This document shows, piece after piece, positions 1 to 64,000 of a stretch of 64,000 nucleotides of DNA. The notes beneath the pieces are model-generated. The model searched no databases and was not told the origin of the DNA. It saw nothing but the letters and a program-made list of their open reading frames with translations. The translations under genes were made by a program, and so were the position numbers. Each line of letters opens with the position of its first letter. Position 1 is the first letter of the stretch. The stretch comes from Salinivenus lutea (lineage in GTDB: Bacteria; Bacteroidota; Rhodothermia; Rhodothermales; Salinibacteraceae). The DNA lies in assembly GCA_002894685.1 (NCBI GenBank), contig NCRC01000006.1, forward strand, positions 1 to 64,000, given 5' to 3'.

Positions 1-1
1 G

Positions 2-565
2 CTGGCGGGGCTGGTGTGGGCGACCCGCTCGCAATGGACGGCGTCCGGGACGTTTGGCGGGGCCAACGCGGTTACGGCGCTACGCGTGCTCCTGCTGGGG
101 GCGCTGCCGTCGCTCGCAGCGGCCGGGGGCTGGGGGCCCGTCGTGCTCGGCGGGGTGTTCTTGGCCGCCGATGGGCTCGATGGCTGGTGGGCGCGCCGAC
201 GGGGCCTCGCGTCCGAGTTCGGCGCGTTTTTCGACAAGGAGGCCGACGCCCTCTTTTTGCTGGTGCTCTGTGCACTGTCGGCCTTCGAGGGGCACCTGCC
301 CGTCTGGGTTCTGGGCATTGGGCTCCTGCGCTACGGCTTTGTGGTGCTGCTCTTCCTCGTCCAGCCGCCGGAGAAGACGGAGTCCCGGTTCTCGTTTGCC
401 CGCTACGCCTACGGGGCGATGGTGGGGGCGCTGCTGTGCTCGTTCCTTCCGTACCCTTGGCTCTACGAGCCGCTCGTGGCCCTCGCCGCCGGGGCGCTCG
501 TCCTGTCGTTTGCCCGGTCGACCGTGCAGGTCGTGGGGCGCGCCGGGACGCAGGAGAGAGGATAA
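2..565 (+). CDS. CDP-alcohol phosphatidyltransferase family protein (5' end cut by window edge)
   Basis: Integral membrane enzyme of the family that transfers a phosphoalcohol from a CDP-activated lipid or alcohol. The signature D-x2-DG-x2-AR-x8-G-x3-D-x3-D is complete: counting from the GTG at 14, D53, D56, G57, A60, R61, G70, D74 and D78. Several hydrophobic segments follow it, as expected. The frame is open through the left edge, so the real start may lie outside the window; GTG at 14 is only the first usable start visible. The sulfatase-like gene begins 35 bases downstream on the same strand, suggesting co-transcription and a role in envelope lipid or polymer assembly. The exact substrate (phosphatidylglycerol, phosphatidylinositol or another head group) cannot be read from the sequence. 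Confidence 0.8.
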   Translation: MAGLVWATRSQWTASGTFGGANAVTALRVLLLGALPSLAAAGGWGPVVLGGVFLAADGLDGWWARRRGLASEFGAFFDKEADALFLLVLCALSAFEGHLPVWVLGIGLLRYGFVVLLFLVQPPEKTESRFSFARYAYGAMVGALLCSFLPYPWLYEPLVALAAGALVLSFARSTVQVVGRAGTQERG

Positions 566-600
566 CGCCGCGGGTTTTTGATGCATCGACCTGTTTCTGA

Positions 601-2433
601 ATGTCCGACCGCTGGTCTTCGTCGCTCGCGTCCTCGCTCCGCCCCACCCTGCTGTTTGGGGGGGCGCTGGCCGGGCTCAGTCTGCTTCCGTTCGTGCCGT
701 CGGTGGTAACGCCCCTTCCGCTGAGCCCGTACTTCCCGCTTTCGGTGGAGGTGTTGGTGCTGGCGACGGTGCTCGTGTACGGGGCGGGCACGCGATGGGA
801 GCGCCCCCTCCGGCGCGGCGTACTCGTGGGGGTGGTCTTGGTGGTGGGGTACCAGGTGTACGACGCCGCGGTGTACACGGCCTTCCGGCGCCACGGCATC
901 CTGTACGAAGACCTCGAGTTTATGGACAATCTCCTGTACTTCGCGTCCGACGTGGCGACGTGGGCGGGCGCGGCGTGGGCGGGGCTCGGCCTCGTGGGGG
1001 CGCTGGTGCTTGCGGAGGCGACCCGGCGGGCCGTATGGGCGATCCAGCGGACCGCCCCCGCCGCCGGCGGGCGAGGGGTGCTGCTGGCCGTGCACCTCGT
1101 GGCGTGGCCGCTCGTGCTCGTGGTGGGGCCGGCACAGGAGTGGGGAACCGAAAGCCTCACCTACCAGACCTCAAACGAGCGGGTGCGGGTCCGCACCGTG
1201 GCGGCCAAGGCGTGGGCCAACGCGCAGGCGTCCGCCCGCCTCGCGACGATGCTTGACTCGCTGGACACGATGCCCGTCAACTCGGCCTACTCCGCCTACG
1301 ACGCGCTGAGGCTGGAGCGACGCCCCTCGGTGTATCTCCTCGCCGTGGAGTCCTACGGCACGCTTCTGGAGCGCCACCCCGACCTGCGCGACCCGTACCG
1401 CGACCTCATGCGCCGCATGCAGGACACCCTTGCCGCCGACGGGTGGCACATGGCGAGTGCCCGGGCCGAGGCGCCCGTGCAGGGCGGGCGCTCGTGGTTG
1501 GCCATCGCCTCTCTGCTTACCGGCGTGCAGGTGGACCGGCAGGTGCTCTACAACCGGTTCCTGGAACGGCCCGATCGCGTCCCGCACCTCGTCCGCTTTC
1601 TCAAGCGGCAGGGCTACCACACCGTCGCCCTCCAGCCGTTTACCTTCGAGCGGCCCGGCCTTCCCACGCGCAACATCTACGATTTCGACGTCACCCTCTA
1701 CCGCGACGACCTGGCGTATGAGGGGCCGGCGTACGGCCTGGCGGACGCCCCCGATCAGTACAGCCTGAACTTTGCCCATCGCACCCACCTGGCCGGGCGG
1801 GCGCCGTACTTCCTCTTCTTCGAGACGGTCGACTCGCACGCGCTCTGGAACTACGGTCTGCCACCCGTCCTTCCCGACTGGCGCCAGTTCAACGAGGCCG
1901 GCGGCGCCGGGTCGGAGGCGCGGGACGCCCTGGAGCAGGCGGGCCGCCCGCCCGGCGCCCTCCTTCCGGACTCGCTCACGCGCCCTCGCATCTACGACCA
2001 GCCGCAGTCGACACGCTATCTCCGCCACATCGCGTACGACCTGCAGGTGATCCGCGACTACCTGCTGGACACCGCGCCGGAGGGCAGCCTTGTGCTTCTT
2101 CTGGGCGATCACCAGCCCCCGCTCTTCGGCACCGAGAATGCCGAGGTGCCCCTTCACGTACTGAGCACCGATGCGTCGCTGGTCGAGTCGGTGCGGGCGC
2201 GGGGCTTTACCGAGGGCCTGAGGCCGCGGGCGGAGCGGCCGAGGGTGCGACAGGAGGCGCTCTACTCGCTGCTGGTGCGTCTGCTGGCCCGCCACGACCG
2301 CGGCCCGGCGGCCGACACGACGGGGCTCCCGCCCGTACAGCCCCGGGGCGTGGCACCGTCGCTGCTGGTGCAGTCGCCTACCGACTCGTCCGCGACAGGC
2401 GACGCAGGACGTCGTGAAGCTGGGCGGCCGTAG
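601..2433 (+). CDS. Membrane-anchored sulfatase / LTA-synthase-like phosphotransferase
   Basis: A 610-residue alkaline-phosphatase-superfamily protein. About five hydrophobic helices (residues 8-175) precede an extracytoplasmic catalytic domain. The domain starts with a VYLLAVESYG strand near residue 243, whose Glu is a likely metal ligand. It continues with GGRSW, where Ser is the probable nucleophile instead of the Thr of classical LTA synthases, and ends with the metal-binding GDHQPP near residue 500. Relatives move glycerol-phosphate or phosphoethanolamine groups or hydrolyse sulfate or phosphate esters on envelope polymers. The upstream CDP-alcohol phosphatidyltransferase fits a lipid head-group donor. 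The start ATG follows a 35-base gap. The 3' end overlaps the convergent glycosyltransferase gene by 56 bases. Substrate is inferred only at class level. Confidence 0.8.
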   Translation: MSDRWSSSLASSLRPTLLFGGALAGLSLLPFVPSVVTPLPLSPYFPLSVEVLVLATVLVYGAGTRWERPLRRGVLVGVVLVVGYQVYDAAVYTAFRRHGILYEDLEFMDNLLYFASDVATWAGAAWAGLGLVGALVLAEATRRAVWAIQRTAPAAGGRGVLLAVHLVAWPLVLVVGPAQEWGTESLTYQTSNERVRVRTVAAKAWANAQASARLATMLDSLDTMPVNSAYSAYDALRLERRPSVYLLAVESYGTLLERHPDLRDPYRDLMRRMQDTLAADGWHMASARAEAPVQGGRSWLAIASLLTGVQVDRQVLYNRFLERPDRVPHLVRFLKRQGYHTVALQPFTFERPGLPTRNIYDFDVTLYRDDLAYEGPAYGLADAPDQYSLNFAHRTHLAGRAPYFLFFETVDSHALWNYGLPPVLPDWRQFNEAGGAGSEARDALEQAGRPPGALLPDSLTRPRIYDQPQSTRYLRHIAYDLQVIRDYLLDTAPEGSLVLLLGDHQPPLFGTENAEVPLHVLSTDASLVESVRARGFTEGLRPRAERPRVRQEALYSLLVRLLARHDRGPAADTTGLPPVQPRGVAPSLLVQSPTDSSATGDAGRREAGRP

Positions 2434-3400
2434 CGGGCCAGGAAGAGAAGGAGCGGCTTCGCTCGCGGGCGGCCCGTCCCATGCGCTGGCGGGCATCCGG
2501 CGCGTCGAGGAGGGCGCGCAGGGCGGCGGCAAAGGCGTCCGTGTCGGCGGCGGGCACGAGGCGGCCCGCGGGGGCGTCGCCAAGGTTCTCGGAGAGGCCC
2601 CCGACATCGAACGCCACGATCGGGCAGCCCCGGGCCATGGCCTCGCGGGTGGCCATGCTGCACGTCTCGAAGCGGGAGGGCAGCACGAACACGTCGGCGC
2701 GGTCGTAGTGCGCCCGGAGGTCCGCGGGCGGGAGGGCGCCGGTCACCGTGACTCGATCGGTGAAGGAGGCGTGCTGGATCTGGCGGCGGAGGGACGCGGC
2801 AAAGGCGGGGGCGAGCGTGTCGTCGCCCACGAGGGTCCACGTCCACGCCCGGTCCGTGAGGCGGCCGAGCACCTCGAGCAGCCGGGGCAGTCCCTTTCCG
2901 CGCTGCAAGCTCGCGACGGTGAGCAGGCGGGGCGGGCCGTCGGAGGGCCGATCCGCTGTTGGCGCCCGGTAGGTCGCATCGAGGCCGGGGGGCGCCACAC
3001 CGATCCGGTCCGCTGGCACGCCCGCGTCTGCCAGCGCCCGCTTCGCGAACGCACTCGTGGTGACAACGCCGTCGTAGTGGGGGAGGGCGGCCCGCTCGGT
3101 GTCGGCGTCGGGCGTGTCGTTCGCCGTGGGGTCGAGGCAGTGCAGGTAGTGCGCCAGCAGGACGAGCGACGCGGTCGGGGGGCGGAGGGCATCGAACTCG
3201 TCGAGCCGATCCACCAGCAGGCTATCGACCACGACGACGGTGTCGGGCGGGAGGGCAAGCGGGGGACGGGCGGCCGCCTCCGGCCACGGAATCACCTCGA
3301 CCGATGCGCGGTCCGACAGCGCGGCGGCCACCCGGCGATTGTAGACGTTCCCGCCGGTGGGACGGTCGTGGATGCCGGGGACCAGAACCGCGATGTGCAT
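2378..3400 (-). CDS. GT4-family glycosyltransferase
   Basis: A 340-residue GT-B glycosyltransferase. The N-terminal domain opens with HIAVLVPGIHDRPTGGNVYNRR, the glycine-rich acceptor-side loop. The C-terminal half has the nucleotide-sugar-binding order typical of GT4: LLTVASLQRGKGL, the RADVFVLPSRFETCSMATREAMARG segment (conserved E-x7-E region), and a closing Val-Gly-Gly-Leu loop. There is no signal peptide, so it acts in the cytoplasm or at the inner membrane face, probably adding a sugar to a lipid or metabolite. It lies 14 bases after the macrodomain gene on the same strand and is likely its operon partner. Its tail overlaps the convergent sulfatase gene. Donor and acceptor are not predictable. 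Confidence 0.85.
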   Translation of the reverse strand: MHIAVLVPGIHDRPTGGNVYNRRVAAALSDRASVEVIPWPEAAARPPLALPPDTVVVVDSLLVDRLDEFDALRPPTASLVLLAHYLHCLDPTANDTPDADTERAALPHYDGVVTTSAFAKRALADAGVPADRIGVAPPGLDATYRAPTADRPSDGPPRLLTVASLQRGKGLPRLLEVLGRLTDRAWTWTLVGDDTLAPAFAASLRRQIQHASFTDRVTVTGALPPADLRAHYDRADVFVLPSRFETCSMATREAMARGCPIVAFDVGGLSENLGDAPAGRLVPAADTDAFAAALRALLDAPDARQRMGRAARERSRSFSSWPATAAQLHDVLRRLSRTSR

Positions 3401-3414
3401 GCCGGGGCTGGAGG

Positions 3415-3957
3415 CTACGCGTTGGGGGAGCGGAGAGACGAAAGCGCCTCTTCGTGGATGCGAAGGTCGCTCTGGTCGAAGAGCACGAACCGGATGAGCG
3501 ACACCGAGTCGAGCTCGGGGGCCGCGTCGAGCATCGTCTGCAGGGCAATCCGGGCGGCCGGCGCCGTGGGGAACCCAAACGCGCCGGTGGAAATGGCGGG
3601 AAAGGCCACGGACGAGATGCCGTTCTCTTCGGCCCGCCGCAGGGCATTTTTGTAGCCGGCCCCCAGCAGCTCGTCGGACGGCTCGTCGCGCCCGTAGACG
3701 GGGCCGAGCACGTGGATGACGTACGCGTTCGGCAGGTCGTGTCCGCCCGTAAGGACGGCCTCGCCGGGGTGAATGGGCGCGAGGGGGCGGGTCTCCTCAA
3801 CGAGGCCCGGACCGGCCGCACGGTGGATGGCGCCCGCCACGCCGCCCCCGGTGCGGAGCTGCGCGTTGGCCGCGTTGACGACGGCCTCCACGTCGGGCTG
3901 CTCTACGATGTTGCCCTGGAGGAGCTCAATGGTGACCCCGGCAACGGTATGCGTCAT
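3415..3957 (-). CDS. Macrodomain protein (ADP-ribose / O-acetyl-ADP-ribose hydrolase type)
   Basis: A 180-residue stand-alone macrodomain that binds ADP-ribose and probably removes acetyl or ADP-ribosyl groups. Visible family motifs are IELLQGNIVEQPDVEAVVNAANAQL (adenine-pocket Asn-Ala-Ala-Asn), GGGVAGAIHRAAG (catalytic loop), the HVLGPVYG strand and FPAISTGAFGFP (diphosphate loop). I chose the ATG at 3957; another in-frame ATG two codons upstream (3963) is equally possible. A much longer reading frame extends upstream but it is antisense to the transporter gene and not credible. The following gene is a GT4 glycosyltransferase. A sirtuin, which produces O-acetyl-ADP-ribose, lies 33 kb away and is a possible metabolic partner, by inference only. 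Confidence 0.87.
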   Translation of the reverse strand: MTHTVAGVTIELLQGNIVEQPDVEAVVNAANAQLRTGGGVAGAIHRAAGPGLVEETRPLAPIHPGEAVLTGGHDLPNAYVIHVLGPVYGRDEPSDELLGAGYKNALRRAEENGISSVAFPAISTGAFGFPTAPAARIALQTMLDAAPELDSVSLIRFVLFDQSDLRIHEEALSSLRSPNA

Positions 3958-4110
3958 GGGCATGAGGCTGCACGGCAGAATCGACGACGAGAGAGGAGAA
4001 AGCTGTAATCTTGTCGTGCTGTTGTGTTCGTTTACATCTGGTTTGCGCTCGTCGATCCGGGTGGGGGCGACGGCGCCGCGCGCTTCTTCCGTTTCGGCTG
4101 ATCCGTCGTC

Positions 4111-5652
4111 ATGTTGTTTTTCTCGTCCGACTCGCCGCCTCCCGAACGGCGCCACAAGGTGCTGCGGCGGGCCCAGCGCCGGGTGCGAGGGCTCCTGCGC
4201 CGCTCCTCGGTGCACGGAGAGCTGGCCTGGAACCGCCTCGTGCACAGCGTCCTCCTTGCGAAGGGGCCGCTCCGCTCCCGCAACCTCATCAAAACACTGG
4301 CGGTGTGTATCGCTGCCGTCGGGGCCACGGCGGCGGGGGTTGAGGTCGGGTGGCCGCAGGAGGCCGCCTATATGGCGGGCATCTTTGTGGCGGCGGCGCT
4401 GCTGTGGGTGACCGAGGCGCTGCCCCTCTTCGCAACGGCCCTCCTGGTGGTGGGGCTCGAAATTCTTCTCCTGGCGAATCCGGGCGGGTGGCCCGGGCTG
4501 GGCTTTGCGCAGGCCCCCACGCCCGACTACCGTGCGTTTTTGGCCCCGGCGGCCGACCCCATTCTCGTCCTCTTCTTCGGGGGCTTTCTGCTGGCGCGGG
4601 CCTGCGTGAAGGAGGGCGTCGACCGGGCCCTCGCCGGGCTCATCTTGCGGCTCTTTCAGGGACGGCCGTCCCTCGTGATGCTGGGCCTCATGCTCGTCAC
4701 GGCGCTCTTTTCGATGTGGATGAGCAATACCGCCGCAACCGCTATGATGATCACGCTCGTGGCCCCGATGGTGGCACAGATCCCGTCGGGCGACCCCATC
4801 CGGAAGGGGCTGGTGCTGGCCGTGCCCTTTGCCGCCAACATCGGGGGCATGGGGACGCCCATCGCATCGCCGCCGAATGCGGTCGCCGTCGGCTTCCTGT
4901 CGAGCGCGGGCTACGAGGTCTCGTTCCTGCAGTGGATGCTCATTGCGGTGCCGCTTACGGTCGGCATGCTGGCCGTAGCGTGGGGCGTGCTCCGGGGGCT
5001 CTATCCCCCCGCCACGGAAGGGCTCACGCTCCGGGCCGAGCACCGCACGCTCGGGGGCCGCGGCCTGTTTGTGCTGGGGGTGCTGGCCTGCACCGTCGGG
5101 CTGTGGCTGACGGATCGGTGGCACGGGCTGCCGGCCGCCGTGGTGGCCCTGCTCCCGGCCATCGCGTTTACGGCCACGGGGGTGCTCGACCAGGCCGATG
5201 TGGACAGCCTGGAGTGGGACATTCTCATTCTCATCGGCGGGGGCATTGCGCTGGGCAGCGGCATGCAGGCGACCGGCCTCGACCACATCGTGGTCCGGGC
5301 GGTGCCCCTCAGCGGCCCCTTCGTGCTCGCAGGGGTTGTGGCGGCCACCGTGCTCGTCAGCACATTCATGTCGAACACCGCCGCGGCCAACCTATTCATC
5401 CCGATCGGTGTGTCCTTTGCGACGCAGGCGCTCGGGGCCGGGCCCGGACCCATTCAGATGGCCCTGAGTATTGCCCTGGCGGCGTCGCTTTCCATGGCCC
5501 TTCCAGTGAGCACGCCCCCAAACGCCATTGCGTATGCCAGTGGGGAACTCGACACGTCGGATTTTGTCCGGGCAGGGGGACTGCTCGGGGTCCTTGCCGT
5601 TGGGCTGATCGTTTCCTTCGGCGGGATCGTGATTGCCTTTTGGATGGGATAG
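4111..5652 (+). CDS. SLC13/DASS-family anion (dicarboxylate-type) transporter
   Basis: A 513-residue inner-membrane transporter with about a dozen hydrophobic segments. The two inverted repeats each carry the Ser-Asn-Thr sodium/substrate motif: SNTAATAMM near residue 210 and MSNTAAANLFIP near residue 420. The paired loops GTPIASPPNAVAV and PVSTPPNAIAYASG are also the family pattern. Members carry sodium-coupled di- and tricarboxylates, and some relatives carry sulfate or phosphate. A hydrophilic, Arg-rich N-terminal stretch of about 55 residues precedes the first membrane segment. The gene is divergent from the macrodomain gene, with about 150 bases between them. TAATCTTG at 4006-4013 resembles the downstream promoter box seen elsewhere in this window. 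Substrate is not determinable here. Confidence 0.88.
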   Translation: MLFFSSDSPPPERRHKVLRRAQRRVRGLLRRSSVHGELAWNRLVHSVLLAKGPLRSRNLIKTLAVCIAAVGATAAGVEVGWPQEAAYMAGIFVAAALLWVTEALPLFATALLVVGLEILLLANPGGWPGLGFAQAPTPDYRAFLAPAADPILVLFFGGFLLARACVKEGVDRALAGLILRLFQGRPSLVMLGLMLVTALFSMWMSNTAATAMMITLVAPMVAQIPSGDPIRKGLVLAVPFAANIGGMGTPIASPPNAVAVGFLSSAGYEVSFLQWMLIAVPLTVGMLAVAWGVLRGLYPPATEGLTLRAEHRTLGGRGLFVLGVLACTVGLWLTDRWHGLPAAVVALLPAIAFTATGVLDQADVDSLEWDILILIGGGIALGSGMQATGLDHIVVRAVPLSGPFVLAGVVAATVLVSTFMSNTAAANLFIPIGVSFATQALGAGPGPIQMALSIALAASLSMALPVSTPPNAIAYASGELDTSDFVRAGGLLGVLAVGLIVSFGGIVIAFWMG

Positions 5653-5698
5653 CGCCGTTCTCTTCATTCGTTTTCTGCTACGAGCCTTTTCTGAGCCT

Positions 5699-6103
5699 AT
5701 GACCGTTGACGGCATTATGACGCGCGAGGTCGTGACCGTTGCGCCGGACACGGCCCTCTCCGACGTTCGGTCGCAGCTGCACACAGGGGGGTTCCGCCAT
5801 CTTCTCGTCGTCGATGAGGGGACGCTGGTCGGCGTCATCTCCGACCGTGACGTGCTCCGCGCCCTCAGTCCGTTCCTCGACACCTACAACGAGGAGCATC
5901 GCGATGTGCGCACCCTGTCCCGCCCGGCCCACGAAATCATGCGGGCCGACCCCCTCACCGTGACGCCGGGCATGGATGTGGAGGAGGCCGCCGCCCTCGT
6001 GCTCGACCACAGCATCTCCTCTCTCCCCGTGGTCGAAGGCGACGAGCTTATCGGCATTGTCACCACCAAGGATTTGCTCCGACACTACACGAACGAGGGG
6101 TAG
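5699..6103 (+). CDS. Tandem CBS-domain protein
   Basis: A 134-residue protein made almost entirely of two CBS modules, each ending in the usual pattern: LVGVISDRDVLRAL and LIGIVTTKDLLRHY. A pair of CBS modules forms a Bateman fold that typically binds adenine nucleotides and regulates an attached or separate partner. There is no fused catalytic domain. ATG 5699 was chosen because the first CBS strand (VDGIMTREVVTV) begins immediately after it; upstream in-frame codons overlap the transporter end. It lies 46 bases after the transporter gene and may be co-transcribed. pyrG follows after about 190 bases with its own promoter-like site. The regulated partner is unknown. Confidence 0.85.
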   Translation: MTVDGIMTREVVTVAPDTALSDVRSQLHTGGFRHLLVVDEGTLVGVISDRDVLRALSPFLDTYNEEHRDVRTLSRPAHEIMRADPLTVTPGMDVEEAAALVLDHSISSLPVVEGDELIGIVTTKDLLRHYTNEG

Positions 6104-6218
6104 GGCCGAACGAAGCGTCGGGCCACGGGGGGGAACGAGGGAGCAGGCCTGCGCGGCTGCCCGGAGCGTGCCCCAGGTGCGATTGACAGAAACAGCACGG
6201 AGTCGCACCCCCGCCGCG

Positions 6219-6249
6219 TTGATACTACCCCGCGGCGGCGCCTATCTTG
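6219..6249 (+). promoter_or_regulatory. Candidate Bacteroidota-type promoter of pyrG
   Basis: TTG at 6219-6221 followed after 21 bases by TATCTTG at 6243-6249. This matches the TTG-N19-21-TAnn(n)TTG arrangement of Bacteroidota housekeeping promoters and repeats the pattern seen before mraZ, tdk and dnaX. It lies 43 bases before the chosen GTG start. An inverted repeat (GGTGCGA at 6176-6182, TCGCACC at 6203-6209) sits just upstream. Confidence 0.5.
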
Positions 6250-6291
6250 TTGCCACCCGCCCGTCCTTCCGTCCCCAACCCCCTCCGTGCC

Positions 6292-7983
<1,692 letters not shown>

Positions 7984-8014
7984 TGGGGGCGGGGCGGTCC
8001 GGGGCCCGGCGCCG

Positions 8015-8665
8015 TCAGAACGTGCGAATGAGGCCGAGCACGCGACCGATGACGTAGTAGTCGGCGTCCGTCGGCGAGAACGTGTCCTCGACGTAGTGGG
8101 GCGCCGCCGGGCGGAGGTGAATTTTGCGGTTGGCAAACTCGTACTCGCGGGCCAGCAGTTGATCCTGGAGGAGGACGGCCACGAGCGTCCGGTTCTGCAG
8201 GTCGTCCCACTCCATCTCCTCAATCAGCAGCAGGTCGCCCTTGTTGATGCCCCTCTCATTCATGCCGTCGTCCCCGGCCCGCCCGAGAAGGCAGTTGTCC
8301 TCGTCGTCGGCGTCACGCAAGAGGGTGTAGTCCACGGACAGGGTGCCGGTGGGCCGCTCGCGTAGGCGCTCCGGGTGGGCGCTGGGGGTGCGGCTCACGA
8401 TGGGCAGGCTCGGAGGGCCGCCGCCCCTCCCAAACGGATCCTGTTCCTGGTCGACCAGGCGGATGCTTCGGGCCTTGTGCTTCTCGCGCTCGATCCACCC
8501 TTTCTTCTCCAGCTTGCGAAGAAGCTTGTAGACCCCGTTTGTGGACGAGATGCCCAGGGCATCCCCAATCTCTTGGAGGGTCGGGGGCTTCTGGTGCCGT
8601 TCGATGTACCGCTCGATAAAGTCGTAGGCCCGATTCTGGCGTTGCGTAAGGGGATCCTTGCTCAT
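8015..8665 (-). CDS. lexA: LexA-family repressor lacking the self-cleavage residues
   Basis: A 216-residue protein with the LexA winged-helix DNA-binding domain (residues 5-70: LTQRQNRAYDFI, PPTLQEIGDALGISS, LEKKGWIERE, ARSIRLVD) followed by an S24-type fold (GINKGDLLLIEE, DYYVIGRVLGLIR). Aligned by eye to E. coli LexA, the Ala-Gly scissile pair corresponds to Ser95-Ala96, the nucleophilic Ser119 to Gly134 and the Lys156 general base to Arg173. If that alignment holds, the protein cannot self-cleave, so it would not be a classical RecA-controlled SOS switch. A 17-base palindrome lies 80 bases upstream. The gene is divergent from mraZ and convergent with pyrG. Family assignment is firm; loss of cleavage is inferred from residues. 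Confidence 0.88.
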   Translation of the reverse strand: MSKDPLTQRQNRAYDFIERYIERHQKPPTLQEIGDALGISSTNGVYKLLRKLEKKGWIEREKHKARSIRLVDQEQDPFGRGGGPPSLPIVSRTPSAHPERLRERPTGTLSVDYTLLRDADDEDNCLLGRAGDDGMNERGINKGDLLLIEEMEWDDLQNRTLVAVLLQDQLLAREYEFANRKIHLRPAAPHYVEDTFSPTDADYYVIGRVLGLIRTF

Positions 8666-8745
8666 AGGTCCGGAGGAGCAACGGAAGAAAAGAACCGACC
8701 GGGACGAGGGAATGAGTGGAGCCCGGGCAATTTTTCCGGGGGACA

Positions 8746-8762
8746 GTCAACATATGTGTGAC
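8746..8762. promoter_or_regulatory. Candidate LexA operator palindrome
   Basis: GTCAACATATGTGTGAC is an almost perfect 17-base dyad: only the positions flanking the ACATATGT core break the symmetry. It sits 81-97 bases upstream of the lexA start codon in an otherwise featureless spacer. That is the position expected for autoregulation. The binding protein is inferred from location only. Confidence 0.45.
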
Positions 8763-8785
8763 AATGCCAGCGGGCAAAAGAGAAA

Positions 8786-8829
8786 GGGTGAAAATGTTTT
8801 CTTCAGGGGGTGAAAATATTTTTCTGAGG
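8786..8829 (+). repeat. Two tandem 22-base repeats in the lexA-mraZ spacer
   Basis: Two directly adjacent copies begin GGGTGAAAAT at 8786 and 8808. They share most positions, including the T-run and the closing AGG or GAGG. A further GGGCAAAGG follows at 8830 and GGGCAAAAG precedes at 8772, so a weaker periodicity may extend outward. This is the most AT-rich part of the 389-base spacer between lexA and mraZ and could bind a regulator of the division cluster. No protein partner can be named. Confidence 0.5.
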
Positions 8830-8925
8830 GGGCAAAGGCGGTGCCGATAGGGTCTCCGGGAGCATGTGCACACCCCCTAAATCGAACGGAATGGAGGCGA
8901 AAAACGGCTTCAAACGGCGCTAAAC

Positions 8926-8954
8926 TTGACATTGACCAGGGCGCGCGTACATTG
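8926..8954 (+). promoter_or_regulatory. Candidate promoter of the mraZ-ftsZ division cluster
   Basis: TTG at 8926-8928 and TACATTG at 8948-8954 are separated by 19 bases, the Bacteroidota housekeeping promoter spacing. It lies about 100 bases before the mraZ ATG and directly abuts the TGGGG repeats. No other comparable site is visible before the closely packed downstream genes, so this may be the main promoter of the cluster. Confidence 0.55.
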
Positions 8955-8978
8955 TGGAGCGCGTGGGGAAATGTGGGG
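8955..8978 (+). promoter_or_regulatory. MraZ-box-like TGGGG repeats
   Basis: TGGGG occurs at 8964-8968 and 8974-8978 with exactly five bases between, preceded by a related TGGAG at 8955-8959. MraZ proteins are known to bind tandem TGGGN motifs spaced by five bases in front of their own operon. Here the repeats touch the downstream promoter box, so binding would be expected to block transcription initiation (autorepression). Confidence 0.65.
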
Positions 8979-9054
8979 AACTGTCCCAGGAGGTTTACTC
9001 GCTTCGCTATTCTCGTTTGTCGATCCGCCGCGCCGTCCGTGGGCCGCTTCCGAT

Positions 9055-9492
9055 ATGGCATTCAAAGGGCAGGCCGAATATTCCGTTGACAGCAAGGGGC
9101 GGGTCGCCATCCCGGCCCAGATGCGGAAGGCTATGTCGCCGGCGGCAAACGAGACCTTCACGATCACGCGGGGCTTTGAGGATTGCATCTTCCTGTACCC
9201 GATGGACGAGTGGGCGGACATCGAGGAGGAGATCGATGAACTGAACATGTACGACCGGGAGGTCCGAACCTTTGTCCGTCTCATCATGCGGTGGGCGAGC
9301 GAGGTCTCCCTCGATGGGCAGGGACGCATCAGCATCCCGAACCCGCTCCTTGACTTTGCCGGGCTCGACGATTCGGCACAAATTATCGGGGCGTTCGACC
9401 ACATCGAGATTTGGGACCCGGCACAGTTCGACGGGTACCTCAACGAGACGCCCGCCGATTACGAGACGCTTGCCGAGAGTGTGATGCGGTAA
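9055..9492 (+). CDS. mraZ: Transcriptional regulator MraZ
   Basis: First gene of the division and cell-wall cluster. A 145-residue protein with two AbrB/SpoVT-like swapped-hairpin repeats: YSVDSKGRVAIPAQMR near the N-terminus and VSLDGQGRISIPNPLLDFAG in the second half, both carrying the DxxGR DNA-contact signature. MraZ forms ring-shaped oligomers that bind direct repeats upstream of its own operon, and matching TGGGG repeats are present at 8955-8978. ATG 9055 was chosen because the conserved MAFKGQAEYSVD start matches the family length; upstream in-frame sequence lacks a credible start. An AGGAGG at 8988-8993 is about 60 bases from this start and probably not its ribosome site. rsmH follows after 30 bases. 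Confidence 0.95.
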   Translation: MAFKGQAEYSVDSKGRVAIPAQMRKAMSPAANETFTITRGFEDCIFLYPMDEWADIEEEIDELNMYDREVRTFVRLIMRWASEVSLDGQGRISIPNPLLDFAGLDDSAQIIGAFDHIEIWDPAQFDGYLNETPADYETLAESVMR

Positions 9493-9522
9493 GGGCACCG
9501 TTCACGGGAACGACACGAACCG

Positions 9523-10524
9523 ATGGCCGCCAACGATTCTGAGGACAACGCCTCCCCGGACGGAGATCCGCTGCGGTACGCGACCGATTTCCACGCACCT
9601 GTTCTTTCACATGACGTGCAGACCCGGCTGGTCACGGCCCCGGGCGGACGCTACGTGGACGCGACCCTGGGCGGGGGCGGGCACGCCCGCTCCTTGCTCG
9701 ACGCACTGGGCCCCGACGCCGTGGTGCTGGGCATCGACCAGGACCCCGACGCACTGGCCACGGCTCGCGATCGCCTCGCTGAGGCCCGTGAGGCCGGGCG
9801 CTTCCGGGCCGTCCGCGGCAACTTCGGGGACCTGGAGCGCCTCCTCCGCGCCGAGGGCTTCGTGCCGGTGGACGGCATCCTGCTCGACCTGGGCGTCTCC
9901 TCGCACCAGATCGACGCGCCCGAGCGAGGGTTCAGTTTTCAGGCGGACGGCCCGCTCGACATGCGGATGGACCCGCGCCGCGGCCTCACGGCCCGCCAGG
10001 TGGTAAATGCCTGGCCCGAGCGCGATCTCCGCGAGGCCCTTCGCGACTACGGCGACGAGCGCCGGGCGGGGCGCATCGCCCACGCCATCGTAGAGGCGCG
10101 CCCGCTCGATACCACCGGCGACCTGGCCGATACGGTGCGCGGCGCCGTCCCGCCGCCCGACGAGGTGAAAACCCTCGCCCGGGTGTTCCAGGCCCTCCGC
10201 ATCGTCGTGAATGCAGAACTGGACATGCTGGAGCGCGCCCTGGAGCAGAGCACGGCGGTGGTGCGCCCCGGCGGCCGCATTGCCGCCATTAGCTACCATT
10301 CGCTGGAGGATCGGCGCGTAAAGCGCTACCTCCGCTACGGGAATTTTGAGGGCACGCCCCGCCGGGACCTCTACGGCAACCTGGTGGCGCCCTGGACGGA
10401 GACGCCCCGCGGCCCCATCGAGGCCGGCGAAGAGGAAGTGGCGGCGAATCCGCGGGCCCGGAGCGCCCGCCTTCGCGTGGCCGAGCGACAGGACGATGAG
10501 GAGATGGGCCCCCCGGTTCCGTAG
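9523..10524 (+). CDS. rsmH: 16S rRNA m4C1402 methyltransferase RsmH
   Basis: SAM-dependent enzyme that N4-methylates C1402 of 16S rRNA in the small ribosomal subunit (old name MraW). The 333-residue protein shows the expected order: [10 protein letters not shown] at the start, the SAM-binding [18 protein letters not shown], then [41 protein letters not shown], and [18 protein letters not shown] near the C-terminus. The length is slightly above the typical ~310. It is the conserved second gene of dcw clusters, starts 30 bases after mraZ, and is followed by ftsL after 144 bases. Confidence 0.97.
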
Positions 10525-10668
10525 CGCAGCGCCACGAATGCGCCTGCACGTTTCATTCGATAGCTTCTCAATACCTGATGTCCACATACCGTTCGCCGCG
10601 CCCCTCACGCGCCCCGCCCCGCGGGCGGGACCGTGGGGGACGACGGGCGACGGGGTGGGTCCCTGCCC

Positions 10669-11145
10669 ATGAGCCGACGCGACTCTCCCATTTCACGGCC
10701 CTCCGGCCCCCGGTCCGGCGCACAGCGGACCGGGCGTGGGGACGGGGCGCCGGCCGGAGCGTCGGGACAGACGGCCTCCGAGTGGGCGCGGCACAGCACG
10801 GCCCTTCCGGGCTGGACCGACCTGGAAGGGCCGAGAAACCAGCATCGTCGGAGGCAGGAAGACGACTCGTTTTTGCAGCGCATGTCCACGGGCCGCTTTG
10901 CGCTGCTCGTCCTGCTCATTGCCGGCGCCTTTACGCTGTACGTGGGGCACGTGCACGCGACAAAAGACCTGCTGGACGAGGTGCAGGAGGCCCGCACGAC
11001 GAACCAGCGGCTGCACCTAAAGCACAATCGGCTGCAGGGCGTCTACGACCGCAAAACGAGCCCGCATGTCATTTACGAACGGGCCCGCGAGCTGGGCCTG
11101 GAGGCCAGCGTGAGCTACGGTCCGCCCATCGCCCTTGAGAAATAA
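10669..11145 (+). CDS. ftsL: Cell division protein FtsL-like
   Basis: Small bitopic division protein. The 158 residues comprise a long, Arg/Gly-rich cytoplasmic N-terminus (about 75 residues), one membrane helix (FALLVLLIAGAFTLYVGHVHA) and a periplasmic coiled-coil-like segment (DLLDEVQEARTTNQRLHLKHNRL). The coiled coil normally pairs with FtsB in the FtsQLB complex that activates septal peptidoglycan synthesis. The identification rests on topology and position between rsmH and ftsI, because FtsL sequences are poorly conserved. ATG 10669 is preferred; a GTG 36 bases upstream would lengthen the N-terminus. The long basic N-terminus is unusual compared with the short tail of E. coli FtsL. Confidence 0.75.
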   Translation: MSRRDSPISRPSGPRSGAQRTGRGDGAPAGASGQTASEWARHSTALPGWTDLEGPRNQHRRRQEDDSFLQRMSTGRFALLVLLIAGAFTLYVGHVHATKDLLDEVQEARTTNQRLHLKHNRLQGVYDRKTSPHVIYERARELGLEASVSYGPPIALEK

Positions 11146-11211
11146 CTCCCTTTCACTGCGAACGAAGGCAGACTCTCGCTCGCACGTTGTCATTCACCCT
11201 CCGCCATTCCC

Positions 11212-13149
11212 GTGAGCCCCAAGGATCAAATCCGGACCCGGATGTACATGATGCTGACGCTGCTCAGCATTGTGCCCGTGATTGTGGCCGGCCAGATGGG
11301 CTGGGCCGTGATCGCGGACCGGGGCGAACTGCGGGCCCAGGCGAAGGCGCAATCGCGGTCGACGGTCGAGGTGCCGGCCATGCGGGGCCGCATTCTCGAC
11401 CGGGCGGGTCGCTCGCTCGCCATCAACACGGCCCAGTACGACCTCGCCCTGGACCCGACGGTCGACGGCTTCGAGTCGCAGGCCGATGCCTTCTACGAGC
11501 AGCTGGCGGAGCTGACAGGGGCGTCGGCGGCGCGCTTTCGGCAGCAGGTCGCCAACCGACACAGCCCGGAGTACGTGGCGCTCTACGACGGCCTCACGGC
11601 GGCCCAGCAGGAGCAGGTGCGCGAGTGGGAGGTGCCCGGTGTGATTCTGACCCCGGAGTTTGCCCGCCGCTACATTCACGAGACGACGGCGGCGCACGTG
11701 CTGGGGCACGTGGGGAGCGACGGGCACGGCCTCAGTGGGCTGGAGGTGGCCTACGATGATACGCTTGCGGGCACGCCGGGGGAGCGCGTAGTGAAGCGCG
11801 ACCGGAGCGGGCGCATTCAGGCCTTCGTGGGGGGGCGCGTGACGCCCCCTGAGCACGGCAAAAACCTCGTGCTCACCCTCGACCTCGCCCGGCAGGCGGC
11901 CCTCGAAGATGAGCTGCGCCGGGGCGTGCAGGAGAGCGGGGCCGACTGGGGGACCGCGGTGGCGATGGATCCGTCGACCGGTGCCATCCTGGCGATGGCC
12001 AATGTGCCGACCTACAACCCGAACCGGCCCGGGGCGGCGACGGATGCGGCCCGCCGCAACCGGGCGATCACCGACCGCTACGAGCCCGGCTCCACCTTCA
12101 AGCTCGTGGGCGCCACGGCGGCCGTCGACCAGGGACTCGTCGAGATGGACGATTCCGTGGAGACGGGTGACGGGTGGGCGGTCTTTCACGGCTACACGAT
12201 GAAGGACATTTCCGCCTACGGAACGATCTCTTTCCAGGAGGTCCTCTCGAAGTCGAGCAACGTGGGGATGGCCAAGACGGTGCGTCGCCACCTTGAGCCG
12301 GGCGTCTTTTACCAGTACGCGCGCAACTTCGGGTTCAGTCAGCCGACATGGATCGATCTCCCGGGCGAGCAGGGCGGGGTCCTGAAGCGCCCCAACGAGT
12401 GGAGCCAGACCACGCAGACCTCCATGGCCATCGGGTACGAGGTGTCCGTGACGCCGCTGCAGCTGGTGACGGCGTACAGCGCCCTCGCCAACGGCGGGCG
12501 GCTGATGCAGCCCTACGTGGTGGCCGAGCAGCGCGACATGACGGGCAACACCCTCTGGGAAAACGAGCCCGACTCCATCCGCCGGGTGATGAAGCCGGAG
12601 ACGGCCCGGACGCTGCGCCCGGCCTTCGAGCAGGTGGTGCAGGAGGGCACGGGCACGGAGGCCGACGTGGCCGGCTTCGACGTGGCGGGCAAGACGGGGA
12701 CCGCGCTGGAGGCGACCGCGGGCGACTATTCCGACGAGCGGGCGCGGGCGTCGTTCGTGGGCTTCTTCCCGGCCGACGACCCGGAGGTGACGCTGCTGGT
12801 GATGATGGGGGCTCCCGAGACGAGCATCTACGGCGGGGCCGTGGCGGCGCCGGTCTTTCATCGGATCGCCCGGCGGTGGGCGGGCACCTTCCCGGAGGTT
12901 GTGGACCGCATGACCGCCGATCCTCCGGAGACGGTGCCGGCGTCTGTGGAGGGAATGCGGCCGGCCGTCCCGGCGGAGCAGGCGCGCACGCTGCCGGACC
13001 TCGACGGCCTCAGCACGCGCCGCGCCCTCCACTGGCTGCGCCGCCACGGGGTCGACGTGCAGGTGGAGGGACAGGGGGCGGTGGCGGCCCAACGGCCGCG
13101 TTCCGGCACGCCCCTCCCCGACCGCATCCTACTCGAAGGGGCCTCGTGA
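11212..13149 (+). CDS. ftsI: Septal peptidoglycan transpeptidase FtsI/PBP3 with C-terminal PASTA-like domain
   Basis: Class B penicillin-binding protein that cross-links peptidoglycan at the division septum, working with FtsW. One N-terminal membrane helix (about residues 12-35) precedes the pedestal domain (VPAMRGRILDRAGRSLA). The transpeptidase domain has all three active-site motifs: S294-T-F-K297, S348-S-N350 and K494-T-G-T. The last ~55 residues (LPDLDGLSTRRALHWLRRHG...) look like one PASTA domain, common in Bacteroidota and Gram-positive relatives but absent from E. coli FtsI. The GTG start at 11212 is followed directly by a basic segment before the helix. murE begins 3 bases after the stop, so translation is probably coupled. 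Confidence 0.95.
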   Translation: MSPKDQIRTRMYMMLTLLSIVPVIVAGQMGWAVIADRGELRAQAKAQSRSTVEVPAMRGRILDRAGRSLAINTAQYDLALDPTVDGFESQADAFYEQLAELTGASAARFRQQVANRHSPEYVALYDGLTAAQQEQVREWEVPGVILTPEFARRYIHETTAAHVLGHVGSDGHGLSGLEVAYDDTLAGTPGERVVKRDRSGRIQAFVGGRVTPPEHGKNLVLTLDLARQAALEDELRRGVQESGADWGTAVAMDPSTGAILAMANVPTYNPNRPGAATDAARRNRAITDRYEPGSTFKLVGATAAVDQGLVEMDDSVETGDGWAVFHGYTMKDISAYGTISFQEVLSKSSNVGMAKTVRRHLEPGVFYQYARNFGFSQPTWIDLPGEQGGVLKRPNEWSQTTQTSMAIGYEVSVTPLQLVTAYSALANGGRLMQPYVVAEQRDMTGNTLWENEPDSIRRVMKPETARTLRPAFEQVVQEGTGTEADVAGFDVAGKTGTALEATAGDYSDERARASFVGFFPADDPEVTLLVMMGAPETSIYGGAVAAPVFHRIARRWAGTFPEVVDRMTADPPETVPASVEGMRPAVPAEQARTLPDLDGLSTRRALHWLRRHGVDVQVEGQGAVAAQRPRSGTPLPDRILLEGAS

Positions 13150-13152
13150 CCC

Positions 13153-14694
13153 ATGCCCACTAACGACGCACATACGGCCTCGTCGTCCGAAGCGGACGGT
13201 TCCGCGTCGCCGCTGGCATGGTCGGCGCTGCACCGCCGCCTGGACGATGAGGGGCTGCTGGGAACGGTTTGGCGCGGGCGGGAGGCGCCGGCGCCCGATA
13301 CACTTGTGATCAACCACCTGACGGACGATAGTCGGGCGGTGGTGCCCGGCGGGGCCTTCGTCGCGATTCGCGGCGTGGCCGCCGACGGACATTCGTTCAT
13401 TGACAAGGCTGTTCAAAATGGCGCCCGCCTCGTGGTGTGCGAGGCGGTGCCGGACGGCGTGCGTACGCGCCGGCCCGGGGTCGTCTTCGTGCGCGTGACG
13501 GACACCCGCGCGGCCCTGGCCGAACTGGCCGCCGCCCGGTATGGGGACCCGGCGGAGGCCCTGCGGCTCGTGGGCGTGACGGGCACCAACGGAAAGACGA
13601 CGGTGGCCGTCCTCGTGCACCACCTGCTCGCGGCCCGCAGTGCCCCCGCGGGCCTGCTCAGCACCATCGAGGTGCGCGGGGCGGGCGAAGAGGCCCCGAC
13701 CTCGTTGACCACGCCGGGCCCGCTCGCCCTGCACCGCCTGCTGCGTCGCATGGTCGATCGGGGGTGTCGTGCCTGCGTGATGGAGGTCTCCTCCCACGCC
13801 CTCACGCAGAAGCGGGTGCACGGGCTTGCGTTCGAGGCGGCGGTCTTTACGAACCTCACGACCGACCATCTCGACTACCACGACTCGATGGCGGCCTACC
13901 GGGACGCCAAGAAGCGTCTCTTCGACGGGTTGCCGCCGGGCGCAACGGCGCTCTACAATGCCGACGACGAGCACGGGACGACGATGGTGGCCGACACGGC
14001 CGCCGAGGCGGTCTCGTACGGGGTCGAATCCCCGGCGGACATCGCGGTGACGGTGCAGGCGGAGAGACTCGACGGGCTGCACCTGGCGATTGAGGGGCGC
14101 GAGCGGCGCTTTCGGCTCGCCGGGCGGTTCAACGCCTACAACCTCGGCGCCGCCTACGGCGTGGGCCGGGCCCTCGGCGGCGAGGCCGAGGCTGTGCTCG
14201 ACGCCCTGGCCGACGCGCCGCCGGTGCCGGGCCGCTTCGAACCGCTTCGGTTTGACGGAGGGCCCACCGTCATCGTCGACTACGCCCACACGCCCGATGC
14301 GCTCGAGAACATCCTCCGCTCGGTGCGCGACACGGCCCCGGCGGACGCCACGCTCTGGTGCGTGTTCGGGTGCGGGGGCGACCGCGATCGCGGCAAGCGG
14401 CCCGAGATGGGGCGCATCGCCGAGCGCCTCGCCGACCGCGTGATTGTGACGAGCGACAACCCTCGCACCGAGGCGCCCGACGACATCCTGGACGACATCC
14501 GCGGCGGCGTGGAGCGCCCGGAGGACATGCAGTGGATCGTGGACCGCGAGGCGGCGATCCGGGCGGCCGCGGCGGGGGCGGCGCCCGCCGACGTGGTTGT
14601 GATTGCCGGGAAGGGACACGAAACGACGCAAACCATCGGCACCGAAAAACGACCGTTCGACGACCGCGACATGGCCCGAACGTATTTCCGTTGA
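13153..14694 (+). CDS. murE: UDP-MurNAc-tripeptide synthetase (meso-diaminopimelate adding)
   Basis: Cytoplasmic Mur ligase that adds the third amino acid to the UDP-MurNAc-dipeptide. The ATP site GVTGTNGKTTV lies near residue 145. It is followed by EVSSHAL, TNLTTDHLDYHDSM with the carbamoylated-Lys region (DAKKRLF), and the C-terminal FGCGGDRDRGKRPEM. The selectivity motif D435-N-P-R438 indicates meso-diaminopimelate rather than lysine, so the cell wall is probably of the DAP type. The 513-residue length is normal, with a ~20-residue hydrophilic N-terminal extension. In most dcw clusters murF follows; here mraY comes next, so MurF must be encoded elsewhere. Confidence 0.96.
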   Translation: MPTNDAHTASSSEADGSASPLAWSALHRRLDDEGLLGTVWRGREAPAPDTLVINHLTDDSRAVVPGGAFVAIRGVAADGHSFIDKAVQNGARLVVCEAVPDGVRTRRPGVVFVRVTDTRAALAELAAARYGDPAEALRLVGVTGTNGKTTVAVLVHHLLAARSAPAGLLSTIEVRGAGEEAPTSLTTPGPLALHRLLRRMVDRGCRACVMEVSSHALTQKRVHGLAFEAAVFTNLTTDHLDYHDSMAAYRDAKKRLFDGLPPGATALYNADDEHGTTMVADTAAEAVSYGVESPADIAVTVQAERLDGLHLAIEGRERRFRLAGRFNAYNLGAAYGVGRALGGEAEAVLDALADAPPVPGRFEPLRFDGGPTVIVDYAHTPDALENILRSVRDTAPADATLWCVFGCGGDRDRGKRPEMGRIAERLADRVIVTSDNPRTEAPDDILDDIRGGVERPEDMQWIVDREAAIRAAAAGAAPADVVVIAGKGHETTQTIGTEKRPFDDRDMARTYFR

Positions 14695-14760
14695 TTGTGC
14701 GAACCGCGCGGCCGCGCAGGCGCAGCCTCGGTCTGCTCCCCTGCGGCCCGCCCCCAAGCA

Positions 14761-15918
14761 ATGCTCTACTACCTCATCGACTACATTGAGCGGCTCTACC
14801 ACCCGCCGGGGTTTCAGGTGATTCGGTTTATCACCGTCCGGTCGGCGCTGGCGGCCATCACCGCGCTGGGGATTTCCCTGCTGGCGGGGCGCCGGATTAT
14901 CGACTGGCTGCGCCGCGAGCAGATTGGGGAGCAGGTGCGCGAGGGCGAGGCGGCCGGCGCGGTGAGCCACGCCCACAAGGCCGGCACGCCCACGATGGGC
15001 GGCGTCATCATTTTGCTGTCGCTGCTGGGGGCGACGCTGCTGTGGGGCGCCATCGCCAACCCGTACGTGTGGCTCGCCATGGGGGTGACGGCGGCGCTGG
15101 GCGTCGTGGGCTTTGCCGACGACTACATCAAGACGGTGCAGGGGCGGAAGGACGGGCTGCCCGCCCGTGTGAAGCTCGCCGGCCAGGCGGCCGTCGGGCT
15201 GTTCGTGGGCGGCGTGCTCTACTTTTATCCGACCTTTTCCGAATACAATACGCTCACGTTCGTCCCATTTTTCAAGGATCAGGTGCTCAATTACGACCTC
15301 TTCCGCTTCCTGGAGCTGGGGATGGATCTGGGGTGGGTCATCTACCTGCCGGTCGTGGTGTTCATCCTGACGGCGGTCTCCAACGCGGTGAACCTGACCG
15401 ATGGGCTCGATGGCCTGACGACGGGGGTCACGGCGTTCGTGTCGCTGGGCCTGACCGCGCTGGTGTACGTGTCGGGCAACGTCGAGCTCGCGACGTTCCT
15501 GAACGTGATGTACCTGCCGGGGACGGGCGAGCTCACGGTGTTCGTGTCGGCGATGGCGGCGGCCTGCTTCGGGTTTTTGTGGTACAACGGCTACCCGGCG
15601 TCCGTCTTCATGGGCGACACCGGCGCGCTGGCGCTGGGCGGGGCGGTGGGCGCCACCGTCCTCATGGTGCGCAAGGAACTGATGCTGCCGCTCCTCTGCA
15701 TCGTGTACTTCGCCGAGGCGGTGTCGGTGATTCTGCAGACCAGCTACTTCAAGTACACGCGCCGCCGCACCGGGACGGGCAAGCGCATTTTTCGGATGGC
15801 GCCGCTGCACCATCACTACGAGGCGCTCGGGATGCACGAGGCGAAGATCGTGACCCGCTTCTGGATTGTGACGGCCATTACGGTCATCGCTGCTTTGCTT
15901 ACGCTTCGCATTCGATAA
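14761..15918 (+). CDS. mraY: Phospho-N-acetylmuramoyl-pentapeptide transferase MraY
   Basis: Polytopic inner-membrane enzyme that transfers phospho-MurNAc-pentapeptide to undecaprenyl phosphate, forming lipid I. About ten hydrophobic segments surround the conserved catalytic loops: GTPTMGGVIIL, FADDYIKTVQGRKDGL (Asp-Asp pair), NLTDGLDGL, SVFMGDTGALALGG and the His-rich PLHHHYEALGMHEAKIVTRFW. The 385-residue length is slightly above the usual ~360. ATG 14761 opens the family-typical MLYYLIDYIE. The frame upstream to 14695 has no membrane-protein character. It is flanked by murE and murD in the cluster. Confidence 0.97.
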   Translation: MLYYLIDYIERLYHPPGFQVIRFITVRSALAAITALGISLLAGRRIIDWLRREQIGEQVREGEAAGAVSHAHKAGTPTMGGVIILLSLLGATLLWGAIANPYVWLAMGVTAALGVVGFADDYIKTVQGRKDGLPARVKLAGQAAVGLFVGGVLYFYPTFSEYNTLTFVPFFKDQVLNYDLFRFLELGMDLGWVIYLPVVVFILTAVSNAVNLTDGLDGLTTGVTAFVSLGLTALVYVSGNVELATFLNVMYLPGTGELTVFVSAMAAACFGFLWYNGYPASVFMGDTGALALGGAVGATVLMVRKELMLPLLCIVYFAEAVSVILQTSYFKYTRRRTGTGKRIFRMAPLHHHYEALGMHEAKIVTRFWIVTAITVIAALLTLRIR

Positions 15919-15948
15919 CGGACTCATTCACTCGACTCGCTTCCGTGC

Positions 15949-17319
15949 ATGACGCCGGACGACATCCGCACACAACAGGTGACCGTGGTGGGGGGCGCGC
16001 GCAGTGGGCGCGCCGTGGCCCGGTTGTTGGCCGAGGCCGGGGCCGAGGTGTTTCTGACCGAGCAGGGCCCGCCGCCGCAGGGGCTGGTGGCGGCGCTCGA
16101 CGCCGTCGGCGTGGCCTACGAGTTCGAGGGGCACACGGCCCGCGCGGTCGACGCCGACGTCATGGTGGTGAGCCCCGGCGTGCCCACGCAGTCGAACGTG
16201 GAGCAGCAGGCCCTCCGGTCAGGGATCTCCGTGTATTCGGAGATCGAGGCGGCGTCCTGGTTCTGCGAGGCGCCCATCGTGGCAATTACCGGCACCAACG
16301 GCAAGACGACCACGACCAGCCTGACGGGGCACGTCTTTCGGCGGGGGCGGGGCGAGGAGCAGGTCATCGTGGCCGGCAACATCGGGTATCCGTTTTCGGA
16401 CTACGTGCGCGAGGTGGAGCCGACCGACGTGGTGGTACTGGAGGTGTCCAGCTTCCAACTCGAACACGTCGAGACCTTCCGGCCGCGCGTCAGCGTCCTC
16501 CTCAACATCACGCCCGATCATCTGAATCGCTACGAGAACTTCGAGGCCTACACGCAGGCCAAGTGCAACATTTTTCGCAATCAGGGCGACGGGGACGTGG
16601 TGGTGTACAACCACGACGACGATCGCGTGCGCACCCGGGTGCAGCAGGCCGCCGCCGAGCAGGGCTTCCGGGCCCTTCCCTTCACGCAGCAGGGCGTGCC
16701 GGACGCCGGGGCGTTTCTGCGCGACGACCGCATCATCCTTCGCATTGACGACGAGGACGAACCGCTCATGCCCCAAGACGAGCTGGCCCTTCGCGGGCGC
16801 CACAATCTCTATAATTCTCTCGCCGCGGCGATCTCGGCCCGTGTCATGGAGGTGGAGAACGACGTGATTCGGGAAAGCCTGGCGGGGTTCGAGGGGGTGC
16901 CGCACCGGCTGGAAGAGGTGCGCACGATTGACGGGGTGTTGTACGTCAACGACTCGAAGGCGACCAACGTGAACGCGGTGTGGTACGCGCTGGAGAGCTT
17001 CGACCGCCCGGTGGTGCTGATTGCCGGGGGGCGAGACAAGGGCAACGACTACACGGACCTGAAGCCGCTGGTGCGCCGGGGCGTGCGGGCCGTCGTGGCC
17101 CTCGGCGAAAGTGCCGAGACGGTGTACGACGAACTGGGGGCCGAGGCGCCGCAGCGGGCCCGCGTGCAGTCGATGGAGGACGCCCTCGCGCAGGCGCAGC
17201 GCTTTGCGCAGCCCGGCGACGCGGTGCTGCTGAGTCCAGCCTGTTCGTCGTTCGACATGTATGAAAATTACGAGGCGCGCGGGGACACCTTTCGCCGCCT
17301 GGTGCAGACCTTGCTGTAA
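15949..17319 (+). CDS. murD: UDP-MurNAc-L-alanine:D-glutamate ligase MurD
   Basis: Cytoplasmic Mur ligase adding D-glutamate to UDP-MurNAc-L-Ala. The N-terminal Rossmann part (VTVVGGARSGRAVARLLAEAG) binds the UDP substrate. The ATP motif ITGTNGKTTTTSL lies near residue 115, followed by LEVSSFQLEHVETF, NITPDHLNRYENFEAYTQAK and the C-terminal domain with YVNDSKATNVNAVW and LIAGGRDKG. The length of 456 residues is typical. It starts 30 bases after mraY and is followed by ftsW. No unusual features were seen. Confidence 0.97.
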   Translation: MTPDDIRTQQVTVVGGARSGRAVARLLAEAGAEVFLTEQGPPPQGLVAALDAVGVAYEFEGHTARAVDADVMVVSPGVPTQSNVEQQALRSGISVYSEIEAASWFCEAPIVAITGTNGKTTTTSLTGHVFRRGRGEEQVIVAGNIGYPFSDYVREVEPTDVVVLEVSSFQLEHVETFRPRVSVLLNITPDHLNRYENFEAYTQAKCNIFRNQGDGDVVVYNHDDDRVRTRVQQAAAEQGFRALPFTQQGVPDAGAFLRDDRIILRIDDEDEPLMPQDELALRGRHNLYNSLAAAISARVMEVENDVIRESLAGFEGVPHRLEEVRTIDGVLYVNDSKATNVNAVWYALESFDRPVVLIAGGRDKGNDYTDLKPLVRRGVRAVVALGESAETVYDELGAEAPQRARVQSMEDALAQAQRFAQPGDAVLLSPACSSFDMYENYEARGDTFRRLVQTLL

Positions 17320-17376
17320 GATTATTCCCTCTTCGTGCCGGGCGCGGGCCCGGTTCCGATCATTCCCTCCGCGACG

Positions 17377-18570
17377 ATGAGCGCGATTCAAACGGTAAAG
17401 CACATCCTGACCGACCGTGCCCCCGCGGACAAGTACGTGGTGTGGGTGGTGCTGGCCCTGTCGGCCGCCGGGGTGGTGGCGGTGTACAGCGCCGTCACGT
17501 ACCTGGCCGAGGTGCGGGCCGGGGTGGGGCCGGAGCAGTTCCTGCTGCGCCACCTCCTGCGGGTCGGCATCGCGCTGGGGGCCATGGGCGTCGTCAGCCT
17601 CATCGACTACCGCACGCTGGCGAAGTACAGCCGCCTCGCCCTCATTGCCGCGCTGGGGCTTCTGGTGGCGGTGAAGGCGGTCGGATCCTTTTCCGAGGGC
17701 GCCGACCGCTGGCTGCAGATCGCCGGCTTCGGGTTCCAGCCGTCCGACCTTGCACGGGTGGCCCTCGTGTTTTACGTGGCCGTGCTGCTCGTGAAGAAGC
17801 AGGACTATATAAAGAGCTTCGGGAAGGCGCTCGTCCCCATTCTCGTGTGGGTGTTTGCCACCGTGGTGCTCATCGGGGTCGACGACCTGTCGACCGCCGC
17901 GGTGCTCCTCGGGGCGGTGATGCTCATGTGCTTCGTGGGACGCGTCAGCGTATTCCAGCTCCTTGGGCTGGGCCTGATTGGGGTGCTGCTGGGCGGGGCG
18001 CTGATCATGAACTCGCCCGCCCGGGCGGCCCGGGTGGAGGCGTACCTGGGAATGGACCTGTTCGACAACACCAACACGGAGCAGGTGATGGACCGGCAGG
18101 GGGAGCGGTACCAGTCGCAGCAGGCCCGAATGGCGTTCGCGCTGGGGGGGCTGACGGGCGTGGGGCCCGGAAAAAGCACCCAGCGCGACTTCCTGCCCGC
18201 CCCGTACAACGACTTCATCTTTGCCATTATCGCCGAGGAGTACGGCATCCTTGGGGCCCTTCTGCTCCTCGCGGGATTTTGCGTCCTGCTGTTTCGGGGC
18301 TACCTCCGCATTGCCCGGGACGCGCCCGATCCGCTGGGGCTTCTCCTGGCCGTCGGGTTCACGACTCTGATCGTGGCCTACGGCTTCGTCCACGCGGGGG
18401 TGTCGTGCGGGTTGCTGCCCGTAACGGGACTTCCCATGCCCTTTGTGTCGTACGGCGGGACCTCGCTACTGGCGAACGGCCTCATGGCCGGGGTGCTGCT
18501 GAACATCTCACGTCAATCCACGCGCCGCGCCGCGCCGTCGGAGCGCCGCCCCACATCCACAATCGCGTAG
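17377..18570 (+). CDS. ftsW: Septal peptidoglycan glycosyltransferase FtsW
   Basis: SEDS-family polytopic membrane enzyme that polymerises lipid II into glycan strands at the septum in partnership with FtsI. The 397-residue protein has about ten membrane segments. Family signatures include GADRWLQIAGFGFQPSDLARVALVFYVA, the extracytoplasmic loop GVGPGKSTQRDFLPAPYNDFIFAIIAEEYG with the catalytic Asp region, and GLPMPFVSYGGTSLLANG. ATG 17377 was preferred over an in-frame GTG at 17335, which would add 14 Pro/Gly-rich residues. The start of murG follows the stop by 5 bases, implying translational coupling. Confidence 0.95.
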   Translation: MSAIQTVKHILTDRAPADKYVVWVVLALSAAGVVAVYSAVTYLAEVRAGVGPEQFLLRHLLRVGIALGAMGVVSLIDYRTLAKYSRLALIAALGLLVAVKAVGSFSEGADRWLQIAGFGFQPSDLARVALVFYVAVLLVKKQDYIKSFGKALVPILVWVFATVVLIGVDDLSTAAVLLGAVMLMCFVGRVSVFQLLGLGLIGVLLGGALIMNSPARAARVEAYLGMDLFDNTNTEQVMDRQGERYQSQQARMAFALGGLTGVGPGKSTQRDFLPAPYNDFIFAIIAEEYGILGALLLLAGFCVLLFRGYLRIARDAPDPLGLLLAVGFTTLIVAYGFVHAGVSCGLLPVTGLPMPFVSYGGTSLLANGLMAGVLLNISRQSTRRAAPSERRPTSTIA

Positions 18571-18575
18571 ACCGT

Positions 18576-19688
18576 ATGAGCGCACGACCGCCGCACATTT
18601 TGATGGCTGGAGGGGGCACGGGGGGACACGTGTACCCCGCCATCGCCATTGCCGACGCCGTGACCGCCCTGCGTCCGGACGCCCGGGTCGTGTTTGCGGG
18701 GACCGAGGACCGGCTGGAGGCGCGGGCGGTACCGGCGGCGGGCTACGCCCTGCACCCCATCACGGCGCAGGGCGTGCAGCGCCGCCTCACGTGGAAAAAC
18801 GTGACGATGCCGCTGCAGGTGGCGCGCGGCCTCGTGCAGAGCTGGCGGCTGGTGGGGGCCATCGAGCCCGACGTGGCGGTGGGCACGGGCGGGTACGTGT
18901 CCGGCCCGGTGCTGCTGGCGGCCCGGCTGCGGGGGCGGCCCCTCCTCATCCAGGAGCAGAACGCCTACGCGGGCGTCACGAACCGCCTCCTCAGCTACCT
19001 GGCCGATCGGGTGCACCTGGCCTTCGACGAGGCGCGCGACTGGGTGCCCGCCGACCGGAGCGTGGTGAGCGGCAATCCGACCCGCAAGGCCCTCCGCGAG
19101 GCCGATCGGGGCGAGGCGCGGGCGGCCCTGCAGATGCCCGCCGAGGCGCGCGTCCTGCTCGTGCTGGGCGGCTCGCTGGGCAGCGCCGCGATCAACGAGG
19201 CCGTGGCCGCGGCCCTCCCTGCGCTGCTGGAGGACGACCGGACGCACGTCGTGTGGCAGGCCGGATCGCGCTACCACGAGGCCCTCCGCGAACGGGTCGA
19301 CGACCACCCGCGCCTCCGCCTCGTCGAGTACATCGACCGCATGGACCGCGCCTACGCCGCCGCCGACCTGGCGCTGTGCCGGGCCGGGGCCCTCACCTGC
19401 AGCGAACTGACCGTGACGGGCACGCCCGCCGTGCTCGTGCCCTCCCCCAACGTGGTGGCCGATCACCAGACGAAAAATGCACGGAGCATGGAACGATCCG
19501 GGGCCGCGCGGCTGCTTCCCGAGCCGGAGCTCGACGCCCGGCTGACCGACGTGGTGATCGGCCTGCTGGACGACGCCGACGCCCGGGCCGACATGGCGGC
19601 CGCCGCCCGCACGATGGCGCGCCCCGATGCCGCCGAGACGATTGCCCGCGACGTGCTTGCCCTCGCCGACCGCTACCGAACCAACTGA
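18576..19688 (+). CDS. murG: Undecaprenyl-PP-MurNAc-pentapeptide GlcNAc transferase MurG
   Basis: Peripheral inner-membrane GT-B glycosyltransferase converting lipid I to lipid II. Visible motifs are the N-terminal acceptor loop MAGGGTGGHVYPAIAIAD, GTGGYVSGPVLLAA, LIQEQNAYAGVTNRLL, VLGGSLGSAAINEAV in the linker, and the UDP-GlcNAc site LCRAGALTCSELTVTGTPAVLVPSP followed by ADHQTKNA. The length of 370 residues is normal. ATG 18576 directly precedes the glycine-rich loop, separated by five bases from the ftsW stop. No anomalies were seen. Confidence 0.97.
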   Translation: MSARPPHILMAGGGTGGHVYPAIAIADAVTALRPDARVVFAGTEDRLEARAVPAAGYALHPITAQGVQRRLTWKNVTMPLQVARGLVQSWRLVGAIEPDVAVGTGGYVSGPVLLAARLRGRPLLIQEQNAYAGVTNRLLSYLADRVHLAFDEARDWVPADRSVVSGNPTRKALREADRGEARAALQMPAEARVLLVLGGSLGSAAINEAVAAALPALLEDDRTHVVWQAGSRYHEALRERVDDHPRLRLVEYIDRMDRAYAAADLALCRAGALTCSELTVTGTPAVLVPSPNVVADHQTKNARSMERSGAARLLPEPELDARLTDVVIGLLDDADARADMAAAARTMARPDAAETIARDVLALADRYRTN

Positions 19689-19766
19689 CACACGATTTCT
19701 TCAGGAGCGGGCGCACCGCAGGTGCGTCCCGTCCGATTGCTCGACTGCCTCACTCCTTCCCGATCG

Positions 19767-21194
19767 ATGACTGAATTGCGCAAACAACCGGCTCTGGGCC
19801 GCATCCGCCAGGTGCACATGGTGGGCATTGGGGGCATCGGCATGAGCTCCATCGCCGAGGTGCTCCTCAACCGCGGCTACACCGTTACGGGCTCCGACCT
19901 GGAGACGAGCGACGTGACCGCGCGTCTGCAGGAGCAGGGCGCCACAATTTACGAGGGGCACGCCGCCGAGCAAATCGGGGACGCCGACGTGGTGGTCTAC
20001 TCCAGCGCCATCAACCCGGAGAAGAACCCCGAAACGCAGGAGGCCGAGCGCCGCCGCATCTCGCTCATCCCGCGGGCCGAGATGCTGGGCGAGCTCATCC
20101 GCATGAAGTACGGGGTGGGCGTGGCCGGGACCCACGGCAAAACGACCACCACCTCCATGGCGGGCCTCGTGGTGGCCGAGGGCGGGTTCGACCCCACGGT
20201 CATTGTGGGCGGCAAGGTTACGGCCTTCGGCTCCAACGCCATCACGGGCGAGGGCGACGTCATCGTGATCGAGGCGGACGAGTACGACCGCACCTTCCTG
20301 CGGCTCACGCCCTCGGTGGCCGTCATCACGAGCATCGAGGAGGATCACCTCGACATCTACGACGACCTGGACGACATCCAGGCCGCCTTCACGCAGTACG
20401 CCAACAGCGTGCCGTTCTTCGGTGCCGCGGTGCTGTGCCTCGACGATCCGAACGTGCAGGCCATCGTGGGCGACATCGAGCGCCGCATCATCACGTACGG
20501 GACCACGCGCCAGGCCGAGGTGCGCGCCGAAAACATTCAGCGCGACGGACTCGACACGCGGTTCGACGTGCTGGCGCGGGATGAGCGTCTTGGCACCATC
20601 ACCCTGCACGTGCCGGGAATGCACAACGTGCGAAACGCCCTCGCGGCGGTGGCGGTGGGCCTGGAGCTGGAGATCGGGTTCGACCAGATTCGCGAGGGGC
20701 TGGCGGGGTTTGCCGGGGTGCGCCGCCGCTTCGAAAAGATTGGGGAGGGGCGCGACGTGATGGTGCTCGACGACTACGCGCACCACCCGACCGAAATCCG
20801 CGCCACGCTCGACGCGGCGAGCCAGGGGTATCCCGATCGGCGCATCGTCGCCGTCTTTCAGCCGCACCTGTACTCCCGCACCCGCGACTTCCTCGACGAC
20901 TTCGCCCGCTCGTTCTTCAACACCGACCAGCTGGTGCTCACCGACATTTACGGCTCGCGCGAGGAGCCGATTGCGGACATAACCGGAGAGCGCCTGGCCG
21001 ACCGGGCCGAGCAGTTTGGGCACCGGGCCGTCCACTACGTTCCCGACAAGACGGAATTGCCGGGCTACCTGCTCGACCTTACCGAGCCGGGCGACGTGGT
21101 GCTGATGCTGGGGGCGGGCGACATCTGGCGGTACAGCCGCACCTTCGCCGACCTGCTCACCGAGTCCGACGATCGCGACGCCCCGGCCGCGTAG
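19767..21194 (+). CDS. murC: UDP-MurNAc:L-alanine ligase MurC
   Basis: First Mur ligase, attaching L-alanine to UDP-MurNAc in the cytoplasm. The 475-residue protein begins with the Rossmann segment VHMVGIGGIGMSSIAEVLLNRG. It has the ATP motif GVAGTHGKTTTTSM near residue 122 (His instead of Asn, as in other MurC), IEADEYDRTFLRL, SIEEDHLDIYDD, and the C-terminal DDYAHHPTEIRATL and FQPHLYSRTRDF. ATG 19767 starts just before the Rossmann strand; the in-frame GTG at 19722 would add 15 atypical residues. In many relatives murC is followed by murB and ddl; here ftsQ follows directly. Confidence 0.96.
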   Translation: MTELRKQPALGRIRQVHMVGIGGIGMSSIAEVLLNRGYTVTGSDLETSDVTARLQEQGATIYEGHAAEQIGDADVVVYSSAINPEKNPETQEAERRRISLIPRAEMLGELIRMKYGVGVAGTHGKTTTTSMAGLVVAEGGFDPTVIVGGKVTAFGSNAITGEGDVIVIEADEYDRTFLRLTPSVAVITSIEEDHLDIYDDLDDIQAAFTQYANSVPFFGAAVLCLDDPNVQAIVGDIERRIITYGTTRQAEVRAENIQRDGLDTRFDVLARDERLGTITLHVPGMHNVRNALAAVAVGLELEIGFDQIREGLAGFAGVRRRFEKIGEGRDVMVLDDYAHHPTEIRATLDAASQGYPDRRIVAVFQPHLYSRTRDFLDDFARSFFNTDQLVLTDIYGSREEPIADITGERLADRAEQFGHRAVHYVPDKTELPGYLLDLTEPGDVVLMLGAGDIWRYSRTFADLLTESDDRDAPAA

Positions 21195-21233
21195 ACCGGC
21201 CGCCCCGACGCCTTCACCCAACCCGTTTTGCTC

Positions 21234-22007
21234 ATGGCCTCGACCGAGTCCTCCACATTTGGACGCCGCGCGCTGCGCCTCCTCGGCCTTCTGGCCGGGG
21301 CCGCCGCCGTGGCGGCGCTCGGCGTGCTGGGCTGGCAGTGGCGCGCCAGCCGCACCGTCGGCGAGGTGGTGGTGCGGGGCACGACGCACGCCCCGCCCGA
21401 TACCGTGCGCCGCCTGGCCCAGGTGGACAGCGGCGCCACCCTGTCGTCGGTCGATGCCGCCCTCGTGGCCGACCGCGTGGAGCGCCATCCGTGGGTCGAG
21501 CGGGCGACAATTTCGAAACAGCACGCCTGGCGCACGCTCCACGTGGAGGTGACGGAGCGGACGCCCGCCGCCCTCGCCCTCGACCCGGCGGGGCGCCCCG
21601 CCTACGTCCTCGACACCGCCGGGTACGCCATGCCGCTCCCCGACAGCACCAGCAGCAGTGTGCCCCTCGTGCGCGGCCTGCCCGCCGACTTTCACCCGCT
21701 GCGCCGCCAGGCCCCGCCCCGCCTGCGGACCGTCCTCGCGGCGCTGGCGGAGAGCGAGGCCGAGCCCATCGTGAGCGAACTCGCCGTGCAGCCCGACAGC
21801 AGCGTGCACCTGATGACGACCCCCGTGGGCGAGCACGACGCCCTCCCGGTCCGGCTGGCGCCCGGCGACCCGCGCCCCCAGCTTCGAGAGCTCCGCGCCT
21901 TCGCCGCGCAGGTGCTGGCCACGCGGCCCGACGCGCCCATCGCCGAAATCGACCTCCGGTTCGACGGCCAAATTGTGACCCGTGAACAGCCCCTGGATGC
22001 CTCCTGA
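21234..22007 (+). CDS. ftsQ: Cell division protein FtsQ
   Basis: Bitopic division protein linking cytoplasmic and periplasmic divisome parts through the FtsQLB complex. One membrane helix near residues 15-35 (LLGLLAGAAAVAALGVLGW) is followed by a POTRA-type domain (VGEVVVRGTTHAPPDTVRRLA, DRVERHPWVERATISKQ, TLHVEVTERTPAAL) and a beta domain to the C-terminus. The 257-residue length is usual. Overall sequence conservation is low, so the call relies on architecture and on the position between murC and ftsA. ATG 21234 is used rather than the TTG two codons upstream. Confidence 0.88.
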   Translation: MASTESSTFGRRALRLLGLLAGAAAVAALGVLGWQWRASRTVGEVVVRGTTHAPPDTVRRLAQVDSGATLSSVDAALVADRVERHPWVERATISKQHAWRTLHVEVTERTPAALALDPAGRPAYVLDTAGYAMPLPDSTSSSVPLVRGLPADFHPLRRQAPPRLRTVLAALAESEAEPIVSELAVQPDSSVHLMTTPVGEHDALPVRLAPGDPRPQLRELRAFAAQVLATRPDAPIAEIDLRFDGQIVTREQPLDAS

Positions 22008-22076
22008 TGCGCCGCATGCGTCCGGATCCGACACCGGACACGCCCGCGCCCTCCTGAATTCAACCCCCATAGAGCC

Positions 22077-23336
22077 ATGAATGGAACACCCGTTGTAGGA
22101 GTCGACATCGGCACCACCAAGGTGTGTGCCGTGGTCGCCGCCGAGGACGACCTTGGCCGCGTCAACATTTTGGGGGTCGGCATGGCCCCGTCCGACGGTC
22201 TCAACCGCGGGGTCGTCGTCAACATCGACCGCACCGTCAACGCCGTGCGCGAGGCCGTGGAAGAGGCCGAGCGCGCCGCCGGCGTGGAGGTGCAGGAGGT
22301 GATCGTCGGCATCGCCGGCGACCACGTGCAGAGCTTCCAAACGCGCGGCGTGGTGACGATCCGCTCCGAAGAGATCACGCAGAACGACGTCCAGCGCCTC
22401 CTCGAAGACACCATGCACGTGGCGCTGCCCGCCGACCGCGAGATCCTGCACGTCATCCCGCAGGAGTTCATTGTGGACGGGCAGGACGGCGTGGCCGACC
22501 CCGTGGGCATGAGCGGGGTGCGCCTGGAGGCCGACGTCCACATCATCACGGGCCTCGTCTCCGCGGCCAAGAACGTGTACCGCTGCATCGAGAAGGCCGG
22601 CTTTGCGGTGTCCGACATCGTGCTGGAGCCGCTCGCCTCCTCCTTCAGCGTGCTGCACGACGACGAGAAGGAGGTGGGCGTGGCCCTCATCGACATCGGG
22701 GGCGGCACCACCGACATCGCGGTGTTCGAGGACCACACCATTCGCCACACCGCCGTCATCGCCGTGGCCGGCGACAAGGTGACCGACGACATCCGGAAGG
22801 GTCTCGGCGTGATGCGCGACCAGGCCGAACAGCTGAAGCGCCAGTTCGGCGTGGCCCTCGCCGACCAGGCCGACCCGGACGAACAGATCGAGATCCCCGG
22901 CATCGGCGGGCGCTCCGAGAAAACCATCGGGCGCGATACGCTCGCACAGGTGATCCAGCCCCGCCTCGAAGAGATCCTGGAGATCGCCGCCATGGAGATC
23001 AAGCGCAGCGGCTACGGCCGGCACCTGGGCGTGGGCTGCGTCCTCACGGGCGGCGGCTCGCTCGTGCCCGGGACCGACGAGCTGGCCGCCGAGGTGCTGG
23101 GCATGGAGGCGCGCATCGGACGCCCCATGGGCCTGAGCGGCGGGCTCGTGGAGGAGGTCGACAATCCAAAATACGCCACCGGGGTTGGGCTCGTGCTCTA
23201 TGGCATGCGCCCGGACATCATTGGTGGCACCACGCTCAGCGAAGAGGTGAACGCCGCGCGGAACGGGCGCGGGCAAGGGCGCTCGCTCATGGCCCGCATC
23301 GCCGATCGCATGCGGGCGTGGTTCGATGAGTTGTAG
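22077..23336 (+). CDS. ftsA: Cell division protein FtsA
   Basis: Actin-like protein that tethers FtsZ filaments to the membrane and recruits the late divisome. ATP-binding motifs of the actin fold are visible: VVGVDIGTTKVCAVVA (phosphate 1), ALIDIGGGTTDIAVFEDH (phosphate 2) and VLTGGGSLVPGTDELAAEV (adenosine). The SHS2-type 1C domain lies between about residues 85 and 165. The last ~16 residues (LMARIADRMRAWFDEL) form an amphipathic helix suited to membrane binding. The length of 419 residues is typical. ftsZ follows after about 160 bases, leaving room for an extra promoter. Confidence 0.97.
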   Translation: MNGTPVVGVDIGTTKVCAVVAAEDDLGRVNILGVGMAPSDGLNRGVVVNIDRTVNAVREAVEEAERAAGVEVQEVIVGIAGDHVQSFQTRGVVTIRSEEITQNDVQRLLEDTMHVALPADREILHVIPQEFIVDGQDGVADPVGMSGVRLEADVHIITGLVSAAKNVYRCIEKAGFAVSDIVLEPLASSFSVLHDDEKEVGVALIDIGGGTTDIAVFEDHTIRHTAVIAVAGDKVTDDIRKGLGVMRDQAEQLKRQFGVALADQADPDEQIEIPGIGGRSEKTIGRDTLAQVIQPRLEEILEIAAMEIKRSGYGRHLGVGCVLTGGGSLVPGTDELAAEVLGMEARIGRPMGLSGGLVEEVDNPKYATGVGLVLYGMRPDIIGGTTLSEEVNAARNGRGQGRSLMARIADRMRAWFDEL

Positions 23337-23498
23337 CGCCCCGTCGCATCCTCTCGACGTTTAGAGCACGCACAATCGTACGCCCCTTCACACTCACACT
23401 TTGGAGGCTCGGTGCTTTCCAGGCCGGGACCGCTCACCCCGGCGCCGACGAGTCCTCCGCTCGCATTTTCAAACCACAGATCAACGCTGGAGGAACCC

Positions 23499-24851
23499 AT
23501 GAGTGATTCTCAGAATGAATCCACGAACGACTTTAGCTCGCGCTTTTCATTTGACGACTCGGCGAACGAGGAGGCCAAAATCTGCGTCGTCGGGGTCGGC
23601 GGCGGCGGGGGGAACGCCATCAACAACATGGTGGAGAAGGGCATCCGCGGCAACGTGGAGTTCATCGCCGTGAACACCGACTCGCAGGCGCTCAACGAGA
23701 ACAAGGCGCCGCAGAAGATTCAGGCGGGCCGCACCCTCACGAGCGGCCTCGGGGCCGGCGCCCGCCCGAAGGTGGGCGCGGAGGCCGTTGAGGAAAACAA
23801 CAACGAGATCAAGCAGGCCCTGGAAGGCTACGACATGGCGTTTATTACCGCCGGGATGGGCGGGGGCACCGGCACCGGGGGCGCGCCCGTCGTGGCGTCG
23901 ATTGCGCGCGACCTCGACATCCTCACCGTGGCCATCGTGACCAAGCCCTTCGAGTGCGAGGGCAAGCGGCGCATGGACACGGCGCTGGAGGGCATCGAGC
24001 TCCTGCGCGAGAATGTCGACACGCTCATCGTCATTCCCAACGAGCGCCTGCTCGACATTGCGGACGACGACACGAGCCTCATCGAGGCGTTTGAGAAGGC
24101 CGACGAGGTGCTCTACAATGCCACCCGCGGCATCAGCGACCTGATTACGGTGCACGGCCTCATCAACCTCGACTTTGCCGACGTGGAGACGACGATGAAG
24201 GACGGCGGCACGGCCCTGATGGGCTCGGCCACGGCCAGCGGCGAGAACCGCTCGGAGAAGGCCGCCATTCAGGCCATCAGCAGCCCCCTGCTCGACGGGC
24301 TGTCCATCGCGGGGGCGACCAACGTGCTCGTCAACATCACCAGTGGGCCGTCGCTCGGCATTCAGGAGGCGACGCAGGCCACAAGCGTGATCCAGCAGGA
24401 GGCCGGCGACGACGTGGAGGTGATCTTCGGCACGGTGATCGAGGAGGACATGGAGGACAAGCTCCGCGTCACCGTGATCGCCACCGGCTTCGACCACCGG
24501 GAGGAGGACGACGACACGGAGGGCGAGACGCGTCGCACGGTGCCGCTGGACGGCGACGGGGGCGGAGGCTACCACTACAAGGGCGAGGACAACCTGCGCC
24601 AGCTCGACACGCCGGCCTACGAGCGCCGGAGCACCCCGCCCAACACCGACGGGGACGAGGCGCCGGAGGACCGCGACGCGGACAGTGCCGACGCGTCCGA
24701 CGACCAGGCGGACGAGGGCAAGGGCAATGTGCGCCGGCTGCGGGCCGACGACCTCGACGATCGTACCGATCGGGACGAGCGCTCCCGCTCCGACGACCCC
24801 GACGAGGACGACACGGACACCCCCGCCTTCCTCCGCAAAATGATGGATTAA
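23499..24851 (+). CDS. ftsZ: Cell division GTPase FtsZ
   Basis: Tubulin homologue that polymerises into the Z-ring. The N-terminal nucleotide domain has VVGVGGGGGNAINNM and the tubulin signature GGGTGTGGAPVVA (about residues 125-137). NATRGISDLI and the synergy-loop region DFADVETTM follow. After the core (to about residue 350) comes a long, strongly acidic disordered linker of ~85 residues. The protein ends with DTPAFLRKMMD, the conserved FtsA/ZipA-binding peptide. ATG 23499 is preceded by GGAGG at a good distance, one of the few clear ribosome sites here; an in-frame GTG at 23412 is less likely. The acidic linker fits a salt-in halophile. Confidence 0.98.
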   Translation: MSDSQNESTNDFSSRFSFDDSANEEAKICVVGVGGGGGNAINNMVEKGIRGNVEFIAVNTDSQALNENKAPQKIQAGRTLTSGLGAGARPKVGAEAVEENNNEIKQALEGYDMAFITAGMGGGTGTGGAPVVASIARDLDILTVAIVTKPFECEGKRRMDTALEGIELLRENVDTLIVIPNERLLDIADDDTSLIEAFEKADEVLYNATRGISDLITVHGLINLDFADVETTMKDGGTALMGSATASGENRSEKAAIQAISSPLLDGLSIAGATNVLVNITSGPSLGIQEATQATSVIQQEAGDDVEVIFGTVIEEDMEDKLRVTVIATGFDHREEDDDTEGETRRTVPLDGDGGGGYHYKGEDNLRQLDTPAYERRSTPPNTDGDEAPEDRDADSADASDDQADEGKGNVRRLRADDLDDRTDRDERSRSDDPDEDDTDTPAFLRKMMD

Positions 24852-24883
24852 TCGACTACACGCGAACTGGGGAGGGCGGAGGC

Positions 24884-24903
24884 GGCGCCACGGGGGTGGC
24901 GCC
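24884..24903 (+). terminator. GC-rich hairpin after ftsZ
   Basis: A perfect 8-base-pair stem, GGCGCCAC / GTGGCGCC, with a GGGG loop starts 32 bases after the ftsZ stop codon. There is no U-run, so it may be a pause site, an RNA-stabilising 3' hairpin or a factor-assisted terminator rather than a strong intrinsic terminator. Confidence 0.4.
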
Positions 24904-24945
24904 CACGCCGCTCCTTCCCCGGTTCCCAAACACCACATATAAAAA

Positions 24946-25121
24946 AGCGGGCCCTCCAGCCCCACCACAGGCGGCCTGAGGTATGGCCGACCTGCGCGCG
25001 GCGTCTGAGCAGCGTCGCGTGACTGTGGTTTGCTGGGCGGGCACCCGGCCCGTGGTCGGCGTCGCTCGCCCTGCCCGAAAGCCACGTCTCCTGCGCTACT
25101 GCGCCGGGGGCGTGGCTTTTT
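24946..25121 (+). ncRNA. Candidate structured small RNA downstream of ftsZ
   Basis: The 383-base gene-free stretch between ftsZ and the next gene contains dense complementary pairs. The outer stem pairs 24948-24953 with 25047-25052 (CGGGCC/GGCCCG), then 24956-24960 with 25032-25036, then 24964-24970 with 25023-25029. Inside are two hairpins: 24972-24976/24985-24989, and 24995-25003/25013-25021 with one internal G-U pair. Together they form a three-way junction. TATAAA at 24938-24943 lies at promoter distance and an intrinsic terminator ends the unit. It could be an independent sRNA of ~175 nt (6S-sized), a cis-regulatory leader or an ftsZ 3' UTR. I recognise no known riboswitch core. Confidence 0.4.
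25078..25121 (+). terminator. Intrinsic terminator ending the ftsZ/sRNA region
   Basis: AAAGCCACG at 25078-25086 pairs with CGTGGCTTT at 25111-25119, giving a 9-base-pair stem whose 3' arm runs into TTTTT. The loop is 24 bases and can form a smaller internal GCGC hairpin. It marks the likely end of transcription from the division cluster or from the candidate small RNA. Confidence 0.6.
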
Positions 25122-25234
25122 GGTGTTGTGGGTGGACACTCCACGTCCGGGGTGAGGGGCGGCATGTGGTATTGTGAATGGGAGTCTCGACACCGAGACC
25201 GTTCGCCTTCCATTCACCGGCCCCCACATTGACG

Positions 25235-25765
25235 ATGTCCCGCTGTCTCCCGAAGTTAATTCGACGCTCACTCCTTTTCATTTCGCTTCTCCTGTGTCCA
25301 ACGCTTCTCTACGCACAGGACCCCCCGGAGCCGGCGCCGCCCGCCGATCCGAACTCGCCCTGTACCCGCGAGACCGACGAGTTCAAACAGCAGACCGTGA
25401 CGCGCTGCGAGCCGCTCGCGGTCGAGGTCGAAGAGCAACCGGCCGAGACGATGTACCGCGTCCGCGTACTGCTGGGCCGACTGGACGGCGACGCCTATCT
25501 GCTTGTCTCGACGGTGTCCGACTCCTGGAACTTCCTTCGCGTAGACACGGCCTACGCCCTGATTGACGGGGAGAACCACGAGTTCCCGTTGATGGAGGTC
25601 GACCGAGAGGTGGACGGCCGGCAGGTCGCCGAGCAGAACGCCCTGATGCTGACGCCCGAGGCGCTGGACGCCCTGGCGTCGGCCGGGGAGGTGCGCGTGA
25701 AGATGGGACAGGCGGTGCTCCGCCTCCCGGCCGAGGCGCTGAGCGCCCACGCGCAGGCGCTTTAG
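25235..25765 (+). CDS. Hypothetical secreted protein
   Basis: A 176-residue protein of unknown function. The N-terminus has a classical signal peptide: basic start (RCLPKLIRRS), hydrophobic core (LLFISLLLCPTLL), then a likely cleavage after YAQ. The mature part begins Pro-rich (DPPEPAPPADPNSP) and contains two Cys near residues 42 and 57 that could form a disulfide. It continues as a mostly beta-predicted domain with alternating hydrophobic residues (YRVRVLLGRLDGDAYLLVSTV) and acidic surface residues. The first ATG of the frame would add 19 residues before the signal peptide, so ATG 25235 is preferred. The WYL regulator follows after 48 bases. Confidence 0.75.
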   Translation: MSRCLPKLIRRSLLFISLLLCPTLLYAQDPPEPAPPADPNSPCTRETDEFKQQTVTRCEPLAVEVEEQPAETMYRVRVLLGRLDGDAYLLVSTVSDSWNFLRVDTAYALIDGENHEFPLMEVDREVDGRQVAEQNALMLTPEALDALASAGEVRVKMGQAVLRLPAEALSAHAQAL

Positions 25766-25813
25766 GGCACGGAGCCCGTTCGCTGGTCTTGCGCATCTTC
25801 TTTCCCCTCCGCC

Positions 25814-26851
25814 ATGCCGCTCGATGCCCCGTCGACCCTCGATCACCTTCTGTCGCTGCTCCGGGAGGGGCACGCCCTCACCCAGGCGGAAATCAGCAAT
25901 CGCCTCGACGTGTCGCGCCGCCACGCCCGGCGCCTGCTCCGCGCGCTGCGGGACGAGGAGGTGCCCCTGCAGGAGGAGTGGGTGGACCGGACAAAGGTGT
26001 ATTCGCTGCCGGCCGAGGAGCTGGCGGTCGAGGACGCTCCGGTGGCGCTCACCGAGCGGCAGGCCCTGGCCCTGGTGGTGGCCGCCGAGGCGGGCCGTGC
26101 TGCCCTGGCGCCCACGCCCCTGGCGGAGCCGCTGGAAAACGGATTCGGCGAGCTGCTCGACCGCCTCGACCGGGCCAGCGGCACCTACGACCTCGACCGG
26201 CTCCGGGCGCAGTGGCACTTTGGCACCGAGCCGGTGGACTCCACCTTCGAGGGGAACGTGTTCGACACGCTCGTCGATGCGCTCAACGAGGGGCGGCCCG
26301 TGCGCATCGCCTACGATCCGGCCTCCGCCTCGGACGCCCCGCGGGAGCGAACGATCAGTCCGCTGGTCATGGCCGCGCCCGGCGGCTCCTGGCGCTGCGT
26401 GGCCTACTGCCACTTCCGCGAGGCCCCGCGCGACTTTACGCTGAGCCGGATCGCGGACATCACGCTGTGTGCCGACCGGGTGGCGGCCGATCCGCCGGAC
26501 GACTTCGACCCGGACCTCTACTTTCGGGAGCGGTTCGGCGCGCTGGGGGGCACCACGCGGGTGGTGCGCCTCCGCGTGGCCCCCGACGCCGCCCAGTACT
26601 TCCGTGAGAAGTCCTACCACGCCAGCCAGGTGATTGAGGAGGAGCGGCCGGACGGCCACCTGGTGGTGTCGTTCGAGGTGGCCGGGCTGGAGGACATGGC
26701 CTCGTGGGTCCAGTCGTGGGGCCTCAGCGTGACTGTGCTCGACCCGCCCGAGCTGGCCGACCGGGTGGCCGCGGCGGCCCGGGCCCTCGCCGCCCGGTAC
26801 GGAGAGGACGACGCGACCGTGGCCCCGGACACCGAACGTCCGGACTCGTAG
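25814..26851 (+). CDS. WYL-domain transcriptional regulator
   Basis: A 345-residue regulator. The N-terminal helix-turn-helix (residues 5-55: LDHLLSLLREGHALTQAEISNRLDVSRRHARRLLRAL) is followed by a WYL domain (about 150-220: ALNEGRPVRIAYDPA, ERTISPLVM, WRCVAYCHFREAPRDFTLSRIADI) and a C-terminal WCX-type extension (about 245-325). WYL regulators sense nucleic acid or nucleotide ligands and often control phage defence genes, including CRISPR-Cas; cas6 begins 195 bases downstream. The characteristic Trp-Tyr-Leu triad is partly replaced (RCVAYC in place of the usual WYL strand). Control of the cas genes is inferred from proximity. A relic of a second WYL gene follows immediately. Confidence 0.85.
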   Translation: MPLDAPSTLDHLLSLLREGHALTQAEISNRLDVSRRHARRLLRALRDEEVPLQEEWVDRTKVYSLPAEELAVEDAPVALTERQALALVVAAEAGRAALAPTPLAEPLENGFGELLDRLDRASGTYDLDRLRAQWHFGTEPVDSTFEGNVFDTLVDALNEGRPVRIAYDPASASDAPRERTISPLVMAAPGGSWRCVAYCHFREAPRDFTLSRIADITLCADRVAADPPDDFDPDLYFRERFGALGGTTRVVRLRVAPDAAQYFREKSYHASQVIEEERPDGHLVVSFEVAGLEDMASWVQSWGLSVTVLDPPELADRVAAAARALAARYGEDDATVAPDTERPDS

Positions 26852-26852
26852 G

Positions 26853-26984
26853 GCCCGCCCCGATCGGCTGGTCCGGTGGGTGCTGAGCCACGGGGCCGCC
26901 GCCGAGGTGCGCAGCCCCGCCCGCCTGCGCCGCCGCGTGGCCGCCGAGGCACACCGAATTGCGCAGCAGCACGAGAACGAATAG
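26853..26984 (+). pseudogene. C-terminal relic of a second WYL-domain regulator
   Basis: Two bases after the WYL gene, in a different frame, an open 44-codon stretch reads RPDRLVRWVLSHGAAAEVRS, then PARLRRRVAAEAHRIAQQHE, then a stop. This is the characteristic end of WYL/WCX proteins (xLVRWxLxHGxxAEVxxPxxLRxxV). No start codon or upstream domain is attached. WYL regulators often occur as tandem pairs (PafB/PafC style), so this is most simply the leftover of a deleted partner or of the original C-terminus of the adjacent gene. It is too short to be found by gene callers. Confidence 0.6.
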
Positions 26985-27045
26985 GCAGCAGGACGCCCCT
27001 GACGCGTTCAATCACACCCTCTGGGACAACCCGTTTTTTCGACCG

Positions 27046-27726
27046 ATGCGACTCAATCTTACCCTTTCGCCGAACACCGATCCCGTTCCGTTCGACCATC
27101 TCCACAAGCTGACCGGCACGCTGCACAAGTGGCTCGGTCCGGACAACGACCTGCACGACGGCCCCTCGCTCTACAGCGTCGGCTGGCTCACGGGCGGCCG
27201 GGCCGAAGACGGGGCCCTCACGTTTCCCGACGGGGCGCGCTGGCGCCTCAGTTTCTACGACGACGGGGCCGCGAAGGCCGCCCTGGAGGGCATCCTGCAG
27301 GCCCCGTCCGTCTTTGCGGGCATGCGAGTGACGGAGGCCCAGCAGCAGACCACGCCCGCGTTCTCGGGGGGCTCCCGGTTCGATGTGGACGCCCCGGTGG
27401 TGGCCCGCCGGCGCCGGGACGACGGCAGCCGCGCCTACCTGCTCTACGACGATGCCCGCGCGGACGACGCCCTCACGCGCACCCTGCGGGGCAAGATGGC
27501 CGCGGCGGACCTCGACATTGACCCGTCCGGCGTGCGGGTGCGCTTCGACCGCGGCGTCGACGCCGCGCACACCAAGCTCGCCACGATCGAAAAGGACGGA
27601 CACGAGATCCATCACAAGGGCAGCGTGTGCCCGGTCATTGTGGAGGGGCCCCCGGAGGCCTCGCGCTTCGCGTGGAACGTGGGGGTGGGAGAGCTGACGG
27701 GGAGTGGGTTCGGGGCGGTGAAATAG
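27046..27726 (+). CDS. cas6: CRISPR pre-crRNA endonuclease Cas6
   Basis: RNA endoribonuclease that cuts the CRISPR transcript within each repeat to produce crRNAs. The 226-residue protein starts with the first ferredoxin-like domain (MRLNLTLSPN) and carries HKLTGTLHKWLG near residue 25, a usual place for the catalytic His. It ends with the glycine-rich loop NVGVGELTGSGFGAVK, the hallmark of Cas6/RAMP proteins. ATG 27046 was chosen because the RAMP beta-strand begins at once; upstream residues are unrelated. It is separated from the other cas genes by a transposase-like gene on the same strand. Cleavage upstream of ATTGAAAG in the array repeats would fit the standard 8-nt 5' handle. Confidence 0.88.
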   Translation: MRLNLTLSPNTDPVPFDHLHKLTGTLHKWLGPDNDLHDGPSLYSVGWLTGGRAEDGALTFPDGARWRLSFYDDGAAKAALEGILQAPSVFAGMRVTEAQQQTTPAFSGGSRFDVDAPVVARRRRDDGSRAYLLYDDARADDALTRTLRGKMAAADLDIDPSGVRVRFDRGVDAAHTKLATIEKDGHEIHHKGSVCPVIVEGPPEASRFAWNVGVGELTGSGFGAVK

Positions 27727-27774
27727 TGGCCGGCCGGTCCCTGCACGTGCCTGCAAACGGATGTTCGGAATGCC

Positions 27775-28515
27775 ATGCCGTCGCGATTTGAGAAATACAC
27801 GACGCACCACACCTCCCGCCGCACGGACGGGTGGGAGTACACGCAGCCCGCCGCGTATTTCGTGACGATGTGTACGGCGGGTCGGGCGTGCCTATTCGGG
27901 ACGGTGCGGCAGGGGCGGATGTACGTGACTCCCCTTGGGCGAACCGTTGCGACCGAATGGAAGAAATCGGAGGCCATTCGCGACCGGGTCCACCTCGATG
28001 CGTTCGTCGTGATGCCCAACCACCTGCACGGCATCGTGGTGTTTGCCGACCCGTCGGTAGCGGCCCCCACCTGTCCGCGGGGATATCGGGCGTTCCGCGC
28101 GTGGACGGATGATTCCGGAGGGGCGTCGGAGGTCGAATCGACGGCGACCGGCGGGGCGGGCAATCCATCACGGGAATCGGATTCCACGAAATCGTCGACC
28201 GGTGTGGGGGCGAGATCGACGGATTCGTCCAATCCCGAAAAAGCGTCGGCCGGCCGGTCGACGCTTGGGGGGAAATCGGATTCGGGGGACGCCGTCGGGG
28301 ACGATCGTCCGACGGGGCCCGCCCCGAAATCATTGGGGGCGTTCGTCGCCGGGTTCAAATCCGCCGCGACCACGTGCATCAACGCCCATCGGGGCACGCC
28401 GGGGGCGCCGGTCTGGCAACGGAATTACCACGACCGCATCCTCCGCACCGAACGCCATTGGCGGGCCGCCCGGCGGTACATCCACCGGAATCCGGCGGAG
28501 TGGGGGGCGGCATAA
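27775..28515 (+). CDS. REP-associated tyrosine transposase (RAYT, Y1/HUH family)
   Basis: A 246-residue single-strand DNA transposase-like protein of the IS200-like fold. The HUH metal motif is H83-L-H85 in VVMPNHLHGIVVF. The C-terminal part VWQRNYHDRILRTERHW...YIHRNPAEW carries the candidate catalytic tyrosines Y218 and Y235. Between them lies an unusual ~85-residue Ser/Thr/Gly/Asp-rich insertion (about 100-185). RAYTs are usually single-copy, domesticated proteins acting on REP hairpins, not classical insertion sequences. No terminal repeats or target duplications are visible at its borders. It sits between cas6 and cas5 in the same direction with short gaps (48 and 30 bases), so it may be co-transcribed. 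Function in this context is unknown. Confidence 0.85.
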   Translation: MPSRFEKYTTHHTSRRTDGWEYTQPAAYFVTMCTAGRACLFGTVRQGRMYVTPLGRTVATEWKKSEAIRDRVHLDAFVVMPNHLHGIVVFADPSVAAPTCPRGYRAFRAWTDDSGGASEVESTATGGAGNPSRESDSTKSSTGVGARSTDSSNPEKASAGRSTLGGKSDSGDAVGDDRPTGPAPKSLGAFVAGFKSAATTCINAHRGTPGAPVWQRNYHDRILRTERHWRAARRYIHRNPAEWGAA

Positions 28516-28545
28516 TCGAGATCAGACGCATAAACACAACAATCC

Positions 28546-29124
28546 ATGAGCACACCCTATCGCGTCGTGACCTACACCGGCCCATTCGGCTTCATCAAGC
28601 CATGGACGGCCGTCCGAGACGAATTGACCTACAGCCAGCAATTCCTCACCCCGAGCACGGTGGAGGGCATGCGGCAGAAGCTGGGCGTCTCCGAGATTTG
28701 CCGCCACCGATTGGCACATGATGGCTTCAGCGTACAGGGAGAAACGACCCAGTCGGCAGGCATCGACCGGAAGACCGTGAAGAAGTACCAGGAGGTGACC
28801 TACAAGCGGGCGACGGCGGTGCTGGACCGGGGCGTCATGCTCAATCCCCGACTGCATTTGGCCTTCCCGACCCGAGACGACGCCGAGGCCGCCCATCGGC
28901 AGCACCTGTGCCTGTCCCGCAACGAGGACGTGGTGATGCCGGAGGGACCGGTTCGAGAAATGACGGAGTCAGAGTTCGACGAGCTCACCGGATTCGAGCT
29001 TGTGTTTGGAAAGGACGACGACGCGTTCATGGTGGGCTACAACCGCTACGAGGACGGAGCGCCGATGTACGGCACCCTCAACATTACCGGGGATCCTGTC
29101 GGAACAGAACACATCAACCGATGA
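28546..29124 (+). CDS. cas5: CRISPR Cascade subunit Cas5
   Basis: RAMP-fold subunit that caps the 5' handle of the crRNA in the type I effector complex. The 192-residue protein opens with YRVVTYTGPFGFIKPWTAVRDELTYSQQFLTPSTVEGMRQKLGV. This is the Cas5 N-terminal pattern: a beta-strand, an aromatic Gly-Pro-Phe turn, a Thr-Tyr then Thr-Pro-Ser segment, and a Gly-rich helix. Lengths of 190-250 are normal. The stop overlaps the cas3 start as ATGA (29121-29124), indicating translational coupling. Its position before cas3 and cas8 differs from the common cas8-cas7-cas5-cas3 order. Confidence 0.8.
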   Translation: MSTPYRVVTYTGPFGFIKPWTAVRDELTYSQQFLTPSTVEGMRQKLGVSEICRHRLAHDGFSVQGETTQSAGIDRKTVKKYQEVTYKRATAVLDRGVMLNPRLHLAFPTRDDAEAAHRQHLCLSRNEDVVMPEGPVREMTESEFDELTGFELVFGKDDDAFMVGYNRYEDGAPMYGTLNITGDPVGTEHINR

Positions 29125-31292
29125 CGCTACTGGCAAAGAGTCCGGATCAAGGCGGCCTCACATTGGAGGAGCACACGCGCCACGTCGTGGAGGCGATGAC
29201 CCACATGGCAAGCGAACTCGATGTGGCCTTTGATATTGCTCGCCGCGGGGCCATCCTGCACGACCTTGGAAAAGGGCACCCGTTCTTCCAGGCCATGGTG
29301 CGCGATGAGTTGACGGACCAGGACTGGATCGAACAGGAGCCGCATCGGCACGAGATTTCGTCGCTGCTCTTTCTTCCCCTGGTGGATGAAGACGAGTGGC
29401 CGCAGATGGTCGACCTGATTGCGGCGCACCACAAGTCCATCAAGAAGGATCGGAGCGAGCGAGGCCTGATTGATCTGGTGCGAGAGTATGGGCCGAGCCG
29501 TGTATTTGAGCGTCACCAGGAAAAATGGGAGAGCTGGGGGCCGGAGGCCATCGAGATCGCGGCGACATTTGGAATTGAGCCACGGTCCATTGATGAAGAG
29601 GCGCGGCGGGCCGCGTTCGACGTTGCGCTCGCGCACTGTCGGACGAACGAGGACGGGTGGTCGGCACTTCGCGGCGTGATGATGAGTGCCGATCACTTCG
29701 CCTCCAATTACACGTACGAGACAGCCGACGAGGTGGACGACCTGCATCGGGAGCCGGACCTGACGGGGTATCGGGAAAACGGAGGGCCGTACACGGCGTC
29801 GGACCTGTATCCACTGTCCAAACTGGACACCGACGATGAGCGGCCCCACACGCTCGTCACGGCGCCGACGGGCGCGGGAAAGACGAACTTTCTGCTGGGG
29901 CGCTGCAACGGACGGGTGTTCTACACGCTCCCGTTTCAGGCGTCAATCAACGCCATGTACCGCCGCGTCCAGACGGATCTCTACGAGCACTTCGACGCCC
30001 GGGCGGATGTGCGCCGGCTCCATGCCACCTCCCGAATTGAGCTAGACGACGATGTCGAAGAGGACCCGGATCTGCAGCGCCACCCGGGCGCAAGCGTGAA
30101 GGTGATGACGCCGTATCAGATGGCCTCCATTGTCTTCGGCACGGCGGGGTACGAGGCGATGGCGCTCGATCTGCAGGGGAATGACGTCATTCTCGACGAG
30201 GTGCACACCTACGACGGCGTGGCCCGCTCGATGGTGCTCCAGATCGTGAAGATGCTCGTCGAGCTCGGCTGTAGGGTGCACATCGGCACCGCCACGATTC
30301 CCTCGGCCCTGTCGGAAGCGCTCATGGAGGTGCTCGGGGGAGAGGAGAAGGTGCAACGGGTGCGGCTCGACGACGAGACCCTCGACACGTTCAACCGGCA
30401 TCGCATTCATAAATGCTCGACGCCGGAGGCCGCCTGGGGGGCACTCGACGACCTCCTGGAGCAAGGGGGGCGCGTCCTATTCGTCAGCAATCAGGTCGAT
30501 AGCGCGCAGCGGCGATTCCGGATGGTTCGGGAGCGGTATCCCGACGTGCCCGCCATGCTCATCCACAGCCGCTACAAGCGGCGGGACCGGGCCGAGCTGG
30601 AAGATCAGATCGAGGTGTTCGAGCAGCAGGAGGGGCCCTGTGTGGTATGTGCCACTCAGGTTGTGGAGGTGAGTCTCGACATCTCGTTCGACGCTATGAT
30701 TACGGATGCCGCTCCGCTGGACGGCATGATCCAGCGCTTCGGTCGGGTCAATCGCGAGCGGTCCGAAGAGACCATCGGCCGTTTGAAGCCGATCTATGTC
30801 ATTGCTCCACCGGAGGACGACGCCGCGATCCTACCGTACGACGCCGAGACGGTGCGGGCGAGTTTCGACGCGCTGCCCGCCGACGGCGACGTGCTTCGCG
30901 AAGCCAATGTGCAGGAGCGCATCGATGCCGTCTATCCCAACGTCGAGATCCCCGAGGTCGATACACACTTTATCTGGCAGGACGGGCGGTATCGGATCCA
31001 GAAGCTGCAGCACCGCCCGAAGTCGGTGCTACTGAAGGCCCTCAACATCAACTCCGAGACGTGCATCCTGCGCTCCGAGGCGCAGCAGTACGCCGATGCC
31101 GGCTGGGAGGAGCGCCAGCAGATGCACATTCCGGTACCGGTGAGCTTCAAGCGATTCGAGGAGGAATGGGGCCGGCTGCCAGACATTGGACACGAGCCGC
31201 TCTGTCCTCCCGATCACCTCTACGACCCCGACGGCCTTCGGCTCGGCCTCACGACACAGCCGGCCGACGACGTTTCGCCCAACATTCTCTAG
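29121..31292 (+). CDS. cas3: CRISPR nuclease-helicase Cas3
   Basis: Signature type I interference enzyme, recruited by Cascade to unwind and degrade target DNA. The N-terminal HD nuclease domain is intact: HTRH (His18, His21), HDLGKGH (47-53), HRHE and AAHHKS. The superfamily 2 helicase follows with Walker A TAPTGAGKTN (about 247-256), Walker B DEVH (about 359-362), the SxT-like GTATIPS, ATQVVEVSLDISFDAM, and motif VI MIQRFGRVNRER (about 538-547). At 723 residues it is a fused, full-length enzyme with no broken motif. The start codon overlaps the cas5 stop. The gene is followed by cas8 after 14 bases. Confidence 0.96.
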   Translation: MTLLAKSPDQGGLTLEEHTRHVVEAMTHMASELDVAFDIARRGAILHDLGKGHPFFQAMVRDELTDQDWIEQEPHRHEISSLLFLPLVDEDEWPQMVDLIAAHHKSIKKDRSERGLIDLVREYGPSRVFERHQEKWESWGPEAIEIAATFGIEPRSIDEEARRAAFDVALAHCRTNEDGWSALRGVMMSADHFASNYTYETADEVDDLHREPDLTGYRENGGPYTASDLYPLSKLDTDDERPHTLVTAPTGAGKTNFLLGRCNGRVFYTLPFQASINAMYRRVQTDLYEHFDARADVRRLHATSRIELDDDVEEDPDLQRHPGASVKVMTPYQMASIVFGTAGYEAMALDLQGNDVILDEVHTYDGVARSMVLQIVKMLVELGCRVHIGTATIPSALSEALMEVLGGEEKVQRVRLDDETLDTFNRHRIHKCSTPEAAWGALDDLLEQGGRVLFVSNQVDSAQRRFRMVRERYPDVPAMLIHSRYKRRDRAELEDQIEVFEQQEGPCVVCATQVVEVSLDISFDAMITDAAPLDGMIQRFGRVNRERSEETIGRLKPIYVIAPPEDDAAILPYDAETVRASFDALPADGDVLREANVQERIDAVYPNVEIPEVDTHFIWQDGRYRIQKLQHRPKSVLLKALNINSETCILRSEAQQYADAGWEERQQMHIPVPVSFKRFEEEWGRLPDIGHEPLCPPDHLYDPDGLRLGLTTQPADDVSPNIL

Positions 31293-31306
31293 CTCAGACC
31301 TCAACC

Positions 31307-32614
31307 ATGTACACCTCCTACATCGGGCGGCGTGCCCTGAATCTCTACAACGAGCACATGCACGACGGGCCGCCGCTGTCCCCGAAGGCGTTCTTCGACG
31401 ATGTGCTTTTCCCGCTCTTTTTCGACGATGGTCGGTACCTCTTCTGGCCGAACAATGCCCCGTTCGCGCAGCCCAAATACTCCGGAAGCCGGGAGGAGGC
31501 AGCGGTGCGTCAAGAGGCGCTTGCCGAAACCCACGAAAAGATCGGAGAGATTCAGCAGCCGGTGGGCCACCTGTTTATGGGAGGCATGGCCGACGGGGCC
31601 ATGGAGACAACCTCCGGGCAGGTGAGCACAGTGGGCGCGTCTGCGGACCCGGAGGAGGCGTACTGCTCATGGATCGGCGCCGGGTGTGGCGTGGGCCTGT
31701 CGGGTGGGCTCTCTATGCTTATCGACGAGGACTCGGTGCTGCGGGCCCTTCTCGAAGGGTGGGAGCTGTACCGAACGTACCTGGACCAGACGCCGGGGTT
31801 GAAGGGCAACCAGATTACGACCTGGAATGGCCAGTGGCTCTCCCACCGGTTTGGATGGGACTACCATCCGGGCGATCCATTGAGGGACTTTGAGCCGCAC
31901 GTGACCAGTAGCGGCATCAGCACCAAGGATTGGGCACAACTCCTGTTTGCGCTGGCTCGACACCTGCCGGACAAGCAGTTGACGGTGTACCTCTACTCAC
32001 TGGGCAACACGAATCAGACGATTGGTTTTCGGCAGTTGCTCCTACCCGAGGTGAAGCACATGGCCGAGCTTTATGAGACTCTCTTCGGCGATGTAGACGG
32101 GGTCTCCGCGAGGCGTCTGGCGGATGCGTTTGAACCAGCGTTTAGCATCTATCGGGCGTGCGAACAGGGCGCCATCGGGCTGAAGGCACTGCAGCCGGAC
32201 CGGTTGCGGAAGTATATGCCCGGCGGCCGCGATTCAAAGATGCCCGGGACGACTCGAAGCGAAAACAAGTTCACCCGCTACCTGATCTTTCAAACCTGGA
32301 TTATCGCCATGCTCAACAACGAAGAGCTCATCGACACGACCGAGCAACTCGCCGAAGCGCTGCGCGAGTATGCGCAGTCGGATACAAAAGGGCGAGTGAC
32401 GAAGAAGCGGACCGCCGAGCAAGTGCTGGAGGCCAGCCACCGCCGGGAATTTCTCGAATCGCTTTCGTCCGTTGTGGAAGACGACGCCACGCACGCCGCC
32501 CTCATCGACGAGATTGGGGATGAGGTGGTAAAGATGCCGTCGAGCGATTTTCCCCTGTTCTCCACCCTTCTGCGACTCAAGTACCAAGTATTCAGCCAGC
32601 AGCAGTCCGTGTAG
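31307..32614 (+). CDS. cas8: CRISPR Cascade large subunit, Cas8-like (divergent)
   Basis: A 435-residue protein assigned as the large subunit from its place between cas3 and cas7 and its size, since Cas8 families share little sequence. Visible segments are an N-terminal YIGRRALNLYNEHMHDGPPLSPKAFFDDVLFPLFFD, a central VYLYSLGNTNQTIGFRQLLLPEV, and a helix-rich C-terminal third (from ~300) with alternating charged helices. In several type I systems that part also supplies the small subunit (Cas11) by internal translation. No Cys-rich zinc site is obvious. Subtype is uncertain: the repeat handle suggests type I-B, but the gene order is atypical. The start ATG 31307 lies 14 bases after the cas3 stop. 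Confidence 0.7.
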   Translation: MYTSYIGRRALNLYNEHMHDGPPLSPKAFFDDVLFPLFFDDGRYLFWPNNAPFAQPKYSGSREEAAVRQEALAETHEKIGEIQQPVGHLFMGGMADGAMETTSGQVSTVGASADPEEAYCSWIGAGCGVGLSGGLSMLIDEDSVLRALLEGWELYRTYLDQTPGLKGNQITTWNGQWLSHRFGWDYHPGDPLRDFEPHVTSSGISTKDWAQLLFALARHLPDKQLTVYLYSLGNTNQTIGFRQLLLPEVKHMAELYETLFGDVDGVSARRLADAFEPAFSIYRACEQGAIGLKALQPDRLRKYMPGGRDSKMPGTTRSENKFTRYLIFQTWIIAMLNNEELIDTTEQLAEALREYAQSDTKGRVTKKRTAEQVLEASHRREFLESLSSVVEDDATHAALIDEIGDEVVKMPSSDFPLFSTLLRLKYQVFSQQQSV

Positions 32615-32666
32615 TTGTTGGTTCTTCTCCTTTCACGTTTTCTCACGCCCCAACCTTTTTCGAGCC

Positions 32667-33725
32667 ATGAGTGCCAATTGCTTTTTCGTCCGTGGACTTC
32701 GTCAAGTGAGCCACACGGTATTTTCCGTTCAGGACGGTCAGAAGACGTACTACGATCCGCAGTTTGGAGAAACGGTCGCCTATTCCAGTGGGCAGCAGGT
32801 GAAGCGGTCCATTCTGGACGCGGTGTCCAACGCGCTGAACGAGCGCCGAGCGCCCGTGACGTTCAACAAGACCCTCTCGGCAGACGGAAGTCTGTCGGAC
32901 GGTGAACCCTGGTCGCCCTGCGATCCACAGTACGCCGACCAACTGCTGGGCGGCTGGATGCGGGCCGAATCGGGGGGAGGGAATACCGTCAAGCGCCGAA
33001 GTCCGCTTTCCATTTCGGCCATGCGTCCCCTACATCCCCTGCTTGCCGGACTCGCGAGGGAGTCGGCATCGTACGATCGTAGCGACGATCCGGAGCAGCA
33101 CTCCGTGCGGGTGGTTAATTCGGACGGGGAGGAAATGTCCGACGAAGAGGTGCAAGAGTTCTTGGAGTCCAACAACCGCACGCTGCCCCGTCGCAAGTGG
33201 ATTCCGGAGGATCAGGTGGGACCGCGGGCTCATGGACTCTACGTGTTCGACGTGGCTGTGGACTTGGATCGGCTCTTTACGGTCTCGACGAACCAGCACG
33301 AACCGGAACTGGACGCTGAGAAGATTGAGGAACTCCAAGAGGAGGGGTGGACACTAACCGAAAACAAAGAGCATCTGGTCTGCCCCGAGGAGCGGCGGGA
33401 CGAAATCATTGAGGCGCTGGCGACGAGTCTCACGGACTGGCGGGTGACCAGCAATCAGAGCCGGACCTTCAGCCCGCAGCCGACGCTCTGTCTCGCCGTC
33501 AGCGATGATGCCAACCGCGTCACCAATGCCATCCGGGCCGATCTGACGGAGGACGGGCGTGGCGAAGAGGCTGTTCCTGTGATCGACACGTTCGACGGCG
33601 TGTCCGTGTACACCATGCCCGCCTGCAAGGGGCACGTGACCGGCGTCACCGCGAGCCCGGATGCGCTCGACAAGGCCCGGGAGGACATTGTGCGGCGGCT
33701 TCGGGGCACGCAGTTCTCGGCGTAG
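32667..33725 (+). CDS. cas7: CRISPR Cascade backbone subunit Cas7
   Basis: RAMP-fold protein that polymerises along the crRNA spacer in type I effector complexes. The 352-residue sequence starts with a beta-strand (NCFFVRGLRQVSHTVFS), then VAYSSGQQVKRSILDAVSNAL, matching the Cas7/DevR pattern of an Ile-Ser-Gly-like turn followed by a basic helix. VTFNKTL and the LYVFDVAVDLDRLF strand follow near residue 195. The C-terminus ends in a helix (ALDKAREDIVRRLRG). Two acidic insertions (about 150-165 and 215-240) may reflect salt adaptation. It is the last cas gene, 232 bases before the first repeat, and ends the apparent cas operon. Confidence 0.78.
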   Translation: MSANCFFVRGLRQVSHTVFSVQDGQKTYYDPQFGETVAYSSGQQVKRSILDAVSNALNERRAPVTFNKTLSADGSLSDGEPWSPCDPQYADQLLGGWMRAESGGGNTVKRRSPLSISAMRPLHPLLAGLARESASYDRSDDPEQHSVRVVNSDGEEMSDEEVQEFLESNNRTLPRRKWIPEDQVGPRAHGLYVFDVAVDLDRLFTVSTNQHEPELDAEKIEELQEEGWTLTENKEHLVCPEERRDEIIEALATSLTDWRVTSNQSRTFSPQPTLCLAVSDDANRVTNAIRADLTEDGRGEEAVPVIDTFDGVSVYTMPACKGHVTGVTASPDALDKAREDIVRRLRGTQFSA

Positions 33726-33800
33726 GCGGACAGAGTCTCGTCACCCTCCCGACTCAGGGATGGCCGCGACTACTCATTCTGATCACCTCCGCCGATGATG

Positions 33801-33813
33801 TTGGGTAACCCAA
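33801..33813. promoter_or_regulatory. TTGGGTAACCCAA palindrome in the CRISPR leader
   Basis: Six-base arms around a single central base, located 157-145 bases before the first repeat. It has the size of an operator half-site pair for a dimeric regulator. The nearest candidate regulator is the WYL protein, but nothing in the sequence proves the pairing. Confidence 0.4.
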
Positions 33814-33833
33814 TGAGTGACACCCACATAGAA

Positions 33834-33884
33834 AATATCGTCACCCTCCCCGGGGTTGATACAGAACCGCGGGGTGACGATATT
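33834..33884. repeat. 13-base inverted repeat in the CRISPR leader
   Basis: Perfect arms AATATCGTCACCC and GGGTGACGATATT separated by 25 bases that themselves contain the small palindromes CCCCGGGG and CCGCGG. As RNA it would form a long stem-loop; as DNA it is a two-site operator. The left arm overlaps the second copy of the 13-base direct repeat found 100 bases upstream. Confidence 0.6.
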
Positions 33885-33957
33885 GACGAAGGAAAGTGGG
33901 GGCGAGGATCGACCCTCAGCGCCGTTCATGGTGGAATCTGGAACGCAACAGGGTAGC

Positions 33958-34591
33958 CTTCTAATCGCACCTTTGAGGTATTGAAAGACATACGCCACGA
34001 TCCGATCTTCCCAGCGGTCGAGGTACTTCTAATCGCACCTTTGAGGTATTGAAAGTGGTCGCGCATGAGGCGGTCGATTCCGCGCACCGGTCCTTCTAAT
34101 CGCACCTTTGAGGTATTGAAAGTGAGGTGTTGAGCGCGCGAAACGACTACTGATGCATCCTTCTAATCGCACCTTTGAGGTATTGAAAGAAGACATCATC
34201 CTCGAAGACGTGAGCGACCGCCTCCTTCTAATCGCACCTTTGAGGTATTGAAAGCGAGCGGGACACCGGGCGGCTGCGACAGATCCACGAGGACTTCTAA
34301 TCGCACCTTTGAGGTATTGAAAGCGCCCCGTGACGGGAGGCGCGACGTTTCGGCCTCGTCTTCTAATCGCACCTTTGAGGTATTGAAAGCACGCGAGAGG
34401 AGATGGAGGCGGACGGCTGGTTCCCCCTTCTAATCGCACCTTTGAGGTATTGAAAGGGGCCGCGGAGCGTGTACGACTCGCGCCGCTCCGTCACCTTCTA
34501 ATCGCACCTTTGAGGTATTGAAATGGCGTGTCCCACGAGGAGCCGTCCCATCGCGCCACGTGCTCTAATCGCACCCTTGAGGTATTGAAAT
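33958..34591 (+). CRISPR. CRISPR array, 10 repeats of 30 bases and 9 spacers
   Basis: Repeats begin CTTCTAATCGCACC and end GAGGTATTGAAAG, starting at 33958, 34026, 34093, 34160, 34225, 34294, 34360, 34427, 34495 and 34562. The first eight are identical. The ninth ends in T instead of G. The tenth differs at positions 1, 2, 15 and 30. Spacers are 38, 37, 37, 35, 39, 36, 37, 38 and 37 bases. Repeat decay at the right end and the plus-strand ATTGAAAG 3' end (8-nt crRNA handle of type I-B-like systems) show the leader is on the left and the array is transcribed with the cas genes. All spacers differ from each other. Confidence 0.98.
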
Positions 34592-34766
34592 CGATGGCGC
34601 CGTCCGCCCGCGAATTGGATTTGGGCACTGACGCCGCTTGAAACGAGGTCTACGGGACCATGGGCGCCCGGACGGGGCGAGAAGGTGGAGGCCCCGGCGA
34701 ACGCTGGGTTGGGGCGGCGCGTTGGGGCGGGGGACGGCTCGTTCTTGCGCAATCGGTCCCCGGCCC
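34592..34766. other. Spacer between CRISPR array and the Bat operon
   Basis: A 175-base stretch without a gene or repeat copy. It is GC-rich from about 34650 on and must contain the promoter of the DUF58 gene, but no clear TTG/TAnnTTG pair was found. A TTGAAAC at 34638-34644 resembles the repeat end by chance; its spacing does not fit a further repeat unit. No terminator for the array is evident. Confidence 0.5.
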
Positions 34767-35642
34767 ATGATTCCCGACGGCCTGTTCGAGAAAATCCGGC
34801 GCCTCGAAGTGCGCACCCGCGGCGTGGTGGAGGACGTATTCGGCGGGGAGTACCGGTCCGCCTTCAAGGGGCGGGGCATTGAGTTTGCCGAGGTGCGCCC
34901 CTACCAGGTGGGCGACGACATCCGCACCATCGACTGGAACGTGTCGGCGCGGATGGACGAGACCTACGTGAAGGTGTTCGAGGAGGAGCGCGAGCAGACC
35001 GTCATGTTGTGTGTCGACGTGTCCGCCTCCGAGAACTTCGGGTCGGAGGGGGCGCTAAAGCGCGACATGGCCGCCGAAATCTGCGCCGTGATGGCCTTCA
35101 GTGCCGTGCTCAACCAGGACAAGGTGGGCCTGCTGCTTTTCTCCGACGAGATTGAGGGGTTTGTGCGGCCGCGAACCGGGCGCCGGCACGTGCTGCGCTG
35201 CATCCGCGAGCTGTTCACGGCCGAGCCGGCCGCACGCGGCACCGACATCAGCGGGGCGCTGCAGCACGTGCTTCGCATCCTGCGCCGGCCGTCCGTGCTG
35301 GTGCTGGTGAGCGACTTCTTCGACACGGGCTACGAGACGATGCTGCGCGCGGCGGCCCGCCGCCACGACACGGTGGCCGTGGAGCTGCGCGACCGGCGCG
35401 AGGAGGAACTGCCCCCCATTGGCCTGGTTGATCTGACGGACGCCGAGACGGGGGAGACCGTGACCCTCGACACGCACGACCCGGCGGCCCGCCAGGCCTT
35501 TGCGGACGAGGTGCGGGCCCGTCGCGAGCGCACCACCGCCACGCTCCGGCGGACCGGCGTGCCCCACGTGCCGGTGCGCACGGACACCGACTACCTGGAG
35601 CCCCTGATCGAGTTCTTCCGCGAGCGCAACCGGCGGGCCTAG
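34767..35642 (+). CDS. DUF58 / vWA-like protein (Bat operon)
   Basis: A 291-residue cytoplasmic protein of the DUF58 family, which has a von Willebrand A-like fold and typically partners with a MoxR AAA+ ATPase. The family block is clear: RGIEFAEVRPYQVGDDIRTIDWNVSARMDETYVKVFEEER (about residues 35-75), then VMLCVDVSASENFG (metal-site Asp-x-Ser-x-Ser), LLLFSDEIEGFVRP and VLVLVSDFF. ATG 34767 begins shortly before the conserved LEVRTRGVVEDVFGGEYRSAFKG. It is the first gene of the Bat cluster. Normally moxR lies directly upstream, but here the CRISPR array does. Its exact role in envelope or stress maintenance is not established. Confidence 0.9.
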   Translation: MIPDGLFEKIRRLEVRTRGVVEDVFGGEYRSAFKGRGIEFAEVRPYQVGDDIRTIDWNVSARMDETYVKVFEEEREQTVMLCVDVSASENFGSEGALKRDMAAEICAVMAFSAVLNQDKVGLLLFSDEIEGFVRPRTGRRHVLRCIRELFTAEPAARGTDISGALQHVLRILRRPSVLVLVSDFFDTGYETMLRAAARRHDTVAVELRDRREEELPPIGLVDLTDAETGETVTLDTHDPAARQAFADEVRARRERTTATLRRTGVPHVPVRTDTDYLEPLIEFFRERNRRA

Positions 35643-35670
35643 CCGCCGCCCGCCCCACCCACCCCGCGTG

Positions 35671-36666
35671 ATGGATGTCTTTCGTCTTGGCGTGATGGCC
35701 CTCTGGATCGCCGGGGGCGTGCTGGCCGGCGGGGGGCTGCTCCGGCCCGCCCCGGCCCAGCCGCTGTTCGACGTGACCGCCCGCGTCTCGGCCGACACGG
35801 TGCGGATCGGCGAGCGCTTTCGTCTGACCCTGGCGGCCGAACACGACGAGGGGGCCACGGTGCGGTTTCCCGAGGGCGACACCGCCCGCTTTGGCGCGCT
35901 GGAGGTGCTGGGCCGCGGGGCCCCGGGCACGCGGCCTCTCGGCGACGGGCGGGCCGTGGACAGCGTGACGTACGAGGTGACGACATTTGCCCTCGACCGC
36001 GTGCGGGTGCCGTCGCTGCAGGTGCGGGGCATCGTGGGCCCGGATACGACCACGGCGGCCACGCCGCCCCGCCTCGTCCGCGTCGCGTCGGTGGTGGGGG
36101 CCGACGCCACCGGCCTCCGCTCGGGCCACCCCCTGGCGCCCTTCCCGCGCCCCGCGTGGGCGTGGCTGCTGTGGGGCGGGCTGGGGGCCGCGCTGGTGGC
36201 CGGCGGGGCGTACTGGTGGTGGCAGCGGCCCGCCCCGTCGCCCAACGACGAGGCGCAGCAGGCCGTCGAGGCCTCCCCGTACGAGACGGCCCAGACCCGC
36301 CTCCGCTCGCTCGCTGCGTCCGCCGACCTGGAGGACCGCGACGCCCTCAAGCCGTTCTACGTAGCGCTCGCCGACATCCTCCGCACCTATCTCGCCCACG
36401 AGCTGGACGTGGCGGCCCGGGAGCGGACGACGCGCGAGGTGGTTGCCGCCCTGAAGGCGCGATCCGACCTGCCAGACGACGCCACGACGCGCGTGGAAGT
36501 CGTGCTCACCCGGGCCGACCTCGTAAAATTTGCGGGCGTTCGGCCCGGCCCCGACGCCACGAAGGACACCGTCCGCCACGCCCGCGCGGCGATCGAGGCC
36601 CTGCAGGAGGCCGCCGACGCGACGCCGATCGACGGGGTCGCCTCGGCATCGGCGGCACCGCACTGA
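35671..36666 (+). CDS. DUF4381/BatD-like membrane protein of the Bat operon
   Basis: A 331-residue protein with a signal peptide (MALWIAGGVLAGGGLLRPAPAQ), a short beta-rich extracytoplasmic domain resembling the N-terminal part of BatD (FDVTARVSADTVRIGERFRLTLAAEHDEG), and one membrane helix (WAWLLWGGLGAALVAGGAYWWW, about 163-184). A cytoplasmic helical tail follows (LKPFYVALADILRTYLAHELDVAARERTTREVVAAL), which matches the DUF4381-type tail. It starts 28 bases after the DUF58 gene. The GTG one codon earlier (35668) is an alternative start. It probably assembles with the vWA proteins encoded downstream; biochemical function is unknown. Confidence 0.75.
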   Translation: MDVFRLGVMALWIAGGVLAGGGLLRPAPAQPLFDVTARVSADTVRIGERFRLTLAAEHDEGATVRFPEGDTARFGALEVLGRGAPGTRPLGDGRAVDSVTYEVTTFALDRVRVPSLQVRGIVGPDTTTAATPPRLVRVASVVGADATGLRSGHPLAPFPRPAWAWLLWGGLGAALVAGGAYWWWQRPAPSPNDEAQQAVEASPYETAQTRLRSLAASADLEDRDALKPFYVALADILRTYLAHELDVAARERTTREVVAALKARSDLPDDATTRVEVVLTRADLVKFAGVRPGPDATKDTVRHARAAIEALQEAADATPIDGVASASAAPH

Positions 36667-36734
36667 TTCGATACGGAGCGATCCGGGGCCGTGGGCGTTT
36701 ATGCGCACCGTTGTTCTCGAAACTCTCCACCCTC

Positions 36735-37493
36735 ATGCCCGCGTTCAGCGAGACACTTGTCGACCGCCTGGCCTCCGCGTCCCGGGTGGTGGTCCTGACC
36801 GGGGCCGGCATCAGTGCGGAGAGCGGCATCCCCACCTTCCGCGACCCCGACGGCCTCTGGGAGAAATTCGACCCGCAGGAGCTGGCCAACGTGGAGGCGT
36901 TCCTCGACAACCCCGAGCTGGTGCAGGGCTGGTACCGGCACCGCCGCCAGCTCGTCGAAGAGGCCGAGCCGAACGCCGCGCACCGGGCGCTGGCCGACCT
37001 GGAGACGCACATTGACGCCCTGACGGTGGTCACGCAGAATGTGGATGCCCTCCACACCCGCGCCGGAAGTTCGGACGTGGTGGAGCTCCACGGCAACATC
37101 ACGCACAACTACTGCATGGACTGCGAGCGGCCCGCGGAGGCGAGCACCGTGGATGCGGCCATTGCGGAGGGCGTCCCGGCCCGGTGTCCGGAGTGCGACG
37201 GCCTCATCCGCCCCGACGTGGTGTGGTTTGGGGAGCAGCTGCCGCCCGCCGCGATCGAGCGGGCGGGCACGGCGGCGGAGCGGGCCGATGTGTTGCTGAG
37301 CGTGGGCACCAGCGCCGTGGTGTACCCGGCGGCGCGCCTTCCCCTTGTGGCCCAGGAGCACGGGGCCTACGTCGCCGAGATCAATCCGGACACCACGGGC
37401 ATCACCGAGGCCGTCGACGAGTCGATTCGGGACACGGCCGGCGCGGTGCTTCCGCCCCTTCGCGATGCCGTCGCGGCCCCCCACGACGCGTAG
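36735..37493 (+). CDS. NAD-dependent protein deacylase (sirtuin)
   Basis: A 252-residue Sir2 enzyme that removes acyl groups from lysines using NAD+, releasing nicotinamide and O-acyl-ADP-ribose. NAD-binding motifs are VVLTGAGISAESGIPTFRDPDGLWEKF (about 17-43) and TQNVDALHTRAGS. The catalytic His119 lies in ELHGN, the zinc ligands are C127, C130, C151 and C154, and later segments are RPDVVWFGEQLP and VGTSAVVYPAA. Length and motifs fit the CobB-type class. It is inserted between Bat operon genes on the same strand (68 bases after the DUF4381-like gene, 83 before batA), an unusual neighbourhood. ATG 36735 directly precedes the conserved domain. Confidence 0.95.
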   Translation: MPAFSETLVDRLASASRVVVLTGAGISAESGIPTFRDPDGLWEKFDPQELANVEAFLDNPELVQGWYRHRRQLVEEAEPNAAHRALADLETHIDALTVVTQNVDALHTRAGSSDVVELHGNITHNYCMDCERPAEASTVDAAIAEGVPARCPECDGLIRPDVVWFGEQLPPAAIERAGTAAERADVLLSVGTSAVVYPAARLPLVAQEHGAYVAEINPDTTGITEAVDESIRDTAGAVLPPLRDAVAAPHDA

Positions 37494-37576
37494 GGGCGAG
37501 GAAGGGCCCGAGGGGGGCCGCCTCGGGGCAACGGGCGGTGTTTCACCCTACCTGTCCACACGCCGATTTTCTGTTC

Positions 37577-38554
37577 GTGACGTTTGCGAATCCGCACGTG
37601 CTGTGGCTGCTGCTGGTCGTGCCCCTCCTCGGGGCGTGGCGGTGGTGGCGCTGGCAGGGCACTCGCGGCCTCCGGTACAGCGACGTGAGCCCGGCCCGGG
37701 CCGTCCCGGCGTCGTGGCGGGTGCGGCTGCGCGGGCTGCCGGCGGTCCTTCGCCTCGCGGCCCTCACGCTCGGCATCGTGGCGCTGGCCCGGCCGCAGGT
37801 CGAGGACGTCACCCGCACGAAGACGGCCGAAGGGATCGACATCATGCTCACGCTCGACACGTCCTCCTCGATGCGGGCGGAGGACTTTCAGCCGAACCGG
37901 TTTGAGGCGGCGCGCGACGTGGCCGGGTCGTTCGTGGAGGGGCGCGTCTCGGACCGCGTGGGGCTCATCGTCTTTGCGGCGGAGGCGTACACGCAGGTGC
38001 CCCTGACGCTCGACTACGGCTTTCTACGGCGCATGCTGGAGCGGACGCGCATCGGCCGCGTCACGGACGGCACCGCCGTGGGCACCGCCCTCGCCACCGC
38101 CGTGAACCGCCTCCAGGACACCGAGTCGGAAAGCAAGGTGGTGATCCTGCTCACCGACGGCCGCAACAACCGGGGCGAGATGGACCCGGCCACCGCCGCC
38201 GAGATTGCCCAGGCCCTCGACGTGCGGGTCTACGCCATCGGGGTGGGGTCGTCGGAAGGGGTGGAGTCCCCTTCGCAGGGGCGATCCGCGGAGCGGCAGC
38301 CGGGCGAGGCCGGAATCGACGAGCAGATGCTGCGCACCGTGGCGACCACCACGGGCGGGCGGTACTTCTCGGCCACGAGCAAAGAGGCCCTCCGCGACAT
38401 CTACGACGAAATTGATGAGCTGGAGACCACGGAGGTCGAAGAGCGCGTGTACACCGACCGGCGCGAGACGTACGCCTGGTTCCTGGGCCCGGCCGCCGGG
38501 CTCGTGCTCCTCGACGTGCTTCTCTCGACAACCCTCCTGCGCCGCTTTCCCTGA
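37577..38554 (+). CDS. batA: BatA-type von Willebrand A membrane protein
   Basis: A 325-residue inner-membrane vWA protein. Two N-terminal hydrophobic helices (FANPHVLWLLLVVPLLGAW and LPAVLRLAALTLGIVALA) precede the vWA domain. The metal-ion-dependent adhesion site is intact: DTSSSMRAED near residue 94, VFAAEAYTQ, the Thr in DGTAVGTAL and LLTDGRNN. One C-terminal helix (WFLGPAAGLVLLDVLLSTTLL) follows. Bat proteins of Bacteroidota have been linked to oxygen tolerance and envelope stress, though the mechanism is unsettled. GTG 37577 was chosen as the only start close to the first helix. batB follows after 85 bases. Confidence 0.88.
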   Translation: MTFANPHVLWLLLVVPLLGAWRWWRWQGTRGLRYSDVSPARAVPASWRVRLRGLPAVLRLAALTLGIVALARPQVEDVTRTKTAEGIDIMLTLDTSSSMRAEDFQPNRFEAARDVAGSFVEGRVSDRVGLIVFAAEAYTQVPLTLDYGFLRRMLERTRIGRVTDGTAVGTALATAVNRLQDTESESKVVILLTDGRNNRGEMDPATAAEIAQALDVRVYAIGVGSSEGVESPSQGRSAERQPGEAGIDEQMLRTVATTTGGRYFSATSKEALRDIYDEIDELETTEVEERVYTDRRETYAWFLGPAAGLVLLDVLLSTTLLRRFP

Positions 38555-38639
38555 CTGCGAGCGGCGGGCGGGGCGGTGAGAGAGCGACCGCGCCCCGTCC
38601 CGGCCGCCGCCCCACTCCTGTACCGACCGATCCTCGACC

Positions 38640-39710
38640 ATGGACTGGCTGCATCCGACCTTTGCGTGGGCGCTGCTCGCCGTGCCGGTTGCGGCGTACG
38701 CCTGCTGGCGTGCCCTGCAGGCCCGCCGGGCCGCGCAGGACCAGTTCGGCGACCGGACGCTCGTGCAGCAGCTGTCGGGGGCCGTACGTCCAGGGCGCCG
38801 CGTGGTGAAGGCGGGACTGGTGGTGGGGGCGCTCGCCCTGCTCGGGGTGGGGCTGATGGGGCCGCGCCTCGGCACCGAGCCCCGCACGGTGGAGCGGCGG
38901 GGCGTGGACCTGGTCGTGGCGCTCGACGTGTCGGCGTCGATGCGGGCGCAGGACGTCGCGCCCAGCCGGCTCCGGCGGGCCCGGCAGGAGGTGCGCGACC
39001 TGGTGGGCCGGCTCGGGGGCGACCGCGTGGGGCTGGTGCTCTTTGCCGGGGAGGGGTTCGTGCAGTGTCCCCTGACCACGGATTACGGGGCGTTCCGCCT
39101 CTTCCTCGACGGGGCCCGTTCCGACCAGGTGCCCGTGCCCGGCACCAACCTGAGTGCTGCGTTCGAGGCGGGCCTGGAGGCGTTCGACACCGCCCGCCCC
39201 CCGTCCGACTCCACGCGCCCGCTCGACGAGCGCCGCTCCCGCGCCCTCCTCGTCCTCTCCGACGGCGAAAACCATCAGGGCGACCTCGGGGCGCTGCGGG
39301 AGCGGGCCCGGGCGGAGGGGGTCACTCTCTTTACGGCCGGGGTGGGCACCGAGCAGGGCGCCCAGATTCCGGTCTACGAAGACGGGCGCCGCGTGGGGGT
39401 GAAGCGCACCGCGGAGGGGCGCATCGTGCGCACTCGCCTCGACGAGCCGGCGCTCACGTCGCTGGCTGCGGACGGCGCGTACTTTCGGATTGGGGCGACT
39501 TCCAGCGCCCTGCCGGACGTGGCGACGGCCCTGCGCCAGCTCGAGGCCACCCCGCTCGACGAAGAGCGCTTCGCCGCGTACAACGAGTACTTTCAGTGGC
39601 CGCTTGCGCTCGCGCTCCTGCTGCTGGCCGTGGAGGTCTGCCTCCCGGTGCGGGCCCGCCATCCCGACGCGGACGAGAATCTCCCGTCGATTCCGTTTGT
39701 TCACTCGTAG
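38640..39710 (+). CDS. batB: BatB-type von Willebrand A membrane protein
   Basis: A 356-residue paralogue of the preceding protein with the same layout. Two N-terminal membrane helices (TFAWALLAVPVAAYACW and AGLVVGALALLGVGLMG) come first, then the vWA domain with DVSASMRAQD (near residue 98), LFAGEGFVQCP, GTNLSAAFEAG and LSDGENHQGD. A C-terminal helix (WPLALALLLLAVEVCLPV) follows. It differs from BatA by an insertion after the vWA core (TEQGAQIPVYEDGRRVGVKRTAEG). It probably forms a membrane complex with BatA, the TPR proteins and BatD/BatE. It starts 85 bases after batA and ends 32 bases before batC. Confidence 0.88.
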   Translation: MDWLHPTFAWALLAVPVAAYACWRALQARRAAQDQFGDRTLVQQLSGAVRPGRRVVKAGLVVGALALLGVGLMGPRLGTEPRTVERRGVDLVVALDVSASMRAQDVAPSRLRRARQEVRDLVGRLGGDRVGLVLFAGEGFVQCPLTTDYGAFRLFLDGARSDQVPVPGTNLSAAFEAGLEAFDTARPPSDSTRPLDERRSRALLVLSDGENHQGDLGALRERARAEGVTLFTAGVGTEQGAQIPVYEDGRRVGVKRTAEGRIVRTRLDEPALTSLAADGAYFRIGATSSALPDVATALRQLEATPLDEERFAAYNEYFQWPLALALLLLAVEVCLPVRARHPDADENLPSIPFVHS

Positions 39711-39742
39711 CCCGTCGTCCGCTGGTTGGACCTCGCTGATCC

Positions 39743-40384
39743 ATGATGCCCCGGTTGCTGCTGGTTCTACTGCTGTTCGGCCTGCTGGGCGACGTGGGGG
39801 CCGAGCGGGGGCGCGAGGGAAATGCGCTCTTTGAGCAGGGCCGCTACGCCGAGGCCGAGGCCACCTACCGCGACGGCCTGGCGGCCCTCGAGGACACGAC
39901 CGGGGGCGTCTACGCCGCGCTTCAGAACAACCTGGGGGCGGCGCTGCTCCGACAAGAGGCGTTTGGCGAGGCCCGCACCGCGTTCCGGCGGAGCCGGCAG
40001 GCGGCCGACTCGGACACGGCCTACGTTCGGGCGCGCTTCAACGAAGGGATGGCGGCGGCCGGGCAGGACGACATTGCCGCGGCCCTGTCGCACTACCGGG
40101 CGGTGTTGCTTCGGGATCCGACGCATGCCGCGGCCCGTCACAACTACGAGTATCTGAAGCGCCAGCAGTCGCAGGCCGGACGCGACGACTCGCCGCCCGA
40201 GGTAGACCCGTCGCCCTACGCCCGCCGGCTGAAGAAGAAGGCCGAGGCCCTGGTGGCGCGCCAGCAATACGCCGAAGCGGCCCGCCTGATGACCGACGGG
40301 CTGCGGCAGGACTCCACCGTGCAGGCCTACCGCGACTTCATGACGCGCCTCGACGACGTTGCCCAACTGAGCCAGCAGCCATGA
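39743..40384 (+). CDS. batC: BatC-type TPR protein
   Basis: A 213-residue exported or membrane-anchored protein: hydrophobic N-terminus (MMPRLLLVLLLFGLLGDVGAE) followed by tetratricopeptide repeats. Repeat-like helices are EGNALFEQGRYAEAEATYRDGL (about 23-44), LQNNLGAALLRQEAFGEARTAFRRS, ARFNEGMAAAGQDDIAAALSHYRAVLLRDP and ALVARQQYAEAARLMTDGLRQD. TPR domains mediate protein-protein contacts, fitting a scaffold role in the Bat complex. Its stop overlaps the start of the next gene as ATGA, indicating coupled translation. Confidence 0.82.
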   Translation: MMPRLLLVLLLFGLLGDVGAERGREGNALFEQGRYAEAEATYRDGLAALEDTTGGVYAALQNNLGAALLRQEAFGEARTAFRRSRQAADSDTAYVRARFNEGMAAAGQDDIAAALSHYRAVLLRDPTHAAARHNYEYLKRQQSQAGRDDSPPEVDPSPYARRLKKKAEALVARQQYAEAARLMTDGLRQDSTVQAYRDFMTRLDDVAQLSQQP

Positions 40385-41004
40385 TGCGACGCGCCGTGTG
40401 TGTGATTGTGTGGGTGCTCGTGGTGGGGGGCGGGAGCGCCGCGGCCCAGTCCGACTCGTCCGCGTCCGATGCGGACCCCTACTTTCACGAGGCGGCCCAG
40501 GCGTACATCGAGAGCGATCTGCCGGCGGCACGCCGGGCGGTGGCGCAGGGGCTGGAGGTGGCCCCGTCGGACCCCCGACTCCAGGCGCTCCGGGAAAAGC
40601 TCCGGCAGACCCGCCCGTCGGAGTCCGAGCCGGACCGCGCCTCCGATTCGGAACGCCCCCAGCAGCAATCGGGCCCGCAGGGCGAGTCGTCGGATGAGGG
40701 ACGCTCGGCGTCCGACACGGGCGATCGGGAGCGGCAACAGCCGGGGGCGCAAGAGCCCGAGTCGTCCGATGGGGCGGGGCAACGCGCACCGTCGGGGGAA
40801 GAGGAACGGGCGGGGGAGCGCGAAGCGCAGGAGCAACAGGGCATGGGGGGCGAGTCCCCCGAGGGCGATCGCCGTCCGGCCCGGCGGCTGAGCCGGGCGC
40901 AGGCCGAGCAGTTGCTCCACGCACTGGAGATGCAGGAGCAGCAACTCCTCCGCACCCTGCCTCCCCGTGACGGCGAGCGCCCCTCGGTGGAGAAGGATTG
41001 GTGA
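40381..41004 (+). CDS. BatC-like exported protein with low-complexity acidic/Gln-rich centre
   Basis: A 207-residue protein: signal peptide (VCVIVWVLVVGGGSAAAQ), one TPR-like pair of helices (YFHEAAQAYIESDLPAARRAVAQGLEVAPSDPRLQALREKL), and a ~100-residue disordered region rich in Ser, Glu, Gln, Arg and Gly (about 80-175). The end is helical (RRLSRAQAEQLLHALEMQEQQLLRTL) and matches the helix often found at the C-terminus of BatC/TPR proteins in this operon. Translation start overlaps the previous stop. The first TPR-like unit and final helix suggest a shortened second BatC-type scaffold. Function of the disordered centre is unknown. Confidence 0.7.
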   Translation: MMRRAVCVIVWVLVVGGGSAAAQSDSSASDADPYFHEAAQAYIESDLPAARRAVAQGLEVAPSDPRLQALREKLRQTRPSESEPDRASDSERPQQQSGPQGESSDEGRSASDTGDRERQQPGAQEPESSDGAGQRAPSGEEERAGEREAQEQQGMGGESPEGDRRPARRLSRAQAEQLLHALEMQEQQLLRTLPPRDGERPSVEKDW

Positions 41005-41045
41005 GGGCCCGGTCGGTTTTGTCTCTGTCTTTTGCGATTTCCCCT

Positions 41046-42854
41046 ATGCTGCCTCGCGTCGTGTGTCTCCTTGCTGCCGCCCTGCTTCTGGTGGGGGGCG
41101 TGCACGCGCAGGCGAGCGGGACGGTGCGGGTGGAGGCCCGTGCACAGCCGAGCCCGGTGGGGGCGGACGGGCGCGTGACCTTCACGCTTCGGATTGAGGG
41201 GGCCGCCCGCACGGCCGTCGAGACGCCGTCGCCCCCGCCCACCCGCAACCTCGTCCTGCAGGAGCGCACGCCGTCCACCGAGGAGTCGCTCTCCTTCGAG
41301 GACGGGCAGGCCCAGCGCAGCATCACGTACAAGTGGACCTACCGGCCCCTCCGGGCCGGGACGGCCCGCATTGAGCCCGCGACGGTGCAGGTGCGGGGCG
41401 AGCAGTACACGACCGGCGAGATTCGGATTCGGGTGCTGCCGCCCTCGGCCCAGACGCCGTCCGCGTCGCAGGACGGGGCGGGGGCGCAGGACGAGGCGGA
41501 GGCCCGCGCCGCGGCGCAGATCGGGCGTCGGTCGCTCTTCATTCGGGGGCGTTCCTCGGCCCGCACCGTCTACCAGAACGAACAGGTTACGGTGGAATAC
41601 CGCCTCTTCTTCCGCCCCGACATGCGGCTCCGCCGCAGCCGCATGGCCGATGCCTGGGACGCGCCCGGGTTCTGGCGCGAGGAGCTGGACGTGTCGTCCC
41701 GCCCCGTTCCGGAGACGCAGAGGGCCTTTGGGCAGTCGTATAAGACCATTGTGCTGAAGCGGGTGGCCCTGTTTCCGACGCGGCCGGGGGCGCTGCGGAT
41801 TCGTCCGCTCCGCATCGAGACGGAGGCGCAGGGGGCGGGGCAGGCGTTTCGGGGGCGGTACGAGGCCCTCACGCTTGCGTCGGAGCCGATGGACATTGAG
41901 GTGCGGCCCCTGCCGCCGGGGGCCCCGTCGATATTTGAGGGCGCGGTGGGTCGGTTTTCATTGGAGTCGCGGCTGGGGGCGGACAGTGTGGCGGTGGGAC
42001 GGGGCCGCGAGGTGGCCGTACGCGTGCAGGGGGCGGGCAACCTGCCCATGGTGTCGGCGCCGAGCGTCGACGCCCCGTCCGACGTGGCGGTCTACGGGCC
42101 CGAGATCGAAAACGACCTCGACCGCAACGGCGAGGCGGTGCGGGGGAGCAAGACGTTCACGTACACCCTCGTTCCCCGGGCGAGCGGCCGTCACGTCGTG
42201 CCGCCGATTCGCTTTGCCTACTTCAATCCCGGCTCCCGCCGCTACGAGACGGCTCAGACCGATTCGGTTGTGCTGCGCGCCTCGGGGGCGGCGGAGCCGG
42301 TGGCGACGAGCCGGACGGGCGAGGGGCTCCCCGTGGGCGACATCGCCGGGCTCATCACCACCAACGTGCGGTGGACGCGCCCCGACTCGCCCCCGCTCTA
42401 CCGGCGGTGGGCGGCGTACGGGCTCGTGCTGGGGCCCGTGGTGCTCGCGCTTGGGGGCATTGCGTATCGGCGGCGGTGGGCGTGGAGCGTCCCGTCCACG
42501 CCGTCCGAGGACGAGGCGCCGGCCGACCCGCTGGCCGACGTGCACGCCCATCTCCGGGAGGCGGAACGGCACGGGGCGGACGCACGGGCCCGGTATCAGG
42601 CCCTGGAACGGGCCGTGCGCACGTTTCTGGCAATTCGCCTTGGGGTGGCGCCCGATTGCGCCCGGCCCCGCCTCGACGACCACCTGGCGCGTCACGCCGT
42701 GCCGGCGGCCGATCGGGAGGCCCTCCGGGAGCTGCTCGACGCCTGTGATCGGGCGCAGTTCACCCCCGAGGCGCCCGCCGATGCCTCGATGAACGTACTC
42801 AATCACACCCGGGCGCTCCTGCGCCGCCTCGACAATGCACTTCCCTCCGCCTAA
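41046..42854 (+). CDS. batD: BatD-family membrane protein
   Basis: A 602-residue BatD (oxygen-tolerance family) protein. The signal peptide (MLPRVVCLLAAALLLVGGVHAQ) is followed by several Ig-like beta domains: VRVEARAQPSPVGADGRVTFTLRIEG; VYQNEQVTVEYRLFFRPDMRLRRS; SVAVGRGREVAVRVQGAGNLPM. One membrane helix near residues 457-476 (AAYGLVLGPVVLALGGIAY) precedes a cytoplasmic helical tail. ATG 41046 was chosen because it opens the signal peptide; a TTG/GTG pair at 40998-41003 would place 16 residues before it. The 3' end overlaps batE by 20 bases. The cytoplasmic tail resembles that of the DUF4381-like protein upstream. Confidence 0.86.
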   Translation: MLPRVVCLLAAALLLVGGVHAQASGTVRVEARAQPSPVGADGRVTFTLRIEGAARTAVETPSPPPTRNLVLQERTPSTEESLSFEDGQAQRSITYKWTYRPLRAGTARIEPATVQVRGEQYTTGEIRIRVLPPSAQTPSASQDGAGAQDEAEARAAAQIGRRSLFIRGRSSARTVYQNEQVTVEYRLFFRPDMRLRRSRMADAWDAPGFWREELDVSSRPVPETQRAFGQSYKTIVLKRVALFPTRPGALRIRPLRIETEAQGAGQAFRGRYEALTLASEPMDIEVRPLPPGAPSIFEGAVGRFSLESRLGADSVAVGRGREVAVRVQGAGNLPMVSAPSVDAPSDVAVYGPEIENDLDRNGEAVRGSKTFTYTLVPRASGRHVVPPIRFAYFNPGSRRYETAQTDSVVLRASGAAEPVATSRTGEGLPVGDIAGLITTNVRWTRPDSPPLYRRWAAYGLVLGPVVLALGGIAYRRRWAWSVPSTPSEDEAPADPLADVHAHLREAERHGADARARYQALERAVRTFLAIRLGVAPDCARPRLDDHLARHAVPAADREALRELLDACDRAQFTPEAPADASMNVLNHTRALLRRLDNALPSA

Positions 42855-43647
42855 ATTCGTCTCCCGAATTGCGACCGGGGGCCGCCGGCTCCTCCTCGTG
42901 CTCGCCGTGGGCGTCGCCGCGTGGGGCGTGGGCCTCGGGCCGGGGGCCGCCGCCCAGGCGCAGCTCGACAGCGTGGCCGCCCGGTTCGAGGCGGCCAACG
43001 CGGCCTATCAGCAGGGGCGCTACGAACAGGCGATTGCGCGGTACGAACGGCTTCTAAGCGACGGGCACGCCAGTGGGGCCCTCTACTACAACCTCGCGAA
43101 CGCGTACGTCCGCCGCGACCAGCTGGGGCAGGCCATCCGCCACTACGAAAAGGCGCGGCCCCTCCTCGGGAACGACGCGCGGCTCGACCACAGTCTGGAG
43201 CAGGCGCGGCGCCGGGCGGGCGTGTATCCCGGCACGCTTCCGCCTCGGGGCCTGCGGGGCCTCGTGGAGGGGTGGCCGGTGCGCCTCTTGTTCGTGGCGG
43301 GGCTCCTGCTTGTGTGCGCGGGCCTGGGACTCGCGGTGGCACGAACGGGGCCCGGTCGTGCGCCGCCGTGGCGGCGGCCGGCGGTGTGGGGGCCGGTGCT
43401 GGCGGGCAGCCTCGGGCTGGCCGTCGCCTTCGGGGCCTCCGCCCTGCAGGACGCCTCGCATCGGGCCGTTGTGATTGCCGACCGGGCGGCGCTCCACGAC
43501 ACGCCGAACGCGTCGGCGCCGCCGGACACGACGCTGCCGGAGGGCACGTTGCTGGAGGTGCGAGGGCACCGGGACGGATGGGCCGCCGTGCGAGGGGCCG
43601 ACGGCACGACGGGCTGGGTGCCGAGCCGGGCCCTGGGCGACGTGTAG
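42835..43647 (+). CDS. batE: BatE-type TPR and SH3-domain protein
   Basis: A 270-residue protein that ends the Bat operon. The signal/anchor segment (LLLVLAVGVAAWGVGLGPGAAAQA) is followed by TPR repeats (FEAANAAYQQGRYEQAIARYERLLSDG; GALYYNLANAYVRRDQLGQAIRHYEKARPL). Two membrane helices follow (LLFVAGLLLVCAGLGLAVA and VWGPVLAGSLGLAVAFGASAL), then a C-terminal bacterial SH3-like domain (AVVIADRAALHDTPNA...GWAAVRGADGTTGWVPSRAL). This is the standard BatE architecture. Its first 20 bases overlap batD. The gene ends one base before the stop codon of the convergent outer-membrane protein gene, leaving no room for a separate terminator. Confidence 0.86.
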   Translation: MHFPPPKFVSRIATGGRRLLLVLAVGVAAWGVGLGPGAAAQAQLDSVAARFEAANAAYQQGRYEQAIARYERLLSDGHASGALYYNLANAYVRRDQLGQAIRHYEKARPLLGNDARLDHSLEQARRRAGVYPGTLPPRGLRGLVEGWPVRLLFVAGLLLVCAGLGLAVARTGPGRAPPWRRPAVWGPVLAGSLGLAVAFGASALQDASHRAVVIADRAALHDTPNASAPPDTTLPEGTLLEVRGHRDGWAAVRGADGTTGWVPSRALGDV

Positions 43648-43648
43648 C

Positions 43649-46291
<2,643 letters not shown>

Positions 46292-46360
46292 GCGGACGGG
46301 CGGTCGAGAAAACTCGGGGTGGCGGGGATCAGAAAAAGCGGTTCCGAGACCCAGAAACGA

Positions 46361-46400
46361 AAAGGGGCCCGCAGAAAAACGTGTAAATACAGCGGGCCCC
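46361..46400 (-). terminator. Terminator-like hairpin in the upstream region of the DUF5916 gene
   Basis: GGGGCCCGC (46364-46372) and GCGGGCCCC (46392-46400) form a perfect 9-base-pair stem with a 19-base loop. Read on the minus strand the stem is followed by TTTTCGTTTCT, an intrinsic-terminator layout, 73 bases before the DUF5916 start codon. With no minus-strand gene upstream to terminate, it could act as an attenuator in the leader of that gene or end a short RNA. Orientation on the plus strand lacks the T-run. Confidence 0.5.
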
Positions 46401-46462
46401 GATCGGGTCGGCGCGCCTTCCGTGCCGGGGGCCTCCGGAAGCGCCGCCGGGGCAGGCCGGGG

Positions 46463-46493
46463 TTGGATTCGGACCGGGTGATGGCTTACCTTG
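46463..46493 (+). promoter_or_regulatory. Candidate promoter of tdk
   Basis: TTG at 46463-46465, 21 bases, then TACCTTG at 46487-46493; the tdk ATG follows 39 bases later. This has the same arrangement as the sites before pyrG, mraZ and dnaX. Confidence 0.5.
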
Positions 46494-46532
46494 GAGTCCG
46501 CTCCGCCCGATGGATTCACTGCTGGTCCCTTT

Positions 46533-47258
46533 ATGTCCGCCCTGGAACCCCACATCGTCGACCGCGACCGAAAAACCGGATGGATCGAGGTCATCTGCGG
46601 CTCGATGTTTAGCGGGAAAACCGAAGAGCTGATCCGCCGCCTCCGCCGCGCCCGCATCGCCCGGCAGTCCGTGGAGGTCTTCAAGCCGGCCCTCGACGAG
46701 CGCTACAGCGAGGACGAGGTGGTGTCCCACGACGAGAACGCGATCGCCACCACCCCGGTCGACGCGGCGTCGCAGATTGTGCTCATGGCCGGGGACGCCG
46801 ACGTGATTGGGGTAGACGAGGCGCAGTTTTTCGATTCGGAGCTCGTGGAGGTGTGTCAGGAGCTCGCGGCGGAGGGGCGACGCGTGGTGGTGGCCGGGCT
46901 GGACACCGACTATCGAGCCGACCCGTTCGACCCGATTCCGCAGCTCATGGCGGTGGCCGAGCACGTGACCAAGCTGCACGCCGTGTGCGTGGTGTGCGGC
47001 GCCCCGGCGAACCACTCCCAGCGCATTGTGCCGGGCGAGGAGCGCGTGCTCGTGGGGGCGACCGACGCCTACGAGCCGCGCTGCCGACAGTGCTTCGAGC
47101 CGGAGCCCGTAACCGTGGAGCGGCCGCGGCCCCACACCGATGTGATTGAGCGGGCCCCGGCGGCGGAGGCGTCCGCGGAGGCGGACGAGGCGGCCGCTCG
47201 TCCCGCCGACAGGGCAGACGCAGAGGAGGAGACGTCCCCCGCCGAGCGGAAGGCGTAG
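46533..47258 (+). CDS. tdk: Thymidine kinase
   Basis: Type II thymidine kinase that phosphorylates thymidine to dTMP in the salvage pathway; cytosolic tetramer. Motifs: P-loop [19 protein letters not shown] (about 18-36), the Walker B DEAQFFD near residue 93 with the catalytic acid, the lasso and thymidine-binding region, and zinc ligands in CVVCGAPA and CRQC. Typical length is about 190-205; here 241 because of a ~45-residue acidic Ala/Glu/Asp-rich tail after the second Cys pair. An in-frame ATG at 46491 would add 14 residues but overlaps the promoter box, so ATG 46533 was used. Confidence 0.95.
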
Positions 47259-47310
47259 GCGGCCCAACACGCCGGGGCGCACCCTGTATGGACAGTACAG
47301 TCAGTGCTCG

Positions 47311-47538
47311 ATGGATGCCGAGATGAGTCGATCCGTGCCCATGCCTCGATCCGAATCGACTGCCCCAACCAACCCGCGGCGGCGCACCCCGCAGCGCACG
47401 CCCCAGCGCCAGCCCCAACGCACGCCCCAGCGTCAGCCCAAGCAGCCGCCCCGCGTGCCGAACCCCCAGCGTCGCGAGCCCAGCACGCCCGATCCGGAGC
47501 GCCGCGAGCCGAGCACGCCGGATCCGTCCTCCGAGTAG
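47311..47538 (+). CDS. Small Pro/Gln/Arg-rich repeat protein (uncertain)
   Basis: A possible 75-residue protein with no globular domain. After a short start (MDAEMSRSVPMPRSESTAP) it is made of repeats: PQRTPQRQ occurs twice in a row and RREPSTPDP twice near the end, so the chain is basic first and mixed-charge later. The repeats are exact enough at the DNA level to suggest recent duplication. It lies in a gap between tdk and dnaX, upstream of the dnaX promoter. It could be a real disordered nucleic-acid-binding peptide or simply repetitive DNA with an open frame. Confidence 0.4.
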   Translation: MDAEMSRSVPMPRSESTAPTNPRRRTPQRTPQRQPQRTPQRQPKQPPRVPNPQRREPSTPDPERREPSTPDPSSE

Positions 47539-47570
47539 CGACGTCCCGGCAGGCCGGAGCCCCCCGATCA

Positions 47571-47601
47571 TTGATGTCTCCGTCCCCCGCCGGTATACTT
47601 G
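47571..47601 (+). promoter_or_regulatory. Candidate promoter of dnaX
   Basis: TTG at 47571-47573 and TATACTTG at 47594-47601 with 20 bases between, 45 bases before the dnaX ATG. Its downstream box has three bases between TA and TTG, the closest of the four to the Bacteroidota TAnnTTTG consensus. Confidence 0.55.
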
Positions 47602-47646
47602 AGGGGTGCCTCCGTCCCCTTTCCTCACTTGCCCTCCGCAGCCCCC

Positions 47647-49800
47647 ATGGCCGACCGGGACTACCTCGTCACTGCGCGTAAGTACCGGCCCTCGCTCTTC
47701 AAGGAGCTGGTCGCGCAGGAGCACGTCACCGACACCCTGAAGAACGCGCTCCGGCTCGACCGCCTGGCGCACGCCTACCTCTTTAGCGGCCCGCGGGGGG
47801 TGGGCAAGACGACCGCCGCGCGCATCCTGGCGAAGGCCATCAACTGCGAGACGCCCCGGGCGGAGCGCGAGGACGAGGCCGAGCCGTGCTGCGAGTGTGA
47901 CTCGTGCGTCTCATTCGAGGAGGGCCGCAGTCTCAACGTCTTCGAGATGGACGCGGCCTCGAACAACAAGGTCGATGACGTGCGCGAGCTGCGCGAAAAG
48001 GTGCGCATTCCGCCGCAGGGCGACCGCAAGAAGGTCTACATCCTCGACGAGGTGCACATGCTGTCGAAGCAGGCGTTCAACGCCCTGCTGAAGACGCTGG
48101 AGGAGCCCCCCGCCCACGCCCTCTTCATCTTCGCCACCACGGAGCCGCACAAGGTGCTGCCCACCATCCTCTCGCGGTGCCAGCGGTTCGACTTCCGCCG
48201 CATCCCGGTGCCCAAGATGGTGGACCGCCTCCGCGAGATCTGCGAGACGGAGGGCGTGGAGGCCGACGAGGAGAGCCTGATGCTCCTGGCCCGCAAGGGC
48301 AACGGGGCGCTTCGCGACGCCCTCTCGGCCTTCGACCAGGCCATCTCGCTCTGCGGCAAAACGCTCACGTACGGCGAGCTCACCCAGGCGCTGGGCGTGG
48401 TGGACCAGGACCTCTACTTCGACCTCACCGACCACGTGGCGACGCAGGACACCGCGGGCGTTCTGGAGCTGGTGCGCGAGGTGGTGCGCAGCGGGTACGA
48501 CCTGCAGGAGTTTCTGGTGGGGCTGGCGGAGCACCTGCGCAACCTGCTCGTGGCCCGGTCGCTGGGCGGCGAGGCGCTGGCGGAGGTGGCCGAGAGCACA
48601 CGCGCCCAGTACGCCGAGGCGGCGCAGCGCTTTGGCGAGGCGGACCTGCTCCGCCTTCTCACCATCGCCGGCGACGCGCAGGACGAGGTGAAAAACAGCC
48701 CCCAGCCGCGCCTCAAGCTGGAGACGACCCTCCTCAAGATGGCGCAGATGCGGCGGGCGGCCGACCTGCAGACGGTCCTTCAGAAGGTCGACCGGCTGGA
48801 GCAGATGGCGGAGGAAGGAGAGATTCCGGCCTCACTTGCCGCTGCGCCCGACGACCGTGCGGGCGCCCCCCCGGCCGATGACGCAGATCCGGCCCCGTCC
48901 CCCGACGGTGCCGACCGCTCCTCGGCAGCGGCCCGGCGGTCGGAGGCCCCGGAGGGCGGAGCAGAGACCGCCGACACGGCCTCGACCGACGCCTCCCCCT
49001 CGACGACGGTCGATGCGTCCGCGGGGCGGCCGACAGGCGCGACGTCCGAGTCGCCGCCCGCTGCCTCCCGGGAGGAAGAGGAGGCGGCAGCGCCTTCGGG
49101 GCGGGACGCCGACGAAGAAGAGGCGACCGAAGACGAGGCGACGGAGCCGGCGCGGGAGGAAAAAGAGACGAAGGACGACCCCGACCGCGGCGGCGAGGAC
49201 AACGACGACGGGCCGGACGACGCGGCGGGCGCGTACAACGACCTGTTCGGCCCCCCGGCCCTGGACAGCGACCCCGCGCCCTCCGACGAGGACGGGACGC
49301 CCGAAAACGACCCGAAAGAGGGCCCGACCGATGCAACGGACCGGCGGACCGGCCCTGCGTCGTCGGAGGGGCCGACCGCACAGGCCACCGTCGCCGAGCC
49401 GGAGGTGCGATCGTCCACCGACGCCGTGGGCGTCGCGCAGGACTGGTCGCAGTTCGTCGCGGCCATTCGGGGCGACCACATTCGCCTGGGGCTCTTTCTG
49501 GAGGAGGCCGAGCCCGTAGAGGTTACGGACGGGGTGCTCATCGTCTCTGTGGCCCGCGCGCTTCACCGCGACACCTTGCGCGACCACCGGCGCGTGCTGC
49601 TCGACCACCTCACCGACACGATCGACGAGCGCCTCGACGGAATCGAGTTCGTCGTCGACGAGCCGACGCCCGACGCGGAGGAGGATTCTGAGACCGCACA
49701 GTCCCCGGCGAGCCCGCGGGAGCAGCTTCGGGCCCTCCGCGACACCTACCCGGCCCTCGACGTGCTCTTTGCTGAGTTCGAGGCCGAACCCATCTGGTAG
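47647..49800 (+). CDS. dnaX: DNA polymerase III subunit gamma/tau
   Basis: AAA+ clamp-loader subunit of the replicative polymerase. Motifs are LVAQEHVTDTLKNALRLDRLAHAYLFSGPRGVGKTTAARILAKAINC (Walker A near 49-57), a four-Cys zinc site (INC...CCECDSC), Walker B with ILDEVHMLSKQAFNALLKTLEEPP, and the SRC arginine-finger motif SRCQRFDF. Domain III reaches about residue 395. A ~195-residue, highly acidic disordered segment (about 400-590) precedes a tau-like C-terminal domain (DWSQFVAAIRGDHIRLGLFLEEAEPV). No classical AAAAAAG slippery site was found, so a frameshifted gamma product is not supported. ATG 47647 is used; an upstream start would add 16 residues. Confidence 0.95.
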   Translation: MADRDYLVTARKYRPSLFKELVAQEHVTDTLKNALRLDRLAHAYLFSGPRGVGKTTAARILAKAINCETPRAEREDEAEPCCECDSCVSFEEGRSLNVFEMDAASNNKVDDVRELREKVRIPPQGDRKKVYILDEVHMLSKQAFNALLKTLEEPPAHALFIFATTEPHKVLPTILSRCQRFDFRRIPVPKMVDRLREICETEGVEADEESLMLLARKGNGALRDALSAFDQAISLCGKTLTYGELTQALGVVDQDLYFDLTDHVATQDTAGVLELVREVVRSGYDLQEFLVGLAEHLRNLLVARSLGGEALAEVAESTRAQYAEAAQRFGEADLLRLLTIAGDAQDEVKNSPQPRLKLETTLLKMAQMRRAADLQTVLQKVDRLEQMAEEGEIPASLAAAPDDRAGAPPADDADPAPSPDGADRSSAAARRSEAPEGGAETADTASTDASPSTTVDASAGRPTGATSESPPAASREEEEAAAPSGRDADEEEATEDEATEPAREEKETKDDPDRGGEDNDDGPDDAAGAYNDLFGPPALDSDPAPSDEDGTPENDPKEGPTDATDRRTGPASSEGPTAQATVAEPEVRSSTDAVGVAQDWSQFVAAIRGDHIRLGLFLEEAEPVEVTDGVLIVSVARALHRDTLRDHRRVLLDHLTDTIDERLDGIEFVVDEPTPDAEEDSETAQSPASPREQLRALRDTYPALDVLFAEFEAEPIW

Positions 49801-49965
49801 GGCGCGGGCGCGGCTCCGGACCGCCAGGGATCGGTCTACACAGTCGCCCGTTGTACCGAAAGCGATTCTCGAACGCATCCGTCCGGCCGGCCCCGCAGAG
49901 CCTGCAGGGCCCCGCTGAGGCGGCACACGCACTCCCGACGCTTTGACACGAGACCAACCAGACCT

Positions 49966-50316
49966 ATGGCCAACCAGGGACCCGGAGGCATGAACATGTC
50001 CGACATGTTCGGCAAAATGATGGAAATGCAGGAAAAGATGAACGCGGCCCAGGAAGGGCTGAAAGACAAGACGGTGACGTCCGAGGCGGGGGGCGGCATG
50101 GTGAAGGTGACCGCCAACGGCGCCCAGGAAATTACGGGCCTCGAAATTGACCCGGAAGCCGTGGACCCCGACGACCTGGAGCTCCTCGAGGACCTGATCA
50201 TCGCCGGGGTCAACAAGGCCCTCGAAGATGCGTCCGAGATGGCGCAGAAGGAGATGAAGGACTCGATGGGCGGAATGCTGCCGCCGGGCATGGACCTGAG
50301 CCAGCTCGGCCTGTAG
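49966..50316 (+). CDS. ebfC: Nucleoid-associated protein YbaB/EbfC
   Basis: A 116-residue DNA-binding protein of the YbaB/EbfC family, which forms a tweezer-like dimer on DNA. The pattern is typical: a Met/Gly-rich N-terminus, a coiled helix (MFGKMMEMQEKMNAAQEGLKDKTVTSEAGGGMVKVTANG), the strand ITGLEIDPEAVDPDDLELLEDLIIAGVNKALEDA and a Met-rich helical end. It lies between dnaX and recR, the conserved dnaX-ybaB-recR order, which supports the identification. The start ATG lies 165 bases after dnaX. Its exact function (nucleoid organisation, possible role in recombination) is not settled in the literature. Confidence 0.93.
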   Translation: MANQGPGGMNMSDMFGKMMEMQEKMNAAQEGLKDKTVTSEAGGGMVKVTANGAQEITGLEIDPEAVDPDDLELLEDLIIAGVNKALEDASEMAQKEMKDSMGGMLPPGMDLSQLGL

Positions 50317-50410
50317 GCAGTGGCGAATTGCGGGTGGCGGGGCCGGGGACTGACGGCCGGCGGCGCCACACGCATTCGTATTTAAAAACTCGAAATCCGA
50401 CAGTGTCCCG

Positions 50411-51097
50411 ATGCAGTTTACCTCGGAGTCCGTCGAGGCCCTGGTGGAGCAGTTTACGAAGCTGCCCACCATCGGGCAGAAGACGGCGCGACGGCTTGCC
50501 AATTACGTGCTGAAGATGCCGCGCGAGGAGGTAGAGGCCATCGCCGACGCCCTGATGGCGGTTAAGGAGCAGGTGCAGCGGTGCACGACGTGCTACGTGG
50601 TGGCCGACAACGATCCCTGCCCCATCTGCCGATCGGACAAGCGCGACCAGTCCACCATCTGTGTCGTAGAGGAGTCCAGCGACCTGCTGGCGATCGAGCG
50701 CACGGGCGAGTACCGGGGCGTGTACCACGTGCTCGGGGGCGTCATTTCGCCGCTCGACGGCGTGGGGCCGGACGATCTCCGGGTGCACGAACTGGCCACC
50801 CGCATCGATCCGTCCTTCGACGACACCGCCGCGGGCGACGGAGCCCAGAATGGCGCGCCCGACGCCGGGGCCGATGCGGACGACGACCCCGCCTCGCCCG
50901 TTCAGGAGGTCATCCTGGCGGTGAACCCCAACGTAGAGGGCGACACGACGGCCTACTATATCTCCCAACTCCTCGAGCCCTTCGATGTGACGATCACGCG
51001 CATTGCGCGCGGGCTTCCCATCGGGGGCGACCTGGAGTACGCCGACGAGGCGACTCTTTCCCGTGCGCTGGAAGGGCGTGGGGGCGTGGACCAGTAG
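50411..51097 (+). CDS. recR: Recombination mediator RecR
   Basis: Ring-forming protein that works with RecF/RecO to load RecA at gaps. The 228-residue sequence has the helix-hairpin-helix region ([23 protein letters not shown]), the four-Cys zinc finger [16 protein letters not shown], and a Toprim domain ([30 protein letters not shown]). The C-terminus is [21 protein letters not shown]. The typical length is ~200; the excess is an acidic insertion of ~28 residues ([24 protein letters not shown]) inside the Toprim domain, consistent with halophilic surface decoration. It follows ebfC after 94 bases. Confidence 0.95.
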
Positions 51098-51142
51098 CCC
51101 GGTTCCAGCGATCCACTTTGACTGAAGGTGCGGACCCAACCT

Positions 51143-52345
51143 ATGAAACTCACGGTAATCGGCGCCGGCTCCATCGGAGCGGCCGTCGTACACGAACTGT
51201 GCTCGCGAGACGACGATGTGTCACAGGTGCAGATCTGTGACACGCGCTCGCGGGCCCTGCAGCGGCTGCACGATCAGATCGACAGCCCCGCCCTCCGCTC
51301 GTTTCAGGTCGACGCGCGGGACATGAATGTGCTGTCCCAGATTGTGGAGGGGAGCGACTGCGTCGTCAGTTGCGTTCCGGCGGAGCACAACCCCGACCTG
51401 GCCGAGCTGTGCCTCGATGCCGGGGTGCATTTCTGTGACCTCGGGGGGGACGACCGCACGGTGCAGCAGCAGCTGTCCCTCGACGAGCGGGCCCGCGAAA
51501 AGTCCGTCTGGATCGTGCCCAACTGCGGCCTCGCCCCGGGGCTCGTCAACGTTCTGTGCCTCCACGGCATCGACCAGTTCGATCGGGCGCAGTCGGCCTC
51601 CATTCGGGTGGGCGACGTGCCCCTCCGTCCCGAGCCGCCCTTCAACTTCCGCATTTCGTGGTCCGCCGAGCGCATCATTGACGACTATACCCATCCGGGG
51701 CGCCTCATCGAAAACGGACAGGTGGTGGAGGTCGAGGCACTGTCGCGCGACGAGGAGATCCACTTTCAGGAGGAGCCCTTCGACACCATGGAGGCGTTCT
51801 GCACGCAAGGGGGGCTGTCCACGCTCACCGACACGCTGGCGGGGCGCATCAATGAGCTCGACCACAAAACCATCCGGTGGCCCGGCCACGCCCAGCAGAT
51901 GCGGTTCCTCATGGGCCTGGGGCTGGGAGAGGATCGCAAAATTGGGGTGCGCACGCACCTCACGTACCGCGACATTCTCGTGCGCCGGATGCGCGAGCGG
52001 CTGGGCGGGGACTACGAGGACGCGGTGCTCCTGCGGGTTCTGGTGCGGGGGGAGCGCGACGGGGCGCCGGCCACGCTGGTGTACGAGGCCGTCGAGCGGT
52101 ACAACGAGCACACGCATCAGACGGCCATGATGCGGTGCACGTCCATCCCGACGGTCGTCACGGCCCTCCTCCTGGCGCGCGAGCAGGCGGTGTCCGGCGG
52201 CGGCGCCGGGGTGCCCGAGGAGGTGCTTCCCCGCGAACTCTTTCTCAACGAGGTGGCCGACCGGGGATTGAATGTGCACCACGAATGGTACGAGGGCTAC
52301 CGCTCCGTCACCACGAAGCAGCCGCTGGAGGGCGAGCACGCGTAA
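51143..52345 (+). CDS. Saccharopine dehydrogenase-like oxidoreductase
   Basis: A 400-residue NAD(P)-dependent enzyme of the saccharopine dehydrogenase/lysine-ketoglutarate reductase-like family. The N-terminal Rossmann fold has the dinucleotide motif KLTVIGAGSIGAAVVHEL, followed by VDARDMNVLSQIVEGSDCVVSCVPAEHNPDLAELCLDAGVHFCDLGG. The C-terminal catalytic region contains PNCGLAPGLVNVL and TLSDTL-like TLTDTLAGRI. Relatives take part in lysine metabolism, polyamine synthesis (carboxynorspermidine) or unknown reactions; the substrate here cannot be decided. ATG 51143 directly precedes the nucleotide-binding strand, 45 bases after recR. No clear operon partner beyond recR. Confidence 0.85.
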   Translation: MKLTVIGAGSIGAAVVHELCSRDDDVSQVQICDTRSRALQRLHDQIDSPALRSFQVDARDMNVLSQIVEGSDCVVSCVPAEHNPDLAELCLDAGVHFCDLGGDDRTVQQQLSLDERAREKSVWIVPNCGLAPGLVNVLCLHGIDQFDRAQSASIRVGDVPLRPEPPFNFRISWSAERIIDDYTHPGRLIENGQVVEVEALSRDEEIHFQEEPFDTMEAFCTQGGLSTLTDTLAGRINELDHKTIRWPGHAQQMRFLMGLGLGEDRKIGVRTHLTYRDILVRRMRERLGGDYEDAVLLRVLVRGERDGAPATLVYEAVERYNEHTHQTAMMRCTSIPTVVTALLLAREQAVSGGGAGVPEEVLPRELFLNEVADRGLNVHHEWYEGYRSVTTKQPLEGEHA

Positions 52346-52601
52346 CCGGAACGAATGGGGAGCCCTCGGCTTGAAAAGAACGCGAGTTGTGAAGTACGTT
52401 GCAACTCGGCGGCTCGTCGCCATGTGCGGCGGGCTCGCATGGCGTTGTTTTGTTCATCATCTCTCTTCCTGTATCGGCACGGAACTGCTACACACCCTGT
52501 CGTATTGCCTGGGCGTTCTCCCCTGTGGCGGTGGGCCCCGTTCTGCTGTGTACCCGTAGGGCCCGGCGCACGTTGTAGCCTGTTCGCGTTTGGTTGTCCC
52601 C
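52346..52601. other. Gene-free spacer upstream of sprA
   Basis: A 256-base stretch with lower GC than its surroundings. It has open frames but none with a plausible start and protein-like composition (one short Cys-rich frame, ending at 52559, is the longest). It must carry the sprA promoter; the best partial match is a TTG at 52573 without a clear downstream box. No hairpin with a T-run was found for the preceding gene. Confidence 0.4.
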
Positions 52602-55600
52602 GTGCCTTTCGTTCTGCGTTTCATTTGGCTCGGCCCGCTCCGGCGACGGAGGGAGGAGAGGCGGTTCGTCCGACGGCTTGTCTCCCTTCTGGTGGTGCTG
52701 GCGTGGGGGCTGCTTCCGGCCCTCGGCCCGTCCGACGCCCGGGCCCAAGACCGCCCGGCGGCGGACAGCAGCGGGGCCGATTCGCTGCGGGGCAACGTGG
52801 CCCCGCTGGCCCCGGTCCCGGAGGGCCCCTCGCTTCGCGAGCGGGCCGGGGGCGCCCGCCTCGGCGAGGCAGGCGGGGAGGCCGCCGACACGGTGGCTGT
52901 CGACACCGCCCTTATTGATCGCTACGTGCCGGTGCGGCGGGGCCGAAGGGAGCTGTTCGACGACCCCTCGCCCTTTGTCTCCCCGGCCGACGCGTCGGGG
53001 CAAGGGCCCCGCGTCACCCTCGACTCCAGCGGCACCAGCTACCGAGTCGAAGACACGCGCCGTACGGAGGGGCCCATGCGCCTCGACGCCGACACGTACC
53101 GGCGCCACCGGCAACGGGCCGCCCTGCGCGAAAATTGGACGTCGCTCCTCCAGCAGCGACAGCAGCAGGTGGATCGGAGCGGGCTCGGGGTGAACATGGT
53201 GGTGCCCGGAGGGCGCCAGAGCACGTTCTCCACCATCTTCGGCAAGCCGGAGGTGGACCTGCGCGTCAACGGGCAGGCCGACATTCAGGCGGGGTTCCAG
53301 TACAGCAAGAATGACCAGCAGGGGGCCCGCACCGGCGACGCGACGCAGATCGACCCCAACTTCAAGCAGGACCTGCGCCTGGGCATCACCGGCACGATTG
53401 GGGACAAGCTGCAGATGAACGTCGACTGGGACACCAACAACCAGTTCGACTACCAGAACCAGGTGAAGCTGGAGTACAGCGGGTACGAGGACGAAATTGT
53501 GCAGAGCGTGGAGGCGGGCAACGTGTTTTTGGAAACGCCCTCGCAGCTCATCAGCGGCGGGCAGAGCCTCTTCGGCATCAAGAGCCAGTTCCAGCTCGGC
53601 AACCTGAGCCTCACCACCATTGCGAGCCAACAGGAGGGACAGTCCAACAGCCTCTCTATTGAGGGCGGCTCCGAGAGCACCGAGTTTGATCTGCAGCCGA
53701 CCAACTACGACGAGGACACCCACTTCTTCCTCGGCTACTACTTCCGCAACACGTGGAACGAAGCCCACGAGGATCCCACGACGATCACGCTCTTCAACGG
53801 CTTCGACCAGATTACGGACGTGGAGGTGTGGAAGCTGCGCACGTCCACGGGGCCCAACGACTCGGACGTGCGGAAGGCCGCAGCCGTGGTGGACCTGGGG
53901 GAGCCGGCGGCCCTCGTGCGGGAGGCGGACGACTACACGGCGCAGGAGCTGCCGGGCCCCCGGGTGGACCAGTACACCGAGTCGGACCTGGACAACCTCC
54001 GGGACGGGCAGACCACCGTCTCGAACTACGTATCGGCGAATTTGGGGCAGAGCCTCAGCTCGCAGGATGTGGTGTCCGGCGACTTCAAACGGCTGCAGCG
54101 CGGGCGGGACTACCGCCTCGACGAGCGACTGGGCTTCCTCTCCCTCAGCCAGCGCCTGCGCTCCGGAGAGGCACTTGCGGTCGCGTTTCGCTACCGGGCC
54201 GGCGGCGAGGTGCGCACGGTCGGCGACTTTGCGGGGGATCAGGGCGGCACGGACGGGGGCATCAACGCCGACCGGCTGGTGTTGAAGCTGCTGCGTCCCA
54301 ATGACCCGGTGGCCCCGGGCGCGAACGCCGCCTCCGAACCGGCCGCCTGGTTCCTGGAGATGCGCAACATCTACCGGCTGGGCGGGCGCGGCTTCGACTC
54401 AAACAGCTTTGAGCTCGACATTGAGTACGATCCGTCGGGGCAGGGGGCAAGCACCACGATCCCCGAAATCGCCAATCAGCAGACGCTCCTCCAGGTGCTG
54501 GGGCTCGACCGCATCAACGAGAATGGGGCGCCCAGCCCCGACAATCAGTTCGACTTCACGCCGCTCACCATCGACGCCGACCAGGGCCTCCTCTACTTCC
54601 CGTACCTCCGGCCCTTCGGCGACCGCATCCTCGACGTGGCCGAGGCCAACGGCAGCCGCGCGGACGGCGAGCCGTTTGCCTTTCAGAACCTGTACCTCAA
54701 GAAGAAGACGAACGCCGAGAAGGAGGACAAGCAGAAGAATGTCTACACGGTCTCGGGGTCCTACAAGGGGCAGACGCAGGGCTTCTACGACCTGCAGGCC
54801 TTTGCCGGGCTGGTGGAAGGCTCGGTGGAGGTCACCTCCGGGGGGCAAACCCTGCAGGAAGGAACCGACTACGTGGTCGACTACCAGAGCGGGACCGTCA
54901 ACATCACCAACCAGTCGTACCTCGCCGAGGGGCGCGAGATCGACATCTCGTACGAGCAGAACAGCATCGCCGACCTTCAGCAGAAGACGTTGCTGGGCGC
55001 CCGGGCGGACTGGAGCCTGCGGGACCAGTATTCGCTGGGCGCAACGATTATGCGACTGAGTCAGAAGTCGCCCGTCGACAAGTACCGGGTGGGCGAGGAG
55101 CCCGTCAAGAACACCATTTGGGGCGTGAACGGCTCGATGGACCTGACGCCCCGCTGGCTCACGCAGGCCGTCGATGCCCTTCCGCTCATCGAAACGCGCG
55201 CCGAGAGCCGGCTGTCGATCAGCGGCGAGTTTGCCCAGCTCCGCCCGGGCCACACCCAGACGGAGGCCTACGAGCGCACGATTGAGGAGGTGGCCAACAG
55301 CGAGCGGGAGAGCTTCGCGTCGGACGAGCGCAACGGCATCTCGTACATTGACGACTTCGAGGGCTTCGAGAACACGTTCTCCCTGCGCGAGCAGCTGAAC
55401 GCCTGGCAGGTGAGCGCCGCGCCCGACTCGATCGGCGAGGCGCCCCAGCTGAACGGCGACGGGCCGGGCAACGAGGACGACCAGGCGCGCACGTACTGGC
55501 GGGGCAGCTTTGGGTGGTACCAGCTCAACGAGCAGATCAAGGAGCAACTGGAGGGCAAGGTGGAGCCGCGCGGCCCGGAAGAGGCCACCCGCCTCCTCGA

Positions 55601-58600
55601 CATCCGCGAGGTGTTCAACCGGGACACCCGAGGGACGGCCAACCCCACCCTCCGCACCCTCGACGTGTACTTCAATCCGTGGATGCGCGGGCCCTACAAC
55701 TACACGCCCAACCTGGAGGACTTCATTCAGAACCCGACCCAGGTGTGGGGCGGCATCACGCGACGGATGCCCGAGGGATACACCGACTTCTCGGTGCAGA
55801 ACGTGGAGTTTGTCGAGTTCATCGTGAAGGTGTACCCGCAGAACGGGGAGGTCAGCGACGACGCCATGCTGTACCTCGACCTCGGCACCATCTCCGAGGA
55901 CGTGGTGCCCAACGAGCGGCTAAACACGGAGGACGGGCTCTCCACCACCTTCAATCCCAGCGAGCTGGGCGAGCTGAGCCGCATTGCGGGCAGCCCCTCG
56001 CAAAATGGCGCCATCGACATTCGGGACGGGAGGACGGAAGACCTGGGGCTCGACGGCCTTGTGTCCTACACCGATGGCGGCACGTACGCCCCGGAGTTGC
56101 TGGAGACGAACTTCTACTCCGACTTTGTCGAGCGGGCCGATAGTCTCCGCGACGCCCTCGGCCAACTGGGCCTCACAGACGCGGAGCGCCGGCGGCTGCG
56201 GGCCGAGGTCGCGCGCATTCAGGACGACCCCTCCGCCGACGACTACCAGTACTACGAGAACGACCGCTACTTCAGTGAGGAGCGGTTCTTCCCGCGGGGC
56301 GCCACGCTCCAGCAACGCTTCAGCCGCTACTACGCCGGAATCGAGCTCAACGGCTTCGAGTCTCAGAATCAACTCGCCGAGGAGGTATCGTTGCGCCGGG
56401 GGGTGGCCCGCTCGCCGGACACGGAAGACCTCGACGGCACGGGGGGCAACGTCACCCTCGCCAACGACTACTACCAGTACGCCATCCCGCTGGATGAACT
56501 GCGGGAGCGGGCGGGGCGCGACTCCGGGCCCACCGACTACGTGGTCAGTCGGGTGGGCGAGGGGCAGGACTGGTACAAGATCCGCATTCCGGTGGAGGAG
56601 CCGACCCGCACCGTGGGCAACATTCAGGACTTTACGCGCATCGAGTCCATCCGCCTCTGGACCACGGGCCACGCCGCGCCGGTGACCATGCGGTTTGCCT
56701 CGTTCGAGCTGGTGGGCAGCCAGTGGCGCGCCTCCCAGCCCGTGGCCGAGCAGCCCGTCGACGAGGGCGACGTGATGGATCCGGGGGACGGGGAGGTGCG
56801 CGTCGCGAGCATCAACAACGAGGAGGACCCGCAGTACCAGGCGCCGGTCGGCGCCATCGTGAGCCGGAGCCAGACCTCCCGCGGAGCGCAGCGCCGCAAC
56901 CGCGAGCAGTCTCTGCTCCTCGGCATCGACGAGCTGACTCCGGGACGACAGCGCGGCATCTTCAAGTCGTTTCAGGGGCTCAACCTGCTGAAGTACTCCA
57001 ACCTGCGGATGTACACCCACGTGCACGGCGCGTCGAACAGCCCGCAGGTGAAAGACAACATCCGCGAAAACCTGCGCCTGTTCGTCCGCATCGGGGCGAA
57101 CGAAACAGACGACTACTACGAGTACGAACAGCGCCTGGAGCCCAACGACGTGCCGAGTGCCTCCGGGAGCCAGCGCCTCTGGCGCGAAGAGAACGAGATG
57201 AACCTTCTGCTCAGCGCCCTGTCGCAGCTAAAGACCGCCCGGGACCAGAGCCCCGTCTCGCCCGACTCCGTGTACACGAGCGACGACGCGGGCCTGCCCC
57301 TCGACTTTGCCCCCGACAGCAGCACGACCATCAAAATCCGAGGGACGCCGTCCCTGAACGAGATCAGCACGGCCGTCGTCGGGATTCGTCACGTGGGCGA
57401 GAGCGGCGACCGGGCGCTCGAAAACATCGACCTGTGGGTGAACGAGCTTCGGGTGAGCGGCTACGACGAGCGCTCGGGCTGGGCGGCAAACACCACGGCC
57501 GACATTGAGCTGGCCGACCTTGCGTCGCTTCAGGGCAGCTTTCAGCGTCGCACCGACGGCTTCGGCGGCCTCAACAGCACCCTTAACGAGCGCGAATCTT
57601 CCGGCAACACGAGCTGGAACGTGCGAGCCGACCTGGAGCTCGGGTCCCTGTTTCCGCAGCAGGAGGGGTGGAACATCCCCGTTACGCTGCAGATGCAGTC
57701 GAGCCTTACCGAGCCGCGCTACGATCCGGAGCGGGGCGACATTGAGGTGCGGGAGGTGCAGCAGCTGTTTGGGAGCCTGAACGCGGACTCCCTGGAGACC
57801 CGGTTCGGCGACCGCTACCCCGACCAGTGGTCGACACGTCAGTTGCGAGAGGCGCTCCAGGACAGCGTGCGCCGGGCCTCCGAGACCGCCAACGTGCGGC
57901 GCACACTCACGGCCAATTTCTCGAAGCAGGGGTCGGATGCCTGGCTCATGCGGCAGACCGTCGACGCAACGGCCCTGAACTTCTCGTACTTCGATCGGAC
58001 GGCGCGCAGCCCGCAGCGCAGCATCGACAACCAGTGGAATTGGAGCAGCACGCTGGAGTACCAGCTCGACTTCGGGCAGCCGCGCACCGTCGAGCCCCTC
58101 TGGTTTCTCCCGGAGGTGCCCGTCCTCGGCCTCCTCGGCGACGTGGACTTCAACTACGTGCCCTCCTCGCTCTCCTTTACCGGGACCGCCGAGCGCAATG
58201 CCACCACCCGGCGCAGCCGCCTCTCGGCCCGGCGCGACCGCGCACAACCGCCCCGCATCGCCAGCCCCTTCCGCGACAACCAGGACTTCACCCACCAACG
58301 CCGCTTCAACCTGCAGTACAGCCCCTTCCAGTTCCTCAGCTTCAGTTTCGACACCGACACGCGGCAGAGCCTGGACGACGTGGCCCGCCGGACGCAGCGC
58401 AACCTCCTCCTCTCGGACAACTCGGCACTGGGCCGACAAGTGGTGGCCGGGGTCGACACCGCCGCCTTCTTCAATGACCCGCAGGCGGTCCTCCCGGACC
58501 TGCCGGACGTGTATCAGAACAGTGCGCGCGACAGCCTCGGCACGACCCTTTTCGTGGAGGACCGACAGCAGTGGCGGTCGGAGTGGGAGGTGTTTCAGGA

Positions 58601-60347
58601 TCTCGTGTTCGGGGACGCCAGCCCGCGGACCAACCAGTACAGCCAGCGCTTCTCCACGACGCTGCAGGTGGGGCTGCTGGACCGCGAGGTGTTCAACTGG
58701 ATCGACGTGCAGGACATCTCCTACCAGTCGTCCTTCGGCTGGCAGAACAGCTCGCAGGGAAGCAACACGGGGGCCAGCGTCCGCAACGAGGGCACGCTGC
58801 GGACGGGCGTGAGCCTGCGCCCGAATCGGGTCTGGGAGCGGTTCGGCTTCTTCGAGCGCATGCGGGAGGCCCAGCGGAGCGACGATCGACCGGCGCCGGA
58901 GGGGGACGAGGAGGATGAGGACGGGGGCGTCGAGTGGAGCGACGTGCCGCTCCCCGACCCCGTTGGGCTGCTCCGGGGCCTTGCCCTCACGGTCCTGGAC
59001 ATTGATGACCTCACGGTCAACTACAACGGCACGCGTACGTCCCGCTCCTCCAACGTCGGCGACGCCACGCTCAACGACCAGGGGGGCATCGAGCAGGTGG
59101 ACAAAAAGTACCGGCTGCTCGATGCCGTTCGGGGCGAGGGGCCGTCCCTCGGCTACCGATTGGGGCTCGACCGCTCCATTGCCCCGGAGTCGGGGCGCCG
59201 CGTCTTTCCGGAGGGGCAGCGGGTGGTCGACAACCTCACCGACGAGCACGACTTTGAGGGCAGCACCACGCTGTCGCCGAGCCCGGCCCTGGACGTGGAC
59301 CTGAACTGGAACCTGAGCTGGAGCTCGAGCCCGCAGGTCAGCTTTCGCAGAACCGAAGACGGGATCGCGCGGTCGCGGTCCGAACGTGGACAGACGAGCG
59401 CGTCGGTGTGGGCCTTTGGGTCGTTCGGCTCGTTCTTTGAGCAACAGCTCGGCAGGCTCCGGGCCCAGGCAGGAAGTGAGGACACCCTTGCGGCCGCCAG
59501 CGTCCCCCTCACCAACGCCTCGGTGACCGCCGACTTCCGCAGCGGGTACCTCACGGGCGGCGGCACCGGCCTCGCCAACGGGTTTGCGCCGTTTCCGATG
59601 CCGGGGTGGACGGTGCGCTACACGGGCCTGTCCGACTGGCCGCTGATCCGCAGCATTACCGAGAGCATTTCCCTCCGGCACGGCTACAATGCGACGTACG
59701 AGACCAGCTTCGAGCGTTCAAACATTGCGGGCGAGGGGGCGACCCTCACGGTTGGGGGGCAAGAGGGGGGCACGCCCTTCGCGTACCGCCGGGCGGCATT
59801 TCAGCTCGGCTCGCCCCAGCTGCAGGAGGAGTACAGCCCGCTGGTGGGGATCGACATCACCTGGCCCGGCAACCTGCAGACGAGCGTGGAGTGGAGCCGG
59901 CGGACGACCACCTCGCTTCGGACCGCCAGCCTGCGGATTGCGGAGCGGGAGACGAGTGAAATTTCCGGGCAGCTCTCCTACACCGCGCAGGGGTTCACCA
60001 TTCCGTTTCTCCCGTTCGGCCGCATCGAAAACCGCGTGCAGCTCTCCGTCACCTTCACCCAGCAGGTGAACGACGAGCGCGAATACAGCCTGCGCCCCGC
60101 CCTCGAACAGGCCAACGCCGCCGGATCCGAGTACGACCCCCGCCAGGCGCAGCAGGGCGACAACGTGTCGATCATCAGCGAAACGGAACGGCTCACGGTG
60201 CAGCCGCAGATCTCCTACAGCATTAGCGATCGTGTGACGGCCGACTTTACGCTGGAGTACGAGGACTTTAGGGGGGACAGCCGACAGCCGTCCTACACGA
60301 ACGTGAACGGGAATTTCAATGTGACGGTCAACATTTCCCAAAACTAA
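52602..60347 (+). CDS. sprA: SprA-type outer-membrane translocon of the type IX secretion system
   Basis: A giant outer-membrane beta-barrel (about 2,580 residues). In Bacteroidota SprA/Sov forms the protein-conducting pore through which cargo leaves via the type IX system. An N-terminal basic segment and hydrophobic signal (LVSLLVVLAWGLLPALG) precede the mature region. Family-like segments include VNMVVPGGRQSTFSTIFGKPEVDLRVNGQADIQAGFQYSKND, DLRLGITGTIGDKLQMNVDWDTNNQFDYQNQVKLEY, AGNVFLETPSQLISGGQSLFGIK, and the long alternating strands ending in YTNVNGNFNVTVNISQN. The length is close to the usual 2,300-2,500. Starts at TTG 52590 or GTG 52602 are both possible; I used GTG. Cargo proteins with C-terminal signals were not seen in this window. 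Confidence 0.92.
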   Translation: MPFVLRFIWLGPLRRRREERRFVRRLVSLLVVLAWGLLPALGPSDARAQDRPAADSSGADSLRGNVAPLAPVPEGPSLRERAGGARLGEAGGEAADTVAVDTALIDRYVPVRRGRRELFDDPSPFVSPADASGQGPRVTLDSSGTSYRVEDTRRTEGPMRLDADTYRRHRQRAALRENWTSLLQQRQQQVDRSGLGVNMVVPGGRQSTFSTIFGKPEVDLRVNGQADIQAGFQYSKNDQQGARTGDATQIDPNFKQDLRLGITGTIGDKLQMNVDWDTNNQFDYQNQVKLEYSGYEDEIVQSVEAGNVFLETPSQLISGGQSLFGIKSQFQLGNLSLTTIASQQEGQSNSLSIEGGSESTEFDLQPTNYDEDTHFFLGYYFRNTWNEAHEDPTTITLFNGFDQITDVEVWKLRTSTGPNDSDVRKAAAVVDLGEPAALVREADDYTAQELPGPRVDQYTESDLDNLRDGQTTVSNYVSANLGQSLSSQDVVSGDFKRLQRGRDYRLDERLGFLSLSQRLRSGEALAVAFRYRAGGEVRTVGDFAGDQGGTDGGINADRLVLKLLRPNDPVAPGANAASEPAAWFLEMRNIYRLGGRGFDSNSFELDIEYDPSGQGASTTIPEIANQQTLLQVLGLDRINENGAPSPDNQFDFTPLTIDADQGLLYFPYLRPFGDRILDVAEANGSRADGEPFAFQNLYLKKKTNAEKEDKQKNVYTVSGSYKGQTQGFYDLQAFAGLVEGSVEVTSGGQTLQEGTDYVVDYQSGTVNITNQSYLAEGREIDISYEQNSIADLQQKTLLGARADWSLRDQYSLGATIMRLSQKSPVDKYRVGEEPVKNTIWGVNGSMDLTPRWLTQAVDALPLIETRAESRLSISGEFAQLRPGHTQTEAYERTIEEVANSERESFASDERNGISYIDDFEGFENTFSLREQLNAWQVSAAPDSIGEAPQLNGDGPGNEDDQARTYWRGSFGWYQLNEQIKEQLEGKVEPRGPEEATRLLDIREVFNRDTRGTANPTLRTLDVYFNPWMRGPYNYTPNLEDFIQNPTQVWGGITRRMPEGYTDFSVQNVEFVEFIVKVYPQNGEVSDDAMLYLDLGTISEDVVPNERLNTEDGLSTTFNPSELGELSRIAGSPSQNGAIDIRDGRTEDLGLDGLVSYTDGGTYAPELLETNFYSDFVERADSLRDALGQLGLTDAERRRLRAEVARIQDDPSADDYQYYENDRYFSEERFFPRGATLQQRFSRYYAGIELNGFESQNQLAEEVSLRRGVARSPDTEDLDGTGGNVTLANDYYQYAIPLDELRERAGRDSGPTDYVVSRVGEGQDWYKIRIPVEEPTRTVGNIQDFTRIESIRLWTTGHAAPVTMRFASFELVGSQWRASQPVAEQPVDEGDVMDPGDGEVRVASINNEEDPQYQAPVGAIVSRSQTSRGAQRRNREQSLLLGIDELTPGRQRGIFKSFQGLNLLKYSNLRMYTHVHGASNSPQVKDNIRENLRLFVRIGANETDDYYEYEQRLEPNDVPSASGSQRLWREENEMNLLLSALSQLKTARDQSPVSPDSVYTSDDAGLPLDFAPDSSTTIKIRGTPSLNEISTAVVGIRHVGESGDRALENIDLWVNELRVSGYDERSGWAANTTADIELADLASLQGSFQRRTDGFGGLNSTLNERESSGNTSWNVRADLELGSLFPQQEGWNIPVTLQMQSSLTEPRYDPERGDIEVREVQQLFGSLNADSLETRFGDRYPDQWSTRQLREALQDSVRRASETANVRRTLTANFSKQGSDAWLMRQTVDATALNFSYFDRTARSPQRSIDNQWNWSSTLEYQLDFGQPRTVEPLWFLPEVPVLGLLGDVDFNYVPSSLSFTGTAERNATTRRSRLSARRDRAQPPRIASPFRDNQDFTHQRRFNLQYSPFQFLSFSFDTDTRQSLDDVARRTQRNLLLSDNSALGRQVVAGVDTAAFFNDPQAVLPDLPDVYQNSARDSLGTTLFVEDRQQWRSEWEVFQDLVFGDASPRTNQYSQRFSTTLQVGLLDREVFNWIDVQDISYQSSFGWQNSSQGSNTGASVRNEGTLRTGVSLRPNRVWERFGFFERMREAQRSDDRPAPEGDEEDEDGGVEWSDVPLPDPVGLLRGLALTVLDIDDLTVNYNGTRTSRSSNVGDATLNDQGGIEQVDKKYRLLDAVRGEGPSLGYRLGLDRSIAPESGRRVFPEGQRVVDNLTDEHDFEGSTTLSPSPALDVDLNWNLSWSSSPQVSFRRTEDGIARSRSERGQTSASVWAFGSFGSFFEQQLGRLRAQAGSEDTLAAASVPLTNASVTADFRSGYLTGGGTGLANGFAPFPMPGWTVRYTGLSDWPLIRSITESISLRHGYNATYETSFERSNIAGEGATLTVGGQEGGTPFAYRRAAFQLGSPQLQEEYSPLVGIDITWPGNLQTSVEWSRRTTTSLRTASLRIAERETSEISGQLSYTAQGFTIPFLPFGRIENRVQLSVTFTQQVNDEREYSLRPALEQANAAGSEYDPRQAQQGDNVSIISETERLTVQPQISYSISDRVTADFTLEYEDFRGDSRQPSYTNVNGNFNVTVNISQN

Positions 60348-60409
60348 GCGTCCTCCCCGCGGGTACGTCGACCCTGCTTCGCCCTGTTCTCTCATGAGCG
60401 GTCTCTCCC

Positions 60410-61168
60410 ATGCCCGAGTCGCGTCCGCTGGTTGTGTGTCATCTGGGGCGGGTGGAGTATGCGCCGGTTCGTGCGCTTCAGCAGAGCGTGCAGGAGCGCC
60501 TCATTGCGGCCAAGCGCGAGTCGCCGCCCGTGGCGCTTCCGCACGTGCTGCTGCTGTTGGAGCACCCGCCCGTCTACACCCTCGGCAAGAGCGGCGACGC
60601 GGAGAATCTGCTGGTGTCGGAGGAACGGCTCGACGCCCTCGACGCCGCCTTTCATCGGGTGGGGCGGGGGGGCGACGCGACCTTCCACGGCCCAGGGCAA
60701 CTCGTGGGCTACCCGCTGCTCGACCTCGACCGCATCTTTACCGACCTGGGCCGCTACCTGCGGACGCTCGAAGAGGTCGTGATCCGCACCTGTGGCGAAT
60801 ACGGCGTGGCGGGGACGCGGGTGGAGGGGCGGACCGGCGTGTGGGTGGGGCCGGACGAGCGGGGGCCGGAGCGCAAGGTCTGCGCGATGGGCGTGCGCTG
60901 CAGCCGCTGGGTGACGATGCACGGCTTTGCCCTCAACGTGACGACCGACCTCTCCTACTTCGACCACATCGTGCCCTGCGGCATCGCCGATCGCGGCGTC
61001 ACGTCGCTGGCGGAGGAGAGCGACGCGTCCATCACGGTCGACGACGTGCGCGGGCCGGTCGTGGAGCACTTCGCCGACCGGTTTGAGGCCCGGGTGACGG
61101 AGTTGCGGGGAGAGCCGGCGCGCGACTTTCTGAAGGAGATGGCCGGGGCGATCGGCGACGCCGCATAG
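60410..61168 (+). CDS. lipB: Octanoyl-ACP:protein N-octanoyltransferase LipB
   Basis: Transfers octanoate from acyl carrier protein to lipoyl domains of 2-oxoacid dehydrogenases and glycine cleavage protein H; cytosolic. The 252-residue protein shows [16 protein letters not shown], the strongly conserved [50 protein letters not shown], and the catalytic Cys190 in [14 protein letters not shown]. The length is typical. It starts 62 bases after sprA. Its last 214 bases are overlapped on the other strand by the zinc-ribbon gene. Confidence 0.95.
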
Positions 61169-61419
61169 GCCGCGAGGTCCTCCACAGGGGCAGTTTCCGA
61201 CTCCAGGAGGGCCTCCAGCTCCACCGGCGGCAGGTCGTGGTACCAGTCGTGGTGCGGCGACCAGCGGTGGCACTCCAGGCACTGCGTCTCGCGCCACACC
61301 CGGCCACACTCCGGGCACTGGCCGTGCGTGTCGAACGTGTGCCAGGAATGGCCGCACGTGCAGCCCCAGCGGGCGCTGGACGGCGGCTCCCACTCGCACT
61401 TCGGACAGTAAATCTCCAT
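60955..61419 (-). CDS. Small zinc-ribbon protein with tail antisense to lipB
   Basis: A 154-residue frame. Residues 1-55 are clearly protein-like: Cys pairs C5/C8, C20/C22, C35/C38 and C47/C50 with interspersed His and Trp ([48 protein letters not shown]) suggest two zinc-ribbon modules. Residues 56-84 form a short acidic helix. From about residue 85 to the stop the frame lies opposite the 3' end of lipB and becomes Ser/Thr/Arg-rich without recognisable structure. An original stop just after the helix may have been lost. Function unknown; similar ribbons are common in RNA- or protein-binding factors. Confidence 0.7.
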
Positions 61420-61519
61420 GATCGCGCCGGCACGTTGTTGAAAAGGGGGCGTCGCCTGAATACCCTACGGGCACTCCTACGCCTTGCTCGCATCGTCTTT
61501 CCCCCGACTCTCGTCTCCG

Positions 61520-61882
61520 ATGGCTGACTTTGACCTCGAAAACTTTACGCACCGCCTCCTGTCCGAATCGCTGTTCTACGACCTGGAGTACGGGCTCGTG
61601 GGCAGCGTGAGCCTCGTCGACCCCGAGGCGGAGCGCGAGGCGTACATTGCCTCGTTTATGCCCGACGACGGCACGTTCCTGATCGAGGAGGCCACGGCGT
61701 GGGAGGACTTGCCGGACGAGCTGGAGGACGAGGAGGACGTGGCCTACGTCCTGGCCGTCGACAGCACCGAGCACGGGACGTACGAGGTGCCGGAGGTGGC
61801 CGCGGAGTCGCTGCTCGATCTGGCCCGCCAGCACGACCTGCTCCCGAGCGTCACGGTCCTGTTTGAGGACGAGGAGCTGTGA
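61520..61882 (+). CDS. Hypothetical small acidic protein
   Basis: A 120-residue, very acidic cytosolic protein without recognisable family. It has no signal peptide, Cys or membrane segment. Features are an N-terminal helix (FDLENFTHRLLSESLFYDLEYGLV), a central alternating part (GSVSLVDPEAEREAYIASFMPDDGTFLIEEATAWEDL), an acidic DELEDEEDVAYVLAVD stretch and a helix (AAESLLDLARQHDLLPSVTVLFEDEEL). ATG 61520 is used; the frame opens 12 codons earlier without a better start. Real coding is supported by protein-like composition and by filling the gap between oppositely oriented neighbours. Confidence 0.65.
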   Translation: MADFDLENFTHRLLSESLFYDLEYGLVGSVSLVDPEAEREAYIASFMPDDGTFLIEEATAWEDLPDELEDEEDVAYVLAVDSTEHGTYEVPEVAAESLLDLARQHDLLPSVTVLFEDEEL

Positions 61883-61927
61883 GTGCGAGGGCGTAGGGAG
61901 GAGACGCCCGATCCCACTTCTGCGTCC

Positions 61928-62296
61928 TTATCCCGTCAGCACGCCCCAGGTGAGCAGGCCCCAGCCCGCCAGGAAGGCGGCGCCGCCCAGCGGCGTGATG
62001 GCGCCGAGCCACCCCGTGTCGGTAAGGACGAGCACGTACAGGCTGCCCGAGAAGACAAGGGTGCCGGCCAGGAAGCAGTACCCGGCCCAGTCAATTGCGC
62101 CGCCCCAGCCCTGGGCCGTTGCCCAGCTGACCACGAGCAGGGCGAGGGCGTGGTACATCTGGTACGTGACCGCCGTGTGGAACGTGTCCAGGCGGTCCGG
62201 CGACACGCGGCCCTCCAGTCCGTGTGCGCCGAAGGCGCCGGCCGCCACGGCAAGGCCCGCCAGAACGGCGCCGCAGGCGAGAAAGAAGCGGGTCAT
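61928..62296 (-). CDS. DUF423 small membrane protein
   Basis: A 122-residue inner-membrane protein with four hydrophobic segments. Family features are the N-terminal AGLAVAAGAFGAHGLE, the region DTFHTAVTYQMYHALALLVV, FLAGTLVFSGSLYVLVLT and the end LGAITPLGGAAFLAGWGLL. DUF423 proteins are widespread and their role is not known. The gene is downstream of rsfS on the same strand, 36 bases away, so they may be co-transcribed. Confidence 0.88.
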   Translation of the reverse strand: MTRFFLACGAVLAGLAVAAGAFGAHGLEGRVSPDRLDTFHTAVTYQMYHALALLVVSWATAQGWGGAIDWAGYCFLAGTLVFSGSLYVLVLTDTGWLGAITPLGGAAFLAGWGLLTWGVLTG

Positions 62297-62332
62297 GAGG
62301 AGATGAAGCGGATTCTCGGGGAGCGGGCGTAG

Positions 62333-62800
62333 CTATTCGTCGTCGGGGGAGCGGCGAAGCTCCTGGAGAAAGTCGATCTCCGACGCATCCCCCTCCGGCG
62401 AAATCGTCTCGCTTTCGGCCTCTCCCCACAGGCGCTCGATGCGGTAGTGCTCGCGCCGCGACGGGAGAAAGACGTGCACCACCACATCCACGTAGTCGAG
62501 CACCACCCACCGCAGATGGTCGGTGCCCTCCGTTTTCCAGGGCTGCTCGCCACACTGTTCCTCAATCCGTTCGCTGACCCCGCGGGCGATGGCGCGCACC
62601 TGCAGGTCGGAGTCGCCGGAGCCGATCACGAAAAAGTCGGCCATGCTGCTCACTTCGCGCAGGTCAATTACCGTGATGTCGTGGGCCTTTTTCTCGGCCA
62701 TGGCGTTCACGGCGTGGGCGGCGAGCGCAGGGCCGGTGTTCTCCGGGGCGCGGGCCGTGGGGGATTCGGCGGTCGAGGGGGAGGAGTCGGGGGAAGCCAT
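62333..62800 (-). CDS. rsfS: Ribosomal silencing factor RsfS
   Basis: Binds ribosomal protein uL14 on the 50S subunit and blocks subunit joining, lowering translation when nutrients are scarce. The 155-residue protein carries the family core (about 30-130): KKAHDITVIDLREVSSMADFFVIGSGDSDLQVRAIARGV, PWKTEGTDHLRWVVLDYVDVVVHVFLPSRREHYRIERLWG. A ~28-residue Ser/Thr/Pro-rich N-terminal extension and a short acidic end (EGDASEIDFLQELRRSPDDE) are additions to the ~110-residue E. coli protein. The LytR_C-domain gene lies just upstream on the same strand, a common arrangement. Confidence 0.93.
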   Translation of the reverse strand: MASPDSSPSTAESPTARAPENTGPALAAHAVNAMAEKKAHDITVIDLREVSSMADFFVIGSGDSDLQVRAIARGVSERIEEQCGEQPWKTEGTDHLRWVVLDYVDVVVHVFLPSRREHYRIERLWGEAESETISPEGDASEIDFLQELRRSPDDE

Positions 62801-62869
62801 GCACTTAGGGCATTGGTGGGTGGATACGTGGAGGAAAAACGAACCGGCGGTTGGGCCGGGAATGTCCGA

Positions 62870-63331
62870 TCACTGCTGAAAGGGGCGAAGGTCGGTGTAG
62901 TCGCGGCCAATGACGACGGAGGCGTCGAGGTAGTACTGTCGGCGGATCTCCTGGCGGACGCGACTGGCCGGGAGCCCAAGGGCCTCGGCGACCTTGCGGG
63001 CGGCCTCTCGGTTGCCAACGCGGTCGATCACAACGGACTGCTGCTGGTCGAACGACGAATAGTTGCCCACGTCGACGACGTCGAAGCCGCTGTCACGCAG
63101 GAACTGCGTCGTGCGGGCCGCGAGCCCGTCGATGCCGGCGCCGTTGCGCACCTCTACCTGGATGACCGAGCCGACCAGGGCGGTCGAGTCGTCGGCCGGG
63201 CGCTCGGGGCTCGGGGGAGAGACAAACGCTCGCGAGGCGACCGCGTAGAGCAGCACCGCAACCGCCAGCCCCCCTACGACGAGGGCGGCGTTCAGCGCCC
63301 CGTTGCCAACTTGAGATTGCCACGAAGCCAT
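62870..63331 (-). CDS. LytR C-terminal-domain membrane protein
   Basis: A 153-residue protein with one N-terminal membrane helix (LNAALVVGGLAVAVLLYAVASRAF) and a LytR_C domain (VIQVEVRNGAGIDGLAARTTQFLRDSGFDVVDVGNYSSFDQQQSVVIDRVGNREAARKVAEALGL). This domain normally lies at the end of LytR-CpsA-Psr envelope proteins; here it is stand-alone. ATG 63331 was preferred because it precedes the helix by a short polar segment; an earlier ATG at 63403 would add 24 basic residues. It lies upstream of rsfS. The role is probably in the cell envelope, not proven. Confidence 0.85.
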   Translation of the reverse strand: MASWQSQVGNGALNAALVVGGLAVAVLLYAVASRAFVSPPSPERPADDSTALVGSVIQVEVRNGAGIDGLAARTTQFLRDSGFDVVDVGNYSSFDQQQSVVIDRVGNREAARKVAEALGLPASRVRQEIRRQYYLDASVVIGRDYTDLRPFQQ

Positions 63332-63417
63332 AGGCACAAGACTGAGCCATCCAAACACAAAAGCGCGGCAGGCCGGGCGGCGTGCCGCGCTTCGCGTCCG
63401 CAAGACGGGCGGCGCGG

Positions 63418-63933
63418 CTAATTCTGCCAGAAGAGGGTGCTCCTGGGACGGAAGGCGCTGCTGCTACGCGAATGGTATCCGTACGGGCTCATGTAGCGGT
63501 TGTAGGGCCGTTGCTGCACCTGCACCCGAAACTCCATGTTTTCGGAGGGGCGGTACGCCACCTCGGCGTTGCGGAGGTAGACCCGCGGCTCCTGACTCCC
63601 GAAGGTGTTTCCGCCCGTAAACGGGTGGGCCACGCTCACGTCGGCGCGGGCGGCCCAGTTGGAGTTAAATTGCCACATCATCGAGCTCGTGTACGTGCCC
63701 ATGGAGCTCGTCTCGCCCCCAAAGGAGGAGAACGAGGCCTCGTAGGAATGACTCATGCGGAAATGCTCGGCGCCAAAGAGATCCCCGAGCGCATTCACGG
63801 CGGCCGAGCCGGTATCATACAGCTGGGTCTGGACCGAGCGGCTTTGCTGGGCCGTTTCCCGGAGCTGGGCCTGGGCCGGGGCCATCACGCTCAGCATAAA
63901 CGCGAGGCACAGGAGCGAAAGAGCGGTGCGCAT
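63418..63933 (-). CDS. Hypothetical secreted / outer-membrane-associated protein
   Basis: A 171-residue exported protein. The signal peptide is clear (MRTALSLLCLAFMLSVMAPAQAQ). The mature part has a Gln/Ser-rich start, then alternating aromatic/polar strands (YEASFSSFGGETSSMGTYTSSMMWQFNSNWAARADVSVAHPF; PRVYLRNAEVAYRPSENMEFRVQVQQRP) that suggest a small beta-barrel or beta-sandwich. The Tyr/Ser/Arg-rich end finishes in STLFWQN, whose terminal aromatic residue fits outer-membrane insertion. No Cys, no known family recognised. The gene is followed by the LytR_C gene on the same strand. Confidence 0.7.
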   Translation of the reverse strand: MRTALSLLCLAFMLSVMAPAQAQLRETAQQSRSVQTQLYDTGSAAVNALGDLFGAEHFRMSHSYEASFSSFGGETSSMGTYTSSMMWQFNSNWAARADVSVAHPFTGGNTFGSQEPRVYLRNAEVAYRPSENMEFRVQVQQRPYNRYMSPYGYHSRSSSAFRPRSTLFWQN

Positions 63934-64000
63934 GAGAACCTCCGTCGTCGGTTCGGAAGGGTGCGTAGCAGAGGCAAATGTTTGTCCACGACACCATACC

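Follow-up and report, generated by a model that had tools for sequence, protein, structure and literature searches.

LexA is a textbook switch that works by self-destruction. Beside the division cluster in the window (the whole stretch of 64,000 nucleotides of DNA from the halophile Salinivenus lutea that was analysed) lies a gene for a LexA-like protein that appears to have lost the means for this, which raises the question of what such a protein regulates and how its activity could be set. This gene, designated lexA2, and its neighbours are arranged as follows:

6247–7983, plus strand: pyrG, convergent with lexA2
8015–8665, minus strand: lexA2, encoding a LexA-like pseudo-protease of 216 aa in which Ser95-Ala96, Gly134 and Arg173 replace Ala-Gly, Ser and Lys
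9055–9492, plus strand: mraZ, the first gene of the dcw cluster, divergent from lexA2
9523–10524, plus strand: rsmH (mraW)
11212–13149, plus strand: ftsI
13153–14694, plus strand: murE

Fold and active site of LexA2

The lexA2 ORF is real, with its ATG start at 8665 on the minus strand. The deduced protein matches the Pfam winged-helix domain LexA_DNA_bind (PF01726; E = 1e-19, 70.5 bits vs a cut-off of 23.7) and Peptidase_S24 (E = 1.1e-8, 35.2 bits vs a cut-off of 23.3), and shows a whole-length match to the NCBIfam model lexA (TIGR00498) with 103.5 bits, below the cut-off of 110.95. For the window protein an AlphaFold model (mean pLDDT 86) was computed with 22 related loci as further input. 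This model aligned from end to end with the LexA of T. maritima (3k2z; Z 16.8), and its C-terminal domain aligned with E. coli LexA (1jhc; Z 15.2, rmsd 2.5, 123 residues). The Pfam scores and the Z values of 15–17 to LexA structures bear out the first-pass annotation, which had described a LexA DNA-binding half joined to a C-terminal half of the S24 type. It had also claimed, from an alignment by eye, that all three functional sites are replaced, and when the sequences were aligned with MAFFT, with E. coli LexA as the anchor for the residue equivalences, the positions came out identical: A84/G85 correspond to Ser95/Ala96, S119 to Gly134 and K156 to Arg173. The scissile Ala-Gly is thus absent, and there is no Ser-Lys pair at the active site. 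Judging from the replaced scissile pair and dyad, LexA2 should be incapable of self-cleavage, as had been proposed, and a RecA-cleavage signal is therefore unlikely for it.

Conservation and phylogeny

Orthologues of LexA2 are carried by relatives of the same order, including Salinivenus iranica CB7 (99% identical), Salinibacter altiplanensis, Roseithermus and Rhodothermus, and related proteins are also present in further families of the phylum. In an alignment of 23 orthologues, Gly134, Arg173 and Asp132 are invariant down to 39% identity. A sequencing error or frameshift at these codons, which the first-pass annotation had named as a possible refutation, is ruled out, since the residues are common to all orthologues. 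With pairwise dN/dS values of 0.06–0.15, lexA2 is under purifying selection. When 55 members of the LexA2 clade and 43 canonical LexA proteins were aligned to E. coli LexA, Arg was found at the K156 position in all 55 members, and Ser at the S119 position was absent in 52 of them, mostly with Gly instead; three members from family f5 retain Ser (PDDSM), with Arg for Lys. The 55 proteins form a single clade (support 100/99) with all canonical LexA proteins on the other side, and the loss of the dyad is ancestral to this clade.

That LexA2 still cleaves itself, through another chemistry or by means of residues from elsewhere, is very improbable. The Ser kept by the three f5 proteins speaks for it, as does E. 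coli LexA K156R, which reportedly retains some cleavage at high pH, but the window protein has neither dyad residue nor Ala-Gly, and both replacements of the dyad are invariant among the 23 orthologues. It is just as improbable that lexA2 is a functionless lexA duplicate in decay: the gene has been lost or broken in some lineages, being reduced to a broken remnant in G350 (L228) and carrying an in-frame TGA in G016 (L069, 8891–9553); however, a relic is contradicted by the dN/dS range given above, and the invariant residues, the ancient clade, the kept synteny and the candidate operators described below also argue against it.

A second, intact LexA in the same genome

The genome encodes four S24-domain proteins, among which, as judged on their sequences, the window LexA2 alone lacks the dyad. 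A search for a second LexA with intact Ser and Lys, suggested earlier as a check, found one on contig 24 (L032/L043). This protein, LexA1, has ISAG, GQSM and SLK intact. Since LexA1, with its Ala-Gly, Ser and Lys in place, is encoded alongside it, LexA2 is not the SOS LexA, and the earlier notion of it as the organism's SOS LexA that had lost cleavage is not supported; SOS induction would remain the task of LexA1. Several lexA1 and recA genes (L043–L060, L250–L257) are preceded by a direct repeat, TGTG-N7-TGTG, which is tentatively regarded as a candidate LexA1 box and resembles the alphaproteobacterial GTTC-N7-GTTC layout. By eye, no copy of this repeat was seen between lexA2 and mraZ. LexA1 was considered as a regulator of lexA2 and set aside, as inspection by eye found no common element.

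Linkage of lexA2 to mraZ

The role of MraZ is poorly understood. Across the order, lexA2 is divergent to mraZ-rsmH-ftsI-murE in nearly every locus showing both, and pyrG is its frequent other neighbour. Outside the order, where LexA2 is still recognisable at about 32–38% identity, mraZ adjoins lexA2 in L105, L106, L108, L111 and L118. Among the sampled loci of canonical LexA, each reaching about 1–2.5 kb per side, none had mraZ beside it, the sole mraZ match in this check (L053) being itself a LexA2. The placement by the division cluster, which the first-pass annotation thought would be notable, is meaningful because it is conserved across families. The exceptions to adjacency are G018, a second copy in G024, and family f52, and no linkage was seen in G060 (f31). 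In two f52 loci (L137 and L139) a dead LexA of the LexA2 clade was observed with mraZ not adjacent. Both lexA2 and mraZ are absent in G014, G015, G021 and G005, of which only G015 is near-complete (98% complete, 3 contigs), suggesting that the two genes were lost together.

Paired palindromes in the lexA2-mraZ gap

The lexA2-mraZ gap contains a pair of palindromes, GGTGAAAA-N2-TTTTCACC, along with candidate promoter elements:

8749–8777, minus strand: candidate lexA2 promoter TTGCCC-N17-TATGTT, read by eye, with conserved surroundings
8787–8804, no strand assigned: predicted LexA2 operator copy 1, GGTGAAAATGTTTTCTTC, 14/16 to the palindrome GGTGAAAANNTTTTCACC
8809–8826, no strand assigned: predicted LexA2 operator copy 2, GGTGAAAATATTTTTCTG, 12/16, 22 bp from copy 1
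8926–8953, plus strand: candidate mraZ promoter TTGACA-N16-TACATT, from the promoter scan
8963–8977, plus strand: two GTGGG repeats 10 bp apart (8963 and 8973), after the mraZ promoter

In the 700 bp preceding mraZ, the best match to the palindrome was scored with a threshold of at least 12/16, using for comparison 29 loci of the same class that lack lexA2 but bear mraZ with sufficient upstream sequence. Such a match was found in 44 of the 50 lexA2-bearing genomes and in none of the 29 lacking the gene (Fisher p 5e-16; both the test and the counts ignore genome relatedness), and a second match of at least 11/16 was present at 37 loci with lexA2 vs 0 without it. Families f5 and f15 each include both states, so the contrast recurs. 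The distances between the copies cluster at 22, 31–33, 41–43 and 54 bp (2–5 helical turns), with a phase coherence of 0.91 at 10.7 bp, a spacing that points to two dimers lying on the same face of the helix.

The palindromes vary among groups. They are imperfect in one half (12–15/16) in the window's genus; in f5, with its more diverged LexA2, the pair is approximately GGTGTA-N6-TACAC(C/T), 31 bp apart; and in f54/f40, outside the order, the site is CTGAACA-N2-TGTTCAG (L111) or a close variant (L105, L108). No clear box was present in some members (G024, G366). GAAC-N4-GTTC, the core of Gram-positive LexA boxes, lies within the palindromes of several members. The pair upstream of mraZ is nearly perfect in G016, whose lexA2 has the in-frame TGA. 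In many relatives the palindromes are flanked by conserved CACATATG on the lexA2 side and TGTGCACATG on the mraZ side (8750–8760 and 8862–8871 in the window).

In G018, lexA2 has been relocated, and a palindrome pair (15/16 and 14/16) is still found upstream of mraZ, together with a promoter-like TTGACATT element and GTGGGG repeats. That the pair stayed at mraZ after lexA2 moved argues that the palindromes serve mraZ. In the whole genomes of G009, G026, G031 and G016 the best matches to the palindrome are at this locus. As to whether LexA2 might also control SOS genes such as recA, a strict genome-wide pattern gave no match within 2 mismatches in G009 and G031 except at lexA2, and a few at 2 mismatches elsewhere in the other genomes searched. 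A large LexA2 regulon was considered and set aside, the strict pattern giving the lexA2 locus only in several genomes; a looser pattern carried no information, as genomes without lexA2 are likewise enriched in palindromic patterns.

The automatic promoter scan found the mraZ promoter and none for lexA2. The palindromes sit just upstream of the predicted lexA2 -35 and are about 100–140 bp away from the predicted -35 of mraZ, on its upstream side. Since this position would give no simple blocking at either promoter, activation or looping is possible. The GTGGG repeats at 8963 and 8973 are likely the MraZ box, distinct from the LexA2 palindromes; MraZ boxes are direct repeats (PMC5282649, PMC8475190).

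Proposed role of LexA2

We consider it rather likely that LexA2 is an ancient, catalytically dead paralogue acting as a local DNA-binding regulator of the lexA2-mraZ region, and thereby on lexA2 itself as well as on mraZ/dcw. The analysis shows that the catalytic residues are lost, that the gene is under purifying selection and monophyletic, that its synteny is kept, and that gene and candidate operator occur together; that LexA2 binds there, which promoter it governs, in which direction and under what signal are what we infer. Two LexA2 dimers would probably occupy the two phased palindromes cooperatively on one DNA face and set the transcription of lexA2 and mraZ/dcw independently of RecA-driven self-cleavage, with a repressor slightly favoured by family precedent. 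As RecA-stimulated self-cleavage should not be able to remove the protein, its activity would have to be set otherwise: relief might come from its own concentration through autoregulation, from a ligand or partner in the pocket of the altered active site, where D132, E149 and R173 are conserved, or from an outside protease. A more speculative idea, possible but doubtful, is that the dead S24 site, with its invariant D132, E149 and R173, has become a sensor pocket in which a metabolite or partner protein is recognised, passing a non-damage signal to transcription of the division/cell-wall cluster. If true, the Bacteroidota superphylum would have such a sensor in one of its large branches.

LexA2 might instead be linked to SOS indirectly, a LexA1-controlled antirepressor or partner lifting it off the DNA after damage. 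LexA-controlled antirepressors that release non-cleavable repressors are known from Gifsy and 186 prophages (PMC3121763), and for LexA-type control of mraZ there is a precedent: in vitro, the LexA of B. subtilis binds DNA upstream of an mraZ homologue that comes from gut metagenomes (PMC3998124). However, no antirepressor-like small gene was identified in the neighbourhood adjoining lexA2, and the tentative lexA1/recA repeat was not seen in the gap, so that we regard this link as unlikely. Ownership of the palindromes by MraZ, LexA1 or another factor, with LexA2 working elsewhere, seems quite unlikely: MraZ is encoded next door and LexA2 binding is a prediction, but the 29 mraZ-bearing loci without lexA2 have no palindromes, most such genomes keep a LexA1-type match, and the core in several members is LexA-box-like. 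MraZ in particular is disfavoured, as genomes lacking lexA2 retain mraZ without palindromes, its boxes are direct repeats, and the GTGGG repeats are separate.

Comparison with known regulators

LexA2 shares with the canonical LexA proteins of E. coli, B. subtilis and T. maritima the winged-helix N-terminal domain, the S24-fold C-terminal domain, the length and a palindromic operator beside its own gene (predicted for LexA2), and the GAAC-N4-GTTC core of the palindromes in some members resembles the Gram-positive LexA box. Unlike the canonical proteins, LexA2 has no Ala-Gly and no Ser-Lys, scores below the lexA cut-off, is divergent to mraZ and has a real LexA alongside. Isolated non-cleavable LexA proteins are already known, and the LexA2 clade would be a clean case of a protease switch converted to another type of regulator. 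The first-pass annotation had drawn a parallel with cyanobacteria. LexA of Synechocystis sp. PCC 6803, in which Ser119 and the cleavage dipeptide are replaced, is presumed to be non-cleavable and non-SOS (PMC3091678) and stands as a precedent; the parallel is only partial in that it is a single diverged LexA, with Ser changed to Asp and Ala-Gly to Gly-Gly (PMC3091678), whereas LexA2 is an ancient paralogous clade with Ser changed to Gly and Lys to Arg, dcw linkage and candidate operators.

The phage repressors 186 CI and Gifsy GfoR/GtgR are also released without self-cleavage (PMC3121763), but they are phage genes with other N-terminal domains and known antirepressors, whereas LexA2 is chromosomal with a LexA winged helix-turn-helix. 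The non-canonical LexA proteins of Bacteroidetes are, like LexA2, alternative S24-type regulators of the same superphylum; they have CI-like N-terminal domains, keep Ala-Gly and Ser-Lys, and run the SOS response (PMC8565304). MraZ, like LexA2, is a regulator acting upstream of mraZ/dcw, but it has another fold and direct-repeat boxes and is found without LexA2 in many relatives. In addition to MraZ, the division cluster would have in LexA2 a second, dedicated regulator. The literature searched, which was mostly without subscription papers, gave no account of a clade of dead LexA proteins linked to dcw, and nothing on a LexA-mraZ pair beyond the gut metagenome study (PMC3998124). For LexA and Salinibacter, the paper richest in mentions of LexA uses the S. 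ruber genome merely as a composition control.

Active-site residues are also missing from the LexA1 of G033 (L056) and G036 (L057), which have A/C and T/K at the dyad positions. This is an independent second loss, separate from that of LexA2, and species of this type may be without any cleavable LexA.
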